Shown: positions 1-40,502 of the stretch, one piece after another
How positions within the stretch are numbered: position 1 is the first letter of the stretch
How the letters are laid out: each line of letters opens with the position of its first letter
From: Pseudomonadota bacterium
GTDB lineage: Bacteria; Pseudomonadota; Gammaproteobacteria; Burkholderiales; JAKAFK01
NCBI GenBank assembly: GCA_021817985.1
Contig: JAKAFK010000029.1
Location: 1-40,502, forward strand
Direction: 5' to 3'
Length of the DNA: 40,502 bases
Made by a program: the position numbers and the translations under genes
The notes under the pieces: model-generated
The model's database searches: none
Told to the model about the DNA's origin: nothing
The model's input: only the letters and a program-made list of their open reading frames with translations

Positions 1-47
1 TGGTGCGTCTTGCCGTCTTTGATCCGCCGCGTGCGTTTGAGGAACAT
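1..47 (-). CDS. Transposase N-terminus, cut by the window edge
   Basis: On the minus strand an ATG at 47 opens a frame that runs off the left edge and reads MFLKRTRRIKDGKTH. This Lys/Arg-rich start followed by KDGKTH resembles the beginning of DDE transposases of the IS4/IS1634 group. Only about 15 residues are visible, so the family is an inference from a short match. A GGGAG stretch lies immediately before the ATG. If right, the window edge falls inside an insertion sequence and its terminal repeat should lie between about 48 and 217; I could not recognise one there. Confidence 0.45.
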   Translation of the reverse strand, partial: MFLKRTRRIKDGKTH

Positions 48-217
48 CTCCCAAGTTTAGAAGCACACCGCCAACCTTCAAGGGCCAAGGTCTTCACTAC
101 AAGCGGTTTCTATCAGCGACAGCAAACACGAATTCGCTAGATCAATAGGTTAAGCAAGATGTCGGCGCAAAATCCGCCCTAAAACCGGAGTTTTTCCGCC
201 GAATGGGTAAAGATGGG

Positions 218-2059
218 CTAGGGTGCCTCGCCGCCGCCCAACAAGCCTTCCGCCATGCCGGCAACGGCCGTCAGCCGGGCAAACGCCTCATGGAGGCGGG
301 CCTGTTCCTGCGAGAGCGTTTCGGGCGCGAGCGGCGGACTGAAATAGAAGCCTTGCGCCTCGTGGGCGCCGCGTGCGCGCAGGAATTCGAGCTGCTCCCC
401 TCGCTCCACGCCTTCGGCGACGACCTTGAGCCTTAAGGTACGCGCCAGGGCGATGATCGCCTCCAGGATCGCCGCGTCCTCGCGCCGGTCCACCGCATCG
501 GCAATGAACGACTTGTCGATCTTCAGCCGATCCGCCGGAAAATGGCGCAGGTAGCCCAGCGACGAATAGCCCATCCCGAAGTCGTCGATCGCGATGCCCA
601 CCCCCAGTGCCTTGAACGCGCGCAGCACGGCGATCGAGTCCTCGGTATCCTGCATGATGGCGCTTTCCGTGATCTCAATCTCGATGCGCTGCGGATCCAC
701 CGCCGCTTCCTCGATCGCGCGCCTCACGACGCTCACGACATCGGGCTGCCTCACCTGCAAGGCGGACAGGTTGACCGCCATCCGCAGCCCGGTCATGCCT
801 GATGCGTCGAAAGCCTTCAGCTGCCGGCACGCGCCCGCCAGCAGGCGGGTACCCAAAGCGGAAATCAGCCCGGCATCCTCCGCGAGCGCGATGAAACGCT
901 CGGGCGGCACCAGCCCGAAAACCGGGTGCTTCCAGCGGGCGAGCGCTTCGACCCCGCCCATCGTCCCCGTGGCGATGTCCATGATGGGGTGGTAGTGGAG
1001 CACAAGGGCATCGCTGTCGATGGCGCCGCGCAGATCGTTGGTCAACAAGAACCGCTCGCGCAGGTCGCTTTGCAGGCGCTGCGCATAGAAGGCGTGCCGA
1101 TTGCGCCCCTGCGCCTTGGCCTCGAACATGGCGAGTTCCGCATTCTTGAGGAGATCCTGCGGGGTGGCGCCATCTTCCGGGTAGCGGCTGATCCCGATCG
1201 AGCCCGAGAGCACAAGGGAAGCCTCCTGCACGGCGAAGGGCGGCATCAGGTCGCGCGCGACGCGTGCCGCGGCATGCGCGAGCGTCGCGTCATCCGGATC
1301 GGCCTCGATGAGCAGCGTGAATTCGTCGTCCCCCACGCGCGCCAGCACGTCCTCGTCGGGCGCCCTGGCGCGCAGCCGGGCCGCCACCTGCCTGAGCAGC
1401 GCGTCGCCGGCCTCGAAGCCCAGGGTGTCGTTGACCGCCTTGAAGTGATCCAGATCGAGGAACAGCACGCCCAGCCGCTGCCCGCGCGCCGCCGCCCGGT
1501 CGAGCGCCAGCGCGAGCCGCTCGAACAAATGCTTGCGATTGGGCAGCGCGGTCAGCTCGTCGTGGTGCGCCGCGAAGGAGAGTCTTTTGCGGAATTCATT
1601 GGCGCAATCGGAAAATACGGCGATGTAGTGGGTCGGCTGGCCGCTCCTGTCGCGGGCGAGACTGACGCTCACCTGCTCGCGGGCGGTCTCCCCGTTCTTC
1701 CGCCGGATGAGCAGTTCGCCCCGCCAGCATCCGTTGCGGGCGAGCGCCTCCCGCAACGCCCCGTAGGCGGACGCCTCCGTTGCGGCCAGGTTAAGCGTCC
1801 GAAGCGGCTTTCCGAGGACATCGCGCGCCCCATACCCGGTTCGCCGCGCAAAGGCGCCATTGACCGCGGTCACATGCCCATGGGTATCCGCGATGAGGAT
1901 GCCTTCGGCGGCATAGTCGATACCGGCGCCAGGGCCGGGCACGTCCGTCTCGGGGATGAACATGTTCTGACGGGGATATGCCGGAACCGGGCACGGCGCG
2001 CGCCGACGCGAGCCGCGCCCGCTGCCGCGCGGGGCAGCGCCGCGATCGCTGGAGGACAT
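218..2059 (-). CDS. PAS-GGDEF-EAL signalling protein (probable c-di-GMP phosphodiesterase)
   Basis: A 613-residue cytoplasmic protein with no membrane segment. A PAS domain (about 48-150) is followed by a GGDEF domain (about 160-325) and an EAL domain (about 340-590). The GGDEF signature is degenerate: residues 243-247 read GDDEF, and no RxxD inhibitory site precedes it, so cyclase activity is doubtful. The EAL domain keeps EAL (371-373), the EITES stretch, IDDFG, KIDKSFI and AEGVE, so it probably hydrolyses c-di-GMP. The usual YQPI near the domain start reads YHPI. The ATG at 2059 is preceded by GGAG at suitable spacing; an internal Met33 is the alternative start. It stands alone and points away from the TnpB remnant. 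The sensory input to PAS is unknown. Confidence 0.9.
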   Translation of the reverse strand: MSSSDRGAAPRGSGRGSRRRAPCPVPAYPRQNMFIPETDVPGPGAGIDYAAEGILIADTHGHVTAVNGAFARRTGYGARDVLGKPLRTLNLAATEASAYGALREALARNGCWRGELLIRRKNGETAREQVSVSLARDRSGQPTHYIAVFSDCANEFRKRLSFAAHHDELTALPNRKHLFERLALALDRAAARGQRLGVLFLDLDHFKAVNDTLGFEAGDALLRQVAARLRARAPDEDVLARVGDDEFTLLIEADPDDATLAHAAARVARDLMPPFAVQEASLVLSGSIGISRYPEDGATPQDLLKNAELAMFEAKAQGRNRHAFYAQRLQSDLRERFLLTNDLRGAIDSDALVLHYHPIMDIATGTMGGVEALARWKHPVFGLVPPERFIALAEDAGLISALGTRLLAGACRQLKAFDASGMTGLRMAVNLSALQVRQPDVVSVVRRAIEEAAVDPQRIEIEITESAIMQDTEDSIAVLRAFKALGVGIAIDDFGMGYSSLGYLRHFPADRLKIDKSFIADAVDRREDAAILEAIIALARTLRLKVVAEGVERGEQLEFLRARGAHEAQGFYFSPPLAPETLSQEQARLHEAFARLTAVAGMAEGLLGGGEAP

Positions 2060-2208
2060 GAGGCAACTCCGTTGCCGCCACTGCCGGGCGCTTGCCTGGC
2101 GGGCGGGCCTATGGCTTGGTTAAACCATCAGACCATGGCATCGACCAAAGGTTCGAGTGCAGGCCGGAACACAGGGGGGCCCAAGGGAGGCTTGCACGGC
2201 TGAAATAG

Positions 2209-2300
2209 TGACATCATCCCCCGCCTACAGTCGGGTTTGTACGGCCCTCAACCCGGCATCGCGCCGGGATGAGTCGCTTCGGTGGGCTCCTGCTGCCGGC
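2209..2300 (-). ncRNA. Remnant of TnpB guide RNA (omega/re-RNA) 3' scaffold and IS right end
   Basis: Just past the tnpB remnant, read on the minus strand, come a conserved-looking GCCCACCGAAGCGACTCA stretch, a hairpin (CCCGGC/GCCGGG at 2252-2268), a second GC stem (about 2217-2236) and then GATGATGTCA ending near 2209. This layout matches the 3' ends of IS200/IS605 elements, where the TnpB guide RNA scaffold overlaps the end of tnpB and the guide is the flanking DNA beyond the right end. Here the guide-equivalent would be the bases below 2209. Because tnpB is broken, function in place is unlikely. The call rests on recall of related element ends, not an alignment. Confidence 0.45.
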
Positions 2301-2638
2301 GGCATGACCGCACCGCTCATTTCGCGGGCGCAACGGGCGGGCCCCGCCCTGAGTCTGTTGATCGCGCCGACCCGATCGGCGTTTTCCGCGAAGCCACATT
2401 CCATGCACTCGAACCGGGCTTGCGCCCGCCGGTTGTCGGCCGACACGCGGCGGCAACGCGGGCAGATGCGGCTCGGGTTTCGCGGCGGTACGGCGACGAG
2501 ATAGCCAGCGTTTTACGCCGGCTTGTACGCCAGTTGGCGGCGGAACTCGCCGTCCCTGATCGAGGATGGATTTGTTCAGGCCAGACGTGGCCTGAACGTT
2601 CCTTCCCGGTTGCTCGGTATGGCTGTGTTACGCTCGAA
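2225..2638 (-). pseudogene. tnpB: IS200/IS605-type TnpB, C-terminal remnant
   Basis: Only the last third of a TnpB-type RNA-guided nuclease remains. In the minus strand one finds EQPGRNVQATSGLNKSILDQ, then after a frame change GEFRRQLAYK, an in-frame TAA, GYLVAVPPRNPSRICPRC, SADNRRAQARFECMECGF and ENADRVGAINRLRAG. The CPRC...CMEC pairs are the zinc ribbon, and the Asp of ENADRVGAIN is the last RuvC-type catalytic residue. One frameshift (near 2545-2555), one stop (near 2515) and the loss of about 270 N-terminal residues show it is dead. No tnpA lies next to it; the only tnpA here is 34 kb away. Confidence 0.8.
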
Positions 2639-2639
2639 G

Positions 2640-2946
2640 TGGAAAACATCCGGCGGAACATGGCACCCAGATGGGTGCGTCCGATTTGGGATTGACGGAG
2701 TTGCTGAGCGTGGCCAACCCCCGTCGCCGGCTATCGGGATTGATGCGTTTGGGGCAGGACGTGCCCCACAAGATCCGCACGGCGCAACGCCTCAGCGGAA
2801 AACAGAAAGGATGGCGAATATCCGCCAATCTCCGCGGGACCGTCCAGCATTTTGCTCGACGACATGCCACAGCGGCCAGAAACCGGAAAAATTTCAGCTA
2901 GTTGCAGAACATGGTTGGATACGACCTTGGATTGCACAGTACAGAA
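2640..2946. other. Intergenic region without recognised gene
   Basis: This stretch between the TnpB remnant and the RES toxin gene has no convincing coding frame. It contains an imperfect palindrome around TGGCGAATATCCGCCA (about 2813-2828). Its lower GC compared with the flanks fits a foreign or decayed insertion, but no family is recognisable. Confidence 0.5.
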
Positions 2947-3405
2947 TTACCTGCTCAATCGCGAATCGAATTCGAAGGGGCGAATGATACGGATCGTAAC
3001 GCTGTCAAACGCTGAATGGTGTGGGTTGAGCACGACATTTGAGGCTTCAGGCATGATGGCAGAGGGCGCGACAAGCCCAAGTTGGGTGGATGCAAGCAAG
3101 AATTTATCTCCAATCGAGATTGCTGCAGTCGAGCTGGGGAGCGCATCCCAGCCAACTGGCAAGTCAGCCACTGCGAGACGACGATAAAGTCGTTCATCGT
3201 CTGGCAAATCAAAGACGGACAGCACCAGATCCCGCGGGAGAATGTCCGAAGCGTGGACAAGTTTTTCCAGGGCCGCAATCTCTGGAGTCATGCCGGCGTA
3301 TATGGCGGCAATGCCTGATGAGTTCCAGCGCCCACCAGTCAGTCGCGCTCCAGTCCCCTGTCGGTCAAGCGCATAGCTGCGCTTGGCAATCCTCCATGCC
3401 TGCAT
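2947..3405 (-). CDS. RES-domain toxin (NAD+-degrading type)
   Basis: A 152-residue protein spanning one RES domain. The hallmark GGRWNSSG (Arg26), the following AIYAG (Tyr36), PEIAALE (Glu42/Glu47) and the late NPHHSAF stretch with its Ser are all present. Family members act as toxins that phosphorolyse or degrade NAD+ when freed from their Xre-type antitoxin. The start ATG at 3405 overlaps the antitoxin stop by one base (TAATG), the classic antitoxin-toxin arrangement, so translation is probably coupled. Length is typical and no key residue appears lost, so the pair looks intact. Confidence 0.9.
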   Translation of the reverse strand: MQAWRIAKRSYALDRQGTGARLTGGRWNSSGIAAIYAGMTPEIAALEKLVHASDILPRDLVLSVFDLPDDERLYRRLAVADLPVGWDALPSSTAAISIGDKFLLASTQLGLVAPSAIMPEASNVVLNPHHSAFDSVTIRIIRPFEFDSRLSR

Positions 3406-3836
3406 TAAACAGCGCCACCATAGGCAATCGCGGACAATATCTTGCGGACTTCACCTGCGCCTGTCTCGGTGTCCAGCATGGACAATGGGGTATCTCCAAG
3501 TGAGGCGTTCATCCTGGTCAACCAATCACGAGCCATGTCGGATGTTCCGAAGACCTTCTCGGCCTCATCCTCGATCAGTGCAATGCGGCCCAATCGCTCA
3601 GTCTCGGTTTGTCCCAACGGAAGTCCGGATTTGATCTTGCGTTCCGCGGTCGCCGGAGAGATCCCGATCAATTTTGCAAAAAGAGTGCGTGGCATTCCAA
3701 AGTGCTCGCTGGCAGTAACCAGGATGGAAGGGGATGCGCCAGAGCGAACAATCTGAATTCTGATTCCAGGATTGGCCGTAGCCAATGCTGCTTTCCACTT
3801 GCCGAAACTCTCTGTACGCTTTATGGTCGCTGTCAT
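3405..3836 (-). CDS. Xre/MbcA/ParS-type antitoxin of the RES toxin
   Basis: A 143-residue protein when started at ATG 3836. An upstream in-frame ATG at 3869 would add 11 residues but lies inside the operator palindrome and has no ribosome site, whereas 3836 is preceded by GGGG. The middle (about 48-80) is a helix-turn-helix (FAKLIGISPATAERKI) and the C-terminal half carries the toxin-binding segment (AEKVFGTSDMARDWL, followed by NASLGDTPLSMLDTETGAGEV). Its partner is the RES toxin directly downstream. It should neutralise the toxin and repress its own promoter. Confidence 0.9.
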   Translation of the reverse strand: MTATIKRTESFGKWKAALATANPGIRIQIVRSGASPSILVTASEHFGMPRTLFAKLIGISPATAERKIKSGLPLGQTETERLGRIALIEDEAEKVFGTSDMARDWLTRMNASLGDTPLSMLDTETGAGEVRKILSAIAYGGAV

Positions 3837-3850
3837 AAGAACCCCATCTA

Positions 3851-3880
3851 TCATTTGATAGTTTATCATACATCAAATGA
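3851..3880 (-). promoter_or_regulatory. Palindromic operator of the RES/Xre operon
   Basis: A perfect 9-base inverted repeat, TCATTTGAT (3851-3859) and ATCAAATGA (3872-3880), encloses a second one, TGATA/TATCA (3856-3860 and 3864-3868). It sits 15-45 bases upstream of the chosen antitoxin start in an AT-rich patch, exactly where the antitoxin would bind to autorepress. The sequence is seen directly; the binding role is inferred. Confidence 0.7.
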
Positions 3881-4486
3881 GCGATAATATTTTGTATAAG
3901 GTGTTTATGACCACATAGCGGAGCGATTACTTGTTCTTTGGGTTGGCTCCAACCGCAGATTGCAAATAGCCAAAATTTCCTGCATCAGGCGATGCAGTCG
4001 GCCGGTCAGCCAGTTTAGCGCCATCGCCACGGAAGCATTGGCGTTGAAGAACCGGGTGAGCGGTACCGGTTCCCGCAAGATAAGGATCACACCGCGAGCA
4101 GTTCACGAAACCATGCTCCACGAGGACGAGGAAGACCAAGGCGACGAGGCGTCAAGCCGAGGCTGTTCGAGTGCCACGAATTGTCGCCCCGCAGATCGTC
4201 TGCCCAGCGGTATGACAAGAGGCTATGCCCACTTTCCGTCTGTTCGCCACTCGGACCCCGAGGACAAGACCGGCCTGGTCCGGGGCGCGCGGACGCGACG
4301 GGAACGCCGCGGCGAATCTCACGAACAAGGCCACGCGTTCCACGGCCGCGGCCTGCGGAGAAAAAGGCTCGGGCTCAGGTCACAAGCCCCGGGCGAACCC
4401 TGCCTCGACGAAGCAGAAGCCTTGTTCCCATGAGCAGGAAGGCACGTCTGACGGAACGGCTCCGCCGACATGACGGCACAGGGGTC
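3881..4486. other. Intergenic region, no firm gene
   Basis: About 600 bases between two toxin-antitoxin loci. A short minus-strand frame (3905-4090) reads LTRFFNANASVAMALNWLTG and RLHRLMQEILAICNLRLEPT. It looks protein-like and could be the tail of a transposase, but I cannot name the family and it lacks a good start. Nothing else is recognisable. Confidence 0.4.
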
Positions 4487-4903
4487 CTATGGCAGGACAA
4501 CGCCTTGCGCGAGCGCCCACCTTGACAGCAGATCGAGCAATCCCTCGGCAGAGCCGATGGCGTCAGCCGCATCGTCGCGGTCATAGACATCGTCCGCGCT
4601 CGCGCCTTCGGGAAGCGCGTCCGGATAACGGGTGCCCACATAGTAACGATCAAGCCGCTCCGCCCTGCGGATCACCTCGTTGCGCTCAGGAAGCTCTTTC
4701 GCAAGGCGCACGATGGCATGTGTCTTGGGTAAGGTGCCCCGGGCCACCAACAAGCCCTTGATCGCCTTTTCCGCACATTGCTGCGCATGGAAGCAAGTCA
4801 GCGCGAAGTGGCCGCTCGACTGGAGCACCTTGGCGGCCGACAAGTCGCTTCGCGCCGCCGCGAACCATCTCGCCGCATCCTCAAGCTGGGCTTCGATGCT
4901 CAT
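4487..4903 (-). CDS. HEPN-domain protein paired with an MNT nucleotidyltransferase
   Basis: A 138-residue HEPN protein (the AARSDLSAAKVL...CFHAQQCAEKAIKGLL...TYPxT/LPKTHAI...RYPDA layout typical of PF05168-type HEPN). The same frame is open upstream to 5248, but that part is the out-of-frame shadow of the neighbour; the ATG at 4903 begins the HEPN fold. It overlaps the end of the nucleotidyltransferase gene by 23 bases, so the two are translated together. I do not see a clear R-x4-6-H ribonuclease motif like that of HepT proteins elsewhere in the window, so RNase activity is uncertain. Confidence 0.85.
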   Translation of the reverse strand: MSIEAQLEDAARWFAAARSDLSAAKVLQSSGHFALTCFHAQQCAEKAIKGLLVARGTLPKTHAIVRLAKELPERNEVIRRAERLDRYYVGTRYPDALPEGASADDVYDRDDAADAIGSAEGLLDLLSRWALAQGVVLP

Positions 4904-5264
4904 AGAGAAGCTCCTTGGCCGCCCACACCTCGCGAAAGAAGGGATTCCCGGATGCGATCTTGCGGGCGATCTCCTCAGACGAAAGCGGCACCACGTCGCA
5001 ACCGTGGGACGGCTCGGCATCGACCACGGCGTCGTAGGCGATGCGCAGCCGCGCCTTGAAAGGAAGAGCGGCAAGACGACCACCGACCTCCACCAGCAGA
5101 TCGACGTCGGAATCCTCCGAGGGCATCCCCCGCGCCACCGATCCGAACAGCCATATGCGCCGGGCATCCAGGGCGCCGGCCAGACGAGGCACAAGGACCC
5201 TGAGCACTTCCGCCCGCATGCGGGTGGCTTGCGCACGCGCTGCCTCAATCAGCGGTTCCGCCAT
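4881..5264 (-). CDS. MNT-type nucleotidyltransferase, partner of the HEPN protein
   Basis: A 127-residue minimal nucleotidyltransferase. The G-S-x10-D-x-D active site is intact (LFGSVARGMPSEDSDVDLLV), with a third acidic residue in HGCDVVPL. MNT proteins paired with HEPN proteins act as antitoxins, in characterised cases by transferring AMP to a tyrosine of the HEPN toxin. The gene precedes and overlaps the HEPN gene. It is divergent from the diguanylate cyclase operon. Confidence 0.88.
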   Translation of the reverse strand: MAEPLIEAARAQATRMRAEVLRVLVPRLAGALDARRIWLFGSVARGMPSEDSDVDLLVEVGGRLAALPFKARLRIAYDAVVDAEPSHGCDVVPLSSEEIARKIASGNPFFREVWAAKELLYEHRSPA

Positions 5265-5555
5265 GCTTTCTCTCCAGCACCAGGTCCGGCGACAGCCGCG
5301 CTGCGCCCTGGGTGTAACCTAGCAGCAATCCGTCGAGGCCGCAAGAGAGAGAGATGGACGCCGGCGCGGCCGATCCCGCGGAAGGCGCGCGTCCTCCCCC
5401 CACGGACGCGGCCGCCGCGGATGCTTCCTATTTCCTGCATTTGGGCGCATAATCGGGCGTCATACCAACAAAAACACCCCAAGCGGCCCAGCCTGTGGCC
5501 GGAGCGGCCTGTGGCGCCGGCACGACGAGGATGAACGGCCAGGGAGGAGGATCGG
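5265..5555. other. Divergent intergenic region
   Basis: About 290 bases separate the MNT gene (minus) from the cyclase operon (plus). Both promoters should be here but no convincing -35/-10 pair was found. The only clear signal is the ribosome site at 5543-5550. Confidence 0.5.
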
Positions 5556-5558
5556 TTG
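5543..5558 (+). promoter_or_regulatory. Strong ribosome binding site deciding a TTG start
   Basis: GGAGGAGG (5543-5550) lies five bases before TTG at 5556. No ATG is suitably placed, so this site fixes the start of the diguanylate cyclase on a TTG codon. Confidence 0.8.
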
Positions 5559-6554
5559 GCTACGGTGGAGCTCCTGAAGCAAAACCTCACGATCGAGCCG
5601 GATCTGCAAAACTTCCTCGGATTCGTCCTGCAATCCGCCAAGGCGCTCGGCGCGAACGCATTCGCGGCAACGCCGCCGACGCTGGACACCGCGCGCCGGC
5701 TTCGCAGCGCCCGCGGCCAAATCCATCAACCCCTCCCCGTCCGCCTGATGCTCAACGAGGATCGGCTGCGCGTCGAATGGCAGGATCAGGCTGCCGACAT
5801 CGTGCGCCTTCATGCGCCGCCCGCGCCCCGGGTGGTCGACGAACTGCGGCAGCATCTTGCGCACTCCACCGAGTACGTCGACCCCTCCCTGCTTCAGCAG
5901 CGCAATGCCGAAATGGCGCGCTACATGGAGGAGACCCGAGCCCGCACGGAAGCGGAGCTGGAAGCGCTGCAGCAGGCCCTCGAGAAGCGCCAGGTGGAGC
6001 TGCGCGAATCGCTTCGCCGCGCGGAAACGGACGCCCTGACGGGACTGCTGAACCGTCGCGCCTTCGATGACCGTGTGGAGTGCGCCTTCAACCGTACCCA
6101 GCGCCAGAAGGACGAATCCCTTTGCCTCGCCCTGTTCGATCTCGATCACTTCAAGGAGATCAACGACGAATTCGGGCACCAGGCAGGGGACGCGTATCTG
6201 CGCAAGATGGCCGACGCGATGCGCTCGGTGATCCGGCGCGACGTCGATTATGCATTCCGCTTCGGTGGCGACGAGTTCGCGATGCTGATCTTCGCCGGCG
6301 CGGATATCGCCGTCGAGAAGACGAAAGAGGTCCTTGCGGCGATGGATAACCGCGTGAGCATCGGGCTTGCCTCGCTCTCAGGTAGGGAACCTGCCGATTC
6401 CAGCCTGGAGGCCTTCATCCAGCGCGCCGACGAGGCGCTGTACAAGGCCAAGGCCTCGGGGCGCGGGCGCATCGTGCTGGCCGTGCGCGATCCCAAGGGA
6501 GTGATCCACTCGGAGACGTTCCTGCCCTCGGGACTGGAGGACGTGACGGCATGA
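5556..6554 (+). CDS. Diguanylate cyclase (GGDEF), first gene of a partner-switching operon
   Basis: A 332-residue soluble protein beginning at TTG. Residues 1-110 are an unrecognised domain, 112-158 a probable coiled coil (ARTEAELEALQQALEKRQVE), and 160-320 a GGDEF domain. The catalytic GGDEF (237-241) is intact, and RDVD (228-231), five residues before it, is a proper inhibitory RxxD site. It should therefore make c-di-GMP with product feedback. Its stop overlaps the next start (ATGA), placing it in one operon with an RsbT/RsbX fusion and two STAS proteins, so the N-terminal domain or coiled coil is a candidate target of the partner switch. Confidence 0.92.
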   Translation: MATVELLKQNLTIEPDLQNFLGFVLQSAKALGANAFAATPPTLDTARRLRSARGQIHQPLPVRLMLNEDRLRVEWQDQAADIVRLHAPPAPRVVDELRQHLAHSTEYVDPSLLQQRNAEMARYMEETRARTEAELEALQQALEKRQVELRESLRRAETDALTGLLNRRAFDDRVECAFNRTQRQKDESLCLALFDLDHFKEINDEFGHQAGDAYLRKMADAMRSVIRRDVDYAFRFGGDEFAMLIFAGADIAVEKTKEVLAAMDNRVSIGLASLSGREPADSSLEAFIQRADEALYKAKASGRGRIVLAVRDPKGVIHSETFLPSGLEDVTA

Positions 6555-7600
6555 CCGAAGTGGACAGCCACGATGCCTGCCGCCTCCTGTACAACAGCCT
6601 CATACAGGACGAGAGCGACGGCGTCCTCTTGCGCGCGCGGGTGCAGGCCGCGGCGCGCCGGCTCGAGTTTACCGAGACCGATCGAGAAAACATGACGCTC
6701 GCCGCCGCGGAGATGGCCAGCAATCAGCTCAAGCATGCGCACCGCCGCGGTCTGGTGCAAGTCTGGCAGCAGCCCGGGCGGACCCTCGACCTGGTCGCGC
6801 TGGATTTCGGCGGCGGCATCGATGATCCGGCGCAGGCGACGCAGGACGGCTTCTCGACCGCGCACACGCTGGGCAAGGGGCTGGGGAGCATCGCACGGCT
6901 GTCGCACGAGTGGGGCCTTTACACGCAGCCGCTCGCACCGGGCTCGCCGCGCTGGCATGGCACGCTGGTATGGTCGCGCTTTCGCGCGCTCCACGCCGCG
7001 AAGGAGCCGGCCGGGCAACCGCGCGTCCGGGTGGGCCTGTTCTCGCGCTCACTCGCGGACGACCGCTATAACGGGGATCGCGTCTACCTCAGAATCGACG
7101 GGCAACGCATGGCCTGGATCCATCTCGACGGGCTCGGGCACGGCCTGGAGGCGCAGGAAACCACCGACGGGCTGGCCTCGGCCGTGGCCCTCGGGGTCGA
7201 TCCGCGGCGCCTGCTGCGGCAACTCGATCAGACGCTGGCCTCGCGCCGGGGTGCGGTGGGCGTTGCGGTCGCCATCGATCTCCGGAGCCGCAGCGCCTGC
7301 CTGGCGGGCGTCGGGGACATGTCCGCCCAGATTCAAAGCGACGAGACCTTTTCCAGCCTCGGTTTCGCGCCCGGGATCCTCGGCAAGGAACATGAGGACC
7401 CTGTCGCCACCGACATCGTGTGTCGACGCCAGTGCACCATCATCACCGCCAGCGACGGGATTCGGAATCGGTCCGTAGCCGGTGAATTCCCCGGCCTTGT
7501 GCATCAGCACCCGCAACTGGTCGCCTACCTGCTCGGCAATGTCATGGGGCGCGCGACGGACGACCAATCGGTGTGCGTGGCCTCGGCGCATGCGCCATGA
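6551..7600 (+). CDS. RsbT-like kinase fused to RsbX/SpoIIE-like phosphatase
   Basis: A 349-residue two-domain protein. Residues 1-145 are a GHKL ATPase of the RsbT/anti-sigma type, with the N box E54-x3-N58-x3-H62 (EMASNQLKHA), DFGGG (85-89) and GKGLGSIARLS (109-117). Residues 155-349 are a PP2C-like domain of the RsbX/SpoIIE kind, with LDGLGHG (192-198), GVGDM (253-257), ASDGIRNR (Asp302) and TDDQS near the end. In Rsb systems RsbT phosphorylates STAS proteins and RsbX removes the phosphate; here both jobs sit on one chain. It overlaps the cyclase stop by four bases and is followed by the likely substrates. Confidence 0.88.
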   Translation: MTEVDSHDACRLLYNSLIQDESDGVLLRARVQAAARRLEFTETDRENMTLAAAEMASNQLKHAHRRGLVQVWQQPGRTLDLVALDFGGGIDDPAQATQDGFSTAHTLGKGLGSIARLSHEWGLYTQPLAPGSPRWHGTLVWSRFRALHAAKEPAGQPRVRVGLFSRSLADDRYNGDRVYLRIDGQRMAWIHLDGLGHGLEAQETTDGLASAVALGVDPRRLLRQLDQTLASRRGAVGVAVAIDLRSRSACLAGVGDMSAQIQSDETFSSLGFAPGILGKEHEDPVATDIVCRRQCTIITASDGIRNRSVAGEFPGLVHQHPQLVAYLLGNVMGRATDDQSVCVASAHAP

Positions 7601-7696
7601 GGGGCGGACGCGGCAGCAGCAGGCCTTCAGGACCCGGCGGCGCCGTGGGGCGCGGCCGTTGGCATCAGCAATTGTCGTAACGAAAGGACGGGAAGC

Positions 7697-8563
7697 ATGC
7701 GCAATGCAATGTCGAAGACCCGACGCACCTTGCTCGAGCAGACGAAACTTCAGATCGGGAGAATGTCCGCCCTGATCGAGGCGCGCGCGCGCGATGTCTT
7801 CGGCGCGAATCAGATGATGAGCGCCGACGAGATCTCGGATTTCAGCGTCGAATTTCTTGAGCTGATGGTGGCGCTCTTCAAGACCGACGACCCGCTCGCT
7901 CACCATACGGCCGAGTTCAAGGCCTTGCAGGGCTTCTTCGGCAACGTCGCCAAGCAGATTCTCTTGCGCGGCGGCCAGATGACCGATTTTCTGCGCTACG
8001 CGCAGTTTCTGCAGAAGATCTTCATCGAGGCGCTCGAAGGCGACGAGAGCATCGACGGCGACGGCGTGCGCGCCATCCTCCTGCTCTTGTCCAACGTGTT
8101 CAACGAACTGTCGCTCGTCGTCTTCGAGTCCTACCTGGAGGAGAAGGAGCGCACGATCTACGCCCAGCAGGAAGAGCTGCGCGAGACGGCCACGCCCATC
8201 ACCGAAATCTGGGACGGCGTGCTCACGCTCCCGATCATCGGAACGCTGGACTCGAGCCGGACCATGCTGATCATGGAGGCCCTCTTGAACCGCATCGCCG
8301 CCGATCGTGCGCGTGCCGTCGTCATGGACGTCACCGGCGTGCGGGCCATCGATTCCCAGGTCTCCCACCATCTCATCCAGATGGTGCGCGCCGTGCAGCT
8401 GATGGGCACCGACGCCATCCTGACCGGGATTCGTCCGGAAATCGCGCGGGCGCTGACCAACCTGAACATCGATCTGGGCAACGTCACCACGCGCGCGAGC
8501 CTGTCCGACGGGCTCAAGGAAGCTTTCCGGCGCATGGAGATCCATGTCTCGACGCCGCATTGA
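7697..8563 (+). CDS. RsbR-like STAS protein (stressosome scaffold type)
   Basis: A 288-residue protein. The helical N-terminal half (about 15-155) resembles RsbRD-type sensor domains; the C-terminal half (165-280) is a STAS domain (TPITEIWDGVLTLPIIGTLD, DVTGVRAIDS, ILTGIRPEIAR). The residue equivalent to Bacillus RsbR Thr171 is Ser220, still phosphorylatable, but the equivalent of Thr205 is Ala252. A good ribosome site (GGACGGGAAG) precedes ATG 7697. It begins 96 bases after the kinase/phosphatase gene and is probably in the same transcript. Likely role: bind the small STAS protein and the kinase in a signalling complex. Confidence 0.87.
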   Translation: MRNAMSKTRRTLLEQTKLQIGRMSALIEARARDVFGANQMMSADEISDFSVEFLELMVALFKTDDPLAHHTAEFKALQGFFGNVAKQILLRGGQMTDFLRYAQFLQKIFIEALEGDESIDGDGVRAILLLLSNVFNELSLVVFESYLEEKERTIYAQQEELRETATPITEIWDGVLTLPIIGTLDSSRTMLIMEALLNRIAADRARAVVMDVTGVRAIDSQVSHHLIQMVRAVQLMGTDAILTGIRPEIARALTNLNIDLGNVTTRASLSDGLKEAFRRMEIHVSTPH

Positions 8564-8581
8564 TCCCGGAACCGAGTCGAC

Positions 8582-8932
8582 ATGCTCCAAGACGCCAGCG
8601 CGCCGGGCTTCCATCTGACCCCGATCGGCCACGGCCAGATTCTCCTCGAGCCCTCGCCGAGCCTGGATGTCGGCGATCCCGGCAATCTCGTCGTCGCCAT
8701 ACTCGATCGGCTGCAAGGCTTGCGGGCGGCCACGCTGTTCTATGACCTGGCCGGCCTAGCACTCATCGACGAGGCGTATTGCCGGTGGCTCGAGGGCCTC
8801 GCGAACGCCTGCCGCGCCATCGGGGTGCGCATGGTATGCGTGCGCATGCAGCCCACAGCCGCCTTTGGGCTTGCCCAGACGCAGCCCCGGATGCCGGCGT
8901 TCGCCACGGCACTCGACGTGGGACTCGACTGA
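8582..8932 (+). CDS. RsbS-like single STAS protein with Glu at the phosphosite
   Basis: A 116-residue STAS-like protein ending the operon, 18 bases after the RsbR-like gene. The core reads FYDLAGLALIDEAYCRWL, then ACRAIGVRMVCVRMQPTAA. In RsbS the equivalent of IDE is I-D-S, whose Ser is phosphorylated by RsbT; here it is Glu64, which cannot be phosphorylated and carries a permanent negative charge. The STAS assignment comes from pattern, length and position, and the sequence is divergent. It may be locked in the state that normally releases the kinase, or it may have a different role. Confidence 0.72.
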   Translation: MLQDASAPGFHLTPIGHGQILLEPSPSLDVGDPGNLVVAILDRLQGLRAATLFYDLAGLALIDEAYCRWLEGLANACRAIGVRMVCVRMQPTAAFGLAQTQPRMPAFATALDVGLD

Positions 8933-9245
8933 CCGCCTACCCGGCAGGATGGGCGCAGGCGAACCGGCGAGCGCTTTCAGCCCCGCCACGGGCCCCCCCC
9001 GCCCGGAAGAAGAACCTCATCGCAGCATGCCGACGGACATCTGGTGGCCGGGAAATGCGCTGGGCTGGCTGCCCGGGCCGCCAAGGCCGCAACATCGGCC
9101 CAAACGCCGGCATAGGGGCACCGCGGTCAGCGTGCGAGCGGGCGAGGCAGTCGCCCCTTCACCCCTCGCAGACTCGGACGAACCCAGTTCGAGCATCCGG
9201 TTCTTGACGGCGACCCCGGCGGACGTCCTGTCGCCCCGTCCGCGA
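8933..9245. other. Intergenic region, nothing recognised
   Basis: GC-rich region between convergent operons. No open frame resembles a protein family and no hairpin with a U-run was found. Confidence 0.55.
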
Positions 9246-9725
9246 TCATGACGGCGCGCGAGCCACCAACCCCATTGCCTCCAGGCGCTGCCGCCAGCTG
9301 CAGTAGAGTCCGGCCAGCGCCCGGGCCGCCGTGATCGCCCCCATCAGTGCCGCGAAGCGCAGCTCCGGATGGTCGGGATACTCATGGGTCAGGCGGTTTC
9401 GGGCCTCGCGCCACGCAAGCCACTGGCGCGCATCGAGGATCCCGAGCTTCTCCAGACGGTTGAGGCGTTCGCGCATGGCCCAGTCCTCATAAGGCTCGTT
9501 CAATGCAGCCAGTGTGGCCGGCACCAGGCGTTCGCCCAGGACGTCCTGCAGCTTGGTGAAGCGAAAAATTAGCTGATCGGTCAGCCTGACACGCTGGCGG
9601 TCCGCTTCCAGCGTCGCGAGATCGGGGGCAGGTGCCTGATGCCATTCGGCCAGAGCTTCGCCAAGCGTACTCGCGTGGCGGTTCGCTTCCCAGATGGCGC
9701 TGGCCAGCCTGTCGCCGGGCGTCAT
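9246..9725 (-). CDS. hepT: HepT-type toxin (HEPN ribonuclease)
   Basis: A 159-residue all-helical HEPN protein. The R-x4-H-x-Y catalytic and modification motif is intact in ARNRLTHEYPD; the Tyr after the His is the residue AMPylated by MntA in characterised pairs. The segment LIFRFTKLQDVLGERLVPA is typical of this family. Start ATG 9725 overlaps the mntA stop by four bases (ATGA). It should be an RNase toxin held in check by the upstream nucleotidyltransferase. It is a clear relative of the orphan at 20778-21239. Confidence 0.9.
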   Translation of the reverse strand: MTPGDRLASAIWEANRHASTLGEALAEWHQAPAPDLATLEADRQRVRLTDQLIFRFTKLQDVLGERLVPATLAALNEPYEDWAMRERLNRLEKLGILDARQWLAWREARNRLTHEYPDHPELRFAALMGAITAARALAGLYCSWRQRLEAMGLVARAPS

Positions 9726-10045
9726 GTGCGTCCCAGCAGGGCGCCGGTGCGCCGTGCATGCATGACCACCGGCCGGTCGTCATCGGTGCCCTTGGCCGTG
9801 ATGACGACATCGATCGGTTGCTCTTCGAGGGCGTAGTATATCGACGCGACAAAGCGGGTCCGCCTCGCGACAAGGTCCGCCGCACTCAAGGGGCGGGGCG
9901 CTTCGACCAACAGGTCGATGTCGCCTCCGCGCCTGGCGTCATCGACGCGGGACCCGAACAAGAAGACTGCGGTTCCGGGCTCGAACGCATCATGTGCGGC
10001 GCGAACGATCGCCGCCCGCTCCTTCTCGGTCAGTCTCATTCCCAT
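9722..10045 (-). CDS. mntA: MntA-type antitoxin nucleotidyltransferase
   Basis: A 107-residue minimal nucleotidyltransferase. The active site G-S-x10-D-x-D is present in LFGSRVDDARRGGDIDLLVE, and PIDVVIT supplies the third acidic residue. Two close in-frame ATGs exist (10045 and 10039); the latter has GGGGAATGG at better spacing, so the true length may be 105. The frame continues upstream to 10267 without resemblance to the family, so that part was left out. The pair MntA-HepT overlaps by ATGA and appears complete. Confidence 0.88.
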   Translation of the reverse strand: MGMRLTEKERAAIVRAAHDAFEPGTAVFLFGSRVDDARRGGDIDLLVEAPRPLSAADLVARRTRFVASIYYALEEQPIDVVITAKGTDDDRPVVMHARRTGALLGRT

Positions 10046-10416
10046 TCCCCGGAATTCCCGCAATAACGCCGCCACCAACGCCAAGCCCTTGAGAAGCCCT
10101 GCGCGGGGCGCGTTTCGCTGCCACAGGCGCCCCAACACGCCGTTGCAGCCCATTATAGCGCAGCATGCAACGGCGACGGGAGTCCACAAGCCAGGGTTTT
10201 GGGGAAGGGCGGCGCTCAGGCCTATAGACCGCCGCACGCGGTGTGGTACACCCCGTCGCTGGGGCACTCAAGAGTCCTGGTTCTCGGAAGGAGGAAGAAA
10301 CCCGCTGGGGAGCCCCGGCTGCGCGTCAAAGGGGCGTGGTTTCTGAAAGCCTTCCGCGAAGAAACCCGGCGAGGACCCCGGCCCCCGTTGTCGGGAGGCT
10401 ACTGGGCGCGCCGCCC
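10046..10416. other. Intergenic region with weak repeats
   Basis: No gene was recognised. GAAGAAACCC occurs twice (10294-10303 and 10358-10367), each followed by a similar CCCCGG-ending stretch, suggesting a degenerate direct repeat of about 65 bases. Confidence 0.4.
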
Positions 10417-10442
10417 AAAAAAAAATGGCCCGCGAGGGGCCA
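10417..10442 (-). terminator. Intrinsic terminator after the first HiPIP gene
   Basis: On the minus strand, TGGCCC/GGGCCA (10442-10437 and 10431-10426) forms a stem followed by nine T residues (10425-10417). It lies about 85 bases past the HiPIP stop. A second GC hairpin (CGCCCCC/GGGGGCG, about 10466-10484) lies between them. Confidence 0.75.
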
Positions 10443-10526
10443 ATGCAAAGAAAACACACATGATGCGCCCCCTGCGGGGGGGCGGTGCGGATCCCGCCAG
10501 ACGATCGGGACCCGCGCGCTCCGCGA

Positions 10527-10811
10527 TTACTTGGCGGAGTATGCCGCGCACCAGCCGTTCGGGCTGATCGCGCCGTCGACGAGCTTGCACTTGCCGGCGG
10601 CCTTGGCGGACGCACCGGGGATGAACTGGATGCAGTTCGAGCAGTGCTGGCCGTTCTTGGGCTTATCCTGATACTGCATGGCGGCCTTGGGCACGCCGGC
10701 ATAGGCGGAGCGGCTCAGCGCGCCGGTGGCGGCGACCACGCCGATGGAGGCCAGCATGGCGCTGCCCTTGAGGAATGTCCGCCGGGAGATTTTTTCGTCC
10801 TTGATGCTCAT
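10527..10811 (-). CDS. High-potential iron-sulfur protein (HiPIP), Tat-exported
   Basis: A 94-residue protein. A twin-arginine signal (SRRTFLKG, cleavage near AYA-G at about 38) is followed by a HiPIP domain with the four cluster cysteines in CSNC (58, 61), CKL and WCAAYS. HiPIPs carry one 4Fe-4S cluster in the periplasm and shuttle single electrons, for example between iron-oxidising cytochromes or bc1 and terminal oxidase. The start is supported by AGGAG before ATG 10811. A paralogue lies upstream on the same strand, and a Cyc2-like cytochrome-porin is nearby, suggesting a shared electron-transfer chain. Confidence 0.92.
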   Translation of the reverse strand: MSIKDEKISRRTFLKGSAMLASIGVVAATGALSRSAYAGVPKAAMQYQDKPKNGQHCSNCIQFIPGASAKAAGKCKLVDGAISPNGWCAAYSAK

Positions 10812-11154
10812 CGCTGTTTACTCCTTAGAATCAAAGGTTAGAAATATGCCAAGTGTAAAACCGCTGGCACGCCGGTCGCACCGATTCACGCACGGCGCAC
10901 AACGTTAAATCTTTCAACCGCACTGGCTCGCCGAGGACTGGCTGCGTTCCCATCTGAGCGCATCCCGACTAGTCCAACCGGGTAGATAATGGGATCTACA
11001 TATCCACTATTATGTTGCAGCAAGTATAGCGCAAAAAGTTGGGTGGCTGTCAACTCGCTCGCCCTGTCTATTAGGGCGACGACGAGAACAAAAGGTTCCA
11101 TTTACAAGTCAGCGATATTATCGCCATGCCACCCCAAAGGCGTCGCGAGAACCA
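10812..11154. other. AT-richer leader region of the first HiPIP gene
   Basis: About 340 bases with clearly lower GC than the flanks and no open frame of note. It holds the promoter candidate described separately (11023-11053), which would give a 5' leader of about 200 bases. Confidence 0.5.
11023..11053 (-). promoter_or_regulatory. Candidate sigma-70 promoter for HiPIP 1
   Basis: On the minus strand a perfect TTGACA (11053-11048) and TATACT (11028-11023) are separated by 19 bases, slightly longer than ideal. It points at the HiPIP gene at 10811, about 210 bases downstream. Confidence 0.4.
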
Positions 11155-11448
11155 CTAGCCCTTCCCCCAGCTTTGGGAGTAGGCGACGCAATAGCTGTGA
11201 GGGCTGATGGCGCCCGTGCCGACCCGGCAGGTGCCGGCGGCGGCTCGAGGCCCCGAGATGAACTGGGCGCAGTTGGTGCACGCCTTCCCGTCGACAGGGG
11301 TAGCCTGGTAATGCAGCGCCGCCTTCGACAGTCTGGCCGGCGCGTGCTTCATGCCCGTCCCGGCGAGCGCGGCTGCCGCCGTGGCCACGAGCGTCACGGC
11401 CTTCGACAGAAACGCCCGTCTGGGGGTTTTTTCAGGATCTGGGCGCAT
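11155..11448 (-). CDS. High-potential iron-sulfur protein (HiPIP), second copy
   Basis: A 97-residue protein with a Tat signal (PRRAFLSKAV) and a HiPIP domain with CTNC, TCRV and YCVAYS cysteines. It shares the KAALHYQ...GKACTNCAQFI layout with the neighbour at 10527-10811 (KAAMQYQ...GQHCSNCIQFI), so the two are paralogues. They differ in the loop before the third Cys. The 343-base gap to the next HiPIP suggests separate promoters. Function is periplasmic electron transfer; which partner each serves cannot be told from sequence. Confidence 0.9.
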   Translation of the reverse strand: MRPDPEKTPRRAFLSKAVTLVATAAAALAGTGMKHAPARLSKAALHYQATPVDGKACTNCAQFISGPRAAAGTCRVGTGAISPHSYCVAYSQSWGKG

Positions 11449-11548
11449 GGGGCCACCCGCCGAAAAAATCGGTTCTGAAACGCTGTTGGAGCCTATCCCT
11501 GGTCGCCCCGGCCGCCAGCTGCGAGGCCGAGACGAGGCGCGGCCGCGA

Positions 11549-12052
11549 TTACCAGAAAGTCATCCCAGGGGGCTTCTGGCTCCCGGTGACCTTCCCGTCG
11601 CGACCGAAGATCACCGATCCGGATCCCCTGCCGGGATATGTGTAATACCAAACCAACTCATTACTGTTCAGCGAGAAGCGCGTGGCGGGTTGCCCCAGAA
11701 GCGCGCTGACCTGAGCCTTCGACAAACCCGGCTTCATGCTGTCCCAGGCGTCTGCCTGCCGGGCCTTTTGCTGTTCCATGTCCTTGACCGCCTGGCGCGC
11801 GGCTGCCTCGGTCGCCTGGGGCGATGGCGCCGGAGCCTGGGTCTGTTTCTTCTGCAAGGCATCCACCTTGGCCGACAGCGCCTTGATCGCCGTCTGGAGG
11901 GCCTTGAGCTGCTCGGTCAGCGCAGCGTCGCCTCCCGCACTCCCTGCGGCAAAAGCCGGAACGCTCAGCGCAAGCGAGAGCACCCCTGCGATCACGACCA
12001 GCTTTGGCCGGTGCTTTTGCTGTCCGTTGACGCGATTGACGTTATCATCCAT
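11549..12052 (-). CDS. BamE/SmpA-like periplasmic protein with coiled coil
   Basis: About 167 residues when started at ATG 12052, which has GTGGA before it; an ATG at 12067 is possible but lacks a ribosome site. A signal peptide (VIAGVLSLALSVPAFA-A) has no lipobox Cys, so it is not a lipoprotein. A predicted coiled coil (LTEQLKALQTAIKALSAKVD) and a Pro/Ala linker lead to a C-terminal SmpA/OmlA-like fold (PGLSKAQVSALLGQPATRF, then VWYYTYPGRGSGSVIFGRDG). BamE-like domains assist outer-membrane barrel assembly or bind peptidoglycan. It sits between the HiPIPs and a barrel cytochrome. Confidence 0.7.
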   Translation of the reverse strand: MDDNVNRVNGQQKHRPKLVVIAGVLSLALSVPAFAAGSAGGDAALTEQLKALQTAIKALSAKVDALQKKQTQAPAPSPQATEAAARQAVKDMEQQKARQADAWDSMKPGLSKAQVSALLGQPATRFSLNSNELVWYYTYPGRGSGSVIFGRDGKVTGSQKPPGMTFW

Positions 12053-12067
12053 TCCACTGCCACCCAT

Positions 12068-12510
12068 TGGTTTGAGGACTTGAGTTTATCGTGACCGAGG
12101 TCTTCACAGTGCCCGAGCGGCCTCACGGTAGCCCGCAATCTCAGGCTCGTTTTGCCATCCGGTCGCTGCTCGCTATTGTCTTCGAGTCGACACGCCCATT
12201 GCAAGCACCTTTCGGGCGGTGTACCCGTTTCGCCCGCCTTCGCCCCCGCTCGAGTGCCGCGCCATCACCTTGCGACGGCCTGCGGGGACTGCCAAGTCGT
12301 ACCCGGACGTTAGGGTGGGCGCGCGGCTTCGACGCGCTCCCGATGGCACCGTACGCCGCAAGACGTGCCGATGCCGGTCGGCAGGGCGCCCAAACCGCGG
12401 CCCCGCTTTCATATTTCGGCCGCTTCCCCAGGCCTTGCGGGACGAGTGCCCCGCTTCGCCTGGCGGAAGCGCCGAACTGCTACTTCAACACCATCTGCGA
12501 AAAGCCGACC
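12068..12510. other. Intergenic region, nothing recognised
   Basis: About 440 bases between the BamE-like gene and the cytochrome-porin gene, both on the minus strand. No protein-like frame or U-run terminator was seen. Confidence 0.5.
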
Positions 12511-13854
12511 TTACCACGCGAACCAGCCATAGGCCATGAGGTAGTTGTCGTTCGACACGCTGCTCGTCGAGCCGACGTACTTCGTGTAGGCGCGATACTG
12601 GAGGCCGAGCTTTACGTTCTCCCACGGCAGATATTCAGCCTGCGCGGTCCAGTAGCTCGTATCCGGGCTACCGCCCACGTTCGTGGTGCCATTGCCCCAG
12701 GCGTACAGCGTCGCATCCGAAGTCCCGGTCCAGTCATCCCATCCCAAGGCCACATCGGCCGCGTGGCCGAAGTGATAGATGCCGTCGAGATGATACCCCT
12801 TGAGCGTGTCGCTGGAGTTCGAAGCGCTCGCTCCGGCAGCCGCCCCGGAAGTGCCATAATCCTGGGTTTCATGCGCATAGCGCGCGTGCAGGGTCAGCAA
12901 ATCGTTGCCCGCGACGGGGATCTCCAATTGCGAGTCCAGCCCGAGATCCTTGTAGACGTTTTCGTTCCCGTTGCCGTCCAACTCTTGGGTCTGCATCCCG
13001 AAGCCGCCGATCTCCCAGTAGATGTCGCCGAAATTATGCTGCCAAGCGATGCGCACATAAGGGGCGAGGCCGTTGATGGATCCCGCAACGGGCTCGACCA
13101 GGGTGCCCATGTTGGCGGAGCGGTAGAAGGACAGTTCGGCGTACCAGGCGTTGTTGATCATCGTGTAGGCGCCCAAGCCGGCGGCGGCCTGCCCTAGGCT
13201 GTCGAGCATGATGTCCGGGACTCCGGGAGCATTCTTCGTCGTGCCGTCAGGCAAGTAGCGGTCAAATGGTTTCTCGCCCGAATGGATGAAGGGATAGCCC
13301 CACGCCGGCGAGTCGTTCCAGACATCCTGCACGGACGGGTTGTTGTTCAGGGTCAAGCCCCAGATGTTATCCGTACCATAGTGATTGGCGTACCGAACGT
13401 CGGAATTGTCGATCCCGAAACCCGTGCCGCCGTCCTTCTGGGCATTGGTGACCTGAATGAAGGTACCCATGTGCGGCGAAATCTCACCCGCATAGAAGAA
13501 ACTCAACTGGCGCGGGAATTCCGTGTTGTTGTTTTGCCCCCCAGGCGGACGCTTGCCTTCGTTCGACACAGACGCTTGAAGCATGACAGACAAAGGCGCG
13601 CCGGCATTGATCTTGAGCTCGTTGTCGCTCGCCGTGATCTGCCGCAGGCCCGTCAGCGTGTAGCCGTTCAGCTTGAAGGTACGGCCAAATGCGGTCAGTT
13701 CGGGGAAGACCGAGTGGCACGCTTCGCAAGCGAGCCCCGTTTGGCGCGCATAGCTCGGCACGGCCAGGGCCTGTCCTGAAAATCCCAACGTGGCAAGCGT
13801 CGCCGCCGATGTGATGGCGAGCGACAACTTGTTAAGCTTAAAGTTTTGCTTCAT
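12511..13854 (-). CDS. Cyc2-like outer-membrane monohaem cytochrome-porin
   Basis: A 447-residue protein. A signal peptide (cleavage near ALA-V at about 31) is followed at once by a single c-type haem motif, CEACH (43-47), in YARQTGLACEACHSVFPELT with FGRTFKLNGYTLTG after it. The remaining 370 residues are rich in alternating and aromatic residues, typical of a transmembrane beta-barrel, and the protein ends in Trp as outer-membrane barrels do. One N-terminal haem plus a porin is the architecture of Cyc2, the Fe(II) oxidase of iron-oxidising bacteria; related proteins also occur without proven iron oxidation. AAGGGGG precedes the ATG. HiPIPs downstream are plausible periplasmic electron acceptors. 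Confidence 0.75.
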   Translation of the reverse strand: MKQNFKLNKLSLAITSAATLATLGFSGQALAVPSYARQTGLACEACHSVFPELTAFGRTFKLNGYTLTGLRQITASDNELKINAGAPLSVMLQASVSNEGKRPPGGQNNNTEFPRQLSFFYAGEISPHMGTFIQVTNAQKDGGTGFGIDNSDVRYANHYGTDNIWGLTLNNNPSVQDVWNDSPAWGYPFIHSGEKPFDRYLPDGTTKNAPGVPDIMLDSLGQAAAGLGAYTMINNAWYAELSFYRSANMGTLVEPVAGSINGLAPYVRIAWQHNFGDIYWEIGGFGMQTQELDGNGNENVYKDLGLDSQLEIPVAGNDLLTLHARYAHETQDYGTSGAAAGASASNSSDTLKGYHLDGIYHFGHAADVALGWDDWTGTSDATLYAWGNGTTNVGGSPDTSYWTAQAEYLPWENVKLGLQYRAYTKYVGSTSSVSNDNYLMAYGWFAW

Positions 13855-14725
13855 TTTGCCCCCTTAGAGCGAAGAGACGTTTCACAGCATCAAAAGTCCT
13901 GAAGCGGACACTCCCAAATTTAAGAGCAAGTGATCTCGACAGCCTCGCGCACTCCCGCCACGCCTGAAGATCAGTTGATCTTAATATCCTTATATCGACT
14001 ATTCCTTACACCATCCTTACAATCACACAGAAAAGCTGTAAGTGTCGTAATAATGCAACAATTTTGCTGTACCGCGCGGGAAGCCGCTTTGCGGGACGCA
14101 GCGCCCCAGCTCGCGGGCGCCAAGAATGCCGTCCGCCCGGAAGTCGATCGCCGCCGCCGGTCCCGCAAGCCTCCATGCATTCGATCCCTCATCCGCTTTC
14201 CCTCCGGGATGCGGGCAGGCGCCCGGCCCGCGCACCTCCCTGTTTCGCGCGATGCCCGAGATGCCAACTCGCGGCGATGCGGCCACCGGCGCCCAGAAAG
14301 ACCGATTTGGGCATTGCCCAATCTGCACGCCTCGGGCGATAATACGCGCGGAACGCGGCCACGACCCTGGCGGATGGACGCACGCCGAGTGGCCATTGTT
14401 GGGAACGGCTCGCCGCATGCGCGCGTTCATGTGGGCCGGCCCCTCGCCGGCAGGGCAAAACAAAAGGATCGAATGTCGCAGCCCCTTCGCTTCACCCGCA
14501 CGTCACCGCCACCCACAGCGTTCCGCAAGTTCCTCCAATACACATATCTACAGATCGATAGATCCGCTTTCTCCGCCGCGTCCATCAACGAGTTTCCAAG
14601 TAAGCGCAAAAAGGGACGGGTATATGGTAAGCACCGCTTCCCAACAAACGGATTACGTTTGCATTACGATCCTGTAATCCTTTCCTACCATTTTCTGCGC
14701 CACGAGACGCGCCCAGCAGAGCACG
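13855..14725. other. Long divergent intergenic region
   Basis: About 870 bases between the cytochrome-porin (minus) and the response regulator (plus). Long frames exist on both strands but resemble no protein family and look like GC-driven shadows. The AT-rich ends (13970-14060 and 14520-14700) probably hold the two promoters; no confident site was identified. Confidence 0.5.
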
Positions 14726-15406
14726 ATGCGGCTACTGATCGTTGAGGACCAGGAGGGCACGGGAGAGTACCTCGAACGGGGGCTCAGGCAGGCAGGCTTC
14801 AGCGTGCATTGGGTCAAGGACGGCCGCGACGGCCTGCACTGCGCGCTCACCGAGCGCTACGACCTCGTCGTGCTCGATGTGATGCTGCCGGGCCTCGACG
14901 GCTGGCACGTACTCGAGCGCCTTCGTGCCGCAGGCAAGGAAGTACCGGTTCTCGTCCTCACCGCCCGCGACCAGGTGGGCGAGCGCGTCAGGGGGCTGGA
15001 CCTCGGCGCCGACGACTATCTGGTGAAGCCCTTCGCCTTCCCCGAACTCCTCGCCCGCATCCGGGCGCGCCTGCGCCGCGCGCAGACGTCCCGCGCCATC
15101 GACCGGTTGAACATCGCCGATCTCGAAATGGACCTTGTCCGCCGCCGCGTGGTGCGGGCAGGGCAACGCATCGAGGTCACGGCCAAGGAGTTCGCGCTGC
15201 TCGAACTCCTCATGCGCCATCCCGGGGAAGTCTTTCCGCGCCTGCTGATCGCCGCGGAGGTCTGGGACATGAACTTCGACGGCGGGACCAACGTCATCGA
15301 CGTCGCGGTGCGGCGGTTGCGCGCCAAGGTGGACGACGGTTTCGAACCCAAGCTCATTCATACGGTTCGCGGCATCGGCTATGTGCTGGAAGCACGCGGC
15401 CCATGA
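14726..15406 (+). CDS. OmpR-family response regulator (CusR/CopR-like)
   Basis: A 226-residue two-domain regulator. The receiver (1-120) has the acidic pocket (VEDQE), phospho-acceptor Asp in [12 protein letters not shown], Thr in VLTAR and Lys in LVKPF. The C-terminal winged helix (about 128-222) has [14 protein letters not shown] and [14 protein letters not shown]. It is most like heavy-metal regulators (CusR, CopR, IrlR). Its stop overlaps the kinase start (ATGA), so the two form one operon. No metal-resistance genes flank it, so the regulon is unknown; the divergent cytochrome-porin gene is one candidate. Confidence 0.93.
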
Positions 15407-16812
15407 ATGGGCCGCTCTCCCTCAGGACACGCATCGCGCTCCTGTTCGCGCTCTCGGTCACGGCCGCCTTGCTGCTCGCGAGCCGATGGTTCGCCTACGT
15501 CGGCAACGCACGCCTCCTCGCCGACGCCCGCCAGGAACTGTGCGGCAAGGTCGCCTGGGCCCAGGCCATGCTGCGCGCCGTGCACACCCCCGAGGACTGG
15601 GCTCGTCTCGAGGCCCGGGCGCCGGACATCCGCTACGGCCAGCCAGGCATGGCCTTCCTGATCACGGACCGGGGCAGCGTTCGGGACGCCTTCGGCGCGA
15701 AGCCCGAGATCCGCCGCCTCGCCGCGATTCCCCCAGGCGCGAAGGCCACGCCGGCGACGCTGACCGTCGGGTCCCGCGTCCTGCTCGTCGCGGCGGCCCG
15801 GATGCCCGTCGGCATCCCGGGCGCCCGGCCGGTGCGCGTGGCCATCGGGCTGGATATCACGCACGACCGGCTGTTCTCGCACCATTTCGAGCGCACGATC
15901 GACATCACGATCCTCGCGCTCGGCATGGCATTGGGCGGGCTCGGCTGGCTGGTGGCAAGACGGGGGCTCTCGCCGATCAAAGCGGTCTCGTCGCGCATGG
16001 CGGCCTTGTCCGCACGCACCCTCGACCAGCCGCTGGCCAGCGCCCCGGTGCCGCGGGAAATGGAGGAACTGGTCCGGGCTTTCGAGCTCATGCGCACGCA
16101 CCTGCACGATGCGTTTCGCCGCCTCACGCAGTTCTCCGACGATCTCGCCCATGAGCTGCGCACGCCGCTCAGCAATTGCCTGCTCCAGACCCAGGTCACG
16201 CTGGACGGCGCGGCCGACCTCCAGCGCTATCGCGCGGCCTTGCAGGCGAACGAGGAGGAATGCCAGCGGCTGTCGCGGATGATGGCCGACATGCTGTTCA
16301 TGGCCAAGGCGGACAACCGGCTCGAGAAGCCTCGCTGCGAGGCACTGGATCTGGCGGCGGAGGTCGCCGCGCTGTTCGAGTTCTATGACGCGCAAGCGGC
16401 CGAACAAGGCGTTCGCCTAACGCTGACGGGCCACGCGCGGCTCCAGGCGGACAAGCTCATGCTGCGGCGCGCGATTTCCAATCTGCTGTCCAACGCCCTG
16501 GCGTTCACCGCGCGCGGCGACGCCATCCGGGTGCACATGGAGACCTCGGACGACGGCTTCGCGGTCCTCGGCGTGACCAATCCCGGTCCGGAAATTCCCG
16601 AAGCCGAACAAGCGCGGATCTTCGAGCGCCTCTATCGCGCCGATGCCGCGCGCCAAAACAACGCCTCGGACCACCTCGGGCTGGGCCTCGCGATCACCCG
16701 GTCGATCGTCGAGCTCCACGGCGGCGCCATCGGCGTGTCGTGCCGGAACGGCCACACGACGTTCACCATGCGCCTGCCTGCCCTTTGCGGCGAGGCCCCC
16801 GCCGGCGCATGA
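15403..16812 (+). CDS. CusS-like membrane sensor histidine kinase
   Basis: A 469-residue kinase starting at the ATG that overlaps the regulator stop; the same frame is open further upstream but that is a shadow of the regulator. A first membrane segment ([17 protein letters not shown], about 9-26), a periplasmic domain (about 35-165), a second membrane segment ([18 protein letters not shown]), HAMP, then HisKA with phospho-acceptor His in [13 protein letters not shown], and HATPase with N box ([12 protein letters not shown]), NPGPEIP and [16 protein letters not shown]. Length and order match heavy-metal sensor kinases (CusS/IrlS). The periplasmic domain shows no obvious metal-ligand cluster. 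Confidence 0.92.
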
Positions 16813-16820
16813 GCTCGGCT

Positions 16821-16835
16821 CGCCCGCATCGGGCG
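16821..16835. terminator. Hairpin between convergent genes
   Basis: CGCCCG-CAT-CGGGCG forms a perfect 6-base stem between the ends of the kinase and ubiK genes. There is no U-run, so it may end transcription weakly or act on mRNA ends. Confidence 0.35.
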
Positions 16836-16840
16836 TTCCG

Positions 16841-17116
16841 TCAAGCGGCCCCGGCGCCCCCGCCGGCCTTGTGCAGCGCGTCGATCTTGGCCTCGAGCTC
16901 ATCCATCCGCAGCTCCAGGGCGCTGAGCTTCTCCCGGGTGCGCAGCAGCACCTGCGCCTGCACATCGAACTCTTCCCGCGTGACCACGTCCAGCCGCGAA
17001 AGCGCGCCTTGCAGCACCGCCTTCACATTCTTCTCGATGTCCTTGACCGGACTTTGCGCGAAGGCCTCTTTGAGCTTGTCGACCACTTCATCCAACATTT
17101 TCGGATTCGTCATCAT
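16841..17116 (-). CDS. ubiK: UbiK-type ubiquinone biosynthesis accessory factor
   Basis: A 91-residue protein of the BMFP (YqiC/UbiK) family. The N-terminal amphipathic helix (LDEVVDKLKEAFAQSP), the VTREEFDVQAQVLLRTREKL signature and the C-terminal coiled coil (LELRMDELEAKI) are present. UbiK binds lipids and the UbiJ protein and supports the ubiquinone hydroxylation complex. ATG 17116 or the adjacent ATG 17113 could start it, with GGGAAG upstream. It is divergent from the porin-glnK-amtB operon, an arrangement seen in many betaproteobacteria. Confidence 0.9.
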   Translation of the reverse strand: MMTNPKMLDEVVDKLKEAFAQSPVKDIEKNVKAVLQGALSRLDVVTREEFDVQAQVLLRTREKLSALELRMDELEAKIDALHKAGGGAGAA

Positions 17117-17335
17117 GCTTCCCTATTAATTGAGTCGTCGGACCTTATCGTCGAACGGATCCCGATGGGTCAGTCTTCTGCGGGTCATTATGCCACGGCC
17201 GACGACCGAACGACCCGGCATTGCGCGCCCACGCCCGCCCCCCCACCCGGCGAATTCAGGCATCCCATTCATTCCCCATCGCTTTTTCGCCCATCACGCT
17301 TTCCAAGACGTCAAACTCAGTTCCGCCCACGACCG

Positions 17336-17352
17336 TGCACCACAAGCGTGCA
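17336..17352 (+). promoter_or_regulatory. NtrC-type enhancer site
   Basis: TGCACCACAAGCGTGCA matches the 17-base NtrC consensus TGCACC-N4-TGGTGCA at all but two positions of the second half. A further half site, TGGTGC, follows at 17366-17371. It lies about 85-100 bases upstream of the sigma-54 promoter, the usual enhancer distance. Confidence 0.65.
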
Positions 17353-17434
17353 CTACGATTCATTCTGGTGCGGACCATTTCGGCCCATACGCGCCAATGT
17401 GCAGCATCATATTGATTATTCGTTTTATTTGTTC

Positions 17435-17450
17435 TGGCACGACTTATGCT
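17435..17450 (+). promoter_or_regulatory. Sigma-54 promoter of porin-glnK-amtB
   Basis: CTGGCACGACTTATGCTT has the invariant GG (17436-17437) and GC (17448-17449) exactly ten bases apart, and TGGCACG matches the -24 box fully; the -12 box is ATGC rather than TTGC. It lies about 65 bases before the porin start. Together with the upstream NtrC-like site it predicts induction under nitrogen limitation. Confidence 0.75.
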
Positions 17451-17514
17451 TTATGGTCAAAGGCGCTCGTCGCCCATGATTTCAATAACGATCAATATTG
17501 CATAAGGAACACAC

Positions 17515-18696
17515 ATGATGCGTCAACTCGTTCAAGCGTTAGCGCTGGCCGGACTCCTTGGAGCCGGCCCCGGCCTCGTCCAGACCGCCTTGGCCGACAC
17601 TGCGGCGGCAGGGCCCAAGACCCCGACCCTGTCCGACATATTTGCCGCTTCGGGGATCACCGAGAGCGGCTACATCGATATCGGCTATTCCGCATTGAAC
17701 TCGACGGGGCTCTTCGTCACCGGCGGCAACAGCCGCGTCTTCGACACGCCCAAGGCGTCCGCAGGCCACGACTTCAACAGCTTCAACCTGAACCAGGCGG
17801 CACTGACTCTCGCCAAGCAGCCGGCAAGCGGCTTCGGCGGATTGGTGAACGTGACGCTCGGGCAGGACGCCACCGTCATCCAGTCGTACGGCGCCACCAG
17901 CGCGGCGAACTTCGATCTGACCCAGGCCTATGGCAGCTACGCCACCGGCCCCGTCACGGTCATCGCCGGCAAGTTCGCGACGCTGGCGGGGGCGGAGCTC
18001 ATCGCAAGCCCGCAGGACACCAACTACTCGCGCTCCATCCTCTTCGGCTATGCGATCCCCTTCACGCACACCGGCGTGCGCGTCACCTATGCCCCGACGA
18101 GCGCCTATAGCCTGATCGCCGGGGTCAACAACGGCTGGGACCAAGTCTCGTCCCAGCAGCACGACAAGACGATCGAACTGGGATTCACCGCCGCGCCCAA
18201 CAAGATGTTCTCGCTGGCCGGCTCCTATTACGGCGGCAAGGAACTCACCACCGAACCGGCGGCGCCCACGGCCACCAGCGCCCTGGGCATGCGCAACCTC
18301 TTCGACGTCGTCGCCACCCTCAACGCCACCGACAAGCTGACTTTCATCGTCAATGGGGATTATGGCACCCAGGACAACGCCTCGCTGGCCGACGCCAACG
18401 GCGCGTCCACGGCCAAGTGGACCGGTGTCGCCGGCTACGTCAACTACCAGCTCGCGCCGACCTGGCGGCTATCGGTGCGCGGCGAGTATTTCAATGATAA
18501 AGACGGCTATCGCACCGGGATCGCCCAGAAATGGAAAGAAGGCACCGTCACGGTCGCCTACCTGCCCGCACCGAGCTACGAACTGCGAGGGGAGATCCGG
18601 CATGACTGGTCCAACCAGGCCGCCTTCCTGCGCAGCGACGGTACGGCGGGCAAGAGCCAGACTTCTCTCGGACTGGAAGCGCTGTACAAATTCTAG
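17515..18696 (+). CDS. Outer-membrane beta-barrel porin linked to ammonium transport
   Basis: A 393-residue protein with a signal peptide (cleavage near ALA-D at 28) and a beta-barrel body ending in Phe. The N-terminal ITESGYIDIGYSALNSTG and repeated alternating strands resemble the BBP2-type porins that accompany glnK-amtB in betaproteobacteria. AAGGA before the first of two ATGs supports 17515. It is the first gene after a sigma-54 promoter and is followed 46 bases later by glnK, so it is probably nitrogen-regulated and may pass ammonium or small nitrogen compounds across the outer membrane. The substrate is an inference from context. Confidence 0.82.
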   Translation: MMRQLVQALALAGLLGAGPGLVQTALADTAAAGPKTPTLSDIFAASGITESGYIDIGYSALNSTGLFVTGGNSRVFDTPKASAGHDFNSFNLNQAALTLAKQPASGFGGLVNVTLGQDATVIQSYGATSAANFDLTQAYGSYATGPVTVIAGKFATLAGAELIASPQDTNYSRSILFGYAIPFTHTGVRVTYAPTSAYSLIAGVNNGWDQVSSQQHDKTIELGFTAAPNKMFSLAGSYYGGKELTTEPAAPTATSALGMRNLFDVVATLNATDKLTFIVNGDYGTQDNASLADANGASTAKWTGVAGYVNYQLAPTWRLSVRGEYFNDKDGYRTGIAQKWKEGTVTVAYLPAPSYELRGEIRHDWSNQAAFLRSDGTAGKSQTSLGLEALYKF

Positions 18697-18730
18697 CCCC
18701 GCGGAGGCCATGCGAGCATTAACTGCGTAA

Positions 18731-19081
<351 letters not shown>

Positions 19082-19092
19082 AGGAGAACCCA

Positions 19093-20493
19093 ATGAAACG
19101 ACTACTCGTATCCGTCCTTCTGCTGGGATTGACCGCCCTCGGCACCGCCGCGGTTGCGGACAACGCCCCGGCCCCGGCCAGCGCCTCAATGCCCGCCGCT
19201 ACGGCGCCTGCGGCCCCCGCCCCGGCGCCGCAACCTGCGGCTGCCCCCGCCCCCGCCGCGGCGCCCAGCCCGTCTGCCTTCATCAATTCGGGCGACAACG
19301 CGTGGATGATGACCTCCACCGCGCTCGTCCTGATGATGACGGTGCCGGGCCTGGCGCTGTTCTATGCCGGCATGGTGCGCAAGAAGAACGTGCTCGCCAC
19401 GGCCATGCAGAGCTTCGCCATCACCTGCCTCGTCACCGTGCTGTGGATGGTGGTCGGCTATAGCTGGGCGTTCACGCCGGGCACGCCGATTTTGGGCGGC
19501 ATGTCCCGCTTCATGCTGCATGGCATGGGGCTTGATGCGGCGACGCCCCTCGCCGGCACGATCCCCGAATCGGTCTACATGACCTTCCAGATGACCTTCG
19601 CCATCATCACCCCCGCCCTTATCACCGGCGCCTTCGCCGATCGCATGAAATTCTCGGCGCTCCTGTGGTTCATGGGCATCTGGCTGCTTGCCGTGTACGC
19701 ACCGATCGCCCACTGGGTCTGGGGTCCGGGCGGCTGGCTGGGCACGAAGGGCGTACTGGACTTCGCCGGCGGCACCGTGGTGCACATCAACGCCGGCGTG
19801 GCGGGCCTCGTCGCCGCCCTCGTCATGGGCAAGCGCGTGGGCTACGGCAAGGAGCCCATGGCGCCCCACAACCTCGTCCTCACCCTGATCGGCGCCTCGC
19901 TCCTGTGGGTGGGCTGGTTCGGCTTCAACGCGGGTTCTGCCGGTGCCGCAAACGACCGCGCCGGCATGGCCATGGCGGTCACCCAGATCGCCACCGCCGC
20001 GGCGGCCATGGGGTGGCTCTTCGCCGAATGGTTCCACAAGGGCAAGCCCAGCGTGCTGGGCATCGCCTCCGGCGCCGTCGCCGGACTCGTGGCGATCACC
20101 CCGGCCTCGGGCTTCGTCGATCCGACGGGCGCCCTGGTCATCGGCGTCGCCGGCGGCGTCATCTGCTTCTGGACGGCCACCTCGCTCAAGAACATGCTGG
20201 GCTACGATGACTCCCTGGATGCCTTCGGCGTGCATGCGATCGGCGGGATCGTCGGCGCCCTGCTGACCGGCGTATTCGCGGTGAAGGCCATCGGCGGCAC
20301 CGCCGGCGTGCTCGAAGGCAACGGCGCGCAGCTCGGCATCCAGGCCCTGGGCGTCGGCACCACGATCGTCTACGACAGCATCATGAGCTTCATCATCCTC
20401 AAGGTGATCGACATGGTCATCGGCCTGCGCGTCACGGAAGAACAAGAACGCGAAGGGCTCGACATCAGCCTGCACGGCGAGCACGTCGAATAA
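19093..20493 (+). CDS. amtB: Ammonium transporter AmtB
   Basis: A 466-residue Amt family channel. A cleavable-looking signal (MKRLLVSVLLLGLTALG) is followed by an unusually long Ala/Pro-rich segment (about 25-60) before the first transmembrane helix at NAWMMTSTALVLMMTVPGLA. Family signatures include DRMKFSALLWF, the VVHINAGVAGLV pore-His region and DAFGVHAIGGIVGALLTG with the second pore His. About 11 transmembrane helices are expected. It starts 11 bases after glnK and is followed by a strong terminator. It should import ammonium and be gated by GlnK. Confidence 0.95.
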   Translation: MKRLLVSVLLLGLTALGTAAVADNAPAPASASMPAATAPAAPAPAPQPAAAPAPAAAPSPSAFINSGDNAWMMTSTALVLMMTVPGLALFYAGMVRKKNVLATAMQSFAITCLVTVLWMVVGYSWAFTPGTPILGGMSRFMLHGMGLDAATPLAGTIPESVYMTFQMTFAIITPALITGAFADRMKFSALLWFMGIWLLAVYAPIAHWVWGPGGWLGTKGVLDFAGGTVVHINAGVAGLVAALVMGKRVGYGKEPMAPHNLVLTLIGASLLWVGWFGFNAGSAGAANDRAGMAMAVTQIATAAAAMGWLFAEWFHKGKPSVLGIASGAVAGLVAITPASGFVDPTGALVIGVAGGVICFWTATSLKNMLGYDDSLDAFGVHAIGGIVGALLTGVFAVKAIGGTAGVLEGNGAQLGIQALGVGTTIVYDSIMSFIILKVIDMVIGLRVTEEQEREGLDISLHGEHVE

Positions 20494-20521
20494 CGATTCT
20501 CCTCCTGGCCCGTGAAACCTG

Positions 20522-20546
20522 GGGCGCCTTCGGGCGCCCTTTTTTT
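20522..20546 (+). terminator. Strong intrinsic terminator of porin-glnK-amtB
   Basis: GGGCGCC (20522-20528), a TTCG tetraloop and GGCGCCC (20533-20539) are followed by seven T residues (20540-20546). A textbook rho-independent terminator 28 bases after amtB. Confidence 0.93.
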
Positions 20547-20770
20547 GTGCGCCCGGCATGGGCGCACTCTTGCGGGTGCAAGTCCCGTCGTAAGCGGATC
20601 ACGGCGAACGAAGCGAAGCGCCACTGAGTGAGGGTGACCGAGCGTGGGGAGGAAGCATGGAGCGAAACTGCGAGCCGATAAACAAGAACCGGATACTCGA
20701 TCGAGAGCGGCCAAGGCATTAAGGATCGGCACGCCGCGCCTGCCGTCCGGCAGAATGCGTCACCATCGAA
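20547..20770 (+). mobile_element. Group II intron, 5' (domain I) fragment
   Basis: Immediately after the amtB terminator T-run the sequence begins GTGCGCCCGGCATGGGCGCA, which is both a group II intron 5' consensus (GTGYG) and a hairpin. It continues with CGGGTGCAAGTCCCG, the GAACGAAGCGAAGCGCCACT stretch, GTGAGGGTGACCGAGCG and GAGCGAAACTGCGAGCCGAT, in the style of domain I. No reverse transcriptase frame and no domain V/VI are present before the hepT gene at 20778, so this is a truncated, non-mobile remnant. Its position right after a terminator fits class C-like insertion. The 3' limit is approximate. Confidence 0.62.
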
Positions 20771-20777
20771 AAACGCT

Positions 20778-21239
20778 TCAGGCTGCGGAGGAGCCGTCGG
20801 CCGCCTGAGACCCGACACTAGCGCACAAGGCAATCAGCTCCTGCGCCATGGCAACCGCGAGATTGAGATTTTCCGCCTTCTGAACGTCCGTCTCAGGATA
20901 GTCGTGCCCCAAGTGATTGCGCATGGTCCGGAATTCGTCCCAACGGTCGGCCGAAGGCAGCGCGCCGAGTTGTTCCAGCCGATCAATCACGTCGCGGAAA
21001 GGTGCGTCTTCGTATGGCTCGCCGTATCGTTCCACGAGCAAGGCCCGGAGCAGTTTCCTGCCCATCGCGTCCTGAAGGCGCGTGAAGCGGAAAATAAACT
21101 GGTCCAACGTCGCCACTTTCACATCGTCCGGACGGGCGAAGTCCTCTGCGTTCAGCCGCGCGCCCAGCTTGGCGATCGCCTGGCGCAAATAACGCACGTG
21201 GTTTTCGCACTCCGCAAGCGCCGGTGCAAGCCGCTTCAC
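20778..21239 (-). CDS. hepT: HepT-type HEPN toxin, apparently orphaned
   Basis: A 153-residue HEPN protein with an intact R-x4-H-x-Y motif (TMRNHLGHDYPE) and the LDQFIFRFTRLQDAMGRKLL signature, clearly homologous to 9246-9725. The start is GTG 21239, overlapping (GTGA) the stop of the restored frame of the broken mntA upstream. All catalytic and AMPylation residues seem present, yet its own antitoxin gene is destroyed. Either the toxin is weak or silent, or the MntA encoded at 9722-10045 protects against it. Confidence 0.88.
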   Translation of the reverse strand: MKRLAPALAECENHVRYLRQAIAKLGARLNAEDFARPDDVKVATLDQFIFRFTRLQDAMGRKLLRALLVERYGEPYEDAPFRDVIDRLEQLGALPSADRWDEFRTMRNHLGHDYPETDVQKAENLNLAVAMAQELIALCASVGSQAADGSSAA

Positions 21240-21392
21240 ACGCCTACCCCCTTTCTTCGCGCTTCCTCGTAGATGTCAATGCCCCCCCTTCGCGTGATCG
21301 TCAACACGCGAACCGAAAAGGATCGGCTCCGCATCGAAGAACGTCTTCGCCGCCTTGCGAATGTGATCGCGGGTTTTGGCATCTAGCCTCAT
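21236..21392 (-). pseudogene. mntA remnant: internal deletion plus frameshift
   Basis: From ATG 21392 the frame reads MRLDAKTRDHIRKAAKTFF, then ILFGSRVDDHAKGG, and hits a stop right at the D-x-D of the active site, after a run of seven G (minus strand; C7 at 21282-21288). Restoring the frame gives DIDIYEEARRKGVGV and a stop that overlaps hepT. Related proteins of about 100 residues have some 45 residues between DIDLY and a C-terminal EEARRTGV-like tail. So an internal deletion joined the two halves, and a further small indel (probably two bases lost) broke the frame. Confidence 0.8.
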
Positions 21393-21640
21393 CACGCACC
21401 TGGCACCGGGAACACTCAAGCGAAATTAGGAGATCAGCAAACCGAAACGAGGCATTCCGCCGTTCAGTATACTCCACAAATCGCCGGCAACGGCCATGGC
21501 CCGCGGGGTGAGCGCCCTGGCCGGACCCGGCGCAGGCCCGGCATGTGGCCTCAAGACCGCGGCCTCTCCCCCGCACGGGTGAGCCTGCCCGACGCGTGCG
21601 CGCTTTCGCCGCGCCGCAAGGCAACCTCTCGCCTCGCGTG

Positions 21641-21669
21641 TTTTGGTTCCTGCGGGACTTCGGTACAAT
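21641..21669 (+). promoter_or_regulatory. Candidate sigma-70 promoter of gshA
   Basis: TTTTGG (21641-21646) and TACAAT (21664-21669) are 17 bases apart in an otherwise GC-rich region, about 40 bases upstream of the gshA ATG. Confidence 0.5.
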
Positions 21670-21708
21670 GAATTCATTATCCTCACCCCAAAAGCGGCGC
21701 TGACACCC

Positions 21709-22995
21709 ATGGTCCCCCATCTCACGACGGCCCTCACCGGCCCGCTTCTCGACCTCGAAAAGCACATCCTCGGCGCGATGCCCGAGATCGAGCACTGGTT
21801 TCGCACCCAATGGATCGACCATGCCGCCCCCTTCTACACCTCCGTGGATCTGCGCAACAGCGGCTTCAAGCTCGCGCCGGTGGACACCAACCTGTTCCCG
21901 GGCGGCTTCAACAACCTGAACCCCGCCTTCGTGCCCTTGTGCGTGCAGGCCGCCATGGCGGCGGTCGACAAGATCTGTCCGGAGGCCGAACGCTTCCTCA
22001 TCATCCCGGAAAACCACACGCGCAACGTCTATTACCTGCAGAACGTCGCCGCCCTCCAGTACATCCTGGGACAGGCCGGCCTCAAGGTGCGCATCGGCAG
22101 CCTCCTGCCAGAAATTACCGCGCCCACGCGCCTGGTGCTGCCGGAAGAGCGCACGATCACCCTTGAACCCATCAAGCGCGTGGGCAACCGCCTCCAGCTG
22201 GACGGCTTCGATCCGTGCGCGGTGATCCTCAACAACGACCTCTCGGCGGGCGTGCCCGACCTGCTCAAGGACCTCGAGCAGACCGTGCTGCCGCCGCTCC
22301 ACGCGGGCTGGTCGACGCGCCGCAAGTCCCACCACTTCAAGGCCTACGCCGAAGTGGCGCAAGCCTTTGCCCAGCTCATCGGCATCGACCCGTGGCTCAT
22401 CACGCCCAACTTCTACCACTGCGGGCGCATCGACTTCCAGGCGCGCGCCGGCGAAGAATGCCTGGCCAACTTCGTCGACAGGCTGCTCCTCGACATCCGG
22501 CGCAAGTACGACGAGTACGGCATCAAGGAAGATCCCTTCGTGGTCGTCAAGGCCGACCAGGGCACCTACGGCATGGGGGTCATGACGGTCAAGAGCTCGG
22601 CCGAGGTCAGGGGCCTGAACCGCAAGCAGCGCAACAAGATGGCCGTGGTCAAGGAAGGGCAGCAGGTCTCGGAAGTCATCATCCAGGAAGGCGTCTACAC
22701 CTTCGAGAACATCAATGAAGCGGTGGCCGAACCAGTCATCTACATGATCGACCACTTCGTCGTCGGCGGCTTCTACCGGGTACACACCGGGCGCGGCAAG
22801 GACGAGAACCTGAACGCCCCGGGCATGCACTTCGTGCCGCTGGCCTTCGAGAACTCGTGCACCCTGCCCAATTGCGCGGCCAACCCCGATTCCGCCCCGA
22901 ACCGCTTCTACACCTATGGCGTCGTGGCAAGGCTCGCCATGCTGGCCGCGGCCGTCGAGCTGGAACAAACCGATCCGCACCTGTCGACCGTCTGA
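21709..22995 (+). CDS. gshA: Glutamate-cysteine ligase (proteobacterial type)
   Basis: A 428-residue enzyme that joins glutamate and cysteine using ATP, the first step of glutathione synthesis. The length and motifs (NSGFKLAPVDTNLFPGGFNN, IPENHTRNVYYL, WSTRRKSHHF, VKADQGTYGMGVM, YMIDHFVVGGFYRVH) fit the roughly 430-residue family of beta- and gammaproteobacteria, not the E. coli-type GshA. The frame is open to 21643 but ATG 21709 begins the conserved part. It leads a plus-strand cluster with apbE and PTS genes; gshB, which commonly follows gshA in betaproteobacteria, is absent here. Confidence 0.92.
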   Translation: MVPHLTTALTGPLLDLEKHILGAMPEIEHWFRTQWIDHAAPFYTSVDLRNSGFKLAPVDTNLFPGGFNNLNPAFVPLCVQAAMAAVDKICPEAERFLIIPENHTRNVYYLQNVAALQYILGQAGLKVRIGSLLPEITAPTRLVLPEERTITLEPIKRVGNRLQLDGFDPCAVILNNDLSAGVPDLLKDLEQTVLPPLHAGWSTRRKSHHFKAYAEVAQAFAQLIGIDPWLITPNFYHCGRIDFQARAGEECLANFVDRLLLDIRRKYDEYGIKEDPFVVVKADQGTYGMGVMTVKSSAEVRGLNRKQRNKMAVVKEGQQVSEVIIQEGVYTFENINEAVAEPVIYMIDHFVVGGFYRVHTGRGKDENLNAPGMHFVPLAFENSCTLPNCAANPDSAPNRFYTYGVVARLAMLAAAVELEQTDPHLSTV

Positions 22996-23011
22996 GTCCC
23001 CGCGCGCCGCG

Positions 23012-24058
23012 ATGCCGATCCCACGCCTTTGCGCGCTCCTCGCGCTGATTGCCCTCCTCGGCCCGATGGCCGGCTGCAGCCGCCCGCAGTACTATCAAAG
23101 TCAGAGCTACGTCTTCGGCACCCTGGTCCAGGTGAGCGTGCAAGGCCGCAACCCCGCGCGCAGCCAGCGGCTCGTCGGCCATGTGCTGCACGAGTTCGAT
23201 ACCCTCAACCGGCGATGGCACGCCTGGCATCCGAGCGAGCTCACCCGGCTCGACGCCGCGTTTGCCAAGGGCCCGCAGGCGGTCCCGCTGCCCCCGGGGC
23301 TCGGCGCCATGCTGGTGGACGCCACCCGCTTTTCCAGGCTCTCGGGCGGCCTCTTCGACCCCGCCATCGGAAAACTCATCCGGCTGTGGGGGTTCGAAGC
23401 CGACACCTTCCGCCCCGTGCGGCCGGACCCCGCGGAGATCGCGCGCCTCGTGCGCGCCCATCCCGAGATGACCGACATTCATGTGCAAGGCCGGACGGTC
23501 TACAGCACCAACCCGCAGGTTCGCCTCGACTTCGGGGGCTACAAGGGGTACGCGCTCGATCTGGCCTCGCGCTACCTGCGCGCGCATGGGGTCACCTCCG
23601 CCCTCATCAACATCGGCGGCAACATCCAGGCCATCGGCCGCCACGGCCGTCGCCCCTGGCGCGTGGGCATCCAGGACCCGCGCCGGCCGGGCCCGATCGC
23701 CGTCACCGACCTGCGCAACGGGGAATCGATCGGCACCTCGGGCGACTACGAGCGCTACTTCGTCCTGGACGGCAAGCGCTATTGCCACATCATCGACCCG
23801 CGCACGGGCTATCCCGCGCAAGGCGTCGAATCGGTCACCGTCATCGCGCCGCCGGGCCGCTTGTCCGGCGCCTTGTCGGATGCGGCCTCGAAGCCCATCT
23901 TCATTTCAGGCGTGTCCGGCTGGCGGGAGGCGGCGCGCCGGATGGGCATCCGGGACGTCATGCTGATCGACGACCGGGGCCAGGTGTATCTGACCCAGTC
24001 GATGGCGCGGCGCCTCCACTTCGTGGAGAAGGGGCTCACCCTTCATGTCGTGCCGTAA
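23012..24058 (+). CDS. apbE: ApbE-type FAD:protein FMN transferase
   Basis: A 348-residue periplasmic, probably membrane-anchored enzyme that attaches FMN from FAD to Thr/Ser of target flavoproteins such as NqrB/C or RnfG. A hydrophobic leader ends in a lipobox-like PMAGC. Motifs include YVFGTLVQVSVQG, FDPAIGKLIRLWGF, DFGGYKGYALDLA, SALINIGGNIQAIG and the Mg/FAD-binding CHIIDPRTGYPA. DFGGYKGYA is one residue shorter than the usual D-x-G-G-x-x-K-G-Y. ATG 23012 is 16 bases after gshA. No flavinylation target is encoded nearby. Confidence 0.92.
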   Translation: MPIPRLCALLALIALLGPMAGCSRPQYYQSQSYVFGTLVQVSVQGRNPARSQRLVGHVLHEFDTLNRRWHAWHPSELTRLDAAFAKGPQAVPLPPGLGAMLVDATRFSRLSGGLFDPAIGKLIRLWGFEADTFRPVRPDPAEIARLVRAHPEMTDIHVQGRTVYSTNPQVRLDFGGYKGYALDLASRYLRAHGVTSALINIGGNIQAIGRHGRRPWRVGIQDPRRPGPIAVTDLRNGESIGTSGDYERYFVLDGKRYCHIIDPRTGYPAQGVESVTVIAPPGRLSGALSDAASKPIFISGVSGWREAARRMGIRDVMLIDDRGQVYLTQSMARRLHFVEKGLTLHVVP

Positions 24059-24181
24059 GGCGCGTGCGCGCGCCCCGTTTTGCACTAGAATAGTCGCTTG
24101 CCCGGCAAGCCGCCCGCTTCGGACGGCGCCCGCGCGGCCATCGCGCAAGCACCCGCCGAGCAAGGCACTGCAGAGGAAGTT

Positions 24182-24604
24182 ATGATAGGCATTCTGATCA
24201 TTGCCCACGGCACGCTCGGAGACAGCCTGATCCACTGCGCGGCGCACGTGCTGGGCGCGCGGCCCGAGCATCTGGAGCACCTGTCCGTGACCGTGCACGA
24301 CGACCCGGCGGCCATGCTGGCCAAGGCGAGAACGCTGGTCCGCTCGCTCGACCAGGGCAAGGGCGTCCTGATCTTGAGCGACATGTACGGCGCCACGCCA
24401 TGCAACATCGTGTGCCGGCTGCTGGAGCCCGGGTCCGTGGAAGGCATCTCGGGGGTCAACCTGCCCATGCTCGTGCGGGCCCTCACCTACCGCAACGAGC
24501 CGTTGGGCACCGTGATCGGAAAAGCCCTGAGCGGCGGACACGAGGGTATCTTGAACATCAACGAGGAAGTCTGCCATGCAGCGCCAAGATGTAAGGATCG
24601 TTAA
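24182..24604 (+). CDS. PTS EIIA component, mannose family
   Basis: A 140-residue EIIA(Man)-type protein. The phospho-acceptor is His9 in IIAHGTLGDSL; LILSDMYGATPCN is the second family signature. GAGGAAG precedes ATG 24182; an upstream open stretch is not conserved. It overlaps the HPr gene by 29 bases. With HPr and enzyme I but no EIIB/EIIC, it most likely has a regulatory role, as proposed for similar incomplete PTS in beta- and alphaproteobacteria. Confidence 0.93.
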   Translation: MIGILIIAHGTLGDSLIHCAAHVLGARPEHLEHLSVTVHDDPAAMLAKARTLVRSLDQGKGVLILSDMYGATPCNIVCRLLEPGSVEGISGVNLPMLVRALTYRNEPLGTVIGKALSGGHEGILNINEEVCHAAPRCKDR

Positions 24605-24845
24605 CAAGCTGGGGCTGCATGCCCGGGCGTCGGCGAAGCTGACGCACGAGGCGGGGCGCTTCGCGTCCGAGGTCTGGCTGTCGACGAACGGCCGGCGCAT
24701 CAACGCCAAGAGCATCATGGGCGTCATGATGCTCGCGGCCGGCAAGGGCACCGTCCTCCAGGTCGAGGCCAGCGGACCGGACGAGCAGGAGGCCGTGCTC
24801 GCCGTGGTCAAGCTGGTCAACGAACGGTTCGGCGAACGCGAATGA
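24576..24845 (+). CDS. ptsH: HPr phosphocarrier protein
   Basis: An 89-residue HPr. His15 (NKLGLHARASAK) takes phosphate from enzyme I. Ser46 (NAKSIMGVMMLAAGKGT) is in the context recognised by HPr kinase/phosphorylase, so control by HprK is possible, although hprK is not in the window. It overlaps the EIIA gene by 29 bases and precedes ptsI. Confidence 0.95.
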   Translation: MQRQDVRIVNKLGLHARASAKLTHEAGRFASEVWLSTNGRRINAKSIMGVMMLAAGKGTVLQVEASGPDEQEAVLAVVKLVNERFGERE

Positions 24846-24873
24846 GCCGGCAGCGCGGGCGGAGCCGCACAAC

Positions 24874-26598
24874 ATGAGCTTCACCATGCACGGAACCGGT
24901 GTGTCCGCCGGCATCGCGATCGGCTATGCGCACATCGTCTCCACCGTTTCGCTCGAAGTCGCCCACTACGTGCTGCCGGCGGCGGGCCTGCCGGCGGAAA
25001 TCGAGCGCTTCGATCGGGCGGTGAGCACGGCACGGGAGGCGATGCTCGCGTTGCGCGAACACATCCCGCCCGATGCGCCGGCCGAGTTCGCCGGGTTCCT
25101 CGACCTGCACCTGATGATCCTGAACGACTCCACGCTCTCGACGGTGCCCCGCACCCTCATCGAGACCAGCCAGTGCAACGCCGAGTGGGCGCTCAAGCAG
25201 CAGACGGACAAGCTGGTCGAACAGTTCGACCGCATCGACGATCCGTACCTGCGGGAGCGCAAGGCCGACGTGATCCAGGTGGCCGAGCGGATCATGAAGG
25301 TGCTGCTGGGACACCCGTCCCACGCGCCCATGTCGGCCAGCCCCGAACAAAGCCGGATCCTGGTCGCGCACGACCTCAGCCCGGCCGACATGATCCAGTT
25401 CAAGAGCCACCAGTTCGCCGCCTTCATCACCGACGTCGGCGGCGCCACCTCGCATACGGCGATCGTCGCGCGCAGCCTCAACATCCCGTCCGTCATGGCC
25501 TTGCACCATGCGCGCCAGATGATCCGGGAAGACGAGCTGCTCGTCGTCGACGGGGCGCAAGGCGTCATCATCGTCAATCCCGACAAGCAGGTGCTGGCGG
25601 AATACCGGCTGCGGCAGACCCAGCTCGAGCTCGAACGGCAGAAGCTGAAACGGCTGCGCACCGCGCGGGCCACAACGCTCGACGGCACGACGGTCGAATT
25701 GCTGGCCAACATCGAACTGCCGCAGGACATCGACCGCGTCAAGGAGACCGGCGCCTCGGGCATCGGCCTTTTCCGGACCGAGTTCCTGTTCCTGAACCGC
25801 AAGGATCTCCCGGGGGAAGAGGAGCAGTTCGAGGCCTACCGCAAGGTCGCCGAGGCCATGCGCGGCAAGCCGGTCACCGTCCGCACGCTGGACCTGGGCG
25901 CGGACAAGCACCTGAACGGGGCGCAGATGGCGGGCGCGAACCCCGCCCTGGGACTGCGGGCCATTCGCCTGTGCCTGGCCGAGCCGCAAATGTTCCACAT
26001 CCAGCTGCGGGCGATTCTGCGCGCCTCCTATTACGGCAAGATCCGCCTCCTGCTGCCGATGCTCTCCTCGCTGCCGGAACTGCACGCCTCCTTGACCCTC
26101 CTCGAAAGCGCCAAGCAGACGCTGCGGGCCCAGGACATCCCCTTCGATCCGGACATCGAGATCGGCGGCATGATCGAGACGCCGGCCGCCGCGGTGCTCG
26201 CGGCCTCCTTCGCGAAGCGGCTCAACTTCCTGTCGATCGGGACCAACGACCTCATCCAGTACACGCTCGCCATCGACCGTTCCGACGACCACGTGGCGCA
26301 CCTCTACGATCCGCTCCACCCGGCCATCCTGCAGCTCGTGGCCTACATCATCAAGACGGCCCACAAGGCCAATGTCCCGGTTTCGGTCTGCGGCGAGATG
26401 GCGGGCGATGCGGGCCTCACCCGCATGCTGCTGGGCTTCGGACTGCGGATGTTCTCCATGCACCCGGCGCATCTGCTCGCGGTCAAGCAGCAAGTGCTCA
26501 AGGCGAACCTGCCGGAGGTCACCGCCGGGGCCCAACGCATGCTCAAGGCGGAGGAGCCCGACAAGGTCCGCGCCGCGCTCGCACGCTTGAACGCCTGA
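24874..26598 (+). CDS. ptsI: PEP-protein phosphotransferase (enzyme I)
   Basis: A 574-residue enzyme I, full length. The N-terminal His domain holds the active His in GGATSHTAIVARSL; the C-terminal PEP-binding TIM barrel has IGLFRTEFLFL, VRTLDLGADKHL, NPALGLRAIR, GGMIETPAA, FLSIGTNDLIQYTLAIDR and the catalytic Cys in VSVCGEMAGD. It moves phosphate from PEP to HPr. It starts 28 bases after ptsH and ends the plus-strand cluster. Confidence 0.95.
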   Translation: MSFTMHGTGVSAGIAIGYAHIVSTVSLEVAHYVLPAAGLPAEIERFDRAVSTAREAMLALREHIPPDAPAEFAGFLDLHLMILNDSTLSTVPRTLIETSQCNAEWALKQQTDKLVEQFDRIDDPYLRERKADVIQVAERIMKVLLGHPSHAPMSASPEQSRILVAHDLSPADMIQFKSHQFAAFITDVGGATSHTAIVARSLNIPSVMALHHARQMIREDELLVVDGAQGVIIVNPDKQVLAEYRLRQTQLELERQKLKRLRTARATTLDGTTVELLANIELPQDIDRVKETGASGIGLFRTEFLFLNRKDLPGEEEQFEAYRKVAEAMRGKPVTVRTLDLGADKHLNGAQMAGANPALGLRAIRLCLAEPQMFHIQLRAILRASYYGKIRLLLPMLSSLPELHASLTLLESAKQTLRAQDIPFDPDIEIGGMIETPAAAVLAASFAKRLNFLSIGTNDLIQYTLAIDRSDDHVAHLYDPLHPAILQLVAYIIKTAHKANVPVSVCGEMAGDAGLTRMLLGFGLRMFSMHPAHLLAVKQQVLKANLPEVTAGAQRMLKAEEPDKVRAALARLNA

Positions 26599-26704
26599 AC
26601 ACGCCCGACAATTTATCCAGACTCTTGGTGTATATTTGAAGCAGGGGGTGCCCATGGCGCCGCCTTGAGAACAGAACAACACGGAGAACTTAAGGAGGAG
26701 ACCT

Positions 26705-27139
26705 ATGAGAACGCTGCTTGCGCTGTCCTTTGTGCTCGCCTTCGCGCTGCCGGGGATCTCGGCCGCCGATCAGGCCGTGCGGTTCAATCACGTGGAAGTG
26801 CACTACAACGCGGTGGCGACCGATTTCCTGTCGCCGCACGTGGCCAAGTCGTACGGCATCACGCGCAGCCATTATCGCGGGCTGCTCACGATCTCGGTAC
26901 TCGCCGATCAGCCGAAAGGCGCACCCCGGGCGGTGGCCGCGAAAGTGACCGCCTACCGGGTCAACATGGCGGACCAGCTGGCCAACATCGACATGCGCGA
27001 AGTGAAGGAAGCGCATGCCATCTACTATCTCGGGAAATTCCACATTTCGCGGCCGGAGACCCTGACCTTCCACGTGAACGTCACGCCGCAAGGGAACACC
27101 CGGGCCTACCAGATCAAATTCACGCAGGACTTCGACTAG
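26705..27139 (+). CDS. DUF4426-type exported protein
   Basis: A 144-residue protein with a signal peptide (MRTLLALSFVLAFALPGISA-A). The mature part (FNHVEVHYNAVATDFLSPHV, then YGITRSHYRGLLTISVL, and FHVNVTPQGNT) matches the DUF4426 pattern, a small periplasmic family of unknown function. A very strong ribosome site (AAGGAGGAGA) precedes ATG 26705. It is convergent with the TauE/SafE-like gene. No function can be assigned. Confidence 0.75.
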   Translation: MRTLLALSFVLAFALPGISAADQAVRFNHVEVHYNAVATDFLSPHVAKSYGITRSHYRGLLTISVLADQPKGAPRAVAAKVTAYRVNMADQLANIDMREVKEAHAIYYLGKFHISRPETLTFHVNVTPQGNTRAYQIKFTQDFD

Positions 27140-27146
27140 GCCGGCC

Positions 27147-27171
27147 GGGTGCGCGCTGCCCACGCGCACCC
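27147..27171. terminator. Bidirectional hairpin between convergent genes
   Basis: GGGTGCGCG (27147-27155) and CGCGCACCC (27163-27171) form a perfect 9-base stem with a 7-base loop between the DUF4426 and TauE/SafE-like genes. It has no U-run on either side. Confidence 0.45.
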
Positions 27172-27173
27172 GC

Positions 27174-27851
27174 TCAGCCGAGCCATAGGCGCGCCAGGCG
27201 GAACAGGCCCAGCACGCCGAACCCGGTGATCAGAAGCCCCGCCCCCAGACGCACCTTGGCATTGCGCACAAGCCGGCCCAACTCGCGGGCAAACACCCCC
27301 ATGGCCAGGAGGTTGGGCGCCGTGCCGAGCCCAAAGGCCCCCATGAGGAGCGCCCCGCGCCAGGGACTGCCGCTTGCCAGCGCGCTCACCAGCACGCTGT
27401 AGACGAGTCCGCACGGAAGCCATCCCCACACCAGCCCGGCGGCGAAGGCCTGCGGCCAGGATGCGATCGGCACGAAGCGCCTCATCAGGGGCTGCAGCCG
27501 CCGCCACAGCACGCCGCCGGCCCGCTCGAGGTGCACCAGCACCCGCCAGAGGTTGGCCAGATACAGCCCCAGCAGGATCAGCATGCCGTTGGCGAGCAGG
27601 TACAGGATTTCCTCGACCGGCAGGGCATGCCTGAAGGCCAGGGTGCCGGCGCCCAGCGCGCCGGCAATGCCCCCGGCCACCATGTAGCTCAGGATGCGTC
27701 CCGCGCTCGCGGCGCCGTGGTAAGGCAGCTGCGCGCGGCTGCCCGGCAGCTTGAAGGACAGCGCGCTCACGATGCCGCCGCACATGCCGACGCAGTGCGT
27801 GCCGCCCAGGAGGCCCACCAGAAAGACGGAAAACAGGCTCGCTTCAGGCAT
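27174..27851 (-). CDS. TauE/SafE (DsbD_2)-like membrane protein
   Basis: A 225-residue protein with about six transmembrane helices. The N-terminal FLVGLLGGTHCVGMCGGIVS motif with paired Cys and the central GLVWGWLPCGLVYSVL Cys identify the DsbD_2 / sulfite exporter-like family often linked to cytochrome oxidase assembly and copper handling. These Cys pairs suggest thiol or metal transfer across the membrane. It is divergent from the AmpG-like gene. The substrate is not known. Confidence 0.85.
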   Translation of the reverse strand: MPEASLFSVFLVGLLGGTHCVGMCGGIVSALSFKLPGSRAQLPYHGAASAGRILSYMVAGGIAGALGAGTLAFRHALPVEEILYLLANGMLILLGLYLANLWRVLVHLERAGGVLWRRLQPLMRRFVPIASWPQAFAAGLVWGWLPCGLVYSVLVSALASGSPWRGALLMGAFGLGTAPNLLAMGVFARELGRLVRNAKVRLGAGLLITGFGVLGLFRLARLWLG

Positions 27852-28006
27852 GGATGCAAACGGCGGCGTGGCCGCCGCAGGCTATCGAAAGGTTGTAGAC
27901 GACACTGTACCAGAATTGCGCGGCGGCTCGGGCCGTCCCCGGCCCGGACCTCGTCCGTGAAGAATGCGTCGGCCGCCTTCCCTTCCGTGCCGATTTTGGG
28001 TATGGT

Positions 28007-29338
28007 GTGCTTTTCGGATCCCTGCACCGCATCATGCGCGACCCCCGTCTCGGGCACGCCATCTTCAACCGCCGGATGCTCATCTGCATCTTCACCGGTT
28101 TCTCGTCCGGCCTGCCGCTGTTCATCCTGATCAACCTGCTGCCGGCCTGGCTGCGCTCGTCGCACGTCGACCTGAAGGCCATTGGGCTGTTCGCGCTCAT
28201 CCAGCTGCCCTATACCTGGAAATTCGCCTGGGCCCCCTTCATGGACCGCTTCACGTGGGCGAATTTCGGGCGCCGGCGGGGATGGATGCTGTTCTCCCAG
28301 CTCGCCCTCCTGGGGTGCGTGCCGCTATTCGGGTGGCTCACGCCCGGCACCGAGATCTGGACGGTGGCCGCGGTGGCCTTGTGCCTGGCCTTCCTTTCGG
28401 CCTCCCAGGACATCGCGCTCGATGCATTCCGCCGCGAGATCCTGAGCGATGCCGAGCTGGGACTCGGCACGGCCATCCATGTCAACGCCTACAAGGTGGC
28501 GGGCCTCGTGCCCGGGTCGCTCGCCCTCATCCTGGCCGACCACCTGCCCTGGAAGGACGTTTTCATGATCACGGGCGCCTTCATGCTGCCCGGCATCGTG
28601 ATGACCCTTCTCGTCAGCGAGCCGGCCATCCGGCGGGGGGCCCCGCGCACGCTGCGGGAGGCGATCGTCGAACCCTTCCACGAATTCATCGTGCGCCAAG
28701 GCTGGCGCGAGGCGCTGATCATCCTCGCCTTCATCTTCCTGTACAAGCTCGGCGACAGCATGGCCACGGCGCTCGCCACGCCCTTCTACCTCGACCTCGG
28801 GTTCTCGAAGTCCACCATCGGCATCATCGCGAAGCAGGCCGGGCTATGGCCCAGCGTCATCGGCGGCCTGCTCGGGGGCATCTGGATGGTCCGTCTCGGG
28901 ATCAACCGCGCGCTGTGGCTGTTCGGCGCCGTGCAGCTCGCGTCCATCCTGGGCTTCGCCTGGCTCGCCAAGGCGGGGCACAACGAGGTCGTCCTCGCCT
29001 GGGTGATCGGCCTTGAGGCGCTCGGGGTGGGCCTGGGGACCGCGGCCTTCACCGCCTACATCGCGCGCACGACGCATCCGCTCTACACCGCCACCCAATT
29101 CGCCCTCTTCACGAGCCTCTCGGCCATCCCGCGCAGCTTGTTCAACGCGTTGACGGGCTATATGGTCGACGCGCTCGGCTGGTTCTCCTTCTTCCTTCTG
29201 TGCGCCTGCCTGGCCGTGCCCGGCATGCTGCTGCTCATGCGGGTCGCCCCCTGGAGCGAGCGCGACGACGTCAGTCCCGGCGCGCTGGAGGCCACCGCCG
29301 CGCGGCTCGCCATTCCGGACCTCGAGGAAGAACCCTGA
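28007..29338 (+). CDS. AmpG-like MFS transporter
   Basis: A 443-residue major-facilitator protein with about 12 transmembrane helices. The start of the fold (GFSSGLPLFILINLLPAWLR), FAWAPFMDRFTWANFGRRRG and ASQDIALDAFRREIL are typical of AmpG, the permease that imports muropeptides (anhydro-MurNAc saccharides) for cell-wall recycling. The GTG at 28007 is used here; ATG 28034 is an alternative and neither has a strong ribosome site. No ampD or beta-lactamase gene is nearby. Confidence 0.85.
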   Translation: MLFGSLHRIMRDPRLGHAIFNRRMLICIFTGFSSGLPLFILINLLPAWLRSSHVDLKAIGLFALIQLPYTWKFAWAPFMDRFTWANFGRRRGWMLFSQLALLGCVPLFGWLTPGTEIWTVAAVALCLAFLSASQDIALDAFRREILSDAELGLGTAIHVNAYKVAGLVPGSLALILADHLPWKDVFMITGAFMLPGIVMTLLVSEPAIRRGAPRTLREAIVEPFHEFIVRQGWREALIILAFIFLYKLGDSMATALATPFYLDLGFSKSTIGIIAKQAGLWPSVIGGLLGGIWMVRLGINRALWLFGAVQLASILGFAWLAKAGHNEVVLAWVIGLEALGVGLGTAAFTAYIARTTHPLYTATQFALFTSLSAIPRSLFNALTGYMVDALGWFSFFLLCACLAVPGMLLLMRVAPWSERDDVSPGALEATAARLAIPDLEEEP

Positions 29339-29840
29339 CCGGGGCGCGGCCCCAAGGCAAGAAACGGGATGCGCCGTCCCGCGCCGTTCTATACTGAAAT
29401 CAGGACATCCCCGCCGTCTTGTTCACAACGCCGCTGAGCCCACGAGGCCCTGGCCGGGAACGCGGGCGATGGCGACCGGAGAACGGGAATGCGCAGCGCC
29501 CTGTGGCGAACCCCACCGAAGGATCTCGCGTCTCGGCGCCAGCGGCTGCGGGCGAGATCGGCGGCCGCCTGCGTTCCCCCCGTCCGCACGATGGCGCGCG
29601 CCAAGCGGCACACGCCGGGCGCCCCCCTCATCGGCGACGCCTACACCCCGGAACGCCGGCCTCCCTGGGCGAAAGGGCTCATGCCACGGGCGGGACCCGA
29701 CCCTCCTCGCGAAGCATCCACCCGCGGCTGAAGGAGCATCCCGGCGGACATCGGCGAGGCCCTCCCCGCTTCGGGACGGGGCCTATGGAAACTGAGGGAC
29801 GCGCCTGCGCGCGCCCCACAACCCCACGAGGAGCCAAGAC
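29339..29840. other. Intergenic region, nothing recognised
   Basis: About 500 bases between the AmpG-like and BON-domain genes. Open frames exist on both strands but none looks like a protein family. Confidence 0.5.
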
Positions 29841-30278
29841 ATGAAGAAAGGAATCGGATTATTGACGGCCGGTCTGGCCGTAGGTGCGGGCCTCATGTAC
29901 TTCTTCGATCCGGATCGGGGGCATGCCCGGCGCACCATGGTCCGGGAGCGCACCTCGAGCACCATGCGCTCGGCCGGCGACGCCATCAGCAAGCGCTCGC
30001 GGAACATCGGCAACCGCATCAAGGGCATCGCGCACGACACCCGCACGCTCCTGAAGCGGGAGAGCGAAGCGCCTTCCGACGAACTGCTCATGCAGCGCGT
30101 CCGCTCGGAGATCGGGCATTGGGTCGCCAACGCGCAAGCCGTCGAAGTGCTGGCCAATCAAGGCCGTGTCGTGCTAAACGGCATCGTCGAAGAAGGCGAG
30201 ATGCGCAAGCTCCTCGATCACGTCAAGAACATCCGCGGCGTGGTCGACATCGAAAGCCATCTGCAGCTTGTCCATTGA
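29841..30278 (+). CDS. BON-domain protein with YtxH-like N-terminus
   Basis: A 145-residue protein. One N-terminal hydrophobic segment (GIGLLTAGLAVGAGLMYFFD) ends in PDRGHARR, the layout of YtxH-like envelope stress proteins, and a BON domain follows at about 78-145 (LLMQRVRSEIGHWVANAQAV, then VVLNGIVEEGEM and RGVVDIESHL). BON domains bind phospholipids and occur in envelope maintenance proteins such as OsmY. GAGGAGCC precedes the ATG. It stands alone. Confidence 0.85.
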   Translation: MKKGIGLLTAGLAVGAGLMYFFDPDRGHARRTMVRERTSSTMRSAGDAISKRSRNIGNRIKGIAHDTRTLLKRESEAPSDELLMQRVRSEIGHWVANAQAVEVLANQGRVVLNGIVEEGEMRKLLDHVKNIRGVVDIESHLQLVH

Positions 30279-30329
30279 CACTCCGGCGGCGGGAGAGCGC
30301 CTACGCGTGCGCCCCCGCCGCCGGGCCGG

Positions 30330-30794
30330 TCAGGAATGCCCGCCCTCGCGCCCGCCGACCGTCGCCATGTCCGCGCCGGCCCCCCAATGCACCACTTCCA
30401 GGCGCACGCGGGTCCACCCGCGATGCAGGAAGCCCAGCTTTCGGGCGGCGGCGTGCGACAGATCGATGATGACCCCGCGGGCCTGCGCAAACAAAGCCGG
30501 TCCGCGGTCAACGACGCGGACGTCGACATGCCGATGATTGCGCAGGTTGGTCACCCGCAGGACCGTTCCGAAGGGATAGGTCGGATGGGCGGCGACCAGG
30601 GTGTGCTTGTTGAAGGGAATCCCGCTGGCGGTCGTCTTCCCCTGGAATGCCTGCCCGTAGTAGGTCGCGCGACCCACCTCGGTCTTGTGCACGCCGGACA
30701 GGGCGTCCGCGTGCGCGGGAGCCGAAGCCACCAGGCCGAGGCAAAGCCCGCAGGCCGCCAGGACAACATAAACGCGATCGGCAAGGTTCTGCAT
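30330..30794 (-). CDS. rlpA: RlpA-like septal ring protein (double-psi beta-barrel)
   Basis: A 154-residue exported protein. ATG 30794 is chosen because AAAGGGAGGA lies just before it; an ATG at 30830 is less likely. A signal peptide (cleavage near AHA-D) leads to the DPBB domain: VGRATYYGQAFQGKTTASG, then FNKHTLVAAHPTYPFGTVLR and VDVRVVDRGP. RlpA proteins act as lytic transglycosylases on peptide-free glycan or bind the septum. No SPOR domain follows, so this is a short form and septal targeting is doubtful. Confidence 0.88.
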   Translation of the reverse strand: MQNLADRVYVVLAACGLCLGLVASAPAHADALSGVHKTEVGRATYYGQAFQGKTTASGIPFNKHTLVAAHPTYPFGTVLRVTNLRNHRHVDVRVVDRGPALFAQARGVIIDLSHAAARKLGFLHRGWTRVRLEVVHWGAGADMATVGGREGGHS

Positions 30795-30991
30795 GGATCC
30801 TCCCTTTTGTCGGTTGTTGCTCACGCTCATGCCGTAGCATGTTTTTCACCATAGCACAGCAAGTCGTTGTTTGTCTTGCAGATGCCGGTTAAGTTCCCGG
30901 AGCGGGGCGCCGGCCGCCCGAGCGACACCGCTTGACGGACGCGGCTTCCGCGCCAACAATGAATCTTAATTAATCCGCTGCGAACCTTCCC

Positions 30992-31660
30992 TTGCGCATC
31001 CTCTGGATCCTGGCCGCGTGGACCGGCTACTTCATGCTCCACTCGGCGCTCGCTTCAAGACGCGCCAAGACGGCCTTCGCCCGCCGCTTTCCGCCGCTCG
31101 CCCCGGCCTACCGGCTCCTTTTCAACGCCGTCGCCCTGCTCTCGGCCGCCCTGCCCTTGGGCCTCGCATGGGCGGCGCGCGGTCCGGTGGTCTGGGCGTG
31201 GCCCGGCATGGGCGCGCCGATTGCCCGGGCGCTTGCGGCGGCCGCGGCGGCCGGCTTCCTCTGGACGCTGCGCACCTATGACCTGCAGGAGTTCCTCGGG
31301 CTGCGCCAATGGAAAACCGGGGACGCGAGTCCCGACGACAGGCAACGCCTGCGCATCTCCCCGCTGCACCGCTTCGTCCGCCATCCGTGGTATTTCCTCG
31401 GCCTCGTCCTCTTGTGGACGCAGCCGATGGATGCCGCCCGCCTCGCGTCCGCGGTCGCGATCACGGTCTATCTCGTCGCGGGATCCCGCCTGGAAGAAAA
31501 AAAGCTCCTGCAAACCCATGGCGAGCCGTATGCGGCCTACCGGCAAGCGGTTCCGGGCCTCGTGCCCTTGCCATGGCGCTGGCTGACCCGTGCCCAGGCA
31601 GACGCGCTCACGGGCGGCGCCCAGACTCAGGCACGCGAGCTGCCCCCAAGAAGCCCTTGA
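30992..31660 (+). CDS. NnrU/ICMT-like membrane methyltransferase family protein
   Basis: A 222-residue protein with about five transmembrane helices. The C-terminal half carries the isoprenylcysteine methyltransferase-like signature: SPLHRFVRHPWYFLGLVL, then EEKKLLQTHGEPYAAYRQAV. Members include phospholipid and methanethiol methyltransferases (MddA) and NnrU. The TTG at 30992 is the only start that keeps the first hydrophobic helix; no clear ribosome site was seen. The exact substrate is not predictable. Confidence 0.75.
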   Translation: MRILWILAAWTGYFMLHSALASRRAKTAFARRFPPLAPAYRLLFNAVALLSAALPLGLAWAARGPVVWAWPGMGAPIARALAAAAAAGFLWTLRTYDLQEFLGLRQWKTGDASPDDRQRLRISPLHRFVRHPWYFLGLVLLWTQPMDAARLASAVAITVYLVAGSRLEEKKLLQTHGEPYAAYRQAVPGLVPLPWRWLTRAQADALTGGAQTQARELPPRSP

Positions 31661-31745
31661 GCCGGGACCGGAACTCGCCTATATCCAGAATGTCGGTGCC
31701 TGGATCCCAGCCGGGATCCCTTTCGCACCGTCAAGGAGCGCATTC

Positions 31746-32207
31746 GTGGGCAGACGCTGGATCGTCGCCTTGGCTATCGCCCTGCTCCCGGCCACCGCCT
31801 CAAGCGCCATCTACCGATGGACGGACAGCCGCCACGAGGTGCATTATTCGAGCGCGCGGCCGCAGGGGCGGCCCGCGGTGCGTCTGACGCTGCCCTCTGC
31901 GGGGCCGGTCGCGCCGGCCGTCCGCCGGCAAGAGGCACGCGAGCTCGCCCGGGCGCAAGCCCTCGCCCATGAACTCGCGCACAACCACGCGCGGCGCGCG
32001 CGCCGGTCGATCCATGCCTCCGGGATCTTGTTCGCCAAGCGGGCACGACAGTGTGCCAATGCCCTGGGGCTGCTGCACTTCGACGAAGACACGAACGGCA
32101 TCCGCCTCATTCCCTACGATGTCGCCCGCGCCCGTCTGACCCTGGGCGAGAAGGCCAACCTCGCCTACTGGCGCGACCAGGTGGCGAAATGGTGCCCCGA
32201 CCCTTGA
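31746..32207 (+). CDS. DUF4124-type exported protein
   Basis: A 153-residue protein beginning at GTG 31746, with AAGGAG eight bases upstream; the frame is open before that but without a signal or family match. A signal peptide (WIVALAIALLPATASSA) is followed by AIYRWTDSRHEVHYSSARPQ, the DUF4124 motif (YRWxDxxGxxHYSD-like). The C-terminal half is Arg/Ala-rich and ends with two Cys (QCANA, KWCPDP) that could form a disulfide. Function unknown. It is convergent with metH, nine bases from its end. Confidence 0.72.
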   Translation: MGRRWIVALAIALLPATASSAIYRWTDSRHEVHYSSARPQGRPAVRLTLPSAGPVAPAVRRQEARELARAQALAHELAHNHARRARRSIHASGILFAKRARQCANALGLLHFDEDTNGIRLIPYDVARARLTLGEKANLAYWRDQVAKWCPDP

Positions 32208-32216
32208 GCGACGGGC

Positions 32217-35903
<3,687 letters not shown>

Positions 35904-35922
35904 GGTTGGCCGGGAAGGTTGT

Positions 35923-36022
35923 CGCATGCACGGGCGCGGGCAAGCCCGCGCCCCGGGTCCATGCGTTGAAAGGGCGGATCGTTCTGAGCCATCCTCGTCC
36001 CGGATTCGCAAGACGAAGGATG
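35923..36022 (-). promoter_or_regulatory. Structured metH leader with two hairpins
   Basis: Upstream of metH, GGGCGCGGGC/GCCCGCGCCC (35932-35941 and 35944-35953) is flanked by CGCATG/CATGCG (35923-35928 and 35960-35965), making one long hairpin about 20 bases before the start codon. A second inverted repeat, CATCCTCGTC/GACGAAGGATG (35990-35999 and 36012-36022), lies further upstream. I see no match to cobalamin, SAM or SAH riboswitch cores, so any regulatory role is inferred from structure alone. Confidence 0.5.
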
Positions 36023-36148
36023 CGTTTCGCGTTAAAATTCTTCACGCGCCTGAGAATATAATAATTCATGTTGCGGATGGGAGACCAGCTCGGCATCGAG
36101 GGGCACCCGTTTGCCACCGGAGGGCGCGCATCCACTCCAACAACCAGA

Positions 36149-36292
36149 ATGACCGCTGCCCTCACCATCCTTGCGATGCTCGCGTCCTTCATTCTCACGG
36201 CGAGCGTCGCGGTTGCCGCAGTCGCGCTTTTCAAGCTGCTGCTGTACTGGGCCGCATTCAAGCTCCACAGGAAGCGCGCCGGCAAACACTGA
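36149..36292 (+). CDS. Possible small membrane protein
   Basis: A 47-residue frame (from an in-frame ATG at 36149; the frame is open from 36068) encodes one or two hydrophobic helices (LTILAMLASFILTASVAVAA, FKLLLYWAAFKL) and a basic tail. A TATAAT at 36057-36062 could be a -10 box, but no good -35 or ribosome site was seen. It is divergent from metH and 46 bases before the rhodanese gene. No family was recognised; it may not be real. Confidence 0.35.
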   Translation: MTAALTILAMLASFILTASVAVAAVALFKLLLYWAAFKLHRKRAGKH

Positions 36293-36338
36293 CATCCATG
36301 GGCTGCCTTGAGGGGCCGCCCCTTGCAGGAGAGGAAGC

Positions 36339-36725
36339 ATGCAGCACCTGTCGCCGAAGGACGCTTTTGAATTCCTTGAGAAAGACATCGATGCCGTGTT
36401 CATCGATGTCAGAAGCGAAATGGAATACCTGTTCGTCGGACATCCCAAGGATGCCATCTCCATTCCCTGGAACGACGGCCCCAACTGGGAGATCAATCCC
36501 GACTTCGTGGCCCACGTGAAGAAGGCGGCATCCACCAACCGCCCCGTGCTCCTCATCTGCCGCAGCGGCAAGCGCTCGGTGGAAGCCGGCCACGCGCTGG
36601 AGGATGCCGGCTTCACCAGCGTCTTCAACGTCCTTCACGGGTTCGAGGGCGAACTCGACGAGAACCACCATCGCGGCTCCCAAAACGGCTGGCGCTTCGA
36701 GGGGCTGCCCTGGGAACAGATGTAG
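36339..36725 (+). CDS. Rhodanese-like sulfurtransferase
   Basis: A 128-residue single-domain rhodanese. AVFIDVRSEMEYLFVGHPKD is the first signature; the active-site loop CRSGKRS carries the persulfide-forming Cys. GGAGAGGAAG before the ATG fixes the start. It probably handles sulfane sulfur in the cytoplasm. The neighbour metH on the other strand suggests but does not prove a sulfur-metabolism link. Confidence 0.9.
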   Translation: MQHLSPKDAFEFLEKDIDAVFIDVRSEMEYLFVGHPKDAISIPWNDGPNWEINPDFVAHVKKAASTNRPVLLICRSGKRSVEAGHALEDAGFTSVFNVLHGFEGELDENHHRGSQNGWRFEGLPWEQM

Positions 36726-36832
36726 TCGGGCCGCAACGCACAAGCGTCAGCGGTCGGCGTGCTCCCCGTGACCAGGCAAACAGTTCCGGTTACCGACGCG
36801 GCCGGCATTGTGTTTTTGCGCTGCACGTTCAT

Positions 36833-37186
36833 TTGATCTTTGTCACGAAATACCGTCGCAGGGTGTTCGACGGCGACGCCCTGGACAAGCTCCGTGCCCA
36901 CTTCGCCCGTGTGGCCTCCGACTTCCGCGCCGAGCGGGTGGAGATGAAGGGCGAGCGCGATCACGTGCATCTGCTGGTCAACTACCCGCCCAAGGTCCCG
37001 GTCGCAAACCTGATGCGCAGCCTGAAGGGGGTCTCCAGCCGGATGCTGCGCCAGGAGCGGCAGGACATTGCCCGGCACTACTACAGGGGCATGCTGTGGA
37101 GCCCGAGCCACTTCGTCGCCTCCTGCGGCAGGGCGCCGCTGGAGATCACCAGGCAGTACGTCGAACAACAGGACAGACCCGAGTGA
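36833..37186 (+). CDS. tnpA: IS200-type TnpA (Y1 HUH transposase), start uncertain
   Basis: From TTG 36833 it is 117 residues; homology-like sequence extends upstream in frame (YRRGRHCVFALHVH before LIFVTKYRRRVF), but no ATG/GTG start is found there, so the original start is probably mutated or lost. The HUH metal motif (ERDHVHLLV) and the catalytic Tyr near the end (ITRQYVEQQ) are intact. IS200-type TnpA moves single-stranded DNA. There is no tnpB beside it. Status: possibly translated from TTG, possibly decaying. Confidence 0.8.
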   Translation: MIFVTKYRRRVFDGDALDKLRAHFARVASDFRAERVEMKGERDHVHLLVNYPPKVPVANLMRSLKGVSSRMLRQERQDIARHYYRGMLWSPSHFVASCGRAPLEITRQYVEQQDRPE

Positions 37187-37226
37187 CCGGTCATGGCATC
37201 GAGCCATGATCGGTCGGCTCCTTATA

Positions 37227-37247
37227 CCCCCGAGATGAATGTCGGGG
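37227..37247 (+). mobile_element. IS200 right-end hairpin
   Basis: CCCCGA (37227-37232) and TCGGGG (37242-37247) form a short subterminal hairpin 40 bases after tnpA, as expected for the right end recognised by Y1 transposases. The element probably ends near 37253, where a duplicated promoter repeat begins. Confidence 0.7.
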
Positions 37248-37252
37248 CTTTA

Positions 37253-37291
37253 CGATGAGTCCATTGTACCGGGTTTTGCCGAAAGTCAAGG
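37253..37291 (-). repeat. Promoter-like direct repeat, copy 1
   Basis: On the minus strand it reads CCTTGACTTTC, ten variable bases, then GGTACAATGGACTCATCG, matching copy 2 at 38682-38719 at every position outside the ten-base spacer. TTGACT and TACAAT form a sigma-70-like promoter with 15-base spacing. Downstream in the direction of transcription the sequence changes at the IS200 end, so this copy has lost its gene. Confidence 0.7.
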
Positions 37292-37544
37292 GCGTTGGCG
37301 GCATCGACCGCTTCACTACGGCCTACTGCATCTCGTCTACCGCCAACGATACCGGGAATTGCTCGGCGAATCGTCTCGTGCATGCAGGCGTCTCCTTCAT
37401 CCCCTTCAACGGCGGCAACATGCCCATGCAGGCCATTCTGGGGTCTGCTCACGAAACGGAAGAAATCGTACGCTAAGCCATTGCCCTAGATTCAGGAGTC
37501 TCACGCCCCCTTGGGCGGCTTACTGGTGAGGCTTTACAGGAACC
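37292..37544. other. Intergenic region, no firm gene
   Basis: Short frames on both strands show no family resemblance. GGTGAGG/CCTCACC (37525-37531 and 37543-37549) forms an inverted repeat at the end of the ParDE-type operon and could serve as a weak 3' end. Confidence 0.4.
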
Positions 37545-37760
37545 TCACCGGCGCACCGCAGAACGGCCCAGCAGGCCCGCGCTGGCCAGGAGCCCCAGAC
37601 GCATGTACTGCGGAAACCGGCTGTCGTAGTCGTCCACACCATGAATGGCCTGCGGCGGGTTCGGGCCGCTCAGCAAGTCTGCCGCCTCCTGCTCCCCCTT
37701 TTCAACCAGGATGCGGCGCAACTTGCGCACGAAGTCATAGTAGGTTGGTGGCAAAGCCAT
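37545..37760 (-). CDS. Small third gene of the ParDE-type operon
   Basis: A 71-residue protein of unknown family (ALPPTYYDFVRKLRRILVEK, then GEQEAADLLSGPNPPQAIHG and FPQYMRLGLLASAGLL). Its ATG is one base after the toxin stop (TGA-A-ATG), so it is translationally coupled to the toxin. The spacing and protein-like composition argue that it is real. Whether it is a chaperone, a second antitoxin or unrelated cannot be told. Confidence 0.6.
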   Translation of the reverse strand: MALPPTYYDFVRKLRRILVEKGEQEAADLLSGPNPPQAIHGVDDYDSRFPQYMRLGLLASAGLLGRSAVRR

Positions 37761-37761
37761 T

Positions 37762-38037
37762 TCAGCGGTCCTCTCGGGTATGCCACAACCGCAGCACGTA
37801 GATAATCGAATCCTGAATTTCGTAGCGAACCTCGTACTCCCCGACCAGAATTCGCCGTACCTCGCGCGGATCGAACTGGAACAGTTGCTCGCCGATGCGC
37901 GCTTTGGTCAGCAGAATGGTCGGGGCCTTGGTCAGCACCTGCACCGCCCGCGCGGCTGCGGGCTTGTTCACCGGGGCCAGGAATTCATAGAGGCGCGCCA
38001 GGTCGGACAGCGCCTTGCCGCTCCACTGCAACTTCAT
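37762..38037 (-). CDS. RelE/ParE-family toxin
   Basis: A 91-residue toxin of the ParE/RelE fold: LQWSGKALSDLARLYEFLAP at the start, and FDPREVRRILVGEYEVRYEI then IYVLRLWHTRED at the end, the typical R-x-x-x-x-Y-E-V-x-Y and WHTRE-type tail. ParE members poison gyrase, RelE members cut mRNA; the sequence resembles ParE more. The ATG overlaps the antitoxin stop (ATGA). Confidence 0.9.
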   Translation of the reverse strand: MKLQWSGKALSDLARLYEFLAPVNKPAAARAVQVLTKAPTILLTKARIGEQLFQFDPREVRRILVGEYEVRYEIQDSIIYVLRLWHTREDR

Positions 38038-38306
38038 CCGCGCGGGACCGGCAGCGGCTGGTCGGTGCCAAGGCTGTCAGCCCAAGCCTGCACGGCCTGG
38101 TGATCGATGACGCGGCCGGCGTCCACATCGGCCAGCGCCTCGTGGGTCAGGCGGTCGCGCTCCTCTTCCTGGGCGATCCAGGCCGAAAGCGCCTGCTTCA
38201 TGATCCAGCCGCGAGAACGTTCGAGCCGTGCAGCCATCTGATCTACCTTGTCGGCCAGCGGAAGCGGCACGTGTGCGGTCAGCACTTTGGTTGCTGCTTG
38301 TGTCAT
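38034..38306 (-). CDS. Ribbon-helix-helix antitoxin
   Basis: A 90-residue antitoxin. The N-terminal TKVLTAHVPLPLADKVDQMA and RSRGWIMKQALSAWI make a CopG/ParD-type ribbon-helix-helix DNA-binding domain; the acidic C-terminal half (LADVDAGRVIDHQAVQAWAD) would wrap the toxin. AGAGG precedes ATG 38306. First gene of a three-gene operon. Confidence 0.9.
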   Translation of the reverse strand: MTQAATKVLTAHVPLPLADKVDQMAARLERSRGWIMKQALSAWIAQEEERDRLTHEALADVDAGRVIDHQAVQAWADSLGTDQPLPVPRG

Positions 38307-38391
38307 GTTGTACCTCTATCGGAATTTGAATCAGTCTGCGCTTTGATGGACGAGGCGGCCGGCGGCCCAGATCGGACGGGCCTGTCCGCGC

Positions 38392-38404
38392 GTGTCCACT
38401 GGAC
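38392..38404 (+). repeat. 13-base inverted repeat, left copy
   Basis: GTGTCCACTGGAC. The core GTCCACTGGAC is itself palindromic around a central base. Its exact inverse is at 38719-38731; the two flank a 45-codon lipoprotein gene and its promoter. Confidence 0.7.
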
Positions 38405-38519
38405 GCTTACGGCAGAGCACACCGCCGTCAATATCTAACTCATACAGGTAGCCATCGCCGGGGCAGGCGTCGACAAACATTGCCGTTGCCACTTCTTTTT
38501 GTTTCGTTACGATTCGAAG

Positions 38520-38657
38520 TTAATCATAGTGATTAATATTAAATCCGTCAACAAAAGTGTCCGATTGAGCTATACCTACGATCGCGGGAATGGTCATGCA
38601 CCCGGTCGCCAGAACCGCGGTAATCAGTGATACCAGAATCGACTTGAAGTTCTTCAT
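38520..38657 (-). CDS. Tiny lipoprotein with its own promoter
   Basis: A 45-residue protein: MKNFKSILVSLITAVLATGC is a classic lipoprotein signal with lipobox LATGC (Cys20), leaving a 26-residue mature part (MTIPAIVGIAQSDTFVDGFN with a short acidic tail). AGGAG precedes ATG 38657 and a promoter lies 35-60 bases upstream. The mature part matches no family I know. The frame is open far upstream but that part is not protein-like. It lies between two toxin-antitoxin operons inside a 13-base inverted repeat. Confidence 0.75.
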   Translation of the reverse strand: MKNFKSILVSLITAVLATGCMTIPAIVGIAQSDTFVDGFNINHYD

Positions 38658-38690
38658 CGCTTTTTCTCCTTTCTCGGTTGCGATGAGTCC

Positions 38691-38717
38691 ATTGTACCTG
38701 AGGCGCTGGAAAGTCAA
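38691..38717 (-). promoter_or_regulatory. Promoter of the tiny lipoprotein (repeat copy 2)
   Basis: Minus strand TTGACT (38717-38712) and TACAAT (38696-38691), 15 bases apart, about 35 bases before the lipoprotein ATG. The palindrome GTCCACTGGAC abuts the -35 box, a typical place for a regulator. The promoter is part of the direct repeat also found at 37253-37291. Confidence 0.65.
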
Positions 38718-40167
38718 GGTCCAGTGGACACAAGGTCGAGTTTGGCAAAATTTGGCCCTGCCAGCCCGCTGTGAGCCGGCATCTCTGTTAGCCAGCTGTC
38801 TATGGAGATGCCTGGCACAAGCGGTGCCAAGACGTCCGCCTGCCTCTCCAACCCGGCGAACACTGGGTCGCTGACAGATTGCGGAAAGCCAACCGGCAGC
38901 AGTCTCGAGACCTCGCTGATTGCGGCGCGTGTTCCTGCGACAATGAGCCCAGCAAGAGAACTGAACCCAGTAACAGCATGGCGTTCGGCAAACTGCATCC
39001 AGTGTCGTGGCAGAACCTCGGCCATCCTGTGATGCGGATCTCGGCCGGATCGGACGGCCATCGCCATCTCGATCTTCTTCCAGTCGTATTTGTCGTGCGC
39101 GTGGCCGATGATTGGCCATGCCGACATGACGTCGTACAACGGCGTTGCACGGAACAACCCTTTCGGCTCAATGAATACGCTGAAATTCTTGGCGTGTCCG
39201 TCCGGGGCGGCAAGCATCCAGAAGAACATCTGCGCACCAAGGAAAGAAGCACGGTCAAGTATGTTCGTCTCGCTACCGCGCAATGTGTCCAGGATCTCCG
39301 CCATTCCCGGACCGCCATCACGCTCATACTTTCGGAATGGAGGTATTCCTTTGGCCTGGCACATATCTTCTTGCGGCAGGCGCGCAATCCATCGGCCAGG
39401 TTCCCGGTCGTCGAGAATCAGGCGGTCGAAGCGCTCGACAACCAAGGCTTTGTAAGGACCAAAGGTAACGATTTCCGCCTTGGGCACATTGAAGCCGCAG
39501 GCTTTAGCAAGCTTGAGGCAGAGCCATTCATTCTCGACCGAGGATGAGAAGTCGATGCGCCCCCCGGCAATCGTGCCAAGCGGGAGCTTGAGGATATGGG
39601 TTGTGGGCGTTGCGCCGCGAGGGAAGAACCATTGTCCGTCGAGGTGGAGTAGGGCCGTTTTTTCCTGCGCACCAGCAATCGAGATACGCGGATCGTCGTC
39701 GCCGTCAAAATGAAAATGTCGTCCCGACACCATACTGCCGAGCAGTTCCGCGATCCTGGCGTCCGAGATCGGTCCCCATCGATTCTGTGGACTGCGGGTG
39801 CATTCATGCCATCCGGAAGAAACTGGATGGCACCAACGCAATCGCGGCCTATCTGCTCCAGAAGGTCGAAAGCGCCTGTTGATCGCGCCCCGAACTTTGT
39901 GGCGAGACGCCGGAGCATTTCTCCATTGTCTGGCAGCAGATTGCCAAAATAGGCTGCAACCGCTTCATCTGACGCCCAATCAGTTCCATGAGCCAGCGGA
40001 ATGGATAGGGAAATCGGACGTCGCCTATCGTAGGCCAGCCAGGTATCGACATAGCGGAATGACTGTTTGCCGCCATCGAATCTCCACTGGCCAACCAGAT
40101 GAGCGTTCATCCAGAGATTGAGTGTCCTCGATTTGGATGGGCGGCCGGGACCTCGCCGGTTCACCAT
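38714..40167 (-). pseudogene. hipA: HipA-type kinase toxin, broken by one frameshift
   Basis: Two frames together encode a full HipA of about 480 residues. The first (from ATG 40167) has the N-terminal subdomain: DEAVAAYFGNLLPDNGEMLR, LLEQIGRDCVGAIQFLPDG and VHRIDGD. The second continues with PISDARIAELLG, ISIAGAQEKTALL (autophosphorylation Ser region), ERFDRLILDD, the catalytic AAPDGHAKNFS and LYDVMSAWP. The switch is at about 39771-39776, where GGGGACCGATC would read through if one C were added. All kinase motifs are otherwise intact, so the mutation is recent, or a sequencing error. Its start overlaps hipB. Confidence 0.88.
38719..38731 (-). repeat. 13-base inverted repeat, right copy
   Basis: GTGTCCACTGGAC on the minus strand, exact inverse of 38392-38404, immediately upstream of the -35 box of the lipoprotein promoter. 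Confidence 0.7.
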
Positions 40168-40439
40168 GCGTCTTTCTGATCTCCGCCGGTCTCTTGCGGG
40201 CTATCATGCTCATTCGTTCGCACCACGAACCGTGCGCCAAGCACCATCATGATGGTCAATAATTGATCCAGACTAACCGATTCCGGATCTGACTCGATTC
40301 TGGAGATGCGCTCCTGTGACAGGCCGACGAGCTTGCCGAAGCTTGCCTGGGAGAGTTTCTTGCCTTTCCTGAGGGCGCGTAATGTCGGGCCAAGTTCCCC
40401 GATGGCCACCTCAAATTCCCCCACCTGTGGCCGGGTCAA
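40161..40439 (-). CDS. hipB: HipB-type Xre antitoxin with IS-altered N-terminus
   Basis: A 92-residue frame with a helix-turn-helix (LRALRKGKKLSQASFGKLVG, LSQERISRIESDPESVSLDQ) as in HipB. It overlaps hipA by 7 bases. The usual family start would be just before GELGPTLRALRK; upstream of that the codons lie in IS21-like terminal repeats (40403-40448), so residues 1 to about 12 are probably encoded by the element. Available starts are TTG 40439 or GTG codons within the repeat; which is used is unclear. Confidence 0.75.
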   Translation of the reverse strand: MTRPQVGEFEVAIGELGPTLRALRKGKKLSQASFGKLVGLSQERISRIESDPESVSLDQLLTIMMVLGARFVVRTNEHDSPQETGGDQKDAW

Positions 40440-40448
40440 ATTCCCCCA
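40403..40448. mobile_element. IS21-like terminal repeats at the window edge
   Basis: Two tandem copies of TGGCC-NNN-TCAAATTCCCCCA begin at 40403 and 40428, a 25-base period. Multiple short repeats of this kind, with TCAAATTCCCC cores, are typical of IS21-family ends, which bind IstA. The rest of the element would lie beyond 40502. Identification is from memory of such ends, without istA/istB in view. Confidence 0.6.
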
Positions 40449-40502
40449 GGCAGGACGGGTGGATTGTCAGGCATTTGATGCTTCGATGGCAAGGCGTGCA
40501 GC

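Follow-up and report, generated by a model that had tools for sequence, protein, structure and literature searches.

The window, a stretch of 40,502 nucleotides from a contig of a Burkholderiales bacterium, carries four adjacent genes on a single strand for a diguanylate cyclase, an ATPase-phosphatase, an RsbR-like and an RsbS-like protein, and this order was kept in 39 of 39 complete loci (38 relatives and the window itself). We propose that the operon is a partner switch without RsbT that governs a dedicated diguanylate cyclase, and with it the supply of the biofilm messenger c-di-GMP, with the STAS proteins relaying the phosphorylation of the RsbR-like protein to the cyclase. Taken as a whole, this explanation appears to us evenly poised between right and wrong. 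What we infer from sequence is that the fusion protein acts as kinase and phosphatase, that the cyclase is contacted, and in which direction its activity is changed.

Layout and conservation of the four-gene module

The four adjacent genes described in the initial annotation were present and intact, all on the forward strand (Table 1), and the first two, encoding the cyclase and the ATPase-phosphatase, are joined by an ATGA overlap. The cyclase gene begins with a TTG start codon preceded by GGAGGAGG, a strong ribosome-binding site. A promoter scan found no sigma-70 site, and the predictions of a terminator scan were at chance level. Pfam profiles identified a GGDEF domain in the cyclase (residues 156-304, E 2e-33), HATPase_c_2 in the fusion protein (1e-8) followed C-terminally by a sub-threshold PP2C/SpoIIE stretch (2e-4), STAS in the RsbR-like protein (3e-14) and a weak, sub-threshold STAS match in the RsbS-like protein (0.002).

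Table 1. Coordinates of the module genes, domains and phosphosite codons in the window
Feature	Position	Strand	Remarks
Diguanylate cyclase, 332 aa	5556..6554	+	N-terminal domain 1-110, helical stalk 110-157, GGDEF 156-304
Cyclase N-terminal domain	5556..5885	+	Module-restricted among genomes examined; without Pfam or profile match
ATPase/kinase HATPase_c_2 (~27-120) and PP2C phosphatase (~158-344) on one chain, 349 aa	6551..7600	+	
RsbR-like protein, 288 aa	7697..8563	+	Globin-like N-terminal domain and STAS domain
RsbR-like Ser186 codon	8252..8254	+	Aligns with the first RsbR phosphosite, Thr175 of Listeria RsbR
RsbR-like Ser220 codon	8354..8356	+	Aligns with the second RsbR phosphosite
RsbS-like STAS protein, 116 aa	8582..8932	+	Phospho-acceptor serine substituted
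RsbS-like Glu64 codon	8771..8773	+	Site of the phosphorylated Ser in RsbS

The initial annotation had made its reading depend on relatives keeping this gene order, which they did. The 39 complete loci span many families of one class, at two taxonomic levels (loci L011 and L059 are one contig), and the partial loci stop at contig edges and agree in gene order. Searches with the cyclase N-terminal domain gave strong matches in 28 of 399 genomes of the window's order and in 14 more genomes elsewhere in its class; among 398 genomes drawn from across the phylum the domain was found in two, both already in the window's order. Within that order, a profile of the RsbS-like protein retrieved the same genomes as the cyclase N-terminal domain with three exceptions, namely two loci at contig edges (L078, L079) and a decayed remnant (L077).

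The annotation was also correct that the module lacks a sigma factor and begins with the cyclase: none of the scanned neighbours proved to encode a sigma factor, and the cyclase gene leads in every complete locus. No fifth conserved gene was detected, as no other family occurred in more than 9 of the 34 loci checked for neighbours, shadow reading frames of the module aside. A plasmid search matched the common HATPase-PP2C family alone and found no close relative. Comparison with a sister genome showed purifying selection on each of the four genes (dN/dS ~0.03-0.23 over whole genes; 0.06-0.12 for the RsbS-like gene). Because the order is kept in 39 complete loci and selection has preserved the genes, a chance arrangement is excluded.

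The four proteins and the question of RsbT

The GGDEF active site of the cyclase is intact in the window, and the GGDEF motif and its flanking catalytic residues are invariant in relatives. The RxxD motif of the product-inhibition site (RDVD, R228-D231), which the initial annotation had also listed as intact, is indeed intact in the window, but in most relatives the Arg lies one residue earlier, and RxxD is probably a local feature of the window that most relatives do not share. A long helix (110-157) connects the GGDEF domain to the N-terminal domain, which was restricted to the module in the genomes examined. Residues 1-110 matched no Pfam family, and at the sequence level RsbU_N gave no match to the cyclase or to eight N-terminal domains with E-values listed to 10. 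Comparison of the N-terminal domain with STAS, PP2C and RsbR N-terminal profiles likewise returned no match. Its strand pattern had raised the possibility of a degenerate ATPase, which was rejected when profile comparison gave no HATPase match. Structure prediction from four sequences was of low confidence (pLDDT ~40). Against the SiaD model the cyclase scored 118.5 bits, below the cut-off of 290, with the GGDEF part alone aligned, and none of the four module proteins matched the SiaC family.

The window's fusion protein has the catalytic residues of the ATPase (E54, N58, D85/G87/G89, G108-G112) and of the PP2C domain (D176, D193, D302, D337/D338), and relatives keep them with little or no variation. 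Pfam detected a HATPase domain with PP2C behind it on the same chain, the architecture of ATP-binding SpoIIE-family phosphatases. The best solved relatives of the PP2C domain are Moorella 3zt9 and RsbX 3w40, and these matches together with the retained metal-binding Asp residues mark it as an RsbX-type phosphatase domain. Full-length relatives annotated as HATPase-PP2C were found in Paraburkholderia, Streptomyces and others, and also in ordinary rsbRSTX modules. Such R-S-T-X modules occur in other genomes of the window's order; there, X consists of a lone PP2C domain in L082 and L086 and of a HATPase-PP2C chain in L019, L083, L084 and L085. The window fusion aligned end to end with most of these ordinary chains (E down to 1e-47), whereas its match to RsbT was poorer (about 1e-11 to 1e-17).

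Trees of the ATPase domain separated the two families. Stand-alone RsbT formed a well supported group without module fusions (100/99 and 100/100), and the module ATPase grouped with the ATPase of HATPase-RsbX fusions in ordinary modules. A tree that forced the module fusions together with RsbT was rejected (AU p 0.034 and 0.039, with long branches), and we regard the separation of the module ATPase from RsbT as moderately supported. Neither the module nor the genome to which the window belongs (an assembly 96% complete in 184 contigs) was found to contain a stand-alone RsbT. RsbT was absent from 19 of the 21 module genomes searched and present in all four control genomes with ordinary modules; the remaining two module genomes, G424 and G480, carry a separate ordinary RsbT elsewhere. 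The chain had been annotated as an RsbT-like kinase fused to an RsbX-like phosphatase. The presence of ATPase and PP2C on one chain and the RsbX kinship of the latter stood, but the RsbT identity was not upheld by the trees. A union of RsbT with RsbX is thus an improbable identity for the fusion protein, which is probably the counterpart of the HATPase-RsbX chain of ordinary rsbRSTX modules. The simplest account of the origin of the module would be an R-S-T-(HATPase-X) arrangement that lost RsbT, rather than a fusion of RsbT to RsbX.

We also examined the two STAS proteins. At the first phosphosite of the RsbR-like protein, Ser was present in all module copies, and at the second either Ser or Thr. 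A predicted model (mean pLDDT 65, built from four sequences) aligned across 261 residues with the fold of full-length Listeria RsbR (Z 16.1), and its N-terminal half matched the N-terminal domain of Moorella RsbR 3zta (Z 13.6, rmsd 2.4) and also B. subtilis RsbR 2bnl. This model places the protein among RsbR proteins that have a globin-like putative sensor domain and the full stressosome RsbR fold. The STAS match, the Listeria fold match and the two retained phosphosites bear out its original description as an RsbR-like STAS protein.

The RsbS-like protein differs from RsbS at the phosphosite, where Ser was found in 0 of ~42 module copies. The residue is Glu in the window, and over the ~42 copies it is Pro, Glu, Asp, Gln, Thr, Arg, Leu, Gly, Ala, Asn or Lys. 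By comparison, ordinary RsbS from other genomes of the window's order had Ser in six of six cases, as does B. subtilis RsbS. The four copies that carry Thr might still be phosphorylated. In the PDB the best sequence match is Moorella RsbS with the engineered phosphomimetic change S58E, and the alignment to RsbS and to this mutant places Glu64 of the window at the phosphosite; the closest solved relative is the Moorella chain 3zxn. Conserved stretches of the RsbS-like protein include YYDL, ID.YY.WL and MQPTAAFAL. The label RsbS-like is therefore apt as to kinship, since the best solved relatives are RsbS chains, but does not extend to a working RsbS, given that the serine is gone throughout.

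Proposed mechanism and alternative explanations

In the mechanism that we propose, a signal would be perceived by the globin-like N-terminal domain of the RsbR-like protein, and the HATPase-PP2C chain would add and remove phosphate at Ser186 and Ser220. The RsbS-like protein, not phosphorylatable at the usual site, would be a fixed member of the complex that it forms with the RsbR-like protein. Whether this STAS complex holds the cyclase N-terminal domain and stalk as a dimer that makes c-di-GMP would then depend on how the complex is phosphorylated, an action on the cyclase that we liken to that of SiaC on SiaD. Because the gene order is invariant in 39 loci and the N-terminal domain is module-restricted, direct control of the cyclase, as suggested in the initial annotation, is the most economical reading, and it also has precedents. 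What has been weakened is the route proposed there, in which the RsbT-like kinase, once freed, would bind to the cyclase; RsbT is absent and RsbU_N is undetectable on the cyclase. The absence of RsbT and of an RsbU-type domain on the cyclase is the reason that we favour a route through the STAS proteins. A more specific version, which we offer tentatively and with some doubt, is that in this module, derived from a stressosome by loss of RsbT, a permanently non-phosphorylatable RsbS has become a dedicated cyclase adaptor that binds the new N-terminal domain, leaving the phosphate signal on RsbR alone.

Alternatively, the cyclase may be partnered by the kinase half, as it is by MtT in Moorella. 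The RsbR/RsbS complex would retain the ATPase half until a signal led to RsbR phosphorylation, release of the ATPase half and its binding to the cyclase N-terminal region. This arrangement has a precedent in MtT (PMC12143880, PMC4976288), and the closest solved relatives of the phosphatase, the RsbR N-terminal domain and the RsbS-like protein all come from Moorella (3zt9, 3zta, 3zxn). However, MtG has an RsbU-type N-terminal domain whereas the window cyclase has none detectable by sequence, the ATPase is not RsbT by tree, and the permanent link between ATPase and phosphatase makes simple release less natural, and we consider this explanation unlikely, although not negligible. It is rather improbable, in our estimate, that the cyclase has the RsbS-like protein as its sole partner, acting as a dedicated adaptor or inhibitor free of phosphorylation whose availability is set by the RsbR-like protein. 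Its distinctive conserved surface has been kept under purifying selection while the phosphosite was lost, and it co-occurs with the cyclase N-terminal domain, but binding to the RsbR-like protein would explain this conservation equally well. The four genes might also share no more than their expression, the switch having another output and the cyclase being regulated independently, perhaps with its own N-terminal domain as the sensor. We judge this very unlikely: linkage, order and strand are invariant in 39 loci over many families, the window's cyclase and fusion genes overlap, there is no further conserved neighbour to serve as the output, and the module was lost as a unit in one genome.

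Control of the cyclase through the STAS complex would bear on Gram-negative stressosomes more widely, which are known chiefly from gene neighbourhoods and have few proven outputs. Within four invariantly ordered genes the module unites a predicted sensor with a predicted kinase, a predicted phosphatase and an output enzyme, and it dispenses with the RsbT step on which most models depend. It is thus a compact system for testing direct control of a cyclase by a STAS complex, and it poses the question of what role RsbS plays after loss of its phosphosite. The cyclase N-terminal domain, which has no Pfam family, can serve as a genomic marker of the module.

Comparison with known systems

Partner switches that act on diguanylate cyclases are established (SiaABCD, HsbA-HsbD, BgrR and Moorella MtG), and control of c-di-GMP through stressosome-like modules is known or proposed. 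A literature search that covered few subscription journals yielded no report of this particular module, and no description of the absence of RsbT, an unphosphorylatable RsbS-like protein, the cyclase-first order or the dedicated N-terminal domain.

SiaABCD of Pseudomonas aeruginosa (PMC8457831, PMC7647112) resembles the window in encoding a phosphatase, a kinase, a STAS-like substrate and a cyclase as four genes, and SiaD, like the window cyclase, consists of an N-terminal domain, a stalk and GGDEF. Unless it is phosphorylated, SiaC attaches to the stalk of SiaD and switches this cyclase on (PMC8457831). In contrast to the window, the kinase and phosphatase of SiaABCD are separate, the substrate is a SiaC-family protein and a single STAS-like protein occurs where the window has two; the systems are not orthologous. 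In HsbR-HsbA-HsbD of P. aeruginosa (PMC5085249), phosphorylated HsbA binds HsbD, so that a STAS-type antagonist acts on a cyclase in a phosphorylation-dependent manner, as would the switch proposed here. That system differs in its HptB/HsbR phosphorelay, the anti-sigma factor FlgM and a single antagonist that has kept its serine. BgrR/BgrU/BgrV/BgrW of Sinorhizobium meliloti (PMC7647112), compared by description only, similarly has a phosphatase/kinase couple and a substrate that governs a cyclase.

The Moorella thermoacetica stressosome MtR-MtS-MtT-MtX is paired with the cyclase MtG (Quin et al. 2012, as cited in PMC12143880, PMC7647112 and PMC4976288), and the RsbT-like kinase MtT acts on MtG (PMC12143880, PMC4976288). 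As in the window, relatives of RsbR, RsbS and RsbX are tied to a diguanylate cyclase, and Moorella provides the closest solved structures of three domains. Moorella has MtT, its RsbS takes a phosphate at Ser58 and MtG bears an RsbU-type domain, whereas in the window RsbT and the RsbS serine are missing and no RsbU-type domain is detected; the gene order is different too. Measured against stressosomes in general, the window retains an RsbR with two phosphosites and an RsbX-type PP2C domain but lacks the RsbS serine and RsbT. The Gram-negative rsbRSTX modules (Heinz et al. 2022, PMC9237108) are, like the window, minimal stressosomes without sigma-B; they comprise R, S, T and X with a globin-coupled sensor RsbR, and c-di-GMP enzymes are among several outputs proposed for them, with the output encoded downstream. 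The window, by contrast, places the cyclase in front, lacks RsbT and carries an altered RsbS.

Neighbourhood of the module

Three toxin-antitoxin-like pairs flank the module in the window; the 159-aa partner in the third has no Pfam match. In the sister genome (L013), the surroundings of the module yielded no relatives of these pairs, and the PAS-GGDEF-EAL gene directly adjoins the cyclase gene. The two upstream pairs therefore appear to have been inserted in the window strain, or else lost in the sister. We also observed two small, mutually similar proteins; both carry twin-arginine-like signals, and their cysteine patterns resemble those of high-potential iron-sulfur proteins.

Features beside, within and apart from the module (toxin-antitoxin-like intervals assigned in the order listed)
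Feature	Location	Positions	Strand
PAS-GGDEF-EAL gene, divergent from module	window	218-2059	-
RES/Xre pair	window	2947-3869	-
HEPN/nucleotidyltransferase pair	window	4487-5264	-
Nucleotidyltransferase and 159-aa partner	window	9246-10267	-
Small proteins	window	10527-10811, 11155-11448	-
RsbS-like, in-frame insertion (about 15 residues)	L075	2851-3255	
RsbS-like, in-frame insertion (about 15 residues)	L081	1699-2103	
Cyclase, in-frame insertion (about 28 residues)	L076	4970-6079	
Decayed remnant	L077 (G062)	about 3200-4400	
Stand-alone RsbT (two genes)	G424:C8	127816-128594	
Stand-alone RsbT	G480:C1	1848052-1848432	

Insertions and decay in related loci

In-frame insertions occur in module genes at three related loci, those in the two RsbS-like genes resembling each other; a small mobile repeat that reading frames tolerate is a possible source. 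At a further locus, L077, only a remnant persists, the cyclase start running into the RsbS-like gene end. It has large internal deletions, as if the entire module had been lost as one unit.

Stand-alone RsbT in module-bearing genomes

Two module-bearing genomes, G424 and G480, encode stand-alone RsbT apart from the module, and thus the module and the RsbT-bearing kind of system can coexist in one genome.
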